Shown: positions 1 to 49,521 of the stretch, piece after piece
Layout: each line of letters starts with the position of its first letter
How positions within the stretch are numbered: position 1 is the first letter of the stretch
From: Kiritimatiellia bacterium
GTDB taxonomy: Bacteria; Verrucomicrobiota; Kiritimatiellia; CAIQIC01; Lenti-01
Direction of reading: 5' to 3'
Assembly: GCA_017458625.1 (NCBI GenBank)
Contig: JAFTAH010000073.1
Location: forward strand, 1-49,521
DNA: 49,521 bases
The notes under the pieces: generated by a model
Told to the model about the DNA's origin: nothing
Database searches by the model: none
The model's input: the letters and a program-made list of their open reading frames with translations, nothing else
Position numbers and translations under genes: made by a program

Positions 1-15
1 CATGGCTTTTCCCTC

Positions 16-1941
16 TTATCTCTCGTCGGCGCTCTTGCTCTTGAGGACCGCAAGGTACGCGCTCTGCGGGATCTCGACGTTTCCGACAAGCTTCATGCGT
101 TTCTTTCCTTCCTTCTGCTTCTCCAGGAGCTTCCTCTTTCGGGTCATGTCTCCGCCATAGCACTTGGCGGTGACGTCCTTGCGGAAGGGGCGGACGGTGG
201 TTCGGGCGATGATCTTGGCCCCGATGGCCGCCTGGATGGCGATGGGGAACTGCTGGGGAGGAATGACATCAACCAGAATCTCGCAGATCTGGCGCCCGCG
301 CGACTCCGCCTTGTCCTTGTGGACGATGCTGGAGAAGGCCTCGACCAGTTCGCCGTGCACGAGGATGTCAAGCTTGACGAGGGTGTCCGGGCGATAGCCG
401 GCAGGTTCGTAGTCCATGGAGGCGTAGCCGCGGGAAATGCTCTTCAGCTTGTCGTGAAAGTCGACGAGGATTTCGTTCAGGGGCAACGTGCAGGTGAGCA
501 TGACGCGGGAGGCGTCGAGCGATTCGGTACGCTCGATGGCGCCGCGCTTTTCGAGGACGAGCTTCATCAGGTCGCCGATCTGGTCGCCAAGACAGATGAG
601 GAAGGCGCGGACGAGGGGTTCCTCGATGTGGTCGATCTCGGTGGGGTCGGGCAGGAAGACGGGGTTGTCGACCTCCTTCATGGTGCCGTCGCGGAGATAG
701 ACGTGGTAGATGACGCCGGGATAGGTGGCGATGATGTCGCAGTCGTATTCGCGTCGCAGGCGTTCCTGCACGATCTCCATGTGCAGCAGACCCAGGAAGC
801 CGCAGCGGAACCCGAAGCCCAGGGCCACGGAGCTCTCGGCCTGGTATTGGAAGCTGGCATCGTTGAGCTGGAGCTTTTCGAGGGCGCTCTTGAGCTTTTC
901 GTAGTCGTCGCCGTCGATGGGGTAGAGGCCGGTGAAGACCATCGGGTGCATGGCCTTGAAGCCGGGCAGGGGGTGCTCGGTGGGCGAACGGGCGGTGGTG
1001 ACGGTATCGCCGACCTGGATTTCGGTGGCATTCTTGATGTTGGCCATGAGATAGCCGACCTGGCCCGCGTGGAGCGCGCCGACGGGGCGGAGCTTGGGGT
1101 CGAAGACGCCGACCTCCTGCACCTCGTAGTCCTTGCCGCTGCCCAGCAGGCGGATGCGGTCGCCCTTCCGGAGGCAGCCATCGAAGACGCGGACGTAGAC
1201 GATGCCGCCGCGGAAGGTGTCGTATTCGGAGTCGAACACCAGAGCCCGGGTTTCGGCGGGGAACTCGGAACGCGGCGGTGGAATCAGCTTCACGAGCGCC
1301 TCGAGGACGGCGGGCACGCCCACGCCCGTCTTGGCGGAGACGCGGAAGCACTCCTCGCGCGGAATGGCGAAGAGGTCCTCGAGCTGCTGGGCGACCGTAT
1401 CGGGGGCGGCGGCGGGCATGTCGGTCTTGTTAAGGACGGGGATCAGCCGAAGTCCCATGCGGTCGACGAGGAAGGTGTGCGCGACGGTCTGGGCCTGGAC
1501 CCCCTGGGTGGAATCGACAACGAGCAGCGCCCCTTCGCAGGCGGCAAGGGATCGCGAGACCTCGTAGGAAAAGTCGACGTGGCCCGGGGTGTCGATGAAG
1601 TTGAACTCGTAGTCGAGGCCGTCGCTCGCGTGGTACTTCATGGTGACGGGGTGGGCCTTGATGGTGATGCCGCGCTCGCGCTCGAGATCCATGTCGTCGA
1701 GCAGCTGGTCGCGGCGGTCGCGCCTGGCGATGGCTCCGGTCAGCTCGAGCAGGCGGTCCGAGAGCGTGGTCTTGCCATGGTCGATGTGCGCGACGATGCT
1801 GAAGTTGCGGATGCGGGACATGTCCGGCGGGGCCCAGGCCGCGCCAGCGGTGTCGCCGCCGCCGCTACTGCCGGCGGATGTGCCTGAATTGCTGGGACGA
1901 GGGGGAGGGGGAGGGGATTCGCGATGAAATTCAGAGGACAT
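16..1941 (-). CDS. lepA: Elongation factor 4 (LepA), ribosome back-translocating GTPase
   Basis: Cytosolic translational GTPase that binds stalled or mis-translocated ribosomes. The protein shows the GTPase motifs in order: P-loop AHIDHGKTT (about residues 51-59), DTPGH, and NKTD as the guanine-specificity motif. EF-G-like domains and the LepA C-terminal domain follow (QSAYLAVLK near the end). The open frame gives 641 residues against about 600 usual. The extra length is an N-terminal stretch of about 40 low-complexity Pro/Ser/Gly residues. Met41 (codon at 1819-1821) stands immediately before RNFSIVAHIDHGK, where LepA proteins normally begin, so 1821 may be the true start. Neither start has a clear Shine-Dalgarno. 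It is the last gene of a minus-strand run. Family identity is very secure; only the start is uncertain. Confidence 0.95.
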   Translation of the reverse strand: MSSEFHRESPPPPPRPSNSGTSAGSSGGGDTAGAAWAPPDMSRIRNFSIVAHIDHGKTTLSDRLLELTGAIARRDRRDQLLDDMDLERERGITIKAHPVTMKYHASDGLDYEFNFIDTPGHVDFSYEVSRSLAACEGALLVVDSTQGVQAQTVAHTFLVDRMGLRLIPVLNKTDMPAAAPDTVAQQLEDLFAIPREECFRVSAKTGVGVPAVLEALVKLIPPPRSEFPAETRALVFDSEYDTFRGGIVYVRVFDGCLRKGDRIRLLGSGKDYEVQEVGVFDPKLRPVGALHAGQVGYLMANIKNATEIQVGDTVTTARSPTEHPLPGFKAMHPMVFTGLYPIDGDDYEKLKSALEKLQLNDASFQYQAESSVALGFGFRCGFLGLLHMEIVQERLRREYDCDIIATYPGVIYHVYLRDGTMKEVDNPVFLPDPTEIDHIEEPLVRAFLICLGDQIGDLMKLVLEKRGAIERTESLDASRVMLTCTLPLNEILVDFHDKLKSISRGYASMDYEPAGYRPDTLVKLDILVHGELVEAFSSIVHKDKAESRGRQICEILVDVIPPQQFPIAIQAAIGAKIIARTTVRPFRKDVTAKCYGGDMTRKRKLLEKQKEGKKRMKLVGNVEIPQSAYLAVLKSKSADER

Positions 1942-2018
1942 AATAGCGGGAGAACTCTAGCGTGCACGAGGGGCCAAATACACGGAGAAAATCACGGAAA
2001 ACAGCGCCCGGTCGCCCG

Positions 2019-2582
2019 CTACCGGATGAACTTGCGGCCATCGTGCCAGGCACGGCCCACCTTTTCACCGATTGCGTAGTAGCCATGCCGGAACGGGTCG
2101 AACGCGATGGCCCCGAGCTTGGCGGGATCCACCTTGCCGTTTTCGTCCAGCACGCTTTCGTCTGCCGCCGCATTGACGATGCGGCCGACGAAACCCTCGA
2201 TGGACGGCAGCTCCTCGGCGAGCTCGCATTCCATGACGAACGGAAACGCCTCGACGACGGGCGCATCCACGAATTCGCTCTTGCGGGCGACCAGTCCGGT
2301 CATCGCGAACTTGTCGGGCACCTGGTTGCCAGAAACCGTACCGAAGTAGTCCGCCTCGGCCAGGTGGCGCCAGTCGGCCAGCGCAACGGTGAACGCCTTG
2401 CGCCGGCGGATGTTCGCGACGGTCTTGTGCGTGCCGTCGAGGATGAGAATCAGCTTGTCGGTGTCGCAGACCTGTCCCCAGGCCGCGTTCATCACGTTCA
2501 CGGTGCCATCCTCGTCATAGGTGGCAATCATCAGGACGGGCATCGGCCAGACGCCCGCGATCTTTCCAAGGTTCTTCTGCAT
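2019..2582 (-). CDS. Flavin reductase-like (flavoredoxin family) FMN-binding protein
   Basis: A 187-residue protein of the split-barrel flavin reductase-like family, which binds FMN and passes electrons or reduces flavin. Visible family features are the N-terminal strand PMPVLMIATYDEDGTVNVM, the segment LILILDGTHKTVANI where flavin contacts usually lie, and a C-terminal strand describing a conserved pocket. The physiological partner cannot be told from sequence. The start is supported by an AGGAG Shine-Dalgarno about 7 nt upstream of the ATG. It lies between the SDR gene (57 nt upstream) and lepA, all on the minus strand, so co-transcription is plausible. Confidence 0.82.
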   Translation of the reverse strand: MQKNLGKIAGVWPMPVLMIATYDEDGTVNVMNAAWGQVCDTDKLILILDGTHKTVANIRRRKAFTVALADWRHLAEADYFGTVSGNQVPDKFAMTGLVARKSEFVDAPVVEAFPFVMECELAEELPSIEGFVGRIVNAAADESVLDENGKVDPAKLGAIAFDPFRHGYYAIGEKVGRAWHDGRKFIR

Positions 2583-2639
2583 GGGGATGTCTCCTGTTAC
2601 TGGGGTGAATGAGGGGGAAGGCTGCCGTTCGCGGCTCCG

Positions 2640-3302
2640 TCAGGGGGAAGGGGAAGGCCAGATAAAACGGGCGGAAGCGGTCGATTCGCCGTTGTCGATG
2701 ACCACGTCGATGCCGGTGGCGGACTGGTTGACGACGGTCAGGAAGTAGACCCATTCGGCGATTTCCTGAGGCGTTGCCCACTTCTTGAGCGGAGTCAAGG
2801 CCATGATCTCGCCCCAGGCGGCCGGGTCGTCCATGACTGGCGCGTTGAGGCGGGTCCGCACGCCGCCCGGCGAAATGGAATTGCACGTCGCCCCGTACCT
2901 GGCGAGGCGGATGGCGAGATTGCGGGTGTAGGCCACCAGCCCACCCTTCGAGGCGGTGTAGGCCGGAAACTCGGCCCCGTTGTGGGCGGCGACGGAGGCG
3001 ACGTTCAGCACCGAGCGGATCGACGGCGACAGGTAGTGCTCGGTCACCTTCATCGCGCCCACGAGATTCACCCCGATGTCGTCTGCGTTCTGGACGCCGG
3101 CATTGTTGACGAGAATCTCGACGGGGGGAAGCGCGGGAAAGGTTTCGGGACGCGTCACGTCGGCTTGGTGGTGGGCATAGCAGTCGTGGGCGAGAGGGGA
3201 GGGGAGTAGATCCAGCCCGAAGACGCAGTGCCCCGCCGCCAGAAAACGCTCGCAGACGGGCCGTCCGATGCCGCCCGAGGCGCCAGTGACCAGGATATTC
3301 AT
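2640..3302 (-). CDS. Short-chain dehydrogenase/reductase (SDR)
   Basis: NAD(P)-dependent oxidoreductase of the classical SDR type, 220 residues. From the start chosen here it begins MNILVTGASGGIG, the glycine-rich dinucleotide-binding motif. The NNAG motif follows (VNNAGVQ), then the catalytic Tyr and Lys in YTASK. The usual substrate-binding region after ISPGGVRTRLN is present. The open frame extends 23 residues further upstream, but that extension precedes the Rossmann strand and overlaps the neighbouring gene. The ATG at 3300-3302 is separated from the stop codon of the upstream transporter gene by one base, implying translational coupling. The substrate is unknown. Length is slightly short for the family (usually about 250). 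Confidence 0.85.
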   Translation of the reverse strand: MNILVTGASGGIGRPVCERFLAAGHCVFGLDLLPSPLAHDCYAHHQADVTRPETFPALPPVEILVNNAGVQNADDIGVNLVGAMKVTEHYLSPSIRSVLNVASVAAHNGAEFPAYTASKGGLVAYTRNLAIRLARYGATCNSISPGGVRTRLNAPVMDDPAAWGEIMALTPLKKWATPQEIAEWVYFLTVVNQSATGIDVVIDNGESTASARFIWPSPSP

Positions 3303-3303
3303 C

Positions 3304-4059
3304 CTAGCGGGCCTCCACGTACTTTTCGAGATAGGCGGCCCCAGTCTGGCGGGCCTCCCAGATGCGGACAATCCGGTAGCTCACGGGCGAGAAGACCACC
3401 TCCATCAGCAGCTCCGCCAAGGCCCCGGTGGCCGCGCAGGTCACGGCCTGGAGCAGCGACCACCCGAAAAACGGGATCGAGACGATCAGGGCGAACGTCA
3501 GATTGTCCACGAACTGTGCCAGCCCCGTGGAGATGAACGAGCGCGAGGCATAGACGCCAAAGTTGTCGCGGTGCAGCCAGCGGGCGACCAGCACGTTGAC
3601 GCGGTTGTTGAAGAGCGACGAGACGCAGATCGCGACCGTGCTCCCGAACACGACGTACCATGAACCGGCAAAGGTCTGGTCCAGAGCGGCGTTGATGGCC
3701 GGCAGCGACTGCCCAGCCGCATCGTAGCTGGCCGACCATTCGCCGGGCAACAGGGAGGCCATGAAGAAGATCAGCACGATGAACAGGTTGAAGACGATGG
3801 CGGTGAAGGCCAGGATGTTGCCGGCGGCTTCCCCAAAGCGCTTGACCGTCATGTCCATCAACGCAAACGCCACCCAGGAGAACAGGAACCCCGCGTCCAG
3901 GGCCAGCCAGGAGGGCAGCCCCCCAAGGCTCTTGTTGGCCAGCAGATTCATCGCGACCAGCGAGCCGACAAACAGCGCCAGCACCCACGCCGGACAGGTG
4001 TGGAGGAAGTCGGCAATGTGCGACAGCTTGGATGGAGATGGGGAGGAGGAGGACATCAT
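3304..4059 (-). CDS. Queuosine-precursor transporter family (YhhQ/DUF165) membrane protein
   Basis: Inner-membrane protein of about 251 residues with several hydrophobic spans (for example PAWVLALFVGSLVAMNLLA and a pair near FTAIVFNLFIVLIFFMASLL). The central FGSTVAICVSSLFNNRVNV and FISTGLAQFVDNLTFALI segments match the YhhQ/VUT family, whose studied members import queuosine precursors. The SSLFNN and FVDN motifs are the diagnostic part. Two adjacent ATGs (4057-4059 and 4054-4056) are plausible starts. The longer open frame to 4131 adds an Arg/Pro-rich stretch unlike the family. It is the first gene of the coupled pair with the SDR. No queuosine-specific riboswitch is seen upstream. Confidence 0.78.
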   Translation of the reverse strand: MMSSSSPSPSKLSHIADFLHTCPAWVLALFVGSLVAMNLLANKSLGGLPSWLALDAGFLFSWVAFALMDMTVKRFGEAAGNILAFTAIVFNLFIVLIFFMASLLPGEWSASYDAAGQSLPAINAALDQTFAGSWYVVFGSTVAICVSSLFNNRVNVLVARWLHRDNFGVYASRSFISTGLAQFVDNLTFALIVSIPFFGWSLLQAVTCAATGALAELLMEVVFSPVSYRIVRIWEARQTGAAYLEKYVEAR

Positions 4060-4292
4060 CGTTGGGAAGGTTGGGCGGCGAGTCGCCCCACGGCTTGCGC
4101 CCGTGGGGCTGCGCCGTCCATGACGCGGCAAAGACTACAAGCCTTGGCCCCGTTTCGGCAACTTTTTTCTGCGCACAATGTCCTACGCCAACCGCTTCCC
4201 GTGCGCAAACGCGTGAGATTACGGAAAAGCAAAGGGAAAATACGTGAATTTCCCAGGGGCCATGCGCAGGCGAGGACGCCGTTGCCACGATA

Positions 4293-4321
4293 CAAAAAGC
4301 CCCTCGCGCTGGGCGAGGGGC
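4293..4321 (-). terminator. Intrinsic terminator of the ygeW gene
   Basis: A perfect 9-bp GC-rich stem with a 5-nt loop occupies 4299-4321. On the minus strand it is followed at once by five T residues (4294-4298). It lies about 30 nt beyond the stop codon of the carbamoyltransferase gene, in the correct orientation. The surrounding stretch 4060-4351 has no other convincing feature. Confidence 0.85.
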
Positions 4322-4351
4322 AGGGGAGGGGAGAAGGTCCGGGGGGGAGGA

Positions 4352-5638
4352 CTACTTCGCAGCCTTCTTGGTCGCCTTCTTAGCCGGTTTCTTGGCAGCT
4401 ACCTTCTTGGCGGCGGGCTTCTTGGCGGGCTTTTCAGCGGGAACGATGTCGCGGTAGTCGACGCGCGGAATCGGGTCGCTGATTAGGCCGTCCAGCACCT
4501 CGGGCACGTTCGGGAAGCGGCTCGTGAGAATCATGGCGGCAATGATGAAGGGCTTGTAGCCGGCCTGCTTGTAGAGGGGCACGCGATAGCGCTCGAACAC
4601 GGTCTTGGCCACTTCGCCGGCCTGGCACGAGACATCCGTGATGTCGGCGGGGAGGCAGTGCAGGTACAGGGCCTTCCCGTCCTTGGTCTTCTTCATCATG
4701 GCCTCGGTGCATTCCCAGTCCTTGTACTTGGCATTGTTCGCCAGGCACTTCTGCTCGAGGGCCTTGAGCCCGTCGCGGTCATTGGCGCGGAGCAGCTGGG
4801 TACGCTTCTCCATGACCTTGTAGGGGGCCCAGGACTTCGGGTAGACGATGTCCGCGTCCTTGAAGGCCTCGGCCATGGTCTTGACCTGCCTGAAGGAACC
4901 GCCGGAGGCCTTGGCCTGCTTGCCGGCGAGCTCGACGACATCGGGAATCAGGTCGTAGCCTTCCGGATGCGCCAGCGTCACGTCCATGCCGAAGCGGGTC
5001 ATCAGGCCGATGACGCCCTGCGGGACGCTCAGGGGCTTGCCGTAGGAGGGCGAATAGGCCCAGGTCATCGCGATCTTCTTGCCCTTGAGGTTCTCGATGG
5101 AGCCGAAATGCTCGATGAGCCACGCGAAGTCGGCCATGATCTGCGTCGGGTGGTCGATGTCGCACTGGAGGTTCACCAGGCAGGGCCGTTGCGGCAGGAC
5201 GCCGTTCTCGTAGCCGTACTGGAGCGCATCGGCGACTTCCACCTGATAGGTGTGGCCCGCGCCCAGATACATGTCGTCGCGAATGCCGATGACCTCGGAG
5301 AGGAAGGAAATCATGTTGGCCGTTTCCTGGACGGTTTCGCCGTGGGCGATCTGGCTCTTGCCCTCGTCGAGGTCCTGGACGGCCAGGCCCAGCAGATTCG
5401 CCGCCGAAGCGAAGGAAAAGCGCGTGCGCGTGGAGTTGTCGCGGAAGTTGGAGATGGCCAGGCCGCTATCGAAGACGCGGCAGGAGACCTTCCGCGCATG
5501 CAGCGATTTGAGGATTTGCGCCGTCTTCAGGATCAGCTTCAGCTCGTCGACGGTCTTGTCCCACGTCAGGAAGAAGTCCTTGTGGTACAGATTCGCCTTC
5601 AGCTGCTTGATCTCGCCCAGAATCTTTTTCTCGTTCAT
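4352..5638 (-). CDS. ygeW: Knotted carbamoyltransferase, YgeW family, with a lysine-rich tail
   Basis: A 428-residue member of the aspartate/ornithine transcarbamylase superfamily, closest in appearance to YgeW, whose physiological acceptor is not established. The carbamoyl-phosphate motif STRTR (in NSTRTRFSFASAANLLG), the CDIDHPTQ segment and HCLP (in YLHCLPAD) are all intact, so catalysis is expected. The body ends near residue 392. After it comes an unusual tail of about 35 residues built from K, A and P (AAKKVAAKKPAKKATKKAAK), like histone H1 or mycobacterial HupB tails. A good intrinsic terminator follows the stop. Upstream is a 15-bp perfect palindrome (5676-5690). The gene stands alone, without dpaL/ygeX-type neighbours. 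Confidence 0.88.
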   Translation of the reverse strand: MNEKKILGEIKQLKANLYHKDFFLTWDKTVDELKLILKTAQILKSLHARKVSCRVFDSGLAISNFRDNSTRTRFSFASAANLLGLAVQDLDEGKSQIAHGETVQETANMISFLSEVIGIRDDMYLGAGHTYQVEVADALQYGYENGVLPQRPCLVNLQCDIDHPTQIMADFAWLIEHFGSIENLKGKKIAMTWAYSPSYGKPLSVPQGVIGLMTRFGMDVTLAHPEGYDLIPDVVELAGKQAKASGGSFRQVKTMAEAFKDADIVYPKSWAPYKVMEKRTQLLRANDRDGLKALEQKCLANNAKYKDWECTEAMMKKTKDGKALYLHCLPADITDVSCQAGEVAKTVFERYRVPLYKQAGYKPFIIAAMILTSRFPNVPEVLDGLISDPIPRVDYRDIVPAEKPAKKPAAKKVAAKKPAKKATKKAAK

Positions 5639-6081
5639 ACCCGATTGCCTTGTTGACTATGGTTGATTGACTCGTTTTGTCGGCGACAAATCTACACCCC
5701 AGTTCACCGCTGCGCAAACTCCAAATTGCGGATTTCCGCCCTTTTTTTCGCCGATTTTCGGGGCCCGTAGCAACGTCGCATAATACATATTATGTTGCGT
5801 AATGGTCATTTTGACTCCCGCCAGGGCGTGGTGAAGCCTGGCAATGTTCGAATGATTCAAACGCCCGGCAGGCTTGGTATGGCCAGACCGGGAAGGCCTT
5901 CCTGACGAGGATCCGGAAGCTGAAGGGGCAACGGGACAGAAGTGACTCCACGCCCCCCAAGGGTTCCCTCTTTTGCAAACAGCTCAGATGCGCCGAACTT
6001 TGCTCGCGGGCTGAAAAATGGGTGGCAATGCGGGCAGGAGAAGAGTATCTTCGCTCGCGTTTCACGTCACTTGACTTCCTT
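5639..6081. other. Divergent intergenic region with two palindromes (ygeW/recJ)
   Basis: 443 bases without a convincing gene lie between divergent ygeW and recJ. The region is visibly AT-richer than the flanking genes. It contains a perfect 15-bp palindrome (5676-5690) close to ygeW and an interrupted palindrome at 5779-5794 (CATAAT, 4-nt gap, ATTATG). Between about 5833 and 5880, AAGCCTG and CAGGCTT form a loose inverted pair. Short open frames here have no recognisable product. No tRNA-like fold was seen. Confidence 0.5.
5676..5690. promoter_or_regulatory. Perfect 15-bp palindrome, candidate operator of ygeW
   Basis: TTTGTCGGCGACAAA is a perfect inverted repeat around a central G. It begins 38 nt upstream of the ygeW start codon, where a repressor site would act. 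It is too short and has no T-run to be a terminator. The regulator is unknown. Confidence 0.45.
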
Positions 6082-7878
6082 ATGCAGATTCCCCAAGGCA
6101 AACGCTGGATCGATGCGCAGGCCGCGCCGGATGACATCCAGGCGGTCATCGATTCGTACGGGTTTTCGCCGCCCATGGCCAAGACCCTGGCTAGCCGTGG
6201 CCTTGTCAGCCGGGAAGATATCGCCCGTTTTCTCCAGCCGCGTATTTCCGACCTGGTCGATCCGTTTGCCATCCCGGGCCTGAAGGATGCCTGTGACATT
6301 ATTCTTGATCATATCGAGAATGGATCTGTCATCCTTGTATATGGCGACTACGACGTCGATGGCGTGACGGCGACGGCGCTGATGGTGCAGGTGCTCTCGG
6401 AACTGGGTGCGCAAACCGTCCCGTTCATCCCCCACCCCATTGAGGACGGTGCCGGATTTGAGCTTGATCCGCTCATGCGGTGTATCCGCGTCCACCATCC
6501 TCAGCTGGTGGTGACGGTGGACTGCGGAACCTCATCGGTGCAGGCCGTCGATGCGGCGAGCCGCCTAGGCATCGATGTCGTGATTACAGACCACCACGAG
6601 CCGTCGGACGCCGGCATTGCCCATCACGCGTGCGCGCTCGTCAATCCCAAGCTAGGGCCGGTGCACGGGGTGCAGTCCGGCGCGCCGAAGGCGGTCCGGA
6701 TGCTGGCGGGCGTAGGCGTGGCCTTCAAGCTGTGCCATGGGCTCGTACGGTCGGCTCGTGCTCGCGGCGTCGAGGAGGCCAGTCACATCGACCTCACGCG
6801 CTACCTCGACATGGTGGCCATGGGCACGGTGGCGGACATCGTCCCCCTGCTCGACGAAAACCGCATCCTGGTCTATCACGGGCTACGCCTGATGAATCAT
6901 ACGCGGTCGGTCGGCATCAAGACCCTGCTCAAGACTGCCGACGTTGCCGGAGAGGTCGACACCTACCACATTGGCTTCATCATCGGGCCCCGCATCAATG
7001 CCGCCGGGCGCCTGGGGCACGCCGACTCCGCGCTGGAACTGCTGCTCACGGAGGATCCCAAGCGCGCCATGGACCTGGCGGCCAAGCTTTCCCACGACTC
7101 GCTCGACCGCCAGCAGATCGAGGACCGCATTGTCCGAGAGGCGTGCGAAGACCTCGACGCCCGTTTCGATCCTGAGCGTGACTTCGGCCTCGTCGTCGCC
7201 CACGAGAACTGGCATGCCGGCGTCATCGGCATCGTCGCCAGCCGCCTAGCCTCGCGCTACAATCGCCCCGTCGTAGTCATCGACAAGAACCCGGACGGCA
7301 TTGGGCGGGCCTCCTGCCGGTCCATTCCGGGCTTCGATTTGCTGCGCCACCTGACGCCTTGCGCCGACATCCTGCGACGCTTTGGCGGCCACGCGATGGC
7401 GGCCGGCCTGCAGATCGACCTTGACCGCATTCCCGAGTTCGCCACCCGCTTCAATGCGGTCTGTGCAGGCACCTTGCGGGGCGCGGACATCCAGCGCCAG
7501 CTAACGGTCGACGCCTGGCTGGAGCCGAAGAACATCAACGACCACCTCTATGCCGATCAGGCCCGGCTACGTCCGTTTGGCCACTCCAATCCGGTTCCCG
7601 TGTGGGGGCTGCGCAACGTGGTGCCGGTCTACCCTCCGCGCGTCTCGGGCGGCAAGCATCTCAAGTGTTTCTTCAACATCCACGGCATCCAGCGCGAGGC
7701 GATCGGGTTCGGCATGGGCGATCGCCGGGTTCCCTCCGGGCCGCTCGACATCGCCTTCAACCTGATTCTCAACCGCTATAACGGCCAGACCTACCTCCAG
7801 CTCCACCTCCAGGACTTCCGCGCCGCCCAGCCCGAAGTCCCCTCCCCTCCCCCGCCGGACCCGGGGCCGGAGGAATGA
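6082..7878 (+). CDS. recJ: Single-stranded-DNA-specific 5'-3' exonuclease RecJ
   Basis: Cytosolic DHH-family nuclease for recombination and repair, 598 residues from the chosen start. Motifs in order are YGDYDVDG (metal-binding Asp residues), VVTVDCGTSS, TDHHE (the DHH signature), GPRINAAGRLGHADSALELL and the DHHA1 motif GGHAMAAGL. The C-terminal OB-like domain is present (PFGHSNPVPVWGLRNV). The frame is open back to a GTG at 6022 and an ATG at 6028. The ATG at 6082 (MQIPQGKRWID) was preferred because conserved sequence starts there, but no start has a good Shine-Dalgarno. The gene is monocistronic, divergent from ygeW. Confidence 0.93.
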   Translation: MQIPQGKRWIDAQAAPDDIQAVIDSYGFSPPMAKTLASRGLVSREDIARFLQPRISDLVDPFAIPGLKDACDIILDHIENGSVILVYGDYDVDGVTATALMVQVLSELGAQTVPFIPHPIEDGAGFELDPLMRCIRVHHPQLVVTVDCGTSSVQAVDAASRLGIDVVITDHHEPSDAGIAHHACALVNPKLGPVHGVQSGAPKAVRMLAGVGVAFKLCHGLVRSARARGVEEASHIDLTRYLDMVAMGTVADIVPLLDENRILVYHGLRLMNHTRSVGIKTLLKTADVAGEVDTYHIGFIIGPRINAAGRLGHADSALELLLTEDPKRAMDLAAKLSHDSLDRQQIEDRIVREACEDLDARFDPERDFGLVVAHENWHAGVIGIVASRLASRYNRPVVVIDKNPDGIGRASCRSIPGFDLLRHLTPCADILRRFGGHAMAAGLQIDLDRIPEFATRFNAVCAGTLRGADIQRQLTVDAWLEPKNINDHLYADQARLRPFGHSNPVPVWGLRNVVPVYPPRVSGGKHLKCFFNIHGIQREAIGFGMGDRRVPSGPLDIAFNLILNRYNGQTYLQLHLQDFRAAQPEVPSPPPPDPGPEE

Positions 7879-7909
7879 AATTGGCTTCGAAAACGCCTGA
7901 AATCCTGGA

Positions 7910-7960
7910 ATTCTAGAATGTCTGGCAATTCAGACGGCTAGAAAAACCTGGCATTGCCAG
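7910..7960. repeat. Two short palindromes downstream of recJ
   Basis: ATTCTAGAAT (7910-7919) and CTGGCATTGCCAG (7948-7960) are perfect palindromes in the 211-nt gap between recJ and the OmpA-type gene. Neither is followed by a T-run. The CTAG-containing one resembles the CTAG-rich hairpins after mlaF at 23957-23997, which suggests a family of gene-end repeats. Confidence 0.4.
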
Positions 7961-8089
7961 CCGCTGGGGGGCCTCCTCCGCCTGTGATCTTATCATCATG
8001 CGGCGATTCAACTTTCTTCCTTGCCCCATCCCGCTCGTCGCTGTACCATTCGCGCCGTTTGATTCCACCCCGCCCCTGAAAGGAGCCTC

Positions 8090-9415
8090 ATGATGTCCAT
8101 GCACAAGATTTCCCTCTGGGCCGCCGCCGCCGCGCTGGCCGCGACCTGCGCGCTGCCCGCCGCCGCCGACGACCTCTTCGACCGCGCCCCCTGGTTCGCC
8201 AGCCTCGGCGGCTCCTTCTACGATGTGGAAGGCGACATGGAGGCCGAGCCCGGCTTCGGCGCGTTCCTCTCGCTCGGCTATTCCTTCAATTCGTGGTGGG
8301 ATGTCGAAGGTTCCTTCCACTACATCCCCGTCCTCGGCGCCCGCGATGCCGACAAGCTGAACAAGGACAAGGAAGCGCTCGACGACGACACCTCGGCCTA
8401 CCGCATTGGCGTCGACGCCCTCCTCCATCTGCGTTCCGCTGCGAACCGTCGCATCGATCCGTTCCTCAAGCTCGGTCCCGCTGTCGTCATCTATGGCGAC
8501 AAGGTCACCGGCGGCCGGGCCCAGCTCGGTGGCTATGCTGGCGCGGGTCTCTTCTACCACTTCAACGACTCCTGGGCGATGCGGCTGGATGCGTCCGGCG
8601 GCATCCAAGGCGACAACCTGGACTTCGTCGGCCTCGTCGACCTCGGCATCACCTTCCGCTTCGGGGCCACCAAGACCGTGCCCGCCGCCTATGCGGTGAG
8701 CGCAGGGCCCGACGATCTTGATTCCGACCACGATGGCCTCTACGACCGCGACGAAGCCCTCATCGGCACCGACCCCTACAACCCGGACACCGATGGCGAT
8801 GGTCTGGCCGATGGCGAGGAATATGCCGCCGCCAACCGCGCCGACAACGGCAACGACCTGGGCGGCCCCGCCAACGGTGTCCGCAAGGTCTACGGGACCG
8901 ACCCGCTCAATCCCGACACCGACGGCGATGGCCTCAAGGACGGGGCCGAAGTCCGCGTCTACGGGACCGATCCGCTCAATCCCGACACCGATGGCGGCGG
9001 CGTCTCCGACGGCCATGAGGTCATGGAGGACTCCACCGATCCGCTCAACCCCGACGACGATATCCAGAAGTTCACCCTGCTCATCGAGTTCGACTATGAC
9101 AAGGACTTCATCCGTCCCGAGTACTATCCGGACTTCGAGCCGGTGCTCGAGGTGCTCCGCCGCGATCCCAACGCGACCGTGCGGGTGGAAGGCCACTGCG
9201 ACCGCTATCCCAAGAGCCGCCGCGACTACAACCAGCGCCTCAGCGAACGCCGCGCCAAGGCCGTCGCCAAGTATCTGGTCGAGCACTCCAACATTTCCGC
9301 CTCCCGCGTGACCGCCGTGGGCTACGGCTTCGACCGCCCTGTCGCCCCCAACGACACCGATGCCAACCGCCAGAAGAACCGCCGCACCGACATCTACATC
9401 CAGAAGGGCCAGTAA
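8090..9415 (+). CDS. OmpA-family outer-membrane protein with thrombospondin type-3 repeats
   Basis: A 441-residue protein with a cleavable signal peptide (to about residue 26, ending LPAAA). An outer-membrane beta-barrel-like domain follows (about 30-195), then calcium-binding thrombospondin type-3-like repeats at about 209-322 ([12 protein letters not shown], and NPDTDGDG repeated). A C-terminal OmpA-like peptidoglycan-binding domain fills 328-441 ([20 protein letters not shown], then LSERRAKAV). This is the OprF-like layout that ties the outer membrane to peptidoglycan. An AAAGGAG Shine-Dalgarno (8079-8085) serves either of two consecutive ATGs (8090, 8093); the second has the better spacing. 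A strong intrinsic terminator follows, so the gene is probably monocistronic and well expressed. Confidence 0.92.
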
Positions 9416-9440
9416 CCCCTTCCGCGGTGCTCCCGCTCCG

Positions 9441-9475
9441 CGCCTCCGGCCCGCGCCGGGGGCGTTTTCTTTTTG
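9441..9475 (+). terminator. Strong intrinsic terminator after the OmpA-family gene
   Basis: A 10-bp stem (9441-9450 paired with 9455-9464, one G-U pair) with a 4-nt loop is followed by a T-rich tract TTTTCTTTTT. It begins 26 nt after the stop codon and lies in the sense orientation. Confidence 0.9.
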
Positions 9476-9510
9476 CTCCGGCGGGGGAAATGTGGTAAGA
9501 AAGACAGGTC

Positions 9511-10290
9511 ATGAGCATCAAGCGCACCCATCAGATCTCCTGTCCCTACTGCGGACGCGAACAGGCCGTCGAGCTGTACGACGTCATTCGCGCCGAAGAG
9601 GATCCCGAGACCCGTGTCGCCCTTCTCAAGGGGCAGGTCAATCGCGTCACCTGCGGCGCGTGTGGCCGCTCGTTCCGCATCGACAAGCCGCTCCTCTACC
9701 AGGACCGTGACGCCGGTCTTTTCCTGCAGTACGATCCGCTCGTCAACGGCCGTTCCCTGCCCGAGGCCGAAGCCACCCTCGCCGCCGCCCAGAAGCAGCT
9801 CGCCAGCCTCCTGCCCGAGGGCATCCGCACTCCCGAAATGTTCCTCGTCGTCGAATGGCCCGAGCTCATCGAGCGCATCTTCACCGAGGAGGAGGGCCTC
9901 GATGCGCGCCTGGTGGAGCATGTCAAGTACATCATGTACCAGCAGAATCCGCAGAAGATTCCCGCCCGTACCAAGACCCTGCTCTTCGATGCGCAGGACT
10001 CCACCGACGACCAGCTCTGCTTCGTCGTGCAGGATCGCGCCTCCCGCAAGCTCGAGGCCGTCCTCAACTTCTCGCGTGCCGACTACGAGGCCCTCGTCAA
10101 CATCTTCGACTCCGGGGCGCAGCTCCAGCTGCTCCACGACGAGTTTCCCGGCCCCTACCTCAATGCTCGTCTCAAGTTCATCGCCGACCAGGCCGATGAC
10201 GCCGAGGCCGCCGCCACGGCCGACGACAACGGGGAAGGCGTTCCGGCAGATGACCCGCTCTCCTCCCCTCCCCCGTCGGACACGCCATGA
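9511..10290 (+). CDS. CpXC-domain zinc-ribbon-like protein
   Basis: A 259-residue protein. Its N-terminus carries two paired cysteine knuckles, CPYCG (about residue 11) and CGACG (about residue 48), the hallmark of the CpXC domain, which is thought to bind metal but has no established function. The remainder is hydrophilic and probably helical. The C-terminus is an acidic, Pro-rich tail. The stop codon overlaps the start of nth by ATGA (10287-10290), so the two are translationally coupled; a role connected with DNA repair is possible but unproven. The start follows a weak AAGAAAG-type purine stretch. Confidence 0.78.
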   Translation: MSIKRTHQISCPYCGREQAVELYDVIRAEEDPETRVALLKGQVNRVTCGACGRSFRIDKPLLYQDRDAGLFLQYDPLVNGRSLPEAEATLAAAQKQLASLLPEGIRTPEMFLVVEWPELIERIFTEEEGLDARLVEHVKYIMYQQNPQKIPARTKTLLFDAQDSTDDQLCFVVQDRASRKLEAVLNFSRADYEALVNIFDSGAQLQLLHDEFPGPYLNARLKFIADQADDAEAAATADDNGEGVPADDPLSSPPPSDTP

Positions 10291-11039
10291 CCGCCTCGTC
10301 TTCCGCGCCCCGCCCCGAGCCCCTGCTGGCGACGCGTTCCCGCGCCAGCCACCTGCTACGCCTTCTGGCCGCGACCTATCCCCGTGCCGCCTGCGCCCTC
10401 GTCTGGAAGAGCCCCTTCCAGCTGGCTGTCGCCACCATCCTCTCCGCCCAGTGCACCGACCGTCGCGTTAACCTGGTCACGCCGGCCCTGTTCGCCCGCT
10501 ACCCGAACCCCGCCGATTTCGCCGCCGCCTCACTCCCCGACTTGGAGGAGGCCATCCGCTCCTGCGGCTTCTTCCACAACAAGGCCCGCGCCCTACAGGC
10601 CTTGGGCGCCGAACTGGTCCGCGCGCACCACGGCCGCCTGCCCGCCGACCCCGCCGACCTCGAGGGGCTGCCCGGCATCGGCCGCAAGACAGCCAATCTC
10701 CTCCGCGGCGAGGTCTACGACATCCCCTCGCTCATCGTCGACACCCATTTCATCCGTCTCTCCAACCGCCTCGGCCTCCTGCCCGCCCCGTCCGAGGACC
10801 CGCTCGTCATCGAGCGCCGCGTGCAGGAGCTCGTCCCGCGCCCCGAATGGACCCACTGGTCACATCTGATGATCGCCCACGGCCGGGCCTGCTGTGCCGC
10901 CCGGGCTCCGGCCTGCGGCATCTGTCCCGTCGCCCACCTCTGCCCCTCGCGAGCCATCGCCGCCCGGTCCGTCGCCGCGCCCGCCTCCCCTGCCCCGGCC
11001 GTCCCTCGCCCCGCCCCCTCTCCCCGGAAAAAACGCTGA
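10287..11039 (+). CDS. nth: Endonuclease III (bifunctional DNA glycosylase/AP lyase)
   Basis: Base-excision repair enzyme that removes oxidised pyrimidines and cleaves abasic sites. The 250-residue protein has the family segment ATILSAQCTD and the helix-hairpin-helix GLPGIGRKTAN containing the catalytic lysine. VDTHFIRLSNRLGL carries the catalytic aspartate. The four-cysteine iron-sulfur loop is intact with the canonical C-x6-C-x2-C-x5-C spacing (CAARAPACGICPVAHLC). About 40 extra Ala/Pro residues follow the cluster loop. The start overlaps the CpXC gene by four bases. The gene is followed by the palindrome array at 11051-11128. Confidence 0.95.
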   Translation: MTASSSAPRPEPLLATRSRASHLLRLLAATYPRAACALVWKSPFQLAVATILSAQCTDRRVNLVTPALFARYPNPADFAAASLPDLEEAIRSCGFFHNKARALQALGAELVRAHHGRLPADPADLEGLPGIGRKTANLLRGEVYDIPSLIVDTHFIRLSNRLGLLPAPSEDPLVIERRVQELVPRPEWTHWSHLMIAHGRACCAARAPACGICPVAHLCPSRAIAARSVAAPASPAPAVPRPAPSPRKKR

Positions 11040-11050
11040 CGAAAACCTGC

Positions 11051-11128
11051 TTCCATTGTCTGGAAAAAGTGCCAAAACACGTTTCCATTCCATGGAAAAC
11101 CCCGGAAACATGCTTCCATTGTCTGGAA
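11051..11128. repeat. Three phased 15-bp inverted repeats (TTCCATTnnnTGGAA)
   Basis: Near-identical 15-mers occur at 11051-11065 (TTCCATTGTCTGGAA), 11083-11097 (TTCCATTCCATGGAA) and 11114-11128 (identical to the first). Start-to-start spacings are 32 and 31 bp, about three helical turns. Each has TTCCA/TGGAA arms and is followed by A-rich sequence. They fill the nth-murJ gap and end 32 nt before the murJ start codon. Function is unknown: operator array or a dispersed-repeat cluster. Confidence 0.75.
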
Positions 11129-11160
11129 AACCACCCGCCCGTCCCTGACTCTCCCCCCCG

Positions 11161-12747
11161 ATGCAGAACCGGAATGTCATCCGCTTCGCCTTTACCGTTG
11201 GCGGTTTCACCATGCTCTCCCGCATCCTGGGCATGGTTCGCGACGTCCTGACCTCCTCGCTTTTCGGCACGACGCTGGCCTTCAGCGCGTTCACGGTCGC
11301 CTGGCGCATCCCGAATCTCTTCCGGGCTCTCTTTGGCGAGGGGGCCCTCTCGGCGGCCTTCATCCCGGTGTTTCAGGAGACCCGCCAGTGCCAGGGCGAA
11401 GCCGCCGCCTGGGGGCTGGCGCGCCGCATCATGTCGCTGGCTGGAGTCGTCCTGCTGACCATCGTGGGGCTCGGCATCATCGGCCTCACCATCGCCCTCC
11501 ATTGGCCGGGCGACGCGATCGGCGATCGCACCCGCACCATCCTTCCGCTCGTGCGCATCATGCTCCCCTACGTCTTCTTCATCTGCATGGGGGCGCTGGC
11601 GATGGGCGTGCTCAACACCTACCGGCTCTTCTCCATCAGCGCCTTCACCCCTGCCCTCCTGAACATCACGTGGATTCTTTCGGTGCTGCTCGTCATCCCG
11701 GTGTTCCGCCCGCCCCTCCGCATCACGGTGCTGGCGTGGACGGTCTTCGTGGCGGGGGCGGTCCAGCTGCTCTACCTGCTGCCGCCACTCTGGCGCGTGG
11801 GCTGGCGGCCGCGCTTCGAGCGCGACTGGTCGAATCCGCTGGTCCGCCGCGTCTTCCTGCTGATGGGGCCGAGCGCGTTGGGGCTGGCCGTCAACCAGGT
11901 CGACGTCCTGCTTTCCAGCTGGCTGGCGATGGCGGCGGCCCCGTGGGCACCCTCCGCGCTCTACTACGCCGAGCGCCTGATCTACCTTCCCCAGGGCATT
12001 CTCGCCACTAGCCTCGGCGTGGTGCTCCTGCCCATCCTCTCCGAATACGCTGCCGCCAACCGCCGCACCGACATGCTCGACACCGTCCAGCACGGCCTTC
12101 GCACGCTGCTCTTCGTCATGACGCCCGCCGCCATCGGCCTGCTCGTCCTGGCGACGCCCGTGGTGGCCCTGCTCTTCCAGCATGGGAAGTTCGACGCTCT
12201 TTCGACCTTCCACACCGCCCGCGCCCTCCGCTTCTACGCCCCGGGCCTGATGGTGTTCTGCCTCGCCAAGGTCTTCGTGCCCGCCTTCTACGCGCTCCAG
12301 GACACCAAGACGCCCGTGAAGGTCGGCCTCTGCACGGTCGCCATCTGCTTCACCTGCAATGTGCTGTCGGTGCTGCTGCTGCCCGAGGAATGGCGACACG
12401 CGGGCCTGGCCGCCTCCACGGTCATCGCCGAATGCTTCAATGGCCTGACGCTGGCCACGCTGCTCTGCCGACGCCTTGGACGCCTGCCCTTCCGCGCCAT
12501 TCTGGGCACCCTGGCACGCGCCCTCGCCTGCGCCGCGCTGATGGCCCTTGCCGCGTACTACGCCAATGGCTTCCTGTCGACCTTCATCGCCGGCTACTAC
12601 CCTCGCCTCGCCTCCTTCTCCGTGCTCCCCGCCATTGTCCTCGCGGCGCTCGTCTATCTCTTCGCCGCCCGCCTCCTTCGCGCCCCCGAGCTCGGCTTCG
12701 TCCTGGAGGCCCTGCACCGCAAGAAGTCCCCTGCCAAGGTGGCGTAG
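11161..12747 (+). CDS. murJ: Lipid II flippase MurJ (MviN family)
   Basis: Integral inner-membrane protein of the MOP exporter superfamily that flips lipid II for peptidoglycan synthesis. The 528-residue length is typical. The N-terminus reads FTVGGFTMLSRILGMVRDVL, the characteristic MurJ opening with its essential arginines. A-F-x-V-A-(W/F)-R-I-P-N-L-F-R and GEGALSAAFIPVF follow. Multiple hydrophobic spans run to the C-terminus (14 expected for the family). The palindrome array immediately upstream may regulate it. The downstream NTPase starts 43 nt after its stop. Confidence 0.95.
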   Translation: MQNRNVIRFAFTVGGFTMLSRILGMVRDVLTSSLFGTTLAFSAFTVAWRIPNLFRALFGEGALSAAFIPVFQETRQCQGEAAAWGLARRIMSLAGVVLLTIVGLGIIGLTIALHWPGDAIGDRTRTILPLVRIMLPYVFFICMGALAMGVLNTYRLFSISAFTPALLNITWILSVLLVIPVFRPPLRITVLAWTVFVAGAVQLLYLLPPLWRVGWRPRFERDWSNPLVRRVFLLMGPSALGLAVNQVDVLLSSWLAMAAAPWAPSALYYAERLIYLPQGILATSLGVVLLPILSEYAAANRRTDMLDTVQHGLRTLLFVMTPAAIGLLVLATPVVALLFQHGKFDALSTFHTARALRFYAPGLMVFCLAKVFVPAFYALQDTKTPVKVGLCTVAICFTCNVLSVLLLPEEWRHAGLAASTVIAECFNGLTLATLLCRRLGRLPFRAILGTLARALACAALMALAAYYANGFLSTFIAGYYPRLASFSVLPAIVLAALVYLFAARLLRAPELGFVLEALHRKKSPAKVA

Positions 12748-12790
12748 GCCCAATCCGCCCGGCTTTTCCTGAGCTCCTGCTGCCCGTCCC

Positions 12791-13291
12791 ATGCGTCACT
12801 ACCTCACTGGCCCCATCGCCTCCGGCAAGAGCACCCGCCTCGCGCAAGTCTTGGCCGCGCTGCCCGCAGACACGCCACGCTTCGGCTATTCGACTCGCTG
12901 GCAAGCCCCCCAGTCGCGCGGACGCGGCCAGCTCCTCGTCCACGACTTCGCCCATCCCGACGCCCCTCCCCTCCCCCTCGACCCGCGCCAGCCCGACGCC
13001 CCCGCCACCCTCCTCGCCGTCCTCATCCCCCTGCTGAGGTTTCCTTCCGCCACCGCCGCCGCCACCGGTGGCCCCGTCCTCGCCATCGACGAGCTCGGTC
13101 TCCTCGAGCTCCGCGCCCCGCCCGTCCTGCTCGCCCAGTTCTGCACGGCTCTCCGCCGCGCCCTCGAGGTCGCCGCCGATGCCTACCTCATCGTCCAGCA
13201 CCGTGCCCTCCCCCGCTGGCGCCCCCTCCTGCCCCCCGCCCCGCTGCAGTTCCTCCCCGAACTTCCTGTTGTCGCCACTCCGTCCCCGTGA
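12791..13291 (+). CDS. THEP1-like nucleoside-triphosphatase (P-loop NTPase)
   Basis: A 166-residue P-loop NTPase. Walker A is GPIASGKST at residues 7-15, and Walker B is VLAIDELGLLEL, the DE-x-G-x-x-E pattern seen in the THEP1/NTPase_1 family. Studied members hydrolyse nucleoside triphosphates in vitro; the cellular role is not settled. Codon composition is extremely C-rich, as in its neighbours. It ends 14 nt before the GTG start of ycjX, so it probably shares a transcript with ycjX-ycjF, a possible functional hint. The assignment is from motifs only. Confidence 0.7.
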   Translation: MRHYLTGPIASGKSTRLAQVLAALPADTPRFGYSTRWQAPQSRGRGQLLVHDFAHPDAPPLPLDPRQPDAPATLLAVLIPLLRFPSATAAATGGPVLAIDELGLLELRAPPVLLAQFCTALRRALEVAADAYLIVQHRALPRWRPLLPPAPLQFLPELPVVATPSP

Positions 13292-13304
13292 TACGCTCCT
13301 CGAC

Positions 13305-14702
13305 GTGAAAACGCTTTGGACCCCGAATTCCCTCCGCGTCGCCCTCGTCGGCTCGAACCATTCCGGCAAGACCGTCTTCCTGACCTCCTTGCTGGCCAAC
13401 CTCATCGACCACGACCCGCAGACCTTCTACCTCCGCGGCTGGAACGTCGAAGAGGCCGGACTCGCCGAAGAGCCCATGGACGGCCTTCCCCCCTTCCCCT
13501 ACGCCAAATACCGCGCCGAACTCTCCGCCGCCGAGGGCCATCCCGCCCCCGAGTGGCCCGAGAAGACCTACGGTGTTTCCCTCGCTTGCCTCCGCCTCAT
13601 CCTGAACAAGCGCCACCACTATCGTCTGCGCGAGCTCGAGTTCCTCGACCTTCCCGGCGAGCTCGTAGCCGACTTCGACATGTGCAACCGCTCCTACGAG
13701 GCCTGGTCGCGCCACCTGTCCCCCCGTCTCGCCCTCGCCGCTCCCGATGCCGCCGCCCGCTACGCCCAGGCCGCCAAAGCCCTTCTCGACGCCGCCGACC
13801 GGGGTCGCAAGGCTGTCGTCGCCCTCCGCCCCGCCCTCTGCGACCTCTACAAGCAGTTCGTCGCCGTTCTCTACCGCGCCAACGCCTGCGCCATCCTCAC
13901 GCCCTCCGTCCTCCGCGCGCCCCTCGACGGTCGTTCCGTCGGCCGCACCCCGGACGCCTACGCCGCCACCCTCCCCTCCCTCCCCTGCGGCCTGGCCGGC
14001 GCCGAGTTCTGCCCTCTTCCCGACGTCCTCCTCGACCATCCCCGCGCCGCCGCGCTCGTCCAGGCCTTTGCCGACGGCTACGAACGCTATCGCCGCCGCC
14101 TCGTCCTCCCCGTGGTCTCCTGGCTCCGCCACGCCGATGTCGCCCTCTACCTCGTCGACGTCCTCACCCTCCTCGCCGGCGGCACCGACGCCTACAACGC
14201 CGAGCTCGCCCTCGCCCCCGCCGTCCTCGACGTCTTCCGCAACCGCCTCTTCGGCCATAGCTTCCTCGGCCGCCAGCTCGCCCGCGCCATCGACGCCCTC
14301 TGCCTCACCCACGTCTCCCAGCTCCTCCTCGTCGCCCCCAAGGCAGACCTCGTGCCCCCCGACCAGCGCGACCACCTCGTCGCCCTCGCCCGCCGCCTCT
14401 TCCGCCAAAAGCCCTACGCCCTCAACATCCCCGACGTCCGTGCCCTCTCCTGCGCCGCCGTCCTCACCACCCGCCCCGCCCGTGAACGCGCCTCCGGCGC
14501 CGACCGTCTCCATGCCACCTTCGCCGATGGCCCTCGCCTCGCCCCGCCCCTCCAGATTCCCGCCGACTGGCCTGCCGACGACTGGCCGCCCGGCCGCTAT
14601 GCCTACGACGAGTCGCTTCCTCCGTTCCCCCGCCGGCTCAACCAGCCGCCGCCCCAGCTCGGCCTCGACGATATTGCCCGCCTCCTCCTCCGTCTCGACT
14701 AG
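13305..14702 (+). CDS. ycjX: YcjX family GTP-binding (DUF463) protein
   Basis: A P-loop protein of the YcjX family, associated in enterobacteria with the phage-shock-protein regulon and envelope stress. From the GTG at 13305 it has 465 residues, the same length as the E. coli protein as I recall it. Walker A is VGSNHSGKTVFLTSLL, and LEFLDLPGELVADF carries the DxPGE motif. Later family segments are present: DVALYLVDVL, and VAPKADLV as the nucleotide-specificity-like motif. The frame is open upstream, but that extension is low-complexity Ser/Pro translated out of frame through the NTPase gene. YcjF follows 26 nt downstream, the conserved pairing. No pspABC genes are visible nearby. Confidence 0.88.
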   Translation: MKTLWTPNSLRVALVGSNHSGKTVFLTSLLANLIDHDPQTFYLRGWNVEEAGLAEEPMDGLPPFPYAKYRAELSAAEGHPAPEWPEKTYGVSLACLRLILNKRHHYRLRELEFLDLPGELVADFDMCNRSYEAWSRHLSPRLALAAPDAAARYAQAAKALLDAADRGRKAVVALRPALCDLYKQFVAVLYRANACAILTPSVLRAPLDGRSVGRTPDAYAATLPSLPCGLAGAEFCPLPDVLLDHPRAAALVQAFADGYERYRRRLVLPVVSWLRHADVALYLVDVLTLLAGGTDAYNAELALAPAVLDVFRNRLFGHSFLGRQLARAIDALCLTHVSQLLLVAPKADLVPPDQRDHLVALARRLFRQKPYALNIPDVRALSCAAVLTTRPARERASGADRLHATFADGPRLAPPLQIPADWPADDWPPGRYAYDESLPPFPRRLNQPPPQLGLDDIARLLLRLD

Positions 14703-14728
14703 CCCCCGAACCCGGAAAGCCCACCGCC

Positions 14729-15730
14729 ATGAGGAATGATGACACCTACCATCCGGGCGTCCGACCCGCCACCCCGGAAACCTCCGCCCTGCCCCCCGAC
14801 GCTCTCCTCCTTGCTCCGCGCTCCCCCGATCCCCCCTACGAGCTCCTGGCCCCGGACACCCCGCCAGCTGCCGTCCCGGACGCCGACCTCGCCCTCGACT
14901 CCTCCACCCCGGGCACCCGCTGGCTGGCCCGCGCCGTCTGGGCCCTCTGCCTTTTTGCTGCCGCCGCTCTCCTGGTCAAGTTCGCCTTTCTCGTCCAGGA
15001 AGCCATGGCGCTGCCGCTTGTCCTGCGCCTTCTGGCCCTGAGCGGCATTGGCGTCGCCTGCGTGGCCCTCCTCGCCGCCGCCTTCGCCCTGCTCCGCCTC
15101 TGCCGCCGCCTCCCCGACTTCCCCCAGCTCCCTCCCGCCGCGCTGGCCGACCCGCCCTCCGCCAAGCCCCGCCTCGTCCCCTACCTCCGGCCCTTTGCCC
15201 CTGCGCGGGCCTACCTCCGCCGAGCCCCCTTCGGCCCCCCCGCCGCCGACGCACTCCCCCTCCTCGACCGCCTCCTCGCCGACTCCGCCTATGCCGATTC
15301 CGGCGGCTGGATTGCCGATTTCCAGCGCTTCGCCAACCTCCAGGACGCCGCCGCCGACGCCTGCATCGAGCGCCGTGCCCGCTGGGTCGCCCTCAAGACC
15401 GCCCTCTCCCCCTGGAAGGCCATCGACATGGCGGCCGTCCTCTACCATGCCCTGGCGCTCACCCTCGACCTTGCCGCCCTCTACGCCCGCCGCGTTGACC
15501 GTCCCCGGGCCCTTCGCCTTGCCCTGCGCGCGCTCTTTACCGTCGGCGTCTCCGGTGCCGCCCAGAACCTTGGCGAATCCCTGTCTGAAGCCCTTTCCGT
15601 CGTCACCCACGGCATCCCCCTCGCCAAGCTCCTCGGGGCCCGCGTCTCCGAAGGCGCCCTCAACTACCTCCTCTTCCGCCGTCTGGGTGCCCGCCTCAAG
15701 TCCTCCTTCCGCCCCATCGCCCCCCGCTAG
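14729..15730 (+). CDS. ycjF: YcjF family (DUF697/TIGR01620) inner-membrane protein
   Basis: A 333-residue membrane protein with a Pro-rich, poorly conserved N-terminus. Two adjacent transmembrane spans follow (about residues 70-115, around VWALCLFAAAALLVKFAFLV), then the C-terminal DUF697 domain containing KTALSPWKAIDMAAVLYHAL and EALSVVTHGIPLAKLLGARV. It is the usual partner of YcjX and lies 26 nt behind it, so the two form a likely operon. Function in the family is unclear; envelope-stress association is known from enterobacteria and only inferred here. Confidence 0.82.
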   Translation: MRNDDTYHPGVRPATPETSALPPDALLLAPRSPDPPYELLAPDTPPAAVPDADLALDSSTPGTRWLARAVWALCLFAAAALLVKFAFLVQEAMALPLVLRLLALSGIGVACVALLAAAFALLRLCRRLPDFPQLPPAALADPPSAKPRLVPYLRPFAPARAYLRRAPFGPPAADALPLLDRLLADSAYADSGGWIADFQRFANLQDAAADACIERRARWVALKTALSPWKAIDMAAVLYHALALTLDLAALYARRVDRPRALRLALRALFTVGVSGAAQNLGESLSEALSVVTHGIPLAKLLGARVSEGALNYLLFRRLGARLKSSFRPIAPR

Positions 15731-15813
15731 TCCGGCCTCCCCTCCCCGTCTCTGGCCCTGCGGGACCTTCCGCCGCGGGGTCGGAGCATCCGAGCTACCC
15801 CCTTTTCTTTTTG

Positions 15814-15842
15814 TTGCACCCGTTCCCCGGCTAGGGTATTTT
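15814..15842 (+). promoter_or_regulatory. Candidate sigma70-type promoter of parA
   Basis: TTGCAC (15814-15819) and TATTTT (15837-15842) are separated by 17 bp, within an AT-rich patch that stands out from the GC-rich surroundings. The -10 match is four of six and the -35 match three of six. Position is 44 nt upstream of the parA start. Confidence 0.4.
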
Positions 15843-15885
15843 CCCCCCCACGCGTCCATGCGGGACGCGCGGAGAAGCCTTTGCC

Positions 15886-16665
15886 ATGACCACCCCCATC
15901 ATTGCCATCGCCAACCAGAAGGGCGGCGTCGGCAAGACCACCACCACCGTCAACCTGGCCGCGTCGCTCACCGAACGCCGCAAGTCCGTCCTGCTCGTCG
16001 ACCTCGACCCCCAGGCCAACGCCACCAGCGGCCTCGGCCTTCCCAAGACGCCCGGGGCCTCCGTCTACGACGCCCTCCTCGCCGAGGAGGCCTCCCTGGA
16101 CGCCAAGATCCTCGAATCGCAATTCCTCCGCCTCGACGTCATCCCCTCCGAACTTGACCTCGCCGGCGCGGAAATCGATGTCGCCAAGACCCCCGACTAC
16201 CTCCACCGCCTCCGCCGTGTCCTCGCCCCCGTCGCCGCGAAGGACACCTACGACTTCATTCTCATCGACTGCCCTCCCTCCCTGGGCATCCTCACCATGA
16301 ACGCGCTCTGCGCCGCCGACGGCCTCCTCATCCCCATGCAGTGCGAGTATTTCGCGCTGGAGGGCATCTCCGTCATCCTGAACCTTGTCCAGAAGCTCCA
16401 CGACTCCGGGGCCGCCCCCAAGCTCGTCGTCGAAGGCATCGTCATGACCATGTTCGATGGGCGCACCAACCTCTCCCAGCAGGTGCAGGCGGAAATCAAG
16501 AAGCATTTCCCCGAACAGATCTACCCCACGCCCATCCCCCGCTCCGTGCGCCTTGCCGAAGCCCCCTCCCACGGCCTCCCCATCCTCGCCTACGACCCGA
16601 ACTGCACCGGCGCCGCCGCCTACCGCCAGCTCGCCCGCGACTTCCTCAAGCGCCATCGCCGCTAA
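15886..16665 (+). CDS. parA: ParA/Soj family chromosome-partitioning ATPase
   Basis: A 259-residue Walker-type ATPase. The deviant Walker A NQKGGVGKTTTTVNLAASL has the signature lysine, Walker A' is LLVDLDPQANATSG, and Walker B is FILIDCPPSLG. The family segment PMQCEYFALEG and the C-terminal RSVRLAEAPSHGLPI are typical of chromosomal Soj/ParA. ParA proteins segregate origin regions together with ParB bound to parS. Unusually no parB follows: the next gene is an MBL hydrolase and no ParB-like HTH protein is visible in the window. A GGAG stretch lies 12 nt before the ATG. Confidence 0.93.
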   Translation: MTTPIIAIANQKGGVGKTTTTVNLAASLTERRKSVLLVDLDPQANATSGLGLPKTPGASVYDALLAEEASLDAKILESQFLRLDVIPSELDLAGAEIDVAKTPDYLHRLRRVLAPVAAKDTYDFILIDCPPSLGILTMNALCAADGLLIPMQCEYFALEGISVILNLVQKLHDSGAAPKLVVEGIVMTMFDGRTNLSQQVQAEIKKHFPEQIYPTPIPRSVRLAEAPSHGLPILAYDPNCTGAAAYRQLARDFLKRHRR

Positions 16666-16710
16666 CCCCGCTTCGCGGCACTCCTTCCCTCTTTCCCGCG
16701 CGTCTCGCTC

Positions 16711-17505
16711 GTGGCCACCACGCTGACAGTTTCGGTCCTCGGTTCCTCCTCCAAGGCCAACTGCACCCTCGTCGCCTGTGGCGACGATGCCCTGCTGATC
16801 GATGCCGGCTTCTCCTGCCGCGAGACCCTCCGCCGTCTCGGCGAGGCACTGCCCGGCCTCGACCTAGCCGCCATCCATGCCATCTGCCTCACCCACGAGC
16901 ACAGCGACCACGTCGCCGGCATCCGCATGCTCCAGAAAAAGCTCGGCCTCCCCATCTACGCCACCGGCGACACCGCCCGCGCCGCCGACCCCGACGGCCA
17001 GCTCTCCTGGCACTACCTGATGCCCTCCAGCCCCTTCCATATCGGCCCCTTCCGCATCACCGCCTTCCGCGTGCCCCACGACGCCTTCGACCCCGTGGGC
17101 TATCGTGTCGAATGCGGCGGCCTCGCGGTCGGCATCGCCACCGACCTTGGCACCCCCACCGCGACCGTTCGCCAATATCTCGCCAACTGCGACATCCTCG
17201 TCCTCGAGTCCAACCACGAGCCTAGCCGCCTCCGCGACAGCGGCCGCCCGCCCCATCTCATCCAGCGCATCCTCTCCAACCAGGGCCATCTCTCCAACGA
17301 CGTCTGCGCTGGCCTCCTCGCGGAGCTTTGCGATGTCCGCCCCCCCCGCCACGTCCTCCTCGCCCATCTCTCCGCCGACTGCAACGACCGCGACCTCTGC
17401 CTCTACACCTCGCGCCACCGCCTCGCCCAGGCAGGATATCCCAACGTCGCCGTCCAGCTCACCCGCTCCGACGCTCCCACTACCGTCTCCCTCCCTCTCC
17501 CCTAA
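16711..17505 (+). CDS. YycJ/WalJ-type metallo-beta-lactamase-fold hydrolase
   Basis: A 264-residue MBL-fold hydrolase starting at GTG. SVLGSSSKANCTLV at the N-terminus is characteristic of the YycJ (WalJ) group. The metal-binding HxHxDH motif is intact (LTHEHSDHVAG). Further metal ligands appear as the His in FRVPHDAFDP, the Asp in GIATDLG and the His in VLLAHLSADCN. YycJ is implicated as a nuclease-like partner of cell-envelope or DNA-repair functions in Firmicutes, but substrate is unresolved. It lies 45 nt after parA, so the two probably share a transcript. Confidence 0.85.
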   Translation: MATTLTVSVLGSSSKANCTLVACGDDALLIDAGFSCRETLRRLGEALPGLDLAAIHAICLTHEHSDHVAGIRMLQKKLGLPIYATGDTARAADPDGQLSWHYLMPSSPFHIGPFRITAFRVPHDAFDPVGYRVECGGLAVGIATDLGTPTATVRQYLANCDILVLESNHEPSRLRDSGRPPHLIQRILSNQGHLSNDVCAGLLAELCDVRPPRHVLLAHLSADCNDRDLCLYTSRHRLAQAGYPNVAVQLTRSDAPTTVSLPLP

Positions 17506-17866
17506 CCTCCCTTCGCGGGCCGCGAGGCCGTCTCTCCCCCCCTCCTCTTCTCTTCGGCCCCCTTGATGGGGCAACGGCGTCACCCACCGTTGTCCGCCTC
17601 CGCCCTCCCCTCTCCCCTCCCCTCTTTCGCCTCCCCAAACCTTGTGATTTTACGTCAATCATTGGGTTCTTTGCATCATTTCCGCCGTCCCCGTTCAATT
17701 CCGTTCCCCTCGGCCCGACTCGCTCCCATGTCGTCTCTGCCCTTCCCCTCACGCCCCGCCCTGTCTCTCCCGCCCACGGTTCCCTCGGTTTCCGGCGGCG
17801 TTCACACTTGCTTTCCCGCCCTGTCTGGCGCACAATCCGCGCGCTCGCAACCAGAAAGGTCTCCCC
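17506..17866. other. Intergenic region upstream of trpS
   Basis: 361 bases, strongly pyrimidine-rich on the plus strand, with no credible gene. An AT-richer patch (about 17637-17685) lies mid-way. A candidate promoter is placed at 17808-17836. No T-box or trp leader peptide was recognised. Confidence 0.5.
17808..17836 (+). promoter_or_regulatory. Candidate promoter of trpS
   Basis: TTGCTT (17808-17813) and CACAAT (17831-17836) with exactly 17 bp between them. Only the TTG and four of six -10 positions match the consensus. The ribosome-binding site AGAAAGG (17853-17859) lies 7 nt before the trpS ATG. Confidence 0.35.
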
Positions 17867-18829
17867 ATGCGCACACTCACCGGCATCCAGCCCAGCGGCC
17901 ACCTCCACATCGGCAACTACTTCGGCTCCATGAAGCCCATGCTCGACCGCCAGCACGACGGCGACATGTTCTGGTTCATCGCCAACTACCACGCCCTCAC
18001 CACCGTCCACGACGCCGCCCTCCTCCGCGCCCAGACCTGGGACGTCGCCCTCGACTTCCTTGCCTGCGGCCTCGACCCCGCCAAGACCGTCTTCTACCGT
18101 CAGTCCGACGTCCCCGAGGTCCAGGAGCTCGCCTGGCTGCTCTCCATCGTGACGCCCCTGGGCCTCCTCGAGCGCTGCCATTCCTACAAGGACAAGCTTG
18201 CCAAGGGCATCATGCCCTCCCACGGCCTCCTGGCCTATCCCGTACTGATGGCCGCCGACATCCTCATCATGCAGTCCGACCTCGTGCCCGTCGGCAAGGA
18301 CCAGAAGCAGCACCTCGAGGTCACCCGCGACATCGCCATCAAGTTCAACAACCTCTTCGGCGAAACCTTCAAGCTGCCGGAGCCCGCCATCGCCGAGGCC
18401 GTCGCCGTCGTCCCGGGCACAGACGGCCAGAAGATGTCGAAGTCCTACGGCAACACCATCGAACTCTTTGCCGAGCCCAAGGCCGTCAAGAAGAAGATCA
18501 TGTCGATTGTCACCGACTCCACCCCGCTCGAGGATCCCAAGAACCCCGACACCGACAACGTCTACGCCCTCTACAAGCTCTTCGCCACCCCCGACGAGGC
18601 CGCCGACCTCGCGGCCCGCTACCGCGCCGGCGGCCTCGGCTACGGCACCGCCAAGAAGGAGCTCCTTGCGAAGTTCGAGGCCGTCTTCGCGCCCCTTCGC
18701 GAAAAGCGCGCCGCCCTTGCGGCCCACCCCGACGACGTGGAGGACATCCTCCGCGACGGCGCCGCCCGTGCCCGCGTCGTCGCCCGCCAGACCCTCCAGG
18801 CCGCCCGTCGCGCCGTCGGCCTCGACTAG
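17867..18829 (+). CDS. trpS: Tryptophanyl-tRNA synthetase
   Basis: Class I aminoacyl-tRNA synthetase charging tRNA-Trp in the cytosol, 320 residues, typical of the short bacterial form. The N-terminus TGIQPSGHLHIGNYFGS contains the HIGH-type motif (HIGN). The tryptophan-pocket region includes YPVLMAADILIM and VPVGKDQKQHLE. KMSKS is intact (GQKMSKSYGNTI). The start has an AGAAAGG Shine-Dalgarno with 7-nt spacing. The acyltransferase gene starts 12 nt after its stop, making a probable operon trpS-acyltransferase. Confidence 0.97.
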   Translation: MRTLTGIQPSGHLHIGNYFGSMKPMLDRQHDGDMFWFIANYHALTTVHDAALLRAQTWDVALDFLACGLDPAKTVFYRQSDVPEVQELAWLLSIVTPLGLLERCHSYKDKLAKGIMPSHGLLAYPVLMAADILIMQSDLVPVGKDQKQHLEVTRDIAIKFNNLFGETFKLPEPAIAEAVAVVPGTDGQKMSKSYGNTIELFAEPKAVKKKIMSIVTDSTPLEDPKNPDTDNVYALYKLFATPDEAADLAARYRAGGLGYGTAKKELLAKFEAVFAPLREKRAALAAHPDDVEDILRDGAARARVVARQTLQAARRAVGLD

Positions 18830-18841
18830 CCGCCCCGTCCC

Positions 18842-19732
18842 ATGGCCTACTTCCTCCTCCGCCTCCTTGTCCGCTGCCTCGCGGCGCTTCCCCTGCGCGC
18901 GGCGATTGCCCTGGGCCGCCATTGGGGCCGCCTCTGCGCCAACGTCCTCCGCATCCGCCGCCGCGAGGTCCTGGACACCCTTGTCCGCTGCTTCCCCGAA
19001 AAGTCCCCTGCCGAGCGCCTTGCCATCTACCGCGGCGTCTGGCAAAACCAGTGCCTCACCATCGTCGAGGTCGCCCGCTACATGGGCGGCCGCGTCGACG
19101 AGGTCGCCGGGCGCATGGAAGTCATCGGCCAGGCCGGCGTCCAGTCTCTGCTGGACGACACCTCCCGTGGCTGCCTCGTGCTCATCTCCCACCTCGGCAA
19201 CTACCCCCTTCTGGCCTTCAACGTCCCCCGCCTCTTCCACCGCCGCCTCTCGTTCATCTTCAAGGAGTTCCGCTCCCCCGCCGTCAACCGCGCCTGGAAC
19301 GAGCTCCACGAAAAGGCCGGCGTCACCGGTATTCCGGCCAAGAACGCCTACCGCCCCGCCCTTCGCGCCCTGCGCAATGGCGACATCCTGGGCTTCATGC
19401 TCGACCAGAACCGCCCCGCCAGCGAAGGCCTGTTCGTGCCCTTCTTCAGCCGCACCGCTTCCACCAGCCCCGGCCTGGCCCTCATGAGCTACCAGTCCGG
19501 CTGCCCCGTCATCCCCGTCTTCGCTCGCCGCGCCCCCGACGGCCACCACATCGTCGAGATCGGCACCCCCGTCCCCCCACCCGCCGGCCGCGACAAGAAC
19601 ACCCTCCTCGCCGCCACCGCCCGCTACACCGCCCTCCTCGAGGACGCCATCCGCGCCCATCCCGACCAGTGGCTCTGGCTCCACCGCCGCTGGAAGTCCC
19701 GCCCCCCCGCCGAATCCCCCCCTTCCCCCTGA
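18842..19732 (+). CDS. LpxL/HtrB-type lipid A acyltransferase family protein with altered catalytic motif
   Basis: A 296-residue inner-membrane protein of the family that transfers secondary acyl chains to Kdo2-lipid A. It has an N-terminal hydrophobic anchor, NVLRIRRREVLDTLVRCFPE-type early motif, SFIFKEFRSPAVNR, FMLDQNRPASEGLFVPFF and the C-terminal WLWLHRRWKSRP, all typical. The catalytic HX4(D/E) motif is changed: H117 is followed at +5 by Pro122 in SHLGNYPLL, where related enzymes have HFGNWE. Either the acidic residue is supplied elsewhere, or the enzyme uses another chemistry or is inactive. It sits directly behind trpS. The reading is clear in the DNA, so this is not an obvious frameshift. 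Confidence 0.82.
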   Translation: MAYFLLRLLVRCLAALPLRAAIALGRHWGRLCANVLRIRRREVLDTLVRCFPEKSPAERLAIYRGVWQNQCLTIVEVARYMGGRVDEVAGRMEVIGQAGVQSLLDDTSRGCLVLISHLGNYPLLAFNVPRLFHRRLSFIFKEFRSPAVNRAWNELHEKAGVTGIPAKNAYRPALRALRNGDILGFMLDQNRPASEGLFVPFFSRTASTSPGLALMSYQSGCPVIPVFARRAPDGHHIVEIGTPVPPPAGRDKNTLLAATARYTALLEDAIRAHPDQWLWLHRRWKSRPPAESPPSP

Positions 19733-19755
19733 GTCCCAAGTCCGAAGTCCTAAGT
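19732..19755 (+). repeat. Tandem heptamer AGTCCnA at a gene end
   Basis: AGTCCCA, AGTCCGA and AGTCCTA run head to tail from the last base of the acyltransferase stop codon, followed by a degenerate AGTCTTC. The next 45 bases are pyrimidine-rich with CCCCTAACC repeated. No function is suggested. Confidence 0.5.
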
Positions 19756-19803
19756 CTTCATCCCCCCTAACCCTTAAAACCAAACCCCTAACCTCTCCCC
19801 CCC

Positions 19804-20139
19804 ATGCCCACCTTCACCGAATACCAGCAAGCCGCCATGACCACCGCCGTCTATCCCGGCCGCGGTCAGGGCAACTACACCTATCCTGCCCTCGGGCTGG
19901 CCGGCGAGTCCGGCGAGGTCTGCGAGAAGATCAAGAAGGCCATCCGCGACGACGACGGCATCGTCACCGACGAACGCCGCGCCCTCCTCGCCAAGGAGCT
20001 CGGCGACGTCCTGTGGTACATTGCCGCCCTCTCCACCGAGCTGGGCCTCGACCTCGACACCATTGCCGCCGACAACCTGGCCAAGCTTGCCGCCCGCAAG
20101 TCCCACGGCACCCTCCATGGCAGCGGAGACCTCCGATGA
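19804..20139 (+). CDS. MazG-like nucleotide pyrophosphohydrolase
   Basis: A single-domain 111-residue MazG-type protein, which in the family hydrolyses (d)NTPs to monophosphates and pyrophosphate as a house-cleaning enzyme. The metal-binding helices are visible as GLAGESGEVCEKIKKAI and LLAKELGDVLWYIAAL, giving the ExxE...ExxD arrangement. The N-terminal FTEYQQAAMTTAVYP is common in this subgroup. The stop overlaps the ATG of the HAD gene by ATGA (20136-20139), so the two are coupled and could act together in nucleotide or phosphate-ester clearance. Confidence 0.88.
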   Translation: MPTFTEYQQAAMTTAVYPGRGQGNYTYPALGLAGESGEVCEKIKKAIRDDDGIVTDERRALLAKELGDVLWYIAALSTELGLDLDTIAADNLAKLAARKSHGTLHGSGDLR

Positions 20140-20816
20140 GTGCCGCCCGCCCCCTTCCCCCCCGGCCCGCCGCCCTCATCTTCGACTTCGACGGCGTCCT
20201 CGTCGATTCCGAGCCCTTGCACTGCCAGACCATCTCCGAGACGCTCGTCGCCCACGGCTGGCCGCCCGTCCCCTGGGACCTCTACCAGAAGACGCTGATG
20301 GGCTTCGACGACCGCGACGCCTTCCGCCACGCCGCCCCCGTCGGCACCAGCGAGCGCGACATCGCCGCCCTCGTCGCCGAAAAGGCCGCCCTTTTCGCCG
20401 CCCTGGCCGAGGCCGGGCGCGTCCCGCCCCTCCCCGGCGCGGCCGAGGCCGTCCGCCGCGCCATGGCCACCGGCCTGCCCGTGGCCCTCTGCTCCGGCGC
20501 GCTTCGCTCCGACGTCGAGCCCGTCCTGCGCCACCTCGACCTTGTCTCCGCCTTCCCCGTGCTGGTCACCGCCGAGGATGTTGCCCATTCCAAGCCCGAC
20601 CCCGAGTCCTACCGCCTGGTCCTGTCCAAGCTGGGCGTCGCGCCCGAGAAGGCCATCGTCTTCGAGGACTCCCTCGACGGCCTCCTGTCCGCCACGGCGG
20701 CGGGCATCCCCGTCTACGGCATCACGACCCACCTCCCCCCGGCCGTCCTGCGCTCCCACGGGGCCGCCGCCACCGCTCCCTCCCTGGCCCTCGCCGTCGA
20801 CACCCTCCTCGCCTAG
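20136..20816 (+). CDS. HAD-superfamily phosphatase/phosphomutase (beta-phosphoglucomutase-like)
   Basis: A 226-residue HAD hydrolase of subfamily I with a helical cap. Motif I is IFDFDGVLVDSE (nucleophile Asp), motif II is the Ser in ALCSGALRS, motif III is the Lys in HSKPDPESY, and motif IV is IVFEDSLDGLLSA. The closest look is to beta-phosphoglucomutase/phosphatase proteins; substrate is not predictable. The open frame extends upstream, but the ATG at 20136 overlaps the mazG-like stop and precedes motif I by a normal distance. The TAG stop codon lies inside the terminal repeat of the MITE-like element at 20813-20952. Confidence 0.85.
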   Translation: MSAARPLPPRPAALIFDFDGVLVDSEPLHCQTISETLVAHGWPPVPWDLYQKTLMGFDDRDAFRHAAPVGTSERDIAALVAEKAALFAALAEAGRVPPLPGAAEAVRRAMATGLPVALCSGALRSDVEPVLRHLDLVSAFPVLVTAEDVAHSKPDPESYRLVLSKLGVAPEKAIVFEDSLDGLLSATAAGIPVYGITTHLPPAVLRSHGAAATAPSLALAVDTLLA

Positions 20817-20952
20817 AGCGTTTTTCAAATTACTGTAGCCATTTGGCGGGCGGCTTCCGGAGGTGCGGCTTCCAGCCGCGCAAATAATTTGGGCGCGACA
20901 GGATGTCGCACCTCCGAACCTTGCGGCCACACATTTCCGCAAAATGCTCTAG
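20813..20952. mobile_element. MITE-like 140-bp element with CTAGAGC terminal inverted repeats
   Basis: The left end CTAGAGCGTTTTTC (20813-20826) and the reverse complement of the right end, CTAGAGCATTTTGC, agree at 12 of 14 positions. The interior holds a long imperfect hairpin: TTCCGGAGGTGCG (20855-20867) pairs with CGCACCTCCGAA (20907-20918), with GCCGCGC and GCGCGAC nearer the loop. There is no coding capacity. The HAD gene's stop codon is part of the left terminal repeat. I see no clear target duplication. Confidence 0.55.
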
Positions 20953-20960
20953 AGCGGCGC

Positions 20961-21542
20961 TCACGCTTCTGTTGACTTACACGGTGGCGTCACGCTCCCG
21001 ATGATGTCCACCCGGTCCAGCTCCGAAAACTTTCGCACCGTCACCTGCTGGAAATTCGTCTGCGGCACCAGCCGCACCGTCACGCTTGTAATGCTCGAAT
21101 CCACCCCAATCGTCGCGTATCCGTTTCCGTTCTCCTCCATCTGCCAATCGTTCGTCACCCACACGGCCTCCCCCCAACCGTATCCGCCCCCGCCGCCGCT
21201 TGACCAACTGCTCCTCGTCACCCCGCCAAGCGTCAAGCTCTCCCAATCGTTCGTCGCCACCGCCGCGAGTTCCGCACCGCTGCGCGCCAGTCCTTCATTC
21301 GGATCCGCAGCCTCACCTCCCAGCCGCGCCAGCGCCCCGGATGCGATCAGCGGCTTGCTACCGTAGCCTTTCTATTTCTTCTGGGCCAACGTCGCCGGCG
21401 CAAGTCCGGACCACGTCGCGGGCCGCTTCGACGCATCCCGGAACGCCTGCCGCGCCCAGTTCACCAGCACCTCCCCCATCCGACGCAGCGCCGGCTCTGG
21501 ATTCTCAGCCCGCGCCAGACGTGCCCGGAGGTCCGGCGTCAC
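20961..21542 (-). pseudogene. Remnant of a Mu-like phage virion morphogenesis (gpG-type) gene with an in-frame amber codon
   Basis: A GTG at 21542, preceded by a GGAAGGA ribosome-binding site about 7 nt away, opens a 56-codon frame ending in TAG (21372-21374). It includes RRMGEVLVNWARQAFRD and WSGLAPATLAQKK, which look like the phage virion morphogenesis family of Mu-like phages (RQAF...W..L.p.T...K). The same frame continues beyond the amber codon as KGYGSKPLIASGALARLGG, the expected next family segment (PLI..GAL), and runs open to a stop at 20961. The distal part (SLTLGGVTRSSW, a Gly run, then two TNDW motifs) is unlike gpG and may be a fused remnant of a tail or other phage gene. Most likely a decayed prophage piece; suppression of the amber codon is the alternative. 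Confidence 0.6.
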
Positions 21543-21593
21543 CGTGTCATCCTTCCGTTCGGGAGCTTACATGAAAACAGCCGGCGGCGCACG

Positions 21594-21875
21594 TCATATC
21601 AAATCCTCCTCGGTGCTCGTCCGCCGCAGGTATTCCTCGAAATCGTCGGAGGAGATGCGGATGGCGTTGCCGATGCGGTGGGCGGGCAGGTCTCCGAACT
21701 CGATCCGGTTGTAGACGGCCTGGACGGAAAGGTGCAGCGTGTCGGCGATCTGCCGCACCGAAAGCCAGCGCGAGGTGGTGACCTTCCGTAGCCGCAGGTT
21801 CCCGCGTTCGTCGGCCTCCTCGGCGTAGATGGCGGCCACCAGCTTCGGACGCGGCGGCTCCGGTGCCGCCGGCAC
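21594..21875 (-). CDS. Excisionase-like helix-turn-helix DNA-binding protein
   Basis: A small protein of about 93 residues (GTG start at 21873-21875). The C-terminal half is a MerR-type/excisionase HTH: WLSVRQIADTLHLSVQAVYN, followed by RIEFGDLPAHRIGNAIRI and SSDDFEEYLRR. Such proteins bind att or operator DNA of mobile elements. It is directly upstream (same strand) of the gpG-like remnant, so it fits a degraded prophage or integrated element. The N-terminal 30 residues are Pro-rich and the start is uncertain. No integrase is seen in the window. Confidence 0.72.
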   Translation of the reverse strand: MPAAPEPPRPKLVAAIYAEEADERGNLRLRKVTTSRWLSVRQIADTLHLSVQAVYNRIEFGDLPAHRIGNAIRISSDDFEEYLRRTSTEEDLI

Positions 21876-22076
21876 CGGGGTAGCCGTTGTAGAGGGGGGG
21901 GGGCAGTCGGGGTCGTCGAGCTGGGAGGCGCCGACGGATTAGGGGGCGGGGATGACCTGGTCTACGACGTTCCAGGAGAGAAAGCCCCTCCGAGCAGAAA
22001 GGCGGCACCTCCCTCGCTTTTTCCTTTCCTCCGTGTCCCCCTTCTCCTATCCTAGGCCCCGCAAAGGACATCCCAC

Positions 22077-23081
22077 ATGAACAAGAAAACCGTCATCATG
22101 GAAACCTCCGTCGGCCTCTTCGCCGTGGCCGTCTTCGCCTTGCTGTTCCTCTTCACCGTCGTCCTCTCCCGCGAGGCCTTCTTCCGTTCCACCAGTTCTA
22201 TGCGCTTCGCCTTCGCCGATGTCATGGGGCTGCGCGTCGGCGACAACGTCGTCAGCCGCGGCGTCACCGTCGGCAAGGTCGACGCCATCGACTTCACCAA
22301 TGGTGCCGTCATCGTCACGGCCTTGCTCAACATGCCCATCCAGCTCCGCGACGACTACCGCGCCGAAGTCGTCTCCTCCTCCCTCCTCGGTGGCCGCAAC
22401 CTCCAGATTTCCGAAGGCACCCCCGACGCCCCGCTCCTTGCCGCCGAGGCCACCGCCCCCGACGCCGCGCCCCTCGTCGGTGCCAAGTCCGCCGAGCTCA
22501 TCGATTCCGCCACCCATACTGTCGAGGACATCCGCAATGCCCTCAACGACGGCATTCTCGAAGACCTCAAGGCCGGAATTGCCGCCTTGCGCGAGGTCGC
22601 CGAGAACCTTGCCTCCGGCCAGGGCACCCTCGGCCACCTTGTCTCCCGGGATGACACGCTCTACAACGACCTCTCCGCCGCCATCGCCGACCTGCGTAGC
22701 ATCTCTTCCACCCTCGCCTCCGGCCAGGGCACCCTCGGCCACCTGCTCTCTGCCGACGACACGCTCTACAACGACCTCTCCGCCGCTGTCGCCGACCTGC
22801 GCAGCATCTCCGACCGTCTGGAAGCCGGCGAAGGCACGCTTGGCCGTCTCCTCTCGAAGGATGACACCATGTACAACGACCTCTCGCTCGCCCTTGCCAA
22901 CTTCCGGACGGTGTCCGACGGCCTCGCCAACGGGCAGGGCACCCTCGGCAAGCTGTTGGCCGACGACACGCTCTATGACGAGGTCAACGCCCTGGTCGGC
23001 GAAGGCCGCGCCGCCATCGACGACCTCCGCGAAACCTCCCCCATCACCACCTTCTCCTCCGTGTTCTTCGGTGTCTTCTAG
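22077..23081 (+). CDS. mlaD: MCE/MlaD-family lipid-transport protein with four 35-residue repeats
   Basis: A 334-residue periplasmic protein anchored by one N-terminal transmembrane helix (about residues 11-30), with an MCE domain at about 42-118 (LRVGDNVVSRGVTVGKVDAI). MCE proteins form hexameric lipid channels for ABC-type phospholipid transport. Beyond the MCE domain is a helical region with four consecutive 35-residue repeats at about 178-212, 213-247, 248-282 and 283-317, each reading roughly GxGTLGxLLSxDDTLYNDLS followed by xAxADLRSIS. These probably build an elongated helical stalk or barrel. AAAGGA (22063-22068) lies 8 nt before the ATG. The ATPase gene follows 25 nt later; no permease gene is adjacent. 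Confidence 0.9.
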   Translation: MNKKTVIMETSVGLFAVAVFALLFLFTVVLSREAFFRSTSSMRFAFADVMGLRVGDNVVSRGVTVGKVDAIDFTNGAVIVTALLNMPIQLRDDYRAEVVSSSLLGGRNLQISEGTPDAPLLAAEATAPDAAPLVGAKSAELIDSATHTVEDIRNALNDGILEDLKAGIAALREVAENLASGQGTLGHLVSRDDTLYNDLSAAIADLRSISSTLASGQGTLGHLLSADDTLYNDLSAAVADLRSISDRLEAGEGTLGRLLSKDDTMYNDLSLALANFRTVSDGLANGQGTLGKLLADDTLYDEVNALVGEGRAAIDDLRETSPITTFSSVFFGVF

Positions 23082-23106
23082 CCCTCTCCCCTCCCCCGCC
23101 CATTCC

Positions 23107-23943
23107 ATGTCTTATTCTCCGGCTCCCGTCTCTCCGCCCGTCTCGGCCTCGCCCGAGCCCATGATCGTCTTCGACCACGTCACCAAGCGCTTCGGCCGCA
23201 AGGTGGTCCTCGACGACGTCTGCCTCGACATCCGCAAGGGCGAAACCTTCATCATCGTGGGCCGCTCTGGCGCCGGCAAGTCCGTGACCCTCCAGCACAT
23301 GATTCGTCTGCTGGCCCCGGATTCGGGCCGCATCCTCGTCGATGGCCGCGACATCAATGCCGCTGGCGCCCGCGAGCTCAACGACATCCTGCGGACCTAT
23401 GGCGTCCTCTTCCAGTCTGGTGCCCTCCTGCAGTGGCTCAGCGTCCTCGACAACGTGGCCCTCCCCCTCCGCCAGACCACCAACCTCCCCGAAGACGAGA
23501 TTCTCCGCCTTTCCCGCGAAAAGCTCGCCCTCGTCGACCTTCCCGATGCCGCCGCCAAGTTCCCCTCCGACATCTCCGGCGGCATGAAGAAGCGCGCCGG
23601 CCTCGCCCGCGCCATCGTCACCAACCCGCGCATCGTCCTCTACGACGAGCCCACCAGTGGCCTCGACCCCGTCATCTCGCGCCAGATCGACCTTCTCATC
23701 GACCGCCTCCGCCGCACCCTGTCCATCACCTCCGTCGTCGTCACCCACGACCTCTATAGCGCCCTCGAGATTGGCTCCCGCATCGCCATGCTCCATCAAG
23801 GCAAGATCATTTGCTGCGCCACCCCGGAGGAGTTCGTCGCTTCGCCGCTTCCCATCGTCCAGGACTTCCTCCTCGCCCAGGGCATCCACACCCTCGACGA
23901 TGTCCACCGCGCCTTCGCCCGCATCCGCGACATTTCCGCATGA
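23107..23943 (+). CDS. mlaF: MlaF-type ABC transporter ATPase
   Basis: A 278-residue cytosolic ATP-binding subunit. Walker A is GRSGAGKS, the Q-loop lies in LFQSGALLQWLSV, the ABC signature is ISGGMKKRAGLARA (the SGGMxKR form typical of Mla/Ttg2A), Walker B is IVLYDEPTSGLDP, and the H-loop is VVTHDLYSA. It should power phospholipid transport together with the MlaD protein upstream and an MlaE permease. That permease is absent from this locus. The ATG at 23107 fits; the first 15 residues are Pro/Ser-rich and not conserved. Confidence 0.92.
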   Translation: MSYSPAPVSPPVSASPEPMIVFDHVTKRFGRKVVLDDVCLDIRKGETFIIVGRSGAGKSVTLQHMIRLLAPDSGRILVDGRDINAAGARELNDILRTYGVLFQSGALLQWLSVLDNVALPLRQTTNLPEDEILRLSREKLALVDLPDAAAKFPSDISGGMKKRAGLARAIVTNPRIVLYDEPTSGLDPVISRQIDLLIDRLRRTLSITSVVVTHDLYSALEIGSRIAMLHQGKIICCATPEEFVASPLPIVQDFLLAQGIHTLDDVHRAFARIRDISA

Positions 23944-23956
23944 CGCTGCGCCCCCC

Positions 23957-23997
23957 AGATGCCTAGGAATCTAGGCATCTAGAATCCTAGATTCTAG
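23957..23997. repeat. CTAG-rich double hairpin downstream of mlaF
   Basis: Two adjoining inverted repeats. The first is 23957-23980: 10-bp arms AGATGCCTAG and CTAGGCATCT, loop GAAT. The second is 23979-23997: 8-bp arms CTAGAATC and GATTCTAG, loop CTA. CTAG occurs five times in about 40 bases. No T-run follows, so termination would not be classical. A similar ATTCTAGAAT palindrome follows recJ at 7910. Confidence 0.65.
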
Positions 23998-24139
23998 GAT
24001 TCCAGCCTCCAAATCGACACCCGTTGCGAATTCCTGCACTTAAAGCTGAACTTTCCGTCCTTTTCTGCCGCTAGTAGTTTCAAAGGCGTTCGATGGGGCT
24101 GCACAAGCTTCAGCTGACCCCTTCTTGAAAGGATCGAAC

Positions 24140-25135
24140 ATGACGACAACCCGCAAAAACTTGCACGGCGAAAGTGGCTTCACGTTGGTGGAGCTGGTGG
24201 TGGTCATTGCCCTGATAGCGCTGGTCTCCAGCCTGGCCATCTCGCGTCTGGGCAACGTCAAGGAGGCCTCCCGGGCCAAGATGAACGTCGCCAACCTCGC
24301 GCGGCTGGGAACAGCGGTGGATGCCTTCCTTTCGATGTCCGACCAGCCCAAACTCGACCGCATGGATTCGCTCCTCTTCAAGGATGCGGCCGAAAACGGC
24401 GACAACGCCAACAACATGTCCGGCAGCATTTCCCTGCATGTTGCCACCAGCGACGGCACCAACGGGATCGCCTTGAACTCCGGGCTGGCCACCTCCGCCA
24501 GCTACTACGGCGGCGGCGGCGCGGGCCTCCTCTGTCCCTACTGGCTCACGGCCGCCGACGTCGCCGCCCTCCGGCGGCTCGGCTTCACCTACCTCATGTA
24601 CGGCACCGACGGCTCCCACCTCCTTCAAGGCGAGGACGGCTCCTGGAGCGCGGGCTCGATCCTTGATTCCGACCAGTGCATGAGCTATGCCCGGGCCCTG
24701 ACGAATGGGTTGCAGGTCGCCGTCGTCAATCCCGGTGCCATCATGATGGGTTCCGGCACCGCCACTCCCATCGGCGCGCTGGCCTACCGCTCCTGCGGCC
24801 AGGATGTCCGCTACTCGCTCCAGGGCAAGGTTCTCATCGACGGCGTGGCCCAAACCAGCGTCCAGGACGCCTTCAACACGCTGAACGCCACCGGCGGCGA
24901 CGGCATCCTCCTCGCCCTTGGACTCGGGGCCGAGTGCTCCATGATCGGCAACAATGCCGCCGGCCTCGACCACGCCCCGACCTGCCCCGTCATCACTGCC
25001 CCGGACGAATACGCCCGCTATCTCATCCTCTTCCGCCTCCGCACCGATGCCGCCGGCGGCCGCACCGCCACCTACGCCGGCATCCTCGACCCGCTCGGCC
25101 AGACCATCGACCGCGCCCGCGCCTCCCTGAAATAG
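24140..25135 (+). CDS. Type IV pilin-like/type II secretion pseudopilin (prepilin N-terminal methylation motif)
   Basis: A 331-residue exported protein starting with a class III signal: a short basic leader, then ESG-FTLVELVVVIALIALV, with cleavage after Gly13 and the conserved Glu at +5 of the mature protein. The long hydrophobic N-terminal helix is typical. The C-terminal domain is larger than in ordinary pilins and has several cysteines (LLCPYW, DQCMSY, RSCGQD, AECSMI, PTCPVI) that could form disulfides. This group often has many copies of such proteins with uncharacterised roles. A TTG at 24125 lies upstream, but the ATG at 24140 has GAAAGGA at 6-nt spacing. No secretion genes are adjacent. 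Confidence 0.83.
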   Translation: MTTTRKNLHGESGFTLVELVVVIALIALVSSLAISRLGNVKEASRAKMNVANLARLGTAVDAFLSMSDQPKLDRMDSLLFKDAAENGDNANNMSGSISLHVATSDGTNGIALNSGLATSASYYGGGGAGLLCPYWLTAADVAALRRLGFTYLMYGTDGSHLLQGEDGSWSAGSILDSDQCMSYARALTNGLQVAVVNPGAIMMGSGTATPIGALAYRSCGQDVRYSLQGKVLIDGVAQTSVQDAFNTLNATGGDGILLALGLGAECSMIGNNAAGLDHAPTCPVITAPDEYARYLILFRLRTDAAGGRTATYAGILDPLGQTIDRARASLK

Positions 25136-25182
25136 CCTCCCACGCGATTGTCCCGGATTGAGTGCTTGCTCCACCGTGGGAT

Positions 25183-25263
25183 GCGCTCCGCGCGGGCCGC
25201 TCCGTGGCGCGCAGGACAAATGGATGGCCGATGCCCTGGTAGCCCGCGCTCCGCGCGGTCCGC
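25183..25263. repeat. GC-rich direct repeat (GCGCTCCGCGCGGnCCGC)
   Basis: 18-mers at 25183-25200 and 25246-25263 agree at 17 of 18 positions. Each is next to a GTGGCGC or GCGCCAC segment in opposite orientation, so the pair also makes imperfect inverted repeats. They lie in the 231-nt gap between the convergent pseudopilin gene and the unknown gene at 25367. Confidence 0.5.
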
Positions 25264-25366
25264 GCCACAGGGTGGCCGTGATCATGTCCAGCCCAACAAA
25301 CGGGAACGCGTTCCCGACACCTCGGGTTCCCGGTGTTTCATCGCCCCTCTCTCCCCTCGCCTGCCG

Positions 25367-26122
25367 CTATTCGGCAGGCACCGTTTCCTCGCTCGTCTCG
25401 GCCCCCGTCGAACCCGCGTCCGGCACCTCTTCTTCCGCCACCATCTCCCTGGGCGGTTCCGCCACCAGCAGCGGCTCGGTCGCATCGACCACCTGCTTGC
25501 GGGCGACACGATGCCGCCGCGCCGGCCGCGACCAGTCGGGCAGCTCCAGCTGGCGCGACTGTACGAGCCGATGCACCTTGAGAATGCGCAGGAGTTGCAA
25601 GACATCGGACTTCTCGTAGGACTTCTTGACGTCGACGCGGTCAAGCAGGTCGAGGAGCAAGGTCCGGAACAGGAGAATTCCCTGAATGCCGGCGGACAAC
25701 AGGAAATCGATGGCGGCTTGCCGTTCGCGGGCGGCAACGGGCAGGTCGGGCAGCACCAGAACCGGAGCGGGGGCCGCCACCCGGAGGGTGGCCGTTGCGG
25801 AAGCCATGGCCTTGGGCGAGGCGAAGCGCACGAGCTCAGGCGTCTTCGCCAGCATCTGTGGCGTAAAGCGGTCCGAATGCCAGCCGCGCACGCTGACCAC
25901 CACGGCGGGCACCCGCACGAGGTCGCACGCCCCCCACAGCCCCGGCGCTGGCTGCGTCCCCTCGCCACTCCCCGGCCGCAACGCCAGGTTGATTCCCAGC
26001 ATGTCCGCTTCCTCCCACGAAGCCTTCGCCCGCGCAATCACGGAGTATTTTCGCACCTGTCGGACGCAAAAGCCCAGCGTCTCCAGGTACTCGCGCACCA
26101 GTTGTTCGTTCACGGAAGTCAT
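25367..26122 (-). CDS. Conserved-looking protein of unknown function, last gene of hisI operon
   Basis: A 251-residue soluble protein that I do not recognise with confidence. The N-terminus VREYLETLGFCVRQVRKYSV, followed by an acidic residue in KASWEEADML, resembles the start of small nuclease-like or DUF folds (a beta strand, then E-D). A later strand-helix segment is VVVSVRGWHSDRF. The C-terminal 60 residues are Pro/Glu-rich and low in complexity. Its ATG overlaps the stop codon of the glycosyltransferase gene by ATGA (26119-26122), so it is translated from the same mRNA. A role with the glycosyltransferase is possible only by context. Confidence 0.7.
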   Translation of the reverse strand: MTSVNEQLVREYLETLGFCVRQVRKYSVIARAKASWEEADMLGINLALRPGSGEGTQPAPGLWGACDLVRVPAVVVSVRGWHSDRFTPQMLAKTPELVRFASPKAMASATATLRVAAPAPVLVLPDLPVAARERQAAIDFLLSAGIQGILLFRTLLLDLLDRVDVKKSYEKSDVLQLLRILKVHRLVQSRQLELPDWSRPARRHRVARKQVVDATEPLLVAEPPREMVAEEEVPDAGSTGAETSEETVPAE

Positions 26123-27372
26123 GGCGTACCCCTTTCTCCGGCGGCGGTGCCGTCCTGCCCCAGCAGACCGGCGTAGGCGGCGGCCAGCGCGGCGCGGAAA
26201 GTGGTGTAGTTGTAGCGCGACAGGTAGAGCTCGTGCCCGGCGGCGGCCAGGGCCGCGCGTCGGTCCGGGTCGTCGGCCAGCGCCGCCAGCGTCGCCCCGA
26301 ACGCTTCCGGCGTCGGTTCGCAGAGCGCGGCCGCCGTGTCCCCGACGATGAGCCGGTTGGCCGGATTGTCGCACGCCACGATGGGCCGGGCCGCCTTGAA
26401 GTAGTCGAGCAGCTTGAGCGGGGTGTTGTCGCCGTGGATACGCGGCGAAAGCATGATGTCCGCCGCGTCCAGCGTGGTGCTCAGCAGATCGGGATGCACC
26501 TTCGGCGGGAAGATCACATGCTCGGCGCACCCGGCGGCGGCCATCTGGGCCGTGCGCTCGGCAATCTGTTCGGGCGTCCCACCGATGACGGCAAAATAGA
26601 GCCGAGGCACCGCCTTGACGGCATGTGGAATGGCGTCAAACAGCAGATCCAGCCCCTGATACGTCGCAAACGAGCCAACGTAGATGGCGATGACGGCATC
26701 TTCGGGCAGACCCCACGAGGCGCGAATCTCGGCGGCACGGGCCGGGTCGGCCTCAGCCAGCGAGGCCGGGATGTCGCTAATCGCATGAACCGGCACCCTG
26801 GGATTGGCGGCCCGCGCCTGTTCGGCCAAGGCGGGCCCGGTGGCGATGATCATGGCGGCCTGCCGCAGCGAGTACTGCTCGACGCGACGATAGGCGGCCA
26901 TCACGGCCCCCTTGATGACTCCGCCCTTCTTGTACGAAGCCGGATCAGAATGCTTCTCGAACACGAACGGGACATGGTGGCGGCGCGCGACCCGGGCGGC
27001 AATGGGCCCCGCGTCCTCGATGCCGTGGATGGAGACATAGCGGTTGCGGGCGGCCAGCTGAAAGGCCTTCCAGGCAATGGCGAGGTCCAGGATGGCCTTC
27101 GCCGGCGAAGGACCGATGGCCAGATTCTTGGCCCGGATGATGTTGGGGGCGCGATAATGCGTGACACCCGGCAGCGGGAACGGATCGCCCACCGGCATGG
27201 TCAGCAGGTCGACCGCATAGCCGCTTTCCGCCAGTGCCTGCGCATCGAACCGCACACGCAACGGCGAGCCGCGCCACTGGTAGAACGGCTGCGGCGAAAT
27301 AAGCAGAACGCGCTTGCGGGCGGTCCCTTCGGCCGCCGGAGCAACTTCATCGGAGGAGGGAGCAGAGGTCAT
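26119..27372 (-). CDS. Glycosyltransferase family 4-like (GT-B fold)
   Basis: A 417-residue GT-B glycosyltransferase. The N-terminal Rossmann domain has VLLISPQPFYQWRGSPLR. The C-terminal donor domain has AIYVGSFATYQGLDLLFDAI and the family segment DNTPLKLLDYFKAARPIVAC, where the glutamate position typical of GT4 is substituted by Asn or Thr. The donor and acceptor sugars are unknown; envelope polysaccharide synthesis is the likely context. The gene overlaps both neighbours by ATGA (27369-27372 upstream, 26119-26122 downstream), giving a tightly coupled operon with the TPR protein. Confidence 0.85.
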   Translation of the reverse strand: MTSAPSSDEVAPAAEGTARKRVLLISPQPFYQWRGSPLRVRFDAQALAESGYAVDLLTMPVGDPFPLPGVTHYRAPNIIRAKNLAIGPSPAKAILDLAIAWKAFQLAARNRYVSIHGIEDAGPIAARVARRHHVPFVFEKHSDPASYKKGGVIKGAVMAAYRRVEQYSLRQAAMIIATGPALAEQARAANPRVPVHAISDIPASLAEADPARAAEIRASWGLPEDAVIAIYVGSFATYQGLDLLFDAIPHAVKAVPRLYFAVIGGTPEQIAERTAQMAAAGCAEHVIFPPKVHPDLLSTTLDAADIMLSPRIHGDNTPLKLLDYFKAARPIVACDNPANRLIVGDTAAALCEPTPEAFGATLAALADDPDRRAALAAAGHELYLSRYNYTTFRAALAAAYAGLLGQDGTAAGERGTP

Positions 27373-28448
27373 GGCACAGGCGAAACGGCGGGTTGTTCCT
27401 GGGACGGCCCCGCGGGAAACGGCATGACATCCGCGGAATCAAATCCGTGGACGACTTCCGCATAGCCGGGAGCATCCCGCAGGGGGGCGAGGTCGGGATC
27501 GGCCAGAATGTCGTCGCGCTGCCGGGCCGAGGCCAGCGTGAGGGCGGCCTTTAGCGCTTCCAGCGCCTCGTCCATGCGCCCCGCCTTGGCACAGAAGATG
27601 GCCCGGTTCTGGCGGAAAGAGGGTTGGGCCGGTGCCAGCGCAATAGCGGCATCGATTTGGGCCAGCGCCTCGTCGTGACGGCCCGCGCGCGACAGCACCA
27701 GCGCATAGTTGGAATGAACCCCGGCATTGTCGGGCTGAACCGCCAGCACCGCCTCGAAGGCGGCCAGCGCGTCCTCCTGGCGGTCGGGCAACGCGAGCAG
27801 GATGAGCGCCCGCTGCATGGGAGCCGGCGCAAAGCCGGGATGCACGCGGATCAGCGTCTCGACCAGTTCCAGCGCCTCGGGCGCATTGCCTGCCAGATAG
27901 TAGCCCAGCGAGAGGTCCAGCAGCCCCTGGGGCCTGAGCGGGGCCAGCCGCAACGCGGCCTCCAGTTCGGGAATGGCATCGGCATATCGCCCCTGCAGCA
28001 GATAGGCGTGCCCGAGCATGAACCGCGGCTCCGCATCCGACGGCGAAAGCGCCTTCGCCTGCACGGCCAGCTCTTCCGCCTTTGCCGCGTTATTGGCCAG
28101 GATGGACGCGTTGGCCTCGCGCAGCAACGCCAAGGTGCGTTCCGCCACCGGATTGTTCGCCGGCGAAGGCGGCAGCACCACCGTTGACGCCTCTTTCGTG
28201 GCGCTGGCGGGCGCGGATGGAACCGCCACCTCGGCTGGCTTCTGCGTGACGGGCGGGGCCACCGGCGCCGGCGTCGGCTTGACCAGGATGCGCTCCCTCC
28301 GCGTGGATTCCACGCGAGCCACGATCACCAGCGCCGCCGCCAGCGCCAGCGTGAACAGGAGGAACAGCACCAGCAGTTTGCCGCGCGACCGCTTGGGCGG
28401 CAACGACGAAGGCTTGGCGGAAGGGGGTTGAACCGGAGGTTGGACCAT
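27369..28448 (-). CDS. Membrane-anchored TPR-repeat protein
   Basis: A 359-residue protein with a basic N-terminus (SLPPKRSRGK) and one transmembrane helix (about residues 28-46, LLVLFLLFTLALAAALVIV). A Pro/Ala-rich linker (50-105) follows, then a row of tetratricopeptide repeats from about 107 to 320, for example AEPRFMLGHAYLLQGRYADA and PLRPQGLLDLSLGYYLAGNA. TPRs bind other proteins. The topology places the repeats in the periplasm, so it may scaffold an envelope complex with the downstream glycosyltransferase. It starts 33 nt after hisI. Confidence 0.85.
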   Translation of the reverse strand: MVQPPVQPPSAKPSSLPPKRSRGKLLVLFLLFTLALAAALVIVARVESTRRERILVKPTPAPVAPPVTQKPAEVAVPSAPASATKEASTVVLPPSPANNPVAERTLALLREANASILANNAAKAEELAVQAKALSPSDAEPRFMLGHAYLLQGRYADAIPELEAALRLAPLRPQGLLDLSLGYYLAGNAPEALELVETLIRVHPGFAPAPMQRALILLALPDRQEDALAAFEAVLAVQPDNAGVHSNYALVLSRAGRHDEALAQIDAAIALAPAQPSFRQNRAIFCAKAGRMDEALEALKAALTLASARQRDDILADPDLAPLRDAPGYAEVVHGFDSADVMPFPAGPSQEQPAVSPVP

Positions 28449-28481
28449 GGGGAAACGCGGGATTCCGTGAATACGAATGGG

Positions 28482-28892
28482 TTACGGATCGAGATTGACG
28501 AGTCCGCCCGTCTCGAAGTCGATGCGCCGATAGTAGCAGTTGCGCGGCTCGCCCTGCCGGTTCTTGGTATGGCAGATGCCGCCCCGGCGCGGCCGCACGA
28601 TGTACACCAGGGAGTTCTGCTCGCAGTTCACCCGCACCTCCAGCAGATCGAACGTCTCGCCGCTGGTCGCCCCCTTGATCCAGAGCTCGTTCCGCGAAGT
28701 CGACCAGAAGATGGCCGTGCGCTGCCGGATGGCCTCGCGCAGGGCGAGCTCGTTGGCGTACGCCACGAGGATGATTTCGCGCGTGTCGACGTTCTGCACG
28801 GCGACCGGCACGACCTGGGCACCGGTGGCGGCAACCTTTGCAAGCTTGCCGAAGTCGAGCTGGAGTTGGGTGGTTTCTTCGAGCTGGCCCAT
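28482..28892 (-). CDS. hisI: Phosphoribosyl-AMP cyclohydrolase-like protein (HisI) with altered metal motif
   Basis: A 136-residue protein of the PRA-CH family, the third step of histidine synthesis (ring opening of phosphoribosyl-AMP). FWSTSRNELWIKGATSGETF is the strong family signature. The usual metal-binding D-x-D-x-D stretch appears as N89-C90-E91-Q92-N93, losing two or three carboxylates. The later Cys-His (GGICHTK) and Cys (RNCYYRR) zinc positions remain, with an insertion between them. It may be a divergent active subgroup or a repurposed protein. No other his genes are nearby. Start at 28892 is fixed by an AAAGGAGG site with 5-nt spacing. Confidence 0.85.
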   Translation of the reverse strand: MGQLEETTQLQLDFGKLAKVAATGAQVVPVAVQNVDTREIILVAYANELALREAIRQRTAIFWSTSRNELWIKGATSGETFDLLEVRVNCEQNSLVYIVRPRRGGICHTKNRQGEPRNCYYRRIDFETGGLVNLDP

Positions 28893-28897
28893 GCTGG

Positions 28898-28905
28898 CCT
28901 CCTTT
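28898..28905 (-). promoter_or_regulatory. Strong Shine-Dalgarno of hisI
   Basis: On the minus strand AAAGGAGG is followed by CCAGC and the ATG of hisI. It decides between the start at 28892 and the longer open frame reaching 29120. It is one of the strongest ribosome-binding sites in the window. Confidence 0.8.
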
Positions 28906-29254
28906 GGAAAAGGTGAAATGCGACAACCCCAGTCTACCCCCCTTGCCCGCTCGCGTGAACAAAAAAAACACTTCCATGTACGCCATCGGGGACATTGGAG
29001 ACACCATGACCCCGGAGCCTCTCCCCCCACGTCCGCCACCTCCCCTGCGCGAGTCCCATCATGGTTGCCCGCACCCAATACGTTTCCCGGCTGGACAACA
29101 CCCCGTGCGCCGAGTAGCATGAACAGCGTTCTTGTGGCCCCATCAGCCCTTTGACATCCCCATGGACCCGTATATCATGGCACCAATTCCTGTCCCCTCG
29201 AACGCGAGCTCCTTCCTCACCGCCACCAGATGTCGAAGAAGCCTCGCCCTGCCC
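28906..29254. other. Divergent intergenic region hisI / lipoprotein
   Basis: About 350 bases without a supported gene. A long A-run near 28960-28968 may mark the hisI upstream region. The plus-strand promoter at 29151-29178 serves the lipoprotein gene. Open frames here are extensions of flanking genes with no family features. Confidence 0.5.
29151..29178 (+). promoter_or_regulatory. Near-consensus sigma70-type promoter of the W/F-P repeat lipoprotein
   Basis: A perfect -35 TTGACA (29151-29156) and a five-of-six -10 TATCAT (29173-29178) are separated by 16 bp. Transcription would begin near 29185, about 70 nt before the lipoprotein ATG. This is the best promoter match seen in the window. Confidence 0.7.
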
Positions 29255-30844
29255 ATGACTCGACTCCTCGTCCTCCTCCCGGTGCTATTCCTTTTGGCCG
29301 CCTGTGCCACGCCGCCTCCCGCGCCTTCCGCGGGCCCCATCCTCCGGACCATGACGGAGCCCGACGGCACCGCCCGCACCACGGCCCTGGGCCCCTTCCA
29401 CGAAAGCGCCACCTATCCCGACGGCACCTCCCTCTCCGCGCCGCTCCGCCCGCTCTGGGCCGAGGCCACGCGCCCCAATCCCCGCGACTACCGCCACGAC
29501 TGGGCCTTCCTCTGGCCCATCGCCTCCGGCCGCACCCTCGGCCACGACCGCACCTGGCGCTTCCTCGTCTTCTTTGGCGACAACCGCGACGTGACCGCCG
29601 GCACCAACGCCGCCCATCACACCCTGCTTCTCCCCTTCTGGTTCAGCGGCCAGACCCGCTCCGGCGAAACCTACCGCGCCCTCTTCCCCCTCGGCGGCAC
29701 CATCTGCGACTTGCTGGTCAAGGACCGCATTGAATTCGTCCTCTTCCCGATCTGGGCGCGCTCCTCCATCAACGATGTCACCACCACCGACTGGCTCTGG
29801 CCGTTCATCTCCCGCACCACCACCCCCGACGGCCACATCGACAAGTTCCGCGTCTTCCCCTTCTACTCCCGCAACACCACGCGCGGCCACTTCGAGAAGA
29901 CGACCATCGCCTGGCCGTTCTGGTCCCACTCCCGCTTCGACTACAAGAACTCCCACGGCACCAGCTGGGTGCTCTTCCCGTTCTACGGCCGCACCCGCCT
30001 GTCCGACCAGTCCGGCTGGATGGTGCTCCCCCCCCTCATCCAGCACGGCGTGGCGACCAACGGCGACTTCCGGACCTTCGCCCCCTGGCCCTTCTACATC
30101 CACAAGAAGCACGGCGCCCTGGAAACCTTCCACCTCTGGCCCCTCTACGGCCGCCGCACCGAAGGCCCCCTGGACCGCCAGTACTGGCTGTGGCCTATCC
30201 TTACCCACGAGCAGAACGCCTACTCCACCACCCGCTACCGCCGATGGACGCTCGCCCCCTTCTTCAGCGTCGCCACCTACACCCGCTCGCCTGACAAGAT
30301 TGCCCGCAAGCAGCGCCTCGCCACCACCCCTGCCGCCCTGGACGCCGCCGCCACCAACGCCCCCGAGACCCTCGTCCGCCGCCGCCTCAAGCTCTGGCCC
30401 CTCTTCACCCACCAGACCCAGCGTGAGCCGATACTGGCCACCCGCTTCGTCTTCCCCGACCTCTGGCCCGGCCCGACCCCGGCCGTCGTCGAACGCTCCT
30501 GGGCCCCTCTCTGGACGCTCCTCGACTACCGCGCCGCCCTCCCCGCCGATGCGCCCGCCGATGCCGAGCCCAACACCTCCCTCAGCCTGCTCTGGGGCCT
30601 CTACCGCCAATCCGATGCCCCGGCCTCCCCGGCCACGCCGCGCGAATACGAGCTCTTCCCCTTCTGGCGCCACCTGCGCCCCGCCGACGACTCCTCCCGC
30701 CACTGGTCCGTCCTCAAGGGCCTCCTCGCCTACGACCGCACCGCCTCCGAACGCCGCCTCCGCCTCCTCTGGATTCCCTTCACCCTCTCCCCGCCCGAGA
30801 CTGCCACGCCCGCCGCCAACCCCGAGGTCGACGCCGCCCCCTGA
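29255..30844 (+). CDS. Lipoprotein with about 15 repeated W/F-P-aromatic motifs
   Basis: A 529-residue exported lipoprotein: signal MTRLLVLLPVLFLLAACAT with lipobox LAAC (Cys17). No known family is recognised. The mature part repeats a short hydrophobic motif every 20-30 residues: LWPIASG, LLPFWFSG, LFPLGGT, LFPIWAR, LWPFISR, VFPFYSR, AWPFWSH, LFPFYGR, PWPFYIH, LWPLYGR, LWPILTH, LAPFFSV, LWPLFTH and LFPFWRH. The regular strand-turn pattern suggests a beta-propeller, beta-solenoid or barrel-like structure, probably at the outer membrane. The ATG at 29255 was preferred over 29132 because it begins the signal peptide. A near-consensus promoter precedes it. ftsQ starts 55 nt later. Confidence 0.75.
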   Translation: MTRLLVLLPVLFLLAACATPPPAPSAGPILRTMTEPDGTARTTALGPFHESATYPDGTSLSAPLRPLWAEATRPNPRDYRHDWAFLWPIASGRTLGHDRTWRFLVFFGDNRDVTAGTNAAHHTLLLPFWFSGQTRSGETYRALFPLGGTICDLLVKDRIEFVLFPIWARSSINDVTTTDWLWPFISRTTTPDGHIDKFRVFPFYSRNTTRGHFEKTTIAWPFWSHSRFDYKNSHGTSWVLFPFYGRTRLSDQSGWMVLPPLIQHGVATNGDFRTFAPWPFYIHKKHGALETFHLWPLYGRRTEGPLDRQYWLWPILTHEQNAYSTTRYRRWTLAPFFSVATYTRSPDKIARKQRLATTPAALDAAATNAPETLVRRRLKLWPLFTHQTQREPILATRFVFPDLWPGPTPAVVERSWAPLWTLLDYRAALPADAPADAEPNTSLSLLWGLYRQSDAPASPATPREYELFPFWRHLRPADDSSRHWSVLKGLLAYDRTASERRLRLLWIPFTLSPPETATPAANPEVDAAP

Positions 30845-30899
30845 CGGCCGCAGTTTGGGATTGCATGAACGCCAAGAATAGGCTAGACAGTCGCCCGCC

Positions 30900-31706
30900 A
30901 TGACTCGCCCCCGCCCCAAAACGCTCCACGTCTCCACGGTATCGCGCCGCCCCTCCGCCCGCCGCCGCAGGATTGTCTTCTGGGTGCTTCTGGCCTTTCT
31001 CGCGCTCGGCGGCATCTTCTTCCTGCTGCACCACGCCTATCTCGCCCTCCGCCGCTCCGCCAGCCACGACGACCTCTTCATCCTGCGCCGCATCGACGTC
31101 GCCACCACGGGCATCCTCTCCACCGCCGACATCCTCCGCGAGGCCGACATCCAGACGAACATGAACATCTGGGCCATCGACCCCGCCGCCGTCCGGGCGC
31201 GCCTCGAAGGCAATCCGCTCATCGCCTCCGCCACCGTCTCCCGGCAGCTCCCCGACGGCCTCCACATCGACGTCGTCGAGCGCACCCCCGCCGCGCGCCT
31301 TGTTACCACCGGCGGCGGCACGGCCCTGGCCATTTCCCACGATGGCCACGTGATGGGTCCCTCCTCGGTTCGCACCTCCCTGCCGGTCATCTCGGGCCTC
31401 TTGGACTCCGCTCTCACCCCCGGCGCCGTCGTCTCCGACCCCCGCCTGCCCGACCTGATGGCCATCATCGACCTCTGCCACGAGCCCTCCCTGCGCGAGG
31501 AGATCGTGCCGCTGGTCTTGGACGTCGCCGACCGCACTCGCATCCGCCTTGTCCTCCAGAGCGGCGAGGAAATCCTTCTCTCCCTCACCGGCTACGAGGA
31601 CAAGCTCCGCCAGTTCCCGCTCATGCGGGCCGTCGCCCGCGACCGCGCCCTCTCCCTTCACACCTACGACCTCACCGTCGACAAGAACTTCCCCGCCACC
31701 CCCTAG
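30900..31706 (+). CDS. ftsQ: Cell-division protein FtsQ-like (POTRA domain)
   Basis: A 268-residue bitopic inner-membrane protein with a short basic cytoplasmic tail (ARRRR), one transmembrane helix (about residues 25-45) and a periplasmic POTRA domain at about 60-130 (RIDVATTGILSTADILREAD; LEGNPLIASATVSRQLPDGL; DVVERTPAARLV). A beta domain follows, typical of FtsQ/DivIB. FtsQ links early and late divisome proteins. The gene lies outside a dcw cluster: neighbours are the repeat lipoprotein and an acyltransferase. Assignment rests on POTRA layout and the N-P-(L/W)-I-xxAxV-x-R motif. Confidence 0.83.
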   Translation: MTRPRPKTLHVSTVSRRPSARRRRIVFWVLLAFLALGGIFFLLHHAYLALRRSASHDDLFILRRIDVATTGILSTADILREADIQTNMNIWAIDPAAVRARLEGNPLIASATVSRQLPDGLHIDVVERTPAARLVTTGGGTALAISHDGHVMGPSSVRTSLPVISGLLDSALTPGAVVSDPRLPDLMAIIDLCHEPSLREEIVPLVLDVADRTRIRLVLQSGEEILLSLTGYEDKLRQFPLMRAVARDRALSLHTYDLTVDKNFPATP

Positions 31707-31762
31707 GGCCCTGGATGATAAAAAACTTGTTCAAACGACGGCATGGTGTTTCCCGACGAGGC

Positions 31763-31801
31763 GCCGGATTGAAGGCGCAGTTTCCTGCGTCGAAATCCGG
31801 C
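31763..31801. repeat. Imperfect 39-nt hairpin between ftsQ and the acyltransferase gene
   Basis: GCCGGATT (31763-31770) pairs with AATCCGGC (31794-31801), and an inner GCGCAG/CTGCGT stem has a TTTC loop. There is no T-run, so it is not a standard terminator. It lies in the 159-nt gap, which is AT-richer at its ends. Confidence 0.5.
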
Positions 31802-31865
31802 AACGACGAGGGGGAACATCAGGGCAAGTCTGGACAAGGAATTTTGAATTCAGGACACTAGGGGC

Positions 31866-32990
31866 ATGAAGCCAGGCAAGCCCAGCGCAGGAAGACCTCG
31901 GCAGTCGAACTTCGAACTGTTGCGGCTGCTCTCGATGCTGGCCATCGTGCTGGGACACATGTTCACCGAAGGACGCCTGCTGGCCTATGCGCAAGGTCCC
32001 GTCCTGTACATTTCGACGTGGCTGGGCTGCGGAGCCCGCCTGGCGACGAATCTGTTCGTGTTGCTCGGCGCATGGTTCCTGGTGGAGGCGACCCGCCCGG
32101 GAACCTCTGCCTTCGCGCCGGGTCGCCGCTGGTGGCGCCTGCACTTCGAGGTGCTGTGCTGGACGGTCCCGCTCACGCTGGTCGCGCTGGCGATGGGCGC
32201 GCGGCCGAGCCCGATGGACACGGCCCAGAGCTTCCTGCCCTACCTGGGCCGGCCGCTATGGTTTGCCTCCGCCTGGCTGTCGCTCCTGCTCCTGGTGCCC
32301 TTCCTCCGCCATGCCCTGGCACTCGACCGCCGCCAGCTGGGCGCACTCGTGGCGGTGGGCGGCGTGGTGCTGGTGGGCAATTCGACCCTCGCCGACCTCC
32401 GCGAAGGCTACCTGACCGACATCGGCTGGTTCCTCTACCTCTATCTGCTCGTCGGCTGGCTACGCCTCCACGCCCCGGCCTGGCTCCGCCGCATCCCGGG
32501 ACCGGCGGCGCTGGCGGGCGGACTGGCCCTCTACGCGGCCATGGTTCTGCCCGAGGCGTGGGCACGGGCGAATCTCGACCTCCATCCGACAATGGCCCCC
32601 GCCGTCCACCATCTGGCCGACTGGTACCTCGCGGACATCAAGTCCCTGCCCAACGCCCTGGCCGCGCTGGGCATTTTCGGCTTCTTCGTCAAACTCGACC
32701 TCGGCTGCATCCGCTGGCTCAACGCGGCGGCTCGCCCGGCCTTCGCGGTCTACGTTGCCCACCAGGTCCCCGCCTTCTGGCCACTGCTCTGGACGCGCCT
32801 CGTCCACTGCCCGGCCTGGCGCGGACGGCCCTGGACACCCTTGGCCGCCATCGGCGTCGCCCTCTCCCTGTACGTTGCGATTGCCCTCCTCGAAACCGCG
32901 CGCCGCCGCTGGCTCGAACCTTTTTGGCTCCGAAGCCGCCCCTTTGCCACCCTGGCGCACGCCCTGGACCGCTTCGTCGGCGCCTCCTGA
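31866..32990 (+). CDS. Acyltransferase-3 (OafA/NRG-1-like) integral membrane protein
   Basis: A 374-residue polytopic inner-membrane protein of the acyltransferase-3 family, which acylates cell-surface sugars or other envelope molecules. The N-terminus NFELLRLLSMLAIVLGHMF contains the characteristic R-x10-H motif (Arg20 and His31) thought to bind the acyl donor. About ten hydrophobic spans follow. The C-terminal AFAVYVAHQVPAFWPLLW resembles the family's late helix (YLxH). Acceptor unknown. It is convergent with the lipoprotein pair; the shared terminator region is at 33081-33110. Confidence 0.86.
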   Translation: MKPGKPSAGRPRQSNFELLRLLSMLAIVLGHMFTEGRLLAYAQGPVLYISTWLGCGARLATNLFVLLGAWFLVEATRPGTSAFAPGRRWWRLHFEVLCWTVPLTLVALAMGARPSPMDTAQSFLPYLGRPLWFASAWLSLLLLVPFLRHALALDRRQLGALVAVGGVVLVGNSTLADLREGYLTDIGWFLYLYLLVGWLRLHAPAWLRRIPGPAALAGGLALYAAMVLPEAWARANLDLHPTMAPAVHHLADWYLADIKSLPNALAALGIFGFFVKLDLGCIRWLNAAARPAFAVYVAHQVPAFWPLLWTRLVHCPAWRGRPWTPLAAIGVALSLYVAIALLETARRRWLEPFWLRSRPFATLAHALDRFVGAS

Positions 32991-33080
32991 GCAACAGCAG
33001 TCGATTCAATGATTCAACTCCCCTCCCCTGCGGCTTGGCGACACACGGCGTGAAAAGGATGGGGGTGGCGGCGGGGCAAC

Positions 33081-33110
33081 AAAAAAGGCGGCGGCCGGAA
33101 GACCGTCGCC
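33081..33110 (-). terminator. Intrinsic terminator of the lipoprotein pair
   Basis: On the minus strand an 8-bp GC stem (33103-33110 with 33087-33094, one mismatch) with an 8-nt loop is followed by six T residues (33081-33086). It begins about 20 nt past the lipoprotein stop. Confidence 0.75.
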
Positions 33111-33130
33111 TTGCGGGGATTGCGCAGGGG

Positions 33131-33538
33131 CTACTTGACGACAAGGCAGGAGTTCTTGACGACCTTGCGCTGGACGAGGAAGAGGCTCCAGGCGGAGTAG
33201 GTGTCGACATCGGAGGTGAGGTTGACGACCTTGCGGGAGCCGATGACGTCCAGGGCATGGCGGAGGCCAGCCAGGTTCTCGTCCAGCGTGGCGCGGTCTT
33301 CGAACCAGACGAAGTTGTCGTCGAACTGGGTTTCGATCGGTCCTTCCTGCCAGGTCTTGCCGCTGGAGATGGGCAGGCACCCGAACAGGGAATAGGAGGT
33401 GTTGAAGACGGTCACGGCGGCGACCGGGGTGGCGCCGTCGGCGAGCTTCACGGGCTGCTTGACGGTGCCGATGTCGGTGTAGGCGCAGCAGCCGCCGAGC
33501 AGGGCGGAGGAGAGGAGGAGGAGAAGGGTCTTCTTCAT
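33131..33538 (-). CDS. Small lipoprotein of unknown function (second of a related pair)
   Basis: A 135-residue lipoprotein. The signal peptide MKKTLLLLLSSALLGGCC has lipobox LGGC. The mature part is not a family I know. Its layout (a VTVFNTSYSLFGCLPI strand, an Asp/Glu-rich middle with FVWFEDRATLDENLAGLRHA, then VVNLTSDVDTYSAWSL) parallels the upstream lipoprotein, so the two are probably ancient duplicates. The ATG at 33538 has AAAGGAG at 6-nt spacing and overlaps the upstream stop codon. Terminator follows. Probably acts in the envelope with its partner. Confidence 0.78.
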   Translation of the reverse strand: MKKTLLLLLSSALLGGCCAYTDIGTVKQPVKLADGATPVAAVTVFNTSYSLFGCLPISSGKTWQEGPIETQFDDNFVWFEDRATLDENLAGLRHALDVIGSRKVVNLTSDVDTYSAWSLFLVQRKVVKNSCLVVK

Positions 33539-33999
33539 TTCGAGCTCCTTTCGGTGTCGCGGGCGCAGAGCACGGCGGAGATTCTGATCTTTTTGAGCCC
33601 GCAGATGGTCCGGACCCATTCCTGGACGCCGAGGAGGCCGATGCCGGCGTCGGACTTGTCATAGATGTCGACGTGGATGACGTCGCAGTTCTCGCTATCG
33701 GCATAGGCGAAGAGCGCGTCGGTCATGTCCTGGACGGAGTTCATGGTGTGGAACCAGCGGAGGCTGTCGCGGATCTCGCCACGTTCGGCATCCCAGCGGA
33801 TGTCGCCGCCGACGAGGGGAAGGATCCAGAAGAGGTAGTAGCCTTCGTTGTCAATGGAGACAGTGCGCTGGGCGCGGCCGTTGGCGCCGACGATGTCGAC
33901 ACCTTTCAGGGAGTCCTTGGAGGACATTTCGATGGTGGCGCATCCGGCTCCGGCGAGGAGCAGGGCCGTGGCGGCCAATCCGAACATCCATCTTCTCAT
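33535..33999 (-). CDS. Small lipoprotein of unknown function (first of a related pair)
   Basis: A 154-residue lipoprotein with signal peptide MRRWMFGLAATALLLAGAGC and lipobox AGAGC. Recognisable parallels with the next gene are NEGYYLFWILPLVGGDIRWD against NTSYSLFGCLPISSGKTW, and LRWFHTMNSVQDMTDALFAY against VWFEDRATLDENLAGLRHAL. Both then have a V-DV-IYD-type strand. No known family. The pair is translationally coupled by an ATGA overlap at 33535-33538. Confidence 0.78.
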   Translation of the reverse strand: MRRWMFGLAATALLLAGAGCATIEMSSKDSLKGVDIVGANGRAQRTVSIDNEGYYLFWILPLVGGDIRWDAERGEIRDSLRWFHTMNSVQDMTDALFAYADSENCDVIHVDIYDKSDAGIGLLGVQEWVRTICGLKKIRISAVLCARDTERSSK

Positions 34000-34148
34000 G
34001 TGGAACCTTTCTGTTGGGGGGGGTGCAGGATTGTTTTAAAGGGCTGCGCGGAGGGCGGGGCGACTGCCGCGCGGACTGATGACATCACGAATCATAGCGG
34101 CGAAATCCGCGGCTGGAAAGGGAAAACGAGGAAAAAATGGCCCCTGCC

Positions 34149-34802
34149 TCACCGTTCTCCGCCGCGGGGCTTTTTCGCCACTAGGCAAGTCCACCCGATC
34201 CGCGCGTTTTGGTGGACGGCGGGCGGCTCGAACCCCGCCGCGGCCAGCAACCCCGACAGCTCGCCGGCGGTGCGGACGTGCATCGCGGGCAGGGCGTCGG
34301 ACCAGATGCGGGCCCGCTCCGGGTCGGACGCCTCGAGGAACACGGCGAACGTCCCGCCGGGCTTGAGGACGCGCGCGATTTCGGCAAACGCCGGGGCCGG
34401 CTCCCAGAAGTACACGGTTTCGCACGCCGTGACGAGGTCGAAGGACGCGTCCGGCCACGGCAGCGCCTCGACCCGCCCCTCCTTCACCTCCATGCGCCCG
34501 GCCTCGATGGCGCGGCGGTTCCGCCGCTTTGCCGCCTCGACGGACGCCGCCGAGACGTCCACCCCCGCCAGCGACGCGTCCGGCGCCCGCGCTGCCATCC
34601 GCCGCAGCAGCTCCCCCCCGCCGCACCCGGCGTCGAGGATCCGCCCGCCGCGCGGCAAATCCACGTGCGACAGCCCGAACTCGTAAATCGGCGAATGCCC
34701 GTGGTTCATCCCCCACAGCATGAACCGCCCCACGGCGCCCTCTCCCGGGCGCGCCGCGTGGCGGAGCAGTTTGGCGAACGGCGACAGTTTCTTCTTTTCC
34801 AT
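34149..34802 (-). CDS. Class I SAM-dependent methyltransferase
   Basis: A 217-residue Rossmann-fold methyltransferase. Motif I is RILDAGCGGGELLRRMA, the acidic end of strand 2 is LAGVDVSAASVEAA, motif II lies around ASFDLVTACETVYFW, and motif III is RVLKPGGTFAVF. The profile resembles UbiE/Methyltransf_11 small-molecule methyltransferases; the substrate is unknown. The start at 34802 has a GAGG site at 5-6 nt and avoids an unconserved 18-residue extension. An iron-box-like palindrome (34863-34876) is located 60 nt upstream, and FeoB-related genes lie further upstream on the same strand. Confidence 0.88.
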   Translation of the reverse strand: MEKKKLSPFAKLLRHAARPGEGAVGRFMLWGMNHGHSPIYEFGLSHVDLPRGGRILDAGCGGGELLRRMAARAPDASLAGVDVSAASVEAAKRRNRRAIEAGRMEVKEGRVEALPWPDASFDLVTACETVYFWEPAPAFAEIARVLKPGGTFAVFLEASDPERARIWSDALPAMHVRTAGELSGLLAAAGFEPPAVHQNARIGWTCLVAKKPRGGER

Positions 34803-35162
34803 GGTTGCCTCGTTTTCTCCCCCATGCTGGACTCCATCTTCCTCCCCGTCAAGCAAAAAAAGTTAGGATAACCTAATTTTTTCTGCCCGATTCCGCCCCG
34901 ATCCATGCAATGAGCCCGAATGAAACATCCTCATAATCAACAACATGCAATCCATCCTCGCCTCCTCTTTCTCTCCCACCACCCCCGCCTCACCCCTTGG
35001 GCAGGCGGCCAAACATCCATGCCGGATCCGCCCACGAGGGGGGCGCGGAGGGCACCGCCCCCCGCTCGTTGGCTCACCCCCCCCCGTGTGGGCCTTTTTC
35101 CCCCTCCTCCGTGCCTCCGCCTCTCCGTGCCTCCGTGTGATTCCCCCCTTTTCCTATGGAAG
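34803..35162. other. Intergenic region with TTAGG/CCTAA palindrome and CTCCGTGCC repeats
   Basis: 360 bases without a gene. Contents are the palindrome at 34863-34876 and, around 35108-35145, imperfect tandem copies of CCTCCGTGCCTCCG. Several C-runs are also present. The ribosome-binding site for the methyltransferase is at the low end. Confidence 0.5.
34863..34876. promoter_or_regulatory. TTAGG-ATAA-CCTAA palindrome, candidate DtxR/IdeR-type iron box
   Basis: The 14-mer TTAGGATAACCTAA has perfect 5-bp arms like the half-sites of DtxR/IdeR-type operators (TTAGG...CCTAA). It is 61 nt upstream of the methyltransferase start. On the plus strand it is followed by TTTTTT, so a weak plus-strand terminator is the alternative. 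Confidence 0.4.
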
Positions 35163-35318
35163 TCACTTTCCGTGGCAATGGCACTCCCCGCCCCCCCGCT
35201 TGGGGCACCCGCCGCAGGAGCACATCGCGCAGAACTCGCCCTTGGGCCGCCGCAGGACCCGCCACGCGGCGAGCCCCGCGAGCCCCAGGACGACCGCGCT
35301 GACGATCGCGCCGGCCAT
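35163..35318 (-). CDS. FeoB-associated Cys-rich membrane protein
   Basis: A 51-residue protein with one N-terminal transmembrane helix (AGAIVSAVVLGLAGLAAWRV) and a Cys-rich C-terminus (CAMCSCGGCPKRGGGECHCH). This matches the FeoB-associated small-protein family encoded after many feoB genes, presumed to assist ferrous iron import. Its ATG overlaps the TGA of the FeoB fragment by one base, the usual coupling. Because the FeoB part is truncated, this gene may be a left-over. Confidence 0.82.
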   Translation of the reverse strand: MAGAIVSAVVLGLAGLAAWRVLRRPKGEFCAMCSCGGCPKRGGGECHCHGK

Positions 35319-35677
35319 CACGCCGCCTCCCGCCGCAGCGCCTTGGGCATCGGACGGAACACCATCCACGCCACCCAGACGTCAACCAGCGCCGCCACGA
35401 CCGTCCACGCCCCCCACGTCCCGCTCCCGGCGAGCCGCCCGAACTGGTACGCGTTCAGTGCCAGCACGTAGCCCACGAAGAACTGGAACCCCACCGCGAA
35501 CCACCCCCACGCCCGGCTGCACATTTCCTTGAACGTGTTGACTACCGCCACCACGCACGGCGGGATGAACAGGTTGAACAGCATGAACGACATCGCCACC
35601 GCCTTGTAGTCCGCGCCGCCCCACTCCTTGAACATCGCGAAGATGTTGGCCGCCGCCGACCCGTATCGGGGAAGCAA
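35318..35677 (-). pseudogene. feoB: C-terminal fragment of ferrous iron transporter FeoB
   Basis: About 119 residues that match only the last transmembrane part of FeoB (full proteins have about 650-800). FeoB features are AVAMSFMLFNLFIPPCVVAV and NTFKEMCSRAWGWFAVGFQF, followed by VGYVLALNAYQFG. The frame opens with TTG and loses FeoB character just before GSAAANIFAMF near 35660. The G-domain and first gate domain are absent. The upstream side becomes the short-repeat zone at 35712-35817. A deletion, rearrangement or assembly join is required to explain this. Iron transport by the fragment is unlikely. Confidence 0.8.
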
Positions 35678-35711
35678 CCGATCCGGCGGGTGGTATGTTC
35701 GTACCTAACGA

Positions 35712-35817
35712 TTCGTGCCAACTCGTGCCAAGCTGGCTGCCTTGCAATCCAAATTCTTGACAAACAAAGGGATTTTGCTGTGCTTTGACTCGTGCCAACC
35801 GAGTCGAAATGGCACGA
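35712..35817. repeat. Short repeats of (T/C)TCGTGCCAA
   Basis: TTCGTGCCAA (35712-35721) and CTCGTGCCAA (35722-35731) are head to tail, a third copy is at 35789-35798, and an inverted TGGCACGA is at 35810-35817. They sit in the 211-nt non-coding join between the FeoB and GroEL fragments. Confidence 0.55.
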
Positions 35818-35888
35818 AACAGCCGGTCAATGTCCGGGGAAACGGGGGGCATTGACCCCAAGCCGCGACTGGCCGCGCTAGAGGGGGA

Positions 35889-36359
35889 ATGGGGGCGGAG
35901 GACGGCACCATCACCGTCGAAGAAGCCAAGGGCATCGAGACCACCCTCGACGTCGTCGAAGGCATGCAGTTCGACAAGGGCTACCTCAGCCCCTACTTCG
36001 TGACCTCCCCCGACACCATGGAAGCCGTCCTCGACGACGCCTACATCCTGCTGTTCGAGAAGAAGATCTCCAACCTCCAGGAACTCCTCCCGATCCTCCA
36101 GAACGTCGCCAAGAGCGGCAAGCCCCTGCTCATCATCGCCGAGGACATCGAAGGCGAAGCCCTCGCCACCCTCGTGGTCAACAAGCTGCGCGGCACCCTC
36201 CAGGTCTGCGCCGTCAAGTCCCCGGGCTTCGGCGACCGCCGCAAGGCCATGATGGAAGACATAGCCATCCTCACCGGCGGCAAGTTCATCAGCGACGCCC
36301 TCAGCCTCAAGCTCCAGTCCATCTTTCATTCCCATCCCCTCTCGCCCAACGAAGGTTGA
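35889..36359 (+). pseudogene. groL: Internal fragment of chaperonin GroEL
   Basis: About 140 residues of clear GroEL sequence from the apical-domain region: [20 protein letters not shown], then [76 protein letters not shown] and [18 protein letters not shown]. The equatorial domains on both sides (roughly the first 165 and last 220 residues of about 545) are missing, and the reading ends in an unrelated tail ([13 protein letters not shown]). It has no ATPase part and cannot be a functional chaperonin. Codon use is well conserved and the frame intact, so the fragment is recent. Orientation is opposite to its neighbours. Confidence 0.88.
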
Positions 36360-36479
36360 ATGAATAGCGACGGGGCAAACCGCAACGAATTGTTTTCGCG
36401 AGGTGTCTTCACGGCACAGACAAACGCCCGGAACTGCATGGGGCATCAAAGGACACGCCCGGGGGAAAAGCACCTCCCA

Positions 36480-37079
36480 TTATCCAATGGAAAAGCAGGG
36501 GGCCTTCCCGCATACGGGAACCCATTCCAGTGGCTTGAGCAATATGTCATTATAAACTACAGGGATAGACATGGGCTGACATTGTTTCATATACAACACC
36601 CGAGACGCACACGGATCATTCTCGTCGACAAACCGATGGTTGGTGGTATCAAAAAATCGCGGTGCTCCGTTTTGATTGAGGACCAGCAACTCGTGATAAA
36701 TGAAGGTGTCGTCCACAATCCAGTGGGAAAAATCCACGCCTGCCGAAGCCCATTTCTTCTTCCAGAACACTTTTTGGCTTTCATGCGCCAACCCGTATTG
36801 CTGGATGCGAGCGCATTCGATGCCCCGGCGCCGGAGCAAGGTTTCCACCAAATCTGCAAAAACGCCGCAATCCAGCGTGTCCATCCTTCGCAAATCACAC
36901 CAGAAAAATGGATAGAAATGGGGCCCCCAGGCATAGCACTCATACAGCCAAGAAAGACGCATCTGGCTGTTTTCCAGCCGAACATATACGTCATCCATGG
37001 AGAAAAGCCATTCCTGCGCCCCCCGGCAACAAGGGGCGTCATGAAAGGCAATATGTGTTTCGGCTTGCATCATTTCCAT
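36480..37079 (-). CDS. Transglutaminase-like (papain-fold) cysteine enzyme
   Basis: A 199-residue protein that I place in the transglutaminase-like superfamily by its candidate triad: Cys71 in TLDCGVFADLVETLLRRRGI (the helix-start Cys followed by the usual 'llr..G' pattern), His129 in DDTFIYHELLVLNQN, and Asp144 in RFFDTTNHRFVD. Such enzymes hydrolyse or transfer amide/acyl groups. The ATG at 37079 follows GGGAGA at about 7-nt spacing; an upstream TTG at 37178 abuts the fusion gene's stop but has no ribosome-binding site. It is 99 nt behind the ATP-grasp/decarboxylase gene on the same strand. GC content is much lower than in the core genes, suggesting transfer. Confidence 0.68.
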   Translation of the reverse strand: MEMMQAETHIAFHDAPCCRGAQEWLFSMDDVYVRLENSQMRLSWLYECYAWGPHFYPFFWCDLRRMDTLDCGVFADLVETLLRRRGIECARIQQYGLAHESQKVFWKKKWASAGVDFSHWIVDDTFIYHELLVLNQNGAPRFFDTTNHRFVDENDPCASRVLYMKQCQPMSIPVVYNDILLKPLEWVPVCGKAPCFSIG

Positions 37080-37178
37080 GTAAGTGTCTCCCTCTCCTTG
37101 AGGATCATGCTTTCCGGGGTTGGGCTCCCGGCGAACAATGGCATTGCGAGCATTCTCCACAACTGCCGGAAATCGCAA

Positions 37179-39449
37179 TTATTTCTGGCATCCAGAACAA
37201 CACCCCGCGCCAAAGGGGAACGCCATGCTTGCGTCATATGCGCCTACCGATTTGATGGCCATGAAATCCCCCATTTCCATCTGGCGCGGCAATGCGACGT
37301 CGCCACGAAGGATGTCCGATTCCATGCAGATACGCCCCAGAACCCGATCGTCTCCGTCAGCCAAACGCAGCCAACGCCGGGTCTTTCTGTCATGCCAGAG
37401 CATTTCATGCGGGAAGGAACCCGCATCAGGGACTTCGTTGATGGCCGTGTCGAGTATCACATCCCTCTTTTCGCCCCTCTCCCGGAATCCGATGATTTTC
37501 GTCAACAGCAACATCGAATCTTCCACTAAAAGCTTCCCCGGCTCAAAACAGACGCTTCTCAGTGCGGGCAGCCTGCGGCGCACGAGTCCTACGGCTTCCC
37601 CCATGGTTTCGGTATATGCCGCCAGCTCGCGGGTGCGCCACCCCCCCCCGAAATCGAAGTTTTTGAAATCCACGCCGGCGGCACGAGAGATGCGCTGGGC
37701 AAAAATCGCCACCGATTCGATTTCTCGAAGCCAATCCCCCATCCCGATGGTGGATTCTGCAAAATGGAAATGGATGCTCAGCTCGTGTTTCTTTGCGATT
37801 TCCGGCAACGCATCGCATAGGCGGGCGAAAATATCTGGATTGCGGACATCGATGCCGAATCTCGATTCATGGAAAAGAGGGCTGATGCGGATTCCGATTT
37901 GGCAACCCTGCCACCCCCTTTTCCCTGTTTGAGCCATCGTTTCCCTCAAATCGCAGAGGGAATCGCATTGGATCGCCGCCGGCGCGGGGAGCTTGTCTTC
38001 GTTCCTGTTCCCCACCCATTTCCCAGGACCGTTCAGAATGCATTGCTCGCGGGAGAAGCCAGACCGCAACGCATACAGATATTCGTCAAGGGAGATGGTT
38101 TCCATGCCCCATTCCAGGCGAAGCAGTGCTTTCAGCACCGCTGGTGCGGGATTTGTTTTTAGTGAATAGGTCAGCTTCACAACAAGACCAGATTCCCTTT
38201 TCAGCGTCTCGCACATCGCCTTCAGGGACGTTGCCCGTTCCTCGAATTTGGCGGAGACAAACAACCTTCTGGACGGAATAGGCGAATACTCCTCCTTCAT
38301 CGCCTTATTGAGTACCGCCAAGCACATTTCATCGGATTCCACCTCTGCTTCCCGGAGCTTTGGCAGAGCCAGTCTGCTCTTTTTGGAAAGCGCCGGAGAG
38401 CCGGAGGGATGCCCTTTCAACGCAATTTGGGGATGAACCCTGGCGCGAACGAACACATTCCGTTCCACCCTGTCGGAGGGCAACTCCTTTACGATTCGCA
38501 CAAATCCAGCTCTTGGAGGCCTTTCCCTGAGTGGTTCCGCCGAAAGCGCTGCGGCCACCAGACGCCCCGGCAAGTTGGAGCCGCACACCGTTGCCCCGTA
38601 AATCCACGCGGGGAAGCGGGGATTGAAATCAATGAGAACTCGCTTCTTCTCGATGTCGTCCCAAATGGTCTCGATCTCCCCGCCGCCCGTCCAATGCAGA
38701 CCTTGAAGGACCGAGGAAAGTCTGGAAAGAAATTCCGGATTCACCTGGTCCATTTGCGCGCACCACGTTTTCCCCTGGGAAGTCACCTCCGTTTTTCGCA
38801 TGGCTACCGCTCCAAGCAGTTTTCCCTGATAGGCGGCAAAGGAAATGCATTCCTCCCGCCCATAACAAAATTGCTGGAGAATGGGCGTATCCCCCCAAGT
38901 GTCCTCGATGCAACGAAGACGGGAAACCAACTCCCGATAATTGCTCGCGACCCTAGCCTCATGGTGGCGGCCTTTCACGAGCACTGGCCAGCCCATGGCC
39001 TCGCTTTTTTGCACCGAGGCCACGATGTCGTGATGCACGACCGTTTCGGGAATGCTCAATCCCAAGCGAGCCGCCAGCGTTTCGGCCGGCTTTGTTGTCA
39101 GTTGGAGGGCCTCCTCGTCGGGTAGCAGAAAGGATGTGCGGTCCAAAGCGCGAAGTTCCCTGGCAATGGCGAAAATCTCCATGTCCAGCCCTGAAACATA
39201 AAGCGCGTTATGGGCATGCACTGCGTCGGCGATTCCCGCCATGGAGGTCCGAACGTCGACCTCTTCCCATCTGGGCAGGAGAATCCTCTCGTCGACAATG
39301 GGATCGTAGAGTCCCGTGCAACGGGAAGAGTAATCCAAGGCAATGATCTTCAGTTGTGGGAAGGCCTCTTTAACGGAGTAGGCGATGCCCAGTCCAGACG
39401 ATGGATTCGAATCGCTGTGCCAACCGGAAATAAGAATTGCGTCCTTCAT
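37179..39449 (-). CDS. ATP-grasp ligase fused to a PLP-dependent (fold III) decarboxylase
   Basis: A 756-residue two-domain enzyme. Residues 1 to about 325 form an ATP-grasp ligase: pre-ATP-grasp domain, GWPVLVKGRHHEA (Lys159), LQQFCYGREECISF, and metal-binding VLIDFNPRFPA. Residues about 390-756 form a fold-type III decarboxylase like diaminopimelate/ornithine decarboxylases. PLP Lys431 is in TYSLKTNPAP, His560/562 in SIHFHFAES, the phosphate loop is FDFGGGW (about 599), and FEPGKL is the EPGR-type motif. Catalytic Cys708 with Asp712 is in CMESD, and VGAYDASM contains the late Tyr. All key residues are present. The ligase could join an amino acid to a carrier, peptide or amine that the other half decarboxylates, as the separate butirosin enzymes BtrJ and BtrK do; this is analogy only. 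Base composition is AT-richer than the core. Confidence 0.87.
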   Translation of the reverse strand: MKDAILISGWHSDSNPSSGLGIAYSVKEAFPQLKIIALDYSSRCTGLYDPIVDERILLPRWEEVDVRTSMAGIADAVHAHNALYVSGLDMEIFAIARELRALDRTSFLLPDEEALQLTTKPAETLAARLGLSIPETVVHHDIVASVQKSEAMGWPVLVKGRHHEARVASNYRELVSRLRCIEDTWGDTPILQQFCYGREECISFAAYQGKLLGAVAMRKTEVTSQGKTWCAQMDQVNPEFLSRLSSVLQGLHWTGGGEIETIWDDIEKKRVLIDFNPRFPAWIYGATVCGSNLPGRLVAAALSAEPLRERPPRAGFVRIVKELPSDRVERNVFVRARVHPQIALKGHPSGSPALSKKSRLALPKLREAEVESDEMCLAVLNKAMKEEYSPIPSRRLFVSAKFEERATSLKAMCETLKRESGLVVKLTYSLKTNPAPAVLKALLRLEWGMETISLDEYLYALRSGFSREQCILNGPGKWVGNRNEDKLPAPAAIQCDSLCDLRETMAQTGKRGWQGCQIGIRISPLFHESRFGIDVRNPDIFARLCDALPEIAKKHELSIHFHFAESTIGMGDWLREIESVAIFAQRISRAAGVDFKNFDFGGGWRTRELAAYTETMGEAVGLVRRRLPALRSVCFEPGKLLVEDSMLLLTKIIGFRERGEKRDVILDTAINEVPDAGSFPHEMLWHDRKTRRWLRLADGDDRVLGRICMESDILRGDVALPRQMEMGDFMAIKSVGAYDASMAFPFGAGCCSGCQK

Positions 39450-39504
39450 GGGGATACCCCTCGCATGATTCGTCAGATGGGTCTCAATTCGTTTTAAGGC
39501 TACA

Positions 39505-39819
39505 TCATCCGGTTGCTCGTGTCAAAAAATATACCAGATCCGTCATTTTATTGCCGTGACCGTGACGCGCCCCGGGAAATAGCGGCTGATGTGGGATATT
39601 TTCCGGTGGCTTGCTTCCAAAGCACACTCCGTGATCCCCGGCAAGAAGCCCGAAAACAAGACCCGTAGAAAACGCAAGCCAGCGAATCAAGAACATGGTC
39701 GCTTTGCATCCTCCTGACACGAGGACATTGAAAGCCTGGGACACAGCCATCGCCCTTGCCCCGAAGAGCGTCACATCCCGCGCCGCCCGGAGATGACTAG
39801 TCTTGTGCGCCCATGCCAT
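39505..39819 (-). CDS. Small putative membrane protein upstream of the ATP-grasp/decarboxylase gene
   Basis: A 104-codon frame with a purine-rich site (GGAGG) 4 nt before the ATG. One hydrophobic segment (MFLIRWLAFSTGLVFGLLAG) is followed by a hydrophilic Pro/His/Gly-rich tail. No family is recognised. It lies 55 nt upstream of the fusion gene on the same strand, so it could be part of the same unit, even a substrate or partner. It may equally be a chance frame. Internal ATGs (for example at MAVSQAF) give shorter options. Confidence 0.4.
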   Translation of the reverse strand: MAWAHKTSHLRAARDVTLFGARAMAVSQAFNVLVSGGCKATMFLIRWLAFSTGLVFGLLAGDHGVCFGSKPPENIPHQPLFPGARHGHGNKMTDLVYFLTRATG

Positions 39820-39884
39820 TTCGCCTCCGCTCCAACGCCACGCAAAGAAGGCTCTCCATGGCTTTGCGAATTGGAGGACAAGCC

Positions 39885-40448
39885 TTAAACAGGGGCCGGT
39901 GGTGGGAACGATCTGCTTGTCGAGGTCGCCCCATAGCCGGTGAAATCGGAGGCGAAGGTGTTGGTGCCGAGGGCGACGGTGGTAGTGTCGGTGGCGGTCA
40001 TGGGGACGTTGGTGAAGGCGGGACCGACATAGGTGGCGACGAGGGTATTGATGCCGGGGGCACCGGGCACAGCGGCAACGTCGAAGGAGGAGTCAGGATA
40101 GACAGTGCCATGGGTGTTGTTGACGGAGATTGAGCCAGCGGGGTAGTTGACGGAGCCGGCGACGGTGAGGGTGGCGCCGGTCCAGGAGCCGGTGACGATT
40201 TGGTTGAGGTTGTTGAAGGAATTGGTGACATCGAGGCCGAGTTCGGCGCGGTCGACGGGATTTTCCGCGGCGGCGTAGCGGTATCGGGCGGCGTCGGAGG
40301 GGTGGCGCTCTTCGAGGAGGTTCAGGGCGTCGTAGACGTTGGTGCGGGTGCCGAGGACGTCGGTGATGGTGAGCTGACGTCCGAGGCGGTCGTAGGTGCG
40401 CGGGAACACGCCAGTAGGTAAATAAGGGTCACGCCAAAAGCGCCTCAT
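39885..40448 (-). pseudogene. RHS-repeat fragment (displaced cassette 4)
   Basis: A 187-codon frame. After 16 unrelated residues it joins RHS sequence identical in style to the main gene (TYDRLGRQLTITDVLGTRTN, VYDALNLLEERHPSD). It then jumps, still in frame, to a different part of an RHS/YD protein (NSFNNLNQIVTGSWTGATLT and a beta-rich VTxT/S region). It lacks the conserved RHS core end and any toxin tip, so it is a recombination remnant. Its ATG lies 9 nt after the stop of the upstream lipoprotein gene. Confidence 0.72.
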
Positions 40449-40457
40449 GAAAACCTT

Positions 40458-40892
40458 TCAACTTTCAACTCCACATCTCATTGGATCAACATTATAAATC
40501 ATGAGCGCCACGATTTCTCCACTTGAAGACAATCTCACTTCATAAAGGAGTCCATACGTTGCTGCAAGTTCAAGCAGAATGCTTCTGAGACTTCTCTCTG
40601 AGAAGGCTACAGTAATTGTCTTGTCTCCTGCGTGATCAATTGCATGAATCGATATGCCTGTCTGTTCGGTAACAATCCAAGTCAAATCGGACAACGGCGT
40701 GTCCACCAGTGAGATTGACATCAAGCAATCGAAAAACGGATGTTCCAAGGCCAATCGGTTGAAATAATTTACCGAATACATGGAAAGTGACACATTGAGA
40801 GGCATCCGTCCCTGACTGACTGGTTGGGTGGAACATCCAGCAAGGAGCCCCATGACAATCATGGCTCTGAAAACACTCATTGTGCATTTCAT
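40458..40892 (-). CDS. Lipoprotein with an STN-like (secretin/TonB short N-terminal) domain
   Basis: A 144-residue lipoprotein: MKCTMSVFRAMIVMGLLAGC with lipobox LAGC. The mature region includes TPLSDLTWIVTEQTGISIHA and RSLRSILLELAATYGLLYEV, the two halves of an STN-type fold found in secretins and TonB receptors. The start was chosen at 40892, which has GGAG about 9 nt upstream; an ATG at 40937 overlaps the RHS gene end. It follows the toxin-tip end of displaced RHS cassette 3, the position of an immunity gene, and a periplasmic lipoprotein could neutralise an envelope-acting toxin. That function is only inferred from position. Confidence 0.68.
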   Translation of the reverse strand: MKCTMSVFRAMIVMGLLAGCSTQPVSQGRMPLNVSLSMYSVNYFNRLALEHPFFDCLMSISLVDTPLSDLTWIVTEQTGISIHAIDHAGDKTITVAFSERSLRSILLELAATYGLLYEVRLSSSGEIVALMIYNVDPMRCGVES

Positions 40893-40920
40893 GTCAGACA
40901 TCTCCGAAATCATCCTCATT

Positions 40921-42951
40921 CTATTCCTCCATTTCAATGAAGCTACCGGTTTTGCTTTGCATGAACTGCTTGCATCGGTATATAGAGGGATCCTGTGTTA
41001 CATCTTCTAATTGGTCAGGCATTTCATTGTTTCCTCCACACCTTCCACAATGACATTTATTTAGTTTTACCACCCTGCTACATACTTTCCATATCCAGAA
41101 GCTTTCCGTTTTGTGCCTGATAGAAACACGTTGATCGACCTTCCCTCCATAGCAGGCATCATCTGTAACACCATGTTCTCTCATTAGCTCTCCAAGAATT
41201 GTTGCTATCTTTTCGGCTGCGCCCCGATGCGGTAAGTCTCTGACCAATACGTCTCTGTATTGCTTTGTCCATCCCTGTGTATTTCCTGTCCCGCCAAAAC
41301 CGTGACAATGTGGCACATGACTTCCCGTGTCCGAGAAAACATCAACAAATGGACCGCCGACTTCATTATTGTATGGTCGTTGATTATACCATTCTCCCCC
41401 CGATGGTGAAGCACCTAGCGAATCGAACCACGACAGGGGACTATTGTAGACGAATTGGTACAGATTAACACCGCCCAGTTCCGAGATGATATCGCGACTG
41501 AGCCACCTTCCCCACATTTGGGAATAGAATCTGTAGCCATAGTAATAGAATCCGATTGACCAATCCAAGTACTTGGAGCTGAATCGAAATGGAGTATTGC
41601 CAACTTGGGCGCAGGTCTGAACACTAGTACCACCAAAAGCATCATACATATAGTGAGCAATACTGGTGGCCTCTTCATCTGTCAGCTCTGTGACATTGCC
41701 ATGGATGTCGTGGAAACAGAAGGCGTTCGTGCTACCATGGCGTTGCATAATGAGACCGCCGATGCCGCCGACGCCGTGGAGGGTGACGGAAAGGTCAAGG
41801 CCCCAGACGTATTCGGCGGCGACGGGGCCGTCAATGCCGGTCAAGGCGAGGTCGGTATGGGAAATGTAGGGATGCGGGGTGCGAGGGAGAATGGCGGGCT
41901 TTTGTTCCTGGAGGAGGTTCCAGTCATCGTAGCGGAAAGCGCGGCCTTGGACATAATACCAAGTCGTTTCGCCGAGATAGTCGTTCCATGCAAACTCGCG
42001 GCGGGCGATGCGTCGGCTTTGGGCGTCGTACATGTATTGGATAAGGGTAGAGTCGAAATTGGTGACGAGGGGCAGGACTTCGATGAGGCGGTTCTCGGCG
42101 TCCCATGTGTAGCTCCATGTGCCGTCGGAAGTCATATTGCCGTCGGGGTCGTAGGTGAAGGGGGTGGGGTTGCTGGAGGCGGGGTTGAGGGCGGTGTACT
42201 GGTTGAGTTCGTTGGCTGCGTAGAGATTGGTGACGCCGTTTTCGGAGGAGGAGGTGCGGTTGCCGATGGGGTCGTAGGCGTAGGAATAGGTGTTGGTGCC
42301 CATTTCGGCGGAAACGAGTTCGGAGCGGACATTATATCCGAAGAGGTTGGTAACAGTGCCGTCGTCGATGCGTTGGGTGCGGCGGCCGAGGGCGTCGTAG
42401 GTGTAGGCGAAGGTGGAGATGACGTTGGTGAACCAGGCGTTGGAGACGAGGGTCTTGACGTCGCGGAGGGGTTCGTATTCGTAGGCGACGGCGAGGCCGA
42501 GGTCGTTGGTGTAGCCGGAGAGGAGGGAGGAGTTGGACAAGTAGGAATAGGTGAATGTGGCACCGTTGGTGACGGCGACGATGGAGAAGCGGCCATATTC
42601 GTCGTAGCCGTAGCCGACGGCGTAGTCGGGGCCGAGGGCGATGCCGGAGGCGCGACCGTAGGCGTCGTAGGAGCGGACGAGGGCGGTGCCGTCGGGGTGG
42701 CGTTCTTCGAGGAGGTCGGTGGGGGAATAGACGTTGGTGCGAGTGCCGAGGACGTCGGTGACGGTGAGCTGGCGGCCGAGGCGGTCGTAGGTGAAGGCAA
42801 CGTCGGGGGTGGAGTCGGAGTAGTCGATGGCCACGAGCTGGCCGAGGGCGTGGGCTGAGTCTGCGGCATACCATAAGAGCCAGACGACACCGGTATGCGA
42901 AGAGCCTTCGTTGGAATTATAGGCTATCATCTTTTTCCGTTTTGTCATCAT
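40921..42951 (-). CDS. Displaced RHS C-terminal cassette 3 with Cys/His-rich tip
   Basis: A 676-residue frame. About 35 residues unlike RHS (MMTKRKKMIAYNSN...) join the RHS repeats exactly at ALGQLVAIDYSDSTPDV, and then follow the main gene for about 470 residues with YD repeats (YDRLGRQ, YDAYGRA, YDPDGNM). The RHS core ends with RDIISELGGVNLYQFVYNSP and WFDSLG. The last 165 residues are an unrelated AT-richer tip with HVPHCHGFGGTG and a KCHCGRCGG knuckle; its activity is unknown. The ATG overlaps the stop of the WG-repeat gene by ATGA (42948-42951), so it can be translated although it lacks the RHS N-terminus. Without the N-terminal delivery domain it would be an orphan toxin reservoir. Confidence 0.82.
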   Translation of the reverse strand: MMTKRKKMIAYNSNEGSSHTGVVWLLWYAADSAHALGQLVAIDYSDSTPDVAFTYDRLGRQLTVTDVLGTRTNVYSPTDLLEERHPDGTALVRSYDAYGRASGIALGPDYAVGYGYDEYGRFSIVAVTNGATFTYSYLSNSSLLSGYTNDLGLAVAYEYEPLRDVKTLVSNAWFTNVISTFAYTYDALGRRTQRIDDGTVTNLFGYNVRSELVSAEMGTNTYSYAYDPIGNRTSSSENGVTNLYAANELNQYTALNPASSNPTPFTYDPDGNMTSDGTWSYTWDAENRLIEVLPLVTNFDSTLIQYMYDAQSRRIARREFAWNDYLGETTWYYVQGRAFRYDDWNLLQEQKPAILPRTPHPYISHTDLALTGIDGPVAAEYVWGLDLSVTLHGVGGIGGLIMQRHGSTNAFCFHDIHGNVTELTDEEATSIAHYMYDAFGGTSVQTCAQVGNTPFRFSSKYLDWSIGFYYYGYRFYSQMWGRWLSRDIISELGGVNLYQFVYNSPLSWFDSLGASPSGGEWYNQRPYNNEVGGPFVDVFSDTGSHVPHCHGFGGTGNTQGWTKQYRDVLVRDLPHRGAAEKIATILGELMREHGVTDDACYGGKVDQRVSIRHKTESFWIWKVCSRVVKLNKCHCGRCGGNNEMPDQLEDVTQDPSIYRCKQFMQSKTGSFIEMEE
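41745..42850 (-). repeat. Direct repeats of RHS-core DNA shared by three cassettes
   Basis: RHS coding DNA is repeated with near-identity at about 46800-47900 (main gene), 44690-45465 (cassette 2) and here (cassette 3), with a shorter copy near 40300-40396 (cassette 4). For example, the stretch GCGAGGCCGAGGTCGTTGGT occurs in all three long copies (near 42490, 45360 and 47540). Such kilobase repeats would favour recombination that swaps tips. Each copy starts at a different point in the RHS frame. Confidence 0.75.
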
Positions 42952-43880
42952 CTAATGGTCTGTCCCCTGGCATTCCTCGGTCTTATGACCTCGCCAGTCG
43001 GTCGGATGTAACATCCTCCTGCATCAGCCAAAAAGATCCACAACATCGTCGTAGAATATATACGTACAGCCTCATAACGACAGGGTAAAATTTCTTTTCC
43101 CAATGAATCTATAACCCCCCATTTTTTCAATATGCAAACTGCTGCCATTCCATGGTGAAAAGGGCTGATTTCATCATATTTCATGTCGCTTACCAGATCC
43201 CCGCCAAGGTTGACGAATCCCCATTTCCCGTGTTTCTTAACACCAAGAAAACCTTCTGAAGAGCCAATCGCATCATCATAGGCTGTGTTCAGCAAAGGGT
43301 TCCCGTTTCGGTCAACATACATATATTGGGCACCTCGACGAACAATCGCCAGGTTTTCATGAAATGGATTTGCCTCGTCGAAATCATTCATTTCCAAAAC
43401 TGTCTCACCGGATCGGTTGATATATCGATAGGCTCCACGAAGAGCTACGCAGGCCCAACCTGCGGAATCAAATCCAGATGCATCCTCGTAAATGGGCGGA
43501 ATAACAAATCTGTTTTGTTCGTTAACAAACCCAAATTTGCCCCTCAGGGAGACAAGTGAAATACCCTCGTGAAAACTTGATGCAGACTCGTACATGGGAG
43601 GAATCATGAAGCGCCCGCTTCGATCAATGACGCCGTATCCGGTTGGCACAAAAACGCACGCGGTGCCCTTGTAAAACATTCCGACCTCGTCATAGATACA
43701 TGGAATAAATATGTTTCCTTTTCCATCAATATATCCATATGTCCCGGATAATCCGACGCCAGCTAGATTGTCTGAAAAATCATAGGCATAATCATATTGT
43801 GGCGATATAACCACATGTCCATCTTCGTCATGGTAACCATATCGACCATTGAGTTCAAAAGGATAGAGTCTTTTATTCAT
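42948..43880 (-). CDS. WG-repeat protein, candidate immunity protein
   Basis: A 310-residue protein made of WG-type beta repeats (about eight): YGYHDEDGHVVISPQYDYAY, YGYIDGKGNIFIPCIYDEV, YGVIDRSGRFMIPPMYESA, FGFVNEQNRFVIPPIYEDA, and WGFVNLGGDLVSDMKYDEI among them. No signal peptide, so it is probably cytosolic. The start at 43880 overlaps the upstream RHS stop by ATGA (43877-43880). Position immediately after an RHS tip is that of an immunity gene, and repeat proteins are common among such partners; binding to the tip is predicted, not shown. Base composition is AT-rich compared with the RHS core. Confidence 0.82.
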   Translation of the reverse strand: MNKRLYPFELNGRYGYHDEDGHVVISPQYDYAYDFSDNLAGVGLSGTYGYIDGKGNIFIPCIYDEVGMFYKGTACVFVPTGYGVIDRSGRFMIPPMYESASSFHEGISLVSLRGKFGFVNEQNRFVIPPIYEDASGFDSAGWACVALRGAYRYINRSGETVLEMNDFDEANPFHENLAIVRRGAQYMYVDRNGNPLLNTAYDDAIGSSEGFLGVKKHGKWGFVNLGGDLVSDMKYDEISPFHHGMAAVCILKKWGVIDSLGKEILPCRYEAVRIYSTTMLWIFLADAGGCYIRPTGEVIRPRNARGQTIR

Positions 43881-45172
43881 GGTGTTGCTAGACAAAACGA
43901 CACACCTCCAACCGCACCAGGAGGTCCTGCAACCAGAAAGCCAACTGCACCGCCTAGGCACGTTTTAAAAACCTTATACACAGCATAGACAACAACACAA
44001 GTTCCTACTGCAGCTCCCACATAAACAGCCTCATCAATCGTTTCGTTCTGACAACAATCTCCTGGTGCTGGCACAGAAACTTCAATGGACTCGAAGCGCC
44101 ATTTCGTATTTTCCAAGCATTTCCGAATATTGTTTGGAACATCTGGGCTGCCTTCTCGCCCTTTACCACTTGGCCAATCTGCCGAATATCTTCCCCGACA
44201 AGAATGTGGGCGCCTATGAGTTCCACAATTCCAATGTATATGGTATGGTGATTGTCCATCACCACTTCGATTTTTATCAACGCAGATTAAACAATTACCA
44301 CATGGAATTTTCTCGCCATCAAGCCCAAGGACATCAAATCCATCTATTGGATTGTCAAATGCAAAGATATACGGGGATATACCGTCATCATTGTAGAAAA
44401 CATTGGATGCTTGGAATGTTTTGCGTGACAACATCTGAAATGACAATTCCAAGAGTGAATCCCTGGAAAGCCACTTTCCAATTTTCGAAGAATAAAACCT
44501 ATATCCATAGTAGTAAAGTCCTGCATCACCATAATCATTATACTTGGAACTGAAGCGAAATGGGTTGGAGACAGATGAGGTGCCGAACTGAACAGCAGTA
44601 TTGCCGTAGGAGTCATATTCATAGTGAGCTGAAAGTGCCCCGTCTTCGTCCAACAGGTCTGAGATGTTGCCGTTGGCGTCGCAGACGGAGAACCAAGGGG
44701 AGTTGGAATCGGAGTGGCGTTGCATGAGGAGGCCGCCGATGCCGCCGGCGTCCTGAAGGGTGCCGGCGAGGTCGAGGCCCCAGACATAATCGTTGGTTGC
44801 GGATGTGGAATTGGAATCAATAGTCTCGCGGATAAGGTTCCATCCGTCGTAAACGAAGGCATTTGTTGCCGTGGAGGTTGCTTTCTCTATGCGGCGGCTC
44901 ATGAAGTCGTAGCGGTTGGTGACGAGGGCGATGCCGTTGGAGGCGACCCCGAGGAGGCGGTTTTCGGCGTCCCAGAAGAAAGCGAGGTCGCCGTATTGGA
45001 TTACGTTGCCGTCGGAATCATACACGAAGGTCGTACTGTTTGTGGTGTCGGGATTCAGGAAGGTATACTGGTTCAGTTCGTTGGAGACATAGACGTTGGT
45101 CGTGCTGTTTTCGGAGGTTTCCGTGCGATTGCCGATGGGGTCATAGGCGTAGGTGTAGGTGTTGGTGCCCAT
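43877..45172 (-). CDS. Displaced RHS C-terminal cassette 2 with Cys-rich, partly hydrophobic tip
   Basis: RHS similarity starts near 45465 (FSISNG then YSYVPNSSLLSGYTNDLG), but the first in-frame start codon is at 45172 (MGTNTYTYAYDPIGNRTETS), giving 431 residues. RHS repeats and core run to NPIDGFDVLGL. The tip (about 145 residues, 43877-44315) has CGNCLICVDKN, SPYHIHWNC and a long hydrophobic end (YVGAAVGTCVVVYAVYKVFK, then AVGFLVAGPPGAVGG) that may insert in membranes. The codon frame at the upstream junction is broken relative to the preceding gene, so expression may be weak. The WG-repeat gene overlaps its stop. Confidence 0.78.
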   Translation of the reverse strand: MGTNTYTYAYDPIGNRTETSENSTTNVYVSNELNQYTFLNPDTTNSTTFVYDSDGNVIQYGDLAFFWDAENRLLGVASNGIALVTNRYDFMSRRIEKATSTATNAFVYDGWNLIRETIDSNSTSATNDYVWGLDLAGTLQDAGGIGGLLMQRHSDSNSPWFSVCDANGNISDLLDEDGALSAHYEYDSYGNTAVQFGTSSVSNPFRFSSKYNDYGDAGLYYYGYRFYSSKIGKWLSRDSLLELSFQMLSRKTFQASNVFYNDDGISPYIFAFDNPIDGFDVLGLDGEKIPCGNCLICVDKNRSGDGQSPYHIHWNCGTHRRPHSCRGRYSADWPSGKGREGSPDVPNNIRKCLENTKWRFESIEVSVPAPGDCCQNETIDEAVYVGAAVGTCVVVYAVYKVFKTCLGGAVGFLVAGPPGAVGGVSFCLATP

Positions 45173-45255
45173 TTCGGCGGAGACGAGTTCGGAGCGGGGG
45201 TTGTAGCCGAAGAGGTTGGTGGTTGTGCCGTCGTCGATGCGCTGGGTGCGGCGGC

Positions 45256-45903
45256 CTATGGCGTCGTAGGTGTAGGCGAAGGTGGAGATGACGTTGGTAC
45301 CCCAAGCGTTGGAGACGAGGGTTTTGAGGTCGCGGAGGGGTTCGTATTCGTAGGCGACGGCGAGGCCGAGGTCGTTGGTGTAGCCGGAGAGGAGGGAGGA
45401 GTTGGGGACGTAGGAATAACCAAAAATGGCGCCGTTGGAGATGGAGAAGAAGCAGACGACGTCCCTAGACCTCCATTCGCATTACCAATCATGCGCTCAT
45501 ATAGGTTTTCTAATGAATGACAGTAATTTTCGTGGAAAATAATACGTTGTGCCTGTAATTCTAGAATATTTGCACGCAACTTTTCATCGCTTTCAATATC
45601 AAAGTCCAATGCATCAGTTCTTATCCAATCGACATTGGTCAATCCAAGCTTGATCGCCTCCGTTTGAATCATGTTTTCTAATTCAATGCCATAAATCCTT
45701 AAATGTTTTATTTTCTTTTGCTGAACATCAAAGCGGGAGTAAAAATTGAATTCTTCGAGTTCAACAGATTCAAGCTCATTCATTCCACCAAAGGCTTTTC
45801 CATAAAAAAACATAACTTGAGCTAAAAACATGTTTCGCACAAAGGCTAGAGCTCCCCTCAGATTATGGGGCTGAATGGCGTAATTCTTTATTATCATATT
45901 CAT
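45256..45903 (-). CDS. Small acidic protein after the main RHS tip, 3' end lost into RHS sequence
   Basis: The first 143 or so residues look native (hydrophilic and mostly acidic: ELESVELEEFNFYSRFDVQQ, LRANILELQAQRIIFHENYC) and end with YERMIGNANGG. From there the frame runs out of phase through RHS repeat DNA, giving a Ser/Pro/Thr-rich tail that is an artefact of the junction. The start at 45903 has AGGA with 8-nt spacing and overlaps the main RHS gene's end by about 40 nt. It is in the place of an immunity gene for the metalloprotease-like tip. Its true stop codon seems to have been removed by recombination, so it may be a damaged copy. Confidence 0.6.
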   Translation of the reverse strand: MNMIIKNYAIQPHNLRGALAFVRNMFLAQVMFFYGKAFGGMNELESVELEEFNFYSRFDVQQKKIKHLRIYGIELENMIQTEAIKLGLTNVDWIRTDALDFDIESDEKLRANILELQAQRIIFHENYCHSLENLYERMIGNANGGLGTSSASSPSPTAPFLVIPTSPTPPSSPATPTTSASPSPTNTNPSATSKPSSPTLGVPTSSPPSPTPTTP

Positions 45904-48900
45904 CAATCAATTCCTGTACAATTTTATCGCGTTCTTCACAATCCTTGTCGCAATAAAATGCTTGAGCTTTAGAAAACTCATTCATATGCAATTTCAAAAA
46001 CTCTAAATACTTCTGTTGAGCCGCTTGTTCTGCCTTCAAACACGCAAATGGTTCGCTACACCGTGACTCCGTCGCCGAGAAACTTCGTGTCAACTTGTTA
46101 GCATACTTTCGCCATATTTCTAAATGCCCTTGTTCATGAGCCATTATCTGTTCATAAACCGCATCAAATAACTTCTGGGCTTCAGCATCCTCCAAGGGCG
46201 ACTTCCATTTGTAAATTGAAATTGAGCCTTCTTTCGATGTATTCCTAAACCGCAGCGTGACAGTACATGTATAAATTTTCATATGCGTGCATATTTTGCA
46301 ATTAGGATCATCTTTCACTGTAACCTTTTCGTCAACGCCGATCTGCTCTTCAGAAAAAAAGCCGTAGGTATTCTGAGCCGTATTTGTTAGATGACTTATT
46401 GCTTCAAGCACATCTTCATAATCCCCGTCAACGTAATCATAAGTAACAAGGCCGAAAAGGTCATTCAGAGAAATTGGATTGTTATTTGATGCCACATATA
46501 AATTTAATCCTCCTCGCTCTTCTAGGGGATCCCTATTGCACCACCGCTTCATCTCTAAACAGAAGAATCTATAACCGAAATAATACAAGCTAGTGACATC
46601 ATCAAAAAATTTTGTGCTAAATCGGACAGAATTGTCATTGGCGGAATCACCAGACTGCGCGCAGGTATTGCCGTCGGCATCATAGTCGTAGTGTGCGGAG
46701 AGGGCCCCGTCTTCATCCAGCAGGTCTGTGATGTTGCCGTTGGCGTCGCAGAAGGAGAACCAAGGGGAGTTGGCATCGGAGTGACGCTGCATGAGGAGGC
46801 CGCCGACGCCGCCGGCGTCGTGGAGGGTGCCGGAAAGGTCGAGGCCCCAGACGTAGGCGGCGGCGACGAGGCCGGTGACGCCGGTGAGGCTGAGGTCGGT
46901 TTGAGGGATGTAGGTGGGCGGGGTGCGGGGCGTGGTGGCAGGTTTGAGTTCCTGGAGAAGGTTCCAGTCGTCGTAGCGGTAAGCACGGCCTTGGACATAG
47001 CGCCAGGCGGGATCGTCGTGGAGAAAGGCCATCCACGCAAACTCGCGGCGAGCGATGCGGCGGCTTTGGGCGTCGTACATGTATTGGACAAGGGTGGAGT
47101 CGAGGTTGGTGACGAGGGGCTGGACTTCGATGAGGCGGTTTTCGGCGTCCCAGGTGTAGGACCAGGTGCCGTCGGAGGTCATGTTGCCGTCGGGGTCGTA
47201 GGTGAAGGGGGTGGGGTTCGTGGAGGCGGGGTTGAGGGCGGTGTACTGGTTGAGGGAGTTGGCGGCGTAGGTGGTGGTCGTGCCGTTTTCGGAGGCGGAG
47301 GTGCGGTTGCCGATGGGGTCGTAGGCGTAGGAATAGGTGTTGGTGCCCATTTCGGCGGAAACGAGTTCGGAGCGGAGGTTGTAGCCGAAGAGGTTGGTGG
47401 TGGTGCCGTCGTCGATGCGACGGGTGCGGCGGCCGATGGCGTCGTAATCATAGGCAAAGGTGGAGATGGTGTTGGTGCCCCAGGCGTTGGAGACGATGGT
47501 CTTGACGTCGCGGTGGGGTTCGTATTCGTAGGCGACGGCGAGGCCGAGGTCGTTGGTGTAACCCGAGAGGAGGGAGGAGTTGGGCACGTAGGAGTAGGTG
47601 AAGGTGGGGCCATTCGAGACGGAGACGGTGGAGAAGCGGCTGAAGGAGTCGTAGCCGTAGCCGACGGCGTAGTCGGGACCGAGGGAGATGCCGGAGGGGC
47701 GGCCGTAGAGGTCGTAGGAACGGACGAGAGTGGTGCCGTCGGGGTGGCGCTCTTCGAGGAGGTTCAGGGCGTCGTAGACGTTGGTGCGGGTGCCGAGGAT
47801 GTCGGTGACGGTGAGCTGGCGTCCGAGGCGGTCGTAGGTGAAGGCGACGTCGGGGGTGGAATCGGAGTAGTCGATGGCGACGAGCTGGCCGAGGGCGTCG
47901 TAGGAGTAATCGGTTTCGACGCCGCGGGCCCAGGTGCGCTTGGCGAGGCGTCCGGCGGGGTCGTATTCGTAGCGGGGGCCGAGGCCGTCGGCGTAGACTT
48001 TGTTGGTGAGGAGGCCGGTGGCGGGGTCGTAGTTCCAATGGGTGACGTCGGGGGCGCCGTTTTCGTCGCGCCAGGTCTGCATGGCGGCCATGCGGCCGTA
48101 GGCGTCGTATTCGTAGCCGACGGGATAGGTGGCGCCCCAGGTGTTGGTGACGCGCCCTGGGCGGTCGTAGGCGGTCCGGTCGACGTTGGCGAGGGCGTCG
48201 GTGACGGCGGTGCGGCGGCCGGTGGCGGGGTCGTAGCCGTAGGTGGTGCGGTTTCCGGCGGCGTCTTCCTGCCAGGCGACGCGGCCGTCGGCGGCGTAGG
48301 AGACGGTGTTGGTGCCGGTGCGTGGGTCCACGGTGCCGACGGGGCGGGCGAGGGCGTCGTAGAGGTATGTCCAGGTGGCACCCGTTGGGTCGGTGCGGGT
48401 GCGGAGGAGGCCGTTGCCGGTGACCGAGACTTCGGTGCCGGCGACTTCCGGGCGGGTTGCGGTGCGGGTCACGGTGCGGGTGGCGGGCGAGAGGACGGTG
48501 TCGACGGCGCTGGTCCAGCCGCGGGCGTCGACGGTTTCGGTGCGGCCCGCGCCGCTGCGGCAGACGGGGGTGCGGACGATGCCGTTGGTGAAGGGGGCGG
48601 CGGAGTGGTCCCACGGGTAGCCGACGGAGGTGCGCTCGGCATACCACTCGTTGCCGAGCTCGACGTAGCGGGTGCGCTCCTCGCGGATGCGGTCCATCGA
48701 GGCAAGGGAGAGTGTACCGTCGCCGTCGGCGTCGATGCCGGAGCGGGAGAGTTCGCCGCGGTCGTCGTACTCGTAGATGCGGGCCGCCGCGCCGGTGGAC
48801 CACTCGTTCGTCAGGCGGCCGGCGGCGTCGTACTGGTATCCGTTCGTGGCGACGCCCCCGCCCCAGGCGGGGCGCTCGGTGCGGAGGGTGCGCCCGTGGC

Positions 48901-49521
48901 GGTCGCGGACGGTCCGCTCCCAGGCGGGGCCGTTGGCTTCGCCGGTCCAGACGGTTTCCCATTCGCCGCCGTCGGGGGTCACGCCATAGGCGTGCCACTG
49001 CGGCACGACGGCGGTGCCGGTCACGGACTTGACGCGCCCGTCGCGCTGCCGCTCCGTCACGCGCACCGCGCCGCCGGGGTAGACAACGGTCTCGGTGTTG
49101 GTTCCGTAGGCGTACGTGGTCGCCAGCCCCGCCTCGTCCCAGGACACGGTCCGGCGGCCCGCCAGGTCGTAGCGGTTGGAGACGGCCAGCACGAGGTCGC
49201 CGCCCGTGCGGCGGCGGGCGACGACGCGGCCCGCGGCGTCGTAGTCGGTGTACTCGGTCGGCCCGCCGGCCTGTGCGCGGGAGGTCGTGCGGCCGAGCAG
49301 GTCGTTCGCGTAGGTCCAGTGGCGGCCGTCCACGGCGGTCTCCCACTCCTTGCCGCAACAGGCCCATCCGGCGGTTTCCGCGAGGCCGTCCGCGTGGCGG
49401 AGGGCGGTGACGCGCCCGAACGGGTCGCGCTCCGTCTCCGTCCAGTCCATGCGCGTCCAGACGTTCGTCGCGGCATACACCCACGTCTCTTCCAGCACTT
49501 CGCGGCCGTGCGCGTCCAGCA
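45863..49521 (-). CDS. Main RHS-repeat polymorphic toxin (N-terminus outside window) with HEXXH metalloprotease-like tip
   Basis: Over 1,200 residues, open to the window edge, so the N-terminal delivery part is not seen. Nearly the whole length is RHS/YD repeats (YDAAGRVVARR, YDLAGRRTVSWDE, YDDRGELSRSG and many more), which form a large beta shell around a C-terminal tip. The conserved core ends at RDPLEERGGLNLYVASNNNP and LNDLFGL. The tip (about 195 residues, 45863-46450, clearly AT-richer) contains YEQIMAHEQGHLEIWRKYAN, an HEXXH zinc-protease motif in a form like DUF922-type proteins, and many charged residues. It is probably a secreted or contact-delivered protease toxin. Candidate partner gene starts at 45903, overlapping. 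Confidence 0.9.
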   Translation of the reverse strand, partial: LDAHGREVLEETWVYAATNVWTRMDWTETERDPFGRVTALRHADGLAETAGWACCGKEWETAVDGRHWTYANDLLGRTTSRAQAGGPTEYTDYDAAGRVVARRRTGGDLVLAVSNRYDLAGRRTVSWDEAGLATTYAYGTNTETVVYPGGAVRVTERQRDGRVKSVTGTAVVPQWHAYGVTPDGGEWETVWTGEANGPAWERTVRDRHGRTLRTERPAWGGGVATNGYQYDAAGRLTNEWSTGAAARIYEYDDRGELSRSGIDADGDGTLSLASMDRIREERTRYVELGNEWYAERTSVGYPWDHSAAPFTNGIVRTPVCRSGAGRTETVDARGWTSAVDTVLSPATRTVTRTATRPEVAGTEVSVTGNGLLRTRTDPTGATWTYLYDALARPVGTVDPRTGTNTVSYAADGRVAWQEDAAGNRTTYGYDPATGRRTAVTDALANVDRTAYDRPGRVTNTWGATYPVGYEYDAYGRMAAMQTWRDENGAPDVTHWNYDPATGLLTNKVYADGLGPRYEYDPAGRLAKRTWARGVETDYSYDALGQLVAIDYSDSTPDVAFTYDRLGRQLTVTDILGTRTNVYDALNLLEERHPDGTTLVRSYDLYGRPSGISLGPDYAVGYGYDSFSRFSTVSVSNGPTFTYSYVPNSSLLSGYTNDLGLAVAYEYEPHRDVKTIVSNAWGTNTISTFAYDYDAIGRRTRRIDDGTTTNLFGYNLRSELVSAEMGTNTYSYAYDPIGNRTSASENGTTTTYAANSLNQYTALNPASTNPTPFTYDPDGNMTSDGTWSYTWDAENRLIEVQPLVTNLDSTLVQYMYDAQSRRIARREFAWMAFLHDDPAWRYVQGRAYRYDDWNLLQELKPATTPRTPPTYIPQTDLSLTGVTGLVAAAYVWGLDLSGTLHDAGGVGGLLMQRHSDANSPWFSFCDANGNITDLLDEDGALSAHYDYDADGNTCAQSGDSANDNSVRFSTKFFDDVTSLYYFGYRFFCLEMKRWCNRDPLEERGGLNLYVASNNNPISLNDLFGLVTYDYVDGDYEDVLEAISHLTNTAQNTYGFFSEEQIGVDEKVTVKDDPNCKICTHMKIYTCTVTLRFRNTSKEGSISIYKWKSPLEDAEAQKLFDAVYEQIMAHEQGHLEIWRKYANKLTRSFSATESRCSEPFACLKAEQAAQQKYLEFLKLHMNEFSKAQAFYCDKDCEERDKIVQELIDEYDNKELRHSAP

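Follow-up and report, generated by a model that had tools for sequence, protein, structure and literature searches.

The locus studied here raises the question of whether an ATP-grasp ligase fused to a PLP decarboxylase, with a transglutaminase-like gene beside it, forms a biosynthetic system, and what such a system might make. It lies at positions 36,480 to 39,819 of the window, by which we mean the whole 49,521-nucleotide stretch of contig JAFTAH010000073.1 from a Kiritimatiellia bacterium. The fusion was found to be encoded by one open reading frame on the minus strand (37,179..39,449; 756 amino acids, ATG start), as defined from the list of reading frames and the alignment of homologues; both of its halves were matched by profiles, which bore out the claim that an ATP-grasp enzyme and a fold-III decarboxylase share a single polypeptide. 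The ATP-grasp ligase half, delimited by family-profile matches and invariant residues, covers approximately residues 1-330 (38,460..39,449, minus strand). It is followed by an inter-domain linker of approximately residues 331-395 (38,265..38,459, minus strand), in which an HPSG-like motif was conserved in the alignment and in which the AlphaFold confidence was low at residues 329-346 and 360-372. The decarboxylase half, of the alanine-racemase fold (fold type III) by Pfam above cut-off and by Foldseek, takes up approximately residues 396-756 (37,179..38,264, minus strand). The codon-position GC of the fusion gene was 0.60/0.45/0.65, low at the second and high at the third position. Full-length fused homologues were present in Nocardioides, Actinokineospora, Mycobacterium, a Streptomyces plasmid, Pyrinomonadaceae and others.

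The ATP-grasp half of the window, when searched alone, stayed below the Pfam cut-off (PF15632, E = 0.018) and gave a sub-threshold match to the PRK12767 type in NCBIfam (E = 4.5e-6). The family profile of this half matched solved ATP-grasp enzymes, namely 2pn1 (E = 5e-20) and carbamoyl-phosphate synthase (E = 1e-16), and PF15632 was matched by 13 of the 15 fusion homologues. The original prediction had staked the pathway on exactly this assignment by profile search, and on these two results the N-terminal half can be called ATP-grasp. The profile match is accompanied by conserved nucleotide and Mg residues, as in the superfamily at large; the candidate catalytic residues K120, K159, K219, E258, D274, N276 and R278 were invariant in the family alignments. 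ATP-grasp structures did not appear among the best 50 Foldseek matches listed.

In the C-terminal half, both PF02784 and PF00278 were above cut-off. Together with these N and C domains, it contains the PLP lysine and Schiff-base residue Lys431, the GGG loop (residues 601-603), EPGK (636-639) and the catalytic Cys of the stretch Cys708-Met-Glu-Ser-Asp712, a combination typical of fold type III; H562 was also listed among the residues of this half. A Foldseek search with the AlphaFold model returned DAP decarboxylase (E = 3e-21), N-citrylornithine decarboxylase (1e-19), BtrK (5.5e-19) and ornithine decarboxylase, in a range reaching about 1e-18. In NCBIfam, the best match was TIGR01048 (LysA), with 92 bits (cut-off 298), and NF041039 (FslC) scored 56 bits (cut-off 500). 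Some relatives of this decarboxylase use free amino acids and others conjugated ones (FigC, SbnH, AcsE, MccE and BtrK), and the substrate of FigC is N-citrylornithine, an acylated amino acid; in the basic amino-acid and DAP decarboxylases the side-chain amine is held by an acidic neighbour of the catalytic Cys, and at that position FigC has Met (PMC7857480). Met709 replaces the acidic residue in the window, Met was found in every cassette member intact at this position, and the DAP-binding RPxLY motif (Arg/Tyr) was missing. The equivalent of FigC His357 was Ser711 in the window, Asp in L034, Asn in L031 and His in the other intact rows.

The phylogenetic trees pointed the same way for both halves. 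The cassette decarboxylases grouped in a single clade (SH-aLRT 100), to the exclusion of LysA and of a two-gene type of the system described below, and the cassette ATP-grasp halves, L035 included, formed one clade (SH-aLRT 99) apart from that same type; both trees were quick ones with some long branches, that of the window among them. Identity with LysA was rejected on the TIGR01048 score, Met709, the missing RPxLY motif and the separate clade, and identity with FslC on the NF041039 score, with the Met present and the His changed to Ser in the window. Replacement of the native LysA was also ruled out, because the genome has another LysA-like gene.

The transglutaminase-like gene follows on the same strand (36,480..37,082, minus strand; 200 amino acids). 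Translation most likely begins with the ATG at 37,082 and not with the TTG at 37,178, since AAGGAG is located upstream of this ATG; the start predicted at first was too early. The gene itself proved real and conserved, and Cys (DCG), His (YHE) and Asp were invariant across 12 homologues, in transglutaminase-like order, as a candidate catalytic set. The protein had no match in Pfam or NCBIfam. PF01841 (Transglut_core) was matched by one of the 12 members, at E = 0.093, which falls short of membership, and when the family was compared by hhalign with 14 Transglut_core sequences of the phylum, the Cys helix alone was aligned, with a probability of 4%. A PDB sequence search with the family found nothing, and no Transglut_core gene was found for comparison in the window's own genome. 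The AlphaFold model had a pLDDT of 82; its best Foldseek rows were mostly transglutaminases, cysteine proteases and NATs, with putative cysteine proteases and pseudomurein endoisopeptidases among them, all of them weak (E 0.02-0.7, TM about 0.2-0.4). The protein is called "transglutaminase-like" for its pattern of residues and a weak likeness in fold; the name does not derive from a match to a family.

In order to follow the cassette in other genomes, 84,980 species genomes were scanned with the ATP-grasp family and the best 80 loci were taken; these fell into a close group of 16 (L028-L043, E 4e-72 to 2e-49) and 64 others (L044-L107). In-frame fusion was found in all close loci with a readable frame, except L035. 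Of the 15 close cases that could be tested, 14 had the transglutaminase-like gene directly after the fusion, in the order seen here (the window, L028-L034, L036, L037, L038 and L040-L042, L036 being pieced from two contigs; L035 was the sole exception, and L039 and L043 end at a contig end). The requirement set in advance, that the neighbours be conserved together in another genome, was thus satisfied in several phyla. The pair occurs in Actinomycetota, Acidobacteriota, Proteobacteria, Bdellovibrionota and Spirochaetota, and hosts of both genes include Nocardioides, two Actinokineospora, Mycobacterium, Acidimicrobiales, a Spirochaetia MAG, Bdellovibrionales, an alphaproteobacterium, Sphingomonadales and Pyrinomonadaceae; a Chthoniobacterales locus was cut by the contig end, and a Nitrospirae locus was without the transglutaminase-like gene. 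On a plasmid of Streptomyces zaomyceticus the two genes overlap by 4 bp, both annotated "hypothetical protein", and a gene annotated "fatty acid desaturase" comes next. Seventeen further loci were reached through the transglutaminase-like family alone, and a decarboxylase was directly upstream in 17/17, some being truncated by contig ends; no orphan was seen among the transglutaminase-like genes whose neighbourhood was read. Counted over about 1,120 genomes, this family was present in 16/119 genomes of the acidobacterial order, 3/349 of the order of Actinokineospora, 3/351 of the order of the Sphingomonadales member and none of the other 287 sampled genomes of the window's class. No relative was obtained from viral contigs (one scan) or phage records (tblastn). 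Judged from these loci, the cassette is conserved, scattered over many phyla and mostly unannotated.

The remaining loci revealed a cousin operon. Seven other genomes in the phylum sample carry a homologous ATP-grasp gene, always adjoining a separate decarboxylase gene, and in L044-L107 a separate ATP-grasp gene was nearly always followed by the decarboxylase gene. A urea-transporter/M23-peptidase fusion gene (UT-M23) was present in 52 of these 64 loci, usually directly downstream, and the transglutaminase-like gene in none of them. No UT-M23 gene was found in the cassette loci, nor among the window ORFs beside the cassette, and the window cassette was rejected as an ATP-grasp/decarboxylase/UT-M23 operon: its enzymes are fused and the transglutaminase-like gene stands in the place of UT-M23.

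The setting of the cassette in the window confirmed the AT-richer composition and a flanking gene fragment, as reported originally. The cassette has 54.8% GC as compared with 66.7% for window positions 1-35,700; a groEL fragment flanks it, sharing 89% identity with a further copy on contig C78, and YD-repeat pieces lie around the island. The pair was probably acquired horizontally, because it is absent from the other 287 sampled genomes of the class and its DNA is AT-richer; the claim of acquisition gains support from the trees taken with this sparse distribution and low GC. The notion that the contig is foreign to its bin is made less likely by the 66.7% GC, other contigs having 63-71%, and by the groEL match. 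The 104-residue "membrane protein" (ORF 39,505-39,819) proposed as a part of the system or an acceptor had to be dropped: it had no convincing homologue in L021-L107, its codon-position GC (0.60/0.51/0.56) was without the low-second/high-third pattern, and the ORF looks non-coding.

Additional genes were found beside the cassette in particular lineages. B12-radical SAM genes adjoin the five Actinomycete and Spirochaete loci (L028-L032), putative HxD...H oxygenases, single or in tandem, lie beside the cassettes of Acidobacteriota and Sphingomonadales (a PDB sequence search with this family found nothing), and the third gene of the Streptomyces plasmid locus is the desaturase-annotated one. Such lineage-specific third genes fit a secondary-metabolite pattern. 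Near the window cassette there were no B12-radical SAM, oxygenase or desaturase-like genes, which counts against the explanation that we prefer below. The proposed loading of the amino acid on a carrier was not borne out: no carrier-motif ORF of 60-140 amino acids was found within 6 kb in 14 loci or at 33-43 kb of the window, by a motif scan that can miss divergent carriers, and no conserved small acceptor protein was found next to the cassette.

The comparisons establish the parts of the cassette, their order, their conservation and the intactness of the predicted catalytic residues. On this basis we see an even chance that the two genes are a biosynthetic cassette, acquired horizontally, which makes an amine-containing small molecule by ligation, decarboxylation and a transglutaminase-like step. 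The ATP-grasp half would activate a carboxylate as acyl-phosphate and join it to the amine of an amino acid; the conjugate, with its alpha-amino acid group still free, would pass to the fused PLP decarboxylase, which would take off CO2 and leave an acylated di- or polyamine-like amine. The transglutaminase-like enzyme may then form a Cys thioester with the acyl group and transfer it to another amine or release it, and tailoring of the molecule may, in other hosts, fall to a B12-radical SAM enzyme, to a putative oxygenase or to a desaturase-like protein. By virtue of the fusion, the conjugate would stay with the decarboxylase, and the single step of ligation and decarboxylation proposed originally is better replaced by two active sites on one chain, acting in sequence. 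Because of Met709, the missing DAP-binding Arg/Tyr motif and the fused ligase, the evidence favours conjugation first and decarboxylation second. D675, a potential binding residue for a free basic amino acid, and Ser711 in place of FigC's second determinant H357 count against this explanation, as does the low pTM of the fusion model (0.54, AlphaFold), and any channelling between the domains would be hypothetical. Rather more tentatively, and with less than an even chance, the cassettes may form a carrier-free class in which a one-chain ligase-decarboxylase makes an acylated amine and a transglutaminase-like family lacking an entry in Pfam or NCBIfam joins those amines into a bioactive compound, spread horizontally over many phyla.

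The order of the two reactions might also be the reverse, the PLP half making an amine or diamine from a free amino acid, the ATP-grasp half acylating it with a second carboxylate and the transglutaminase-like enzyme finishing the product. There are ligases that couple an amino acid to a decarboxylated amine, and the tyramine-glutamate ligase MfnD was among the weak NCBIfam matches of a related ATP-grasp; in closthioamide synthesis, CtaF was proposed to make beta-alanine that is then loaded by the ATP-grasp enzyme (PMC6772006). A basic side chain could be accommodated by D675, the Asp that comes after LP in the specificity-helix region. This Asp is shared by the window and most actinobacterial members, whereas members of acidobacterial, sphingomonad and bdellovibrio origin have Met or Leu instead; as the acidic residue that would hold the amine is moreover Met in all cassette members intact there, we regard this order as unlikely. 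Also unlikely, in our view, is a deprotecting role of the transglutaminase-like enzyme as amidase or peptidase, by which it would remove an acyl group that the ATP-grasp half had added to protect the amino acid during decarboxylation. The proteases and endoisopeptidases among its weak fold matches are consistent with such a role, and Cys-His-Asp enzymes of the transglutaminase-like superfamily hydrolyse as well as transfer; the deprotecting enzyme of butirosin, BtrG, however, belongs to another family.

A target other than a free small molecule, that is, a protein, a peptide or a cell-wall component, seems improbable. The link of UT-M23 to the related two-gene type points to the cell envelope for the cousin, but UT-M23 is absent from every cassette locus, no conserved small acceptor or carrier motif adjoins the cassette, and the neighbouring tailoring enzymes are of the secondary-metabolism type. 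More improbable still is that the acquisition is decaying and non-functional in this genome, as the AT-rich island, the surrounding groEL and YD-repeat pieces and the lack of a copy in the other sampled genomes of the class might suggest: the two genes have uninterrupted frames and retain their catalytic residues, the codon-position GC is coding-like and a ribosome-binding site precedes the transglutaminase-like gene.

The preferred reading, conjugation followed by decarboxylation, has a bearing beyond this genome. A widely scattered small enzyme pair has been left as hypothetical or decarboxylase-like by current annotation; it provides a handle for genome mining of a compound class, a one-chain form of the conjugate-then-decarboxylate logic and a transglutaminase-like family without a profile. 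Its analysis also exposed the cousin operon, which is far commoner than the cassette and looks undescribed. In the open-access papers that were searched, no description was found of the gene combination or of the cousin operon.

Among systems with related parts, the two-gene operon (L021-L027, L044-L107) has homologous ATP-grasp and decarboxylase enzymes in the same order; its genes, however, are separate, UT-M23 takes the place of the transglutaminase-like gene, and the enzymes fall in separate clades. LysA shares the fold and PLP motifs with the decarboxylase half, in which the DAP-binding residues are missing. FslC/FigC share the Met beside the catalytic Cys, a changed specificity helix and a close fold, whereas their partner is the NIS synthetase FslA/FigA and not an ATP-grasp enzyme. 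In butirosin synthesis, the ATP-grasp enzyme BtrJ is paired with BtrK, an alanine-racemase-fold decarboxylase similar in structure to ours, conjugation again preceding decarboxylation; there the proteins are separate and use a carrier, while here they form one chain with no carrier motif found and with a transglutaminase-like partner. The parallel to BtrJ/BtrK drawn originally is reasonable as logic, given Met709 as in FigC/FslC and an acylated substrate, but does not extend to carrier loading. In the closthioamide cluster, the ATP-grasp enzyme CtaD, the decarboxylase CtaF and the transglutaminase CtaJ cooperate towards an amide-linked diamine product (PMC6772006). These are the same three enzyme classes, compared at class level and not by protein homology, and that pathway differs in being thiotemplated, with the carrier proteins CtaE/CtaH and thioamide formation. 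Set beside these systems, the cassette is real and conserved, and its parts make functional sense together; it varies the known conjugate-then-decarboxylate theme by the addition of a transglutaminase-like partner.

The cassette is adjoined, within the AT-rich stretch, by a YD-repeat (Rhs-like) gene together with a broken piece of repeat sequence (window 39885-42951, minus strand); the two have repeats in common. A protein of repeated YGY.D..G..V..P.YD units is encoded at window 42948-43961 (minus strand) and, judged by eye, is WG-repeat-like; GC content falls to 44.5% at window 43001-44000. The groEL (Cpn60) fragment at the edge of this island (window 35889-36359, plus strand) is a pseudogene fragment, and showed 89% DNA identity to a groEL copy that this genome carries on contig C78.

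A family of ~220-270 aa proteins, often in tandem copies, was observed beside the acidobacterial and sphingomonad cassettes (L037:9061-9867, L038:1408-2876, L040:9061-9723 and L042:9027-9686). No Pfam family was obtained above cut-off for these proteins; their HxDH...H...R residues were invariant, and they look like Fe(II) oxygenases.

In the cousin loci (L021-L027, L044-L107), the operon comprises an ATP-grasp ligase, an FslC/LysA-like decarboxylase and a urea-transporter/M23-peptidase fusion (for example, L022:9626-14087). Among the matches listed, it was very widespread, occurring in Aquificota, Thermotogota, Cyanobacteria, Bacteroidota, Leptospiraceae, Myxococcota, Verrucomicrobiota and more; an open-access literature search found no description of it. 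At one cousin locus (L026:10456-15268), a single decarboxylase is accompanied by two ATP-grasp genes and by a radical SAM protein, which resembles the archaeosine enzyme RaSEA (TIGR01210, 197 bits, slightly below cut-off).
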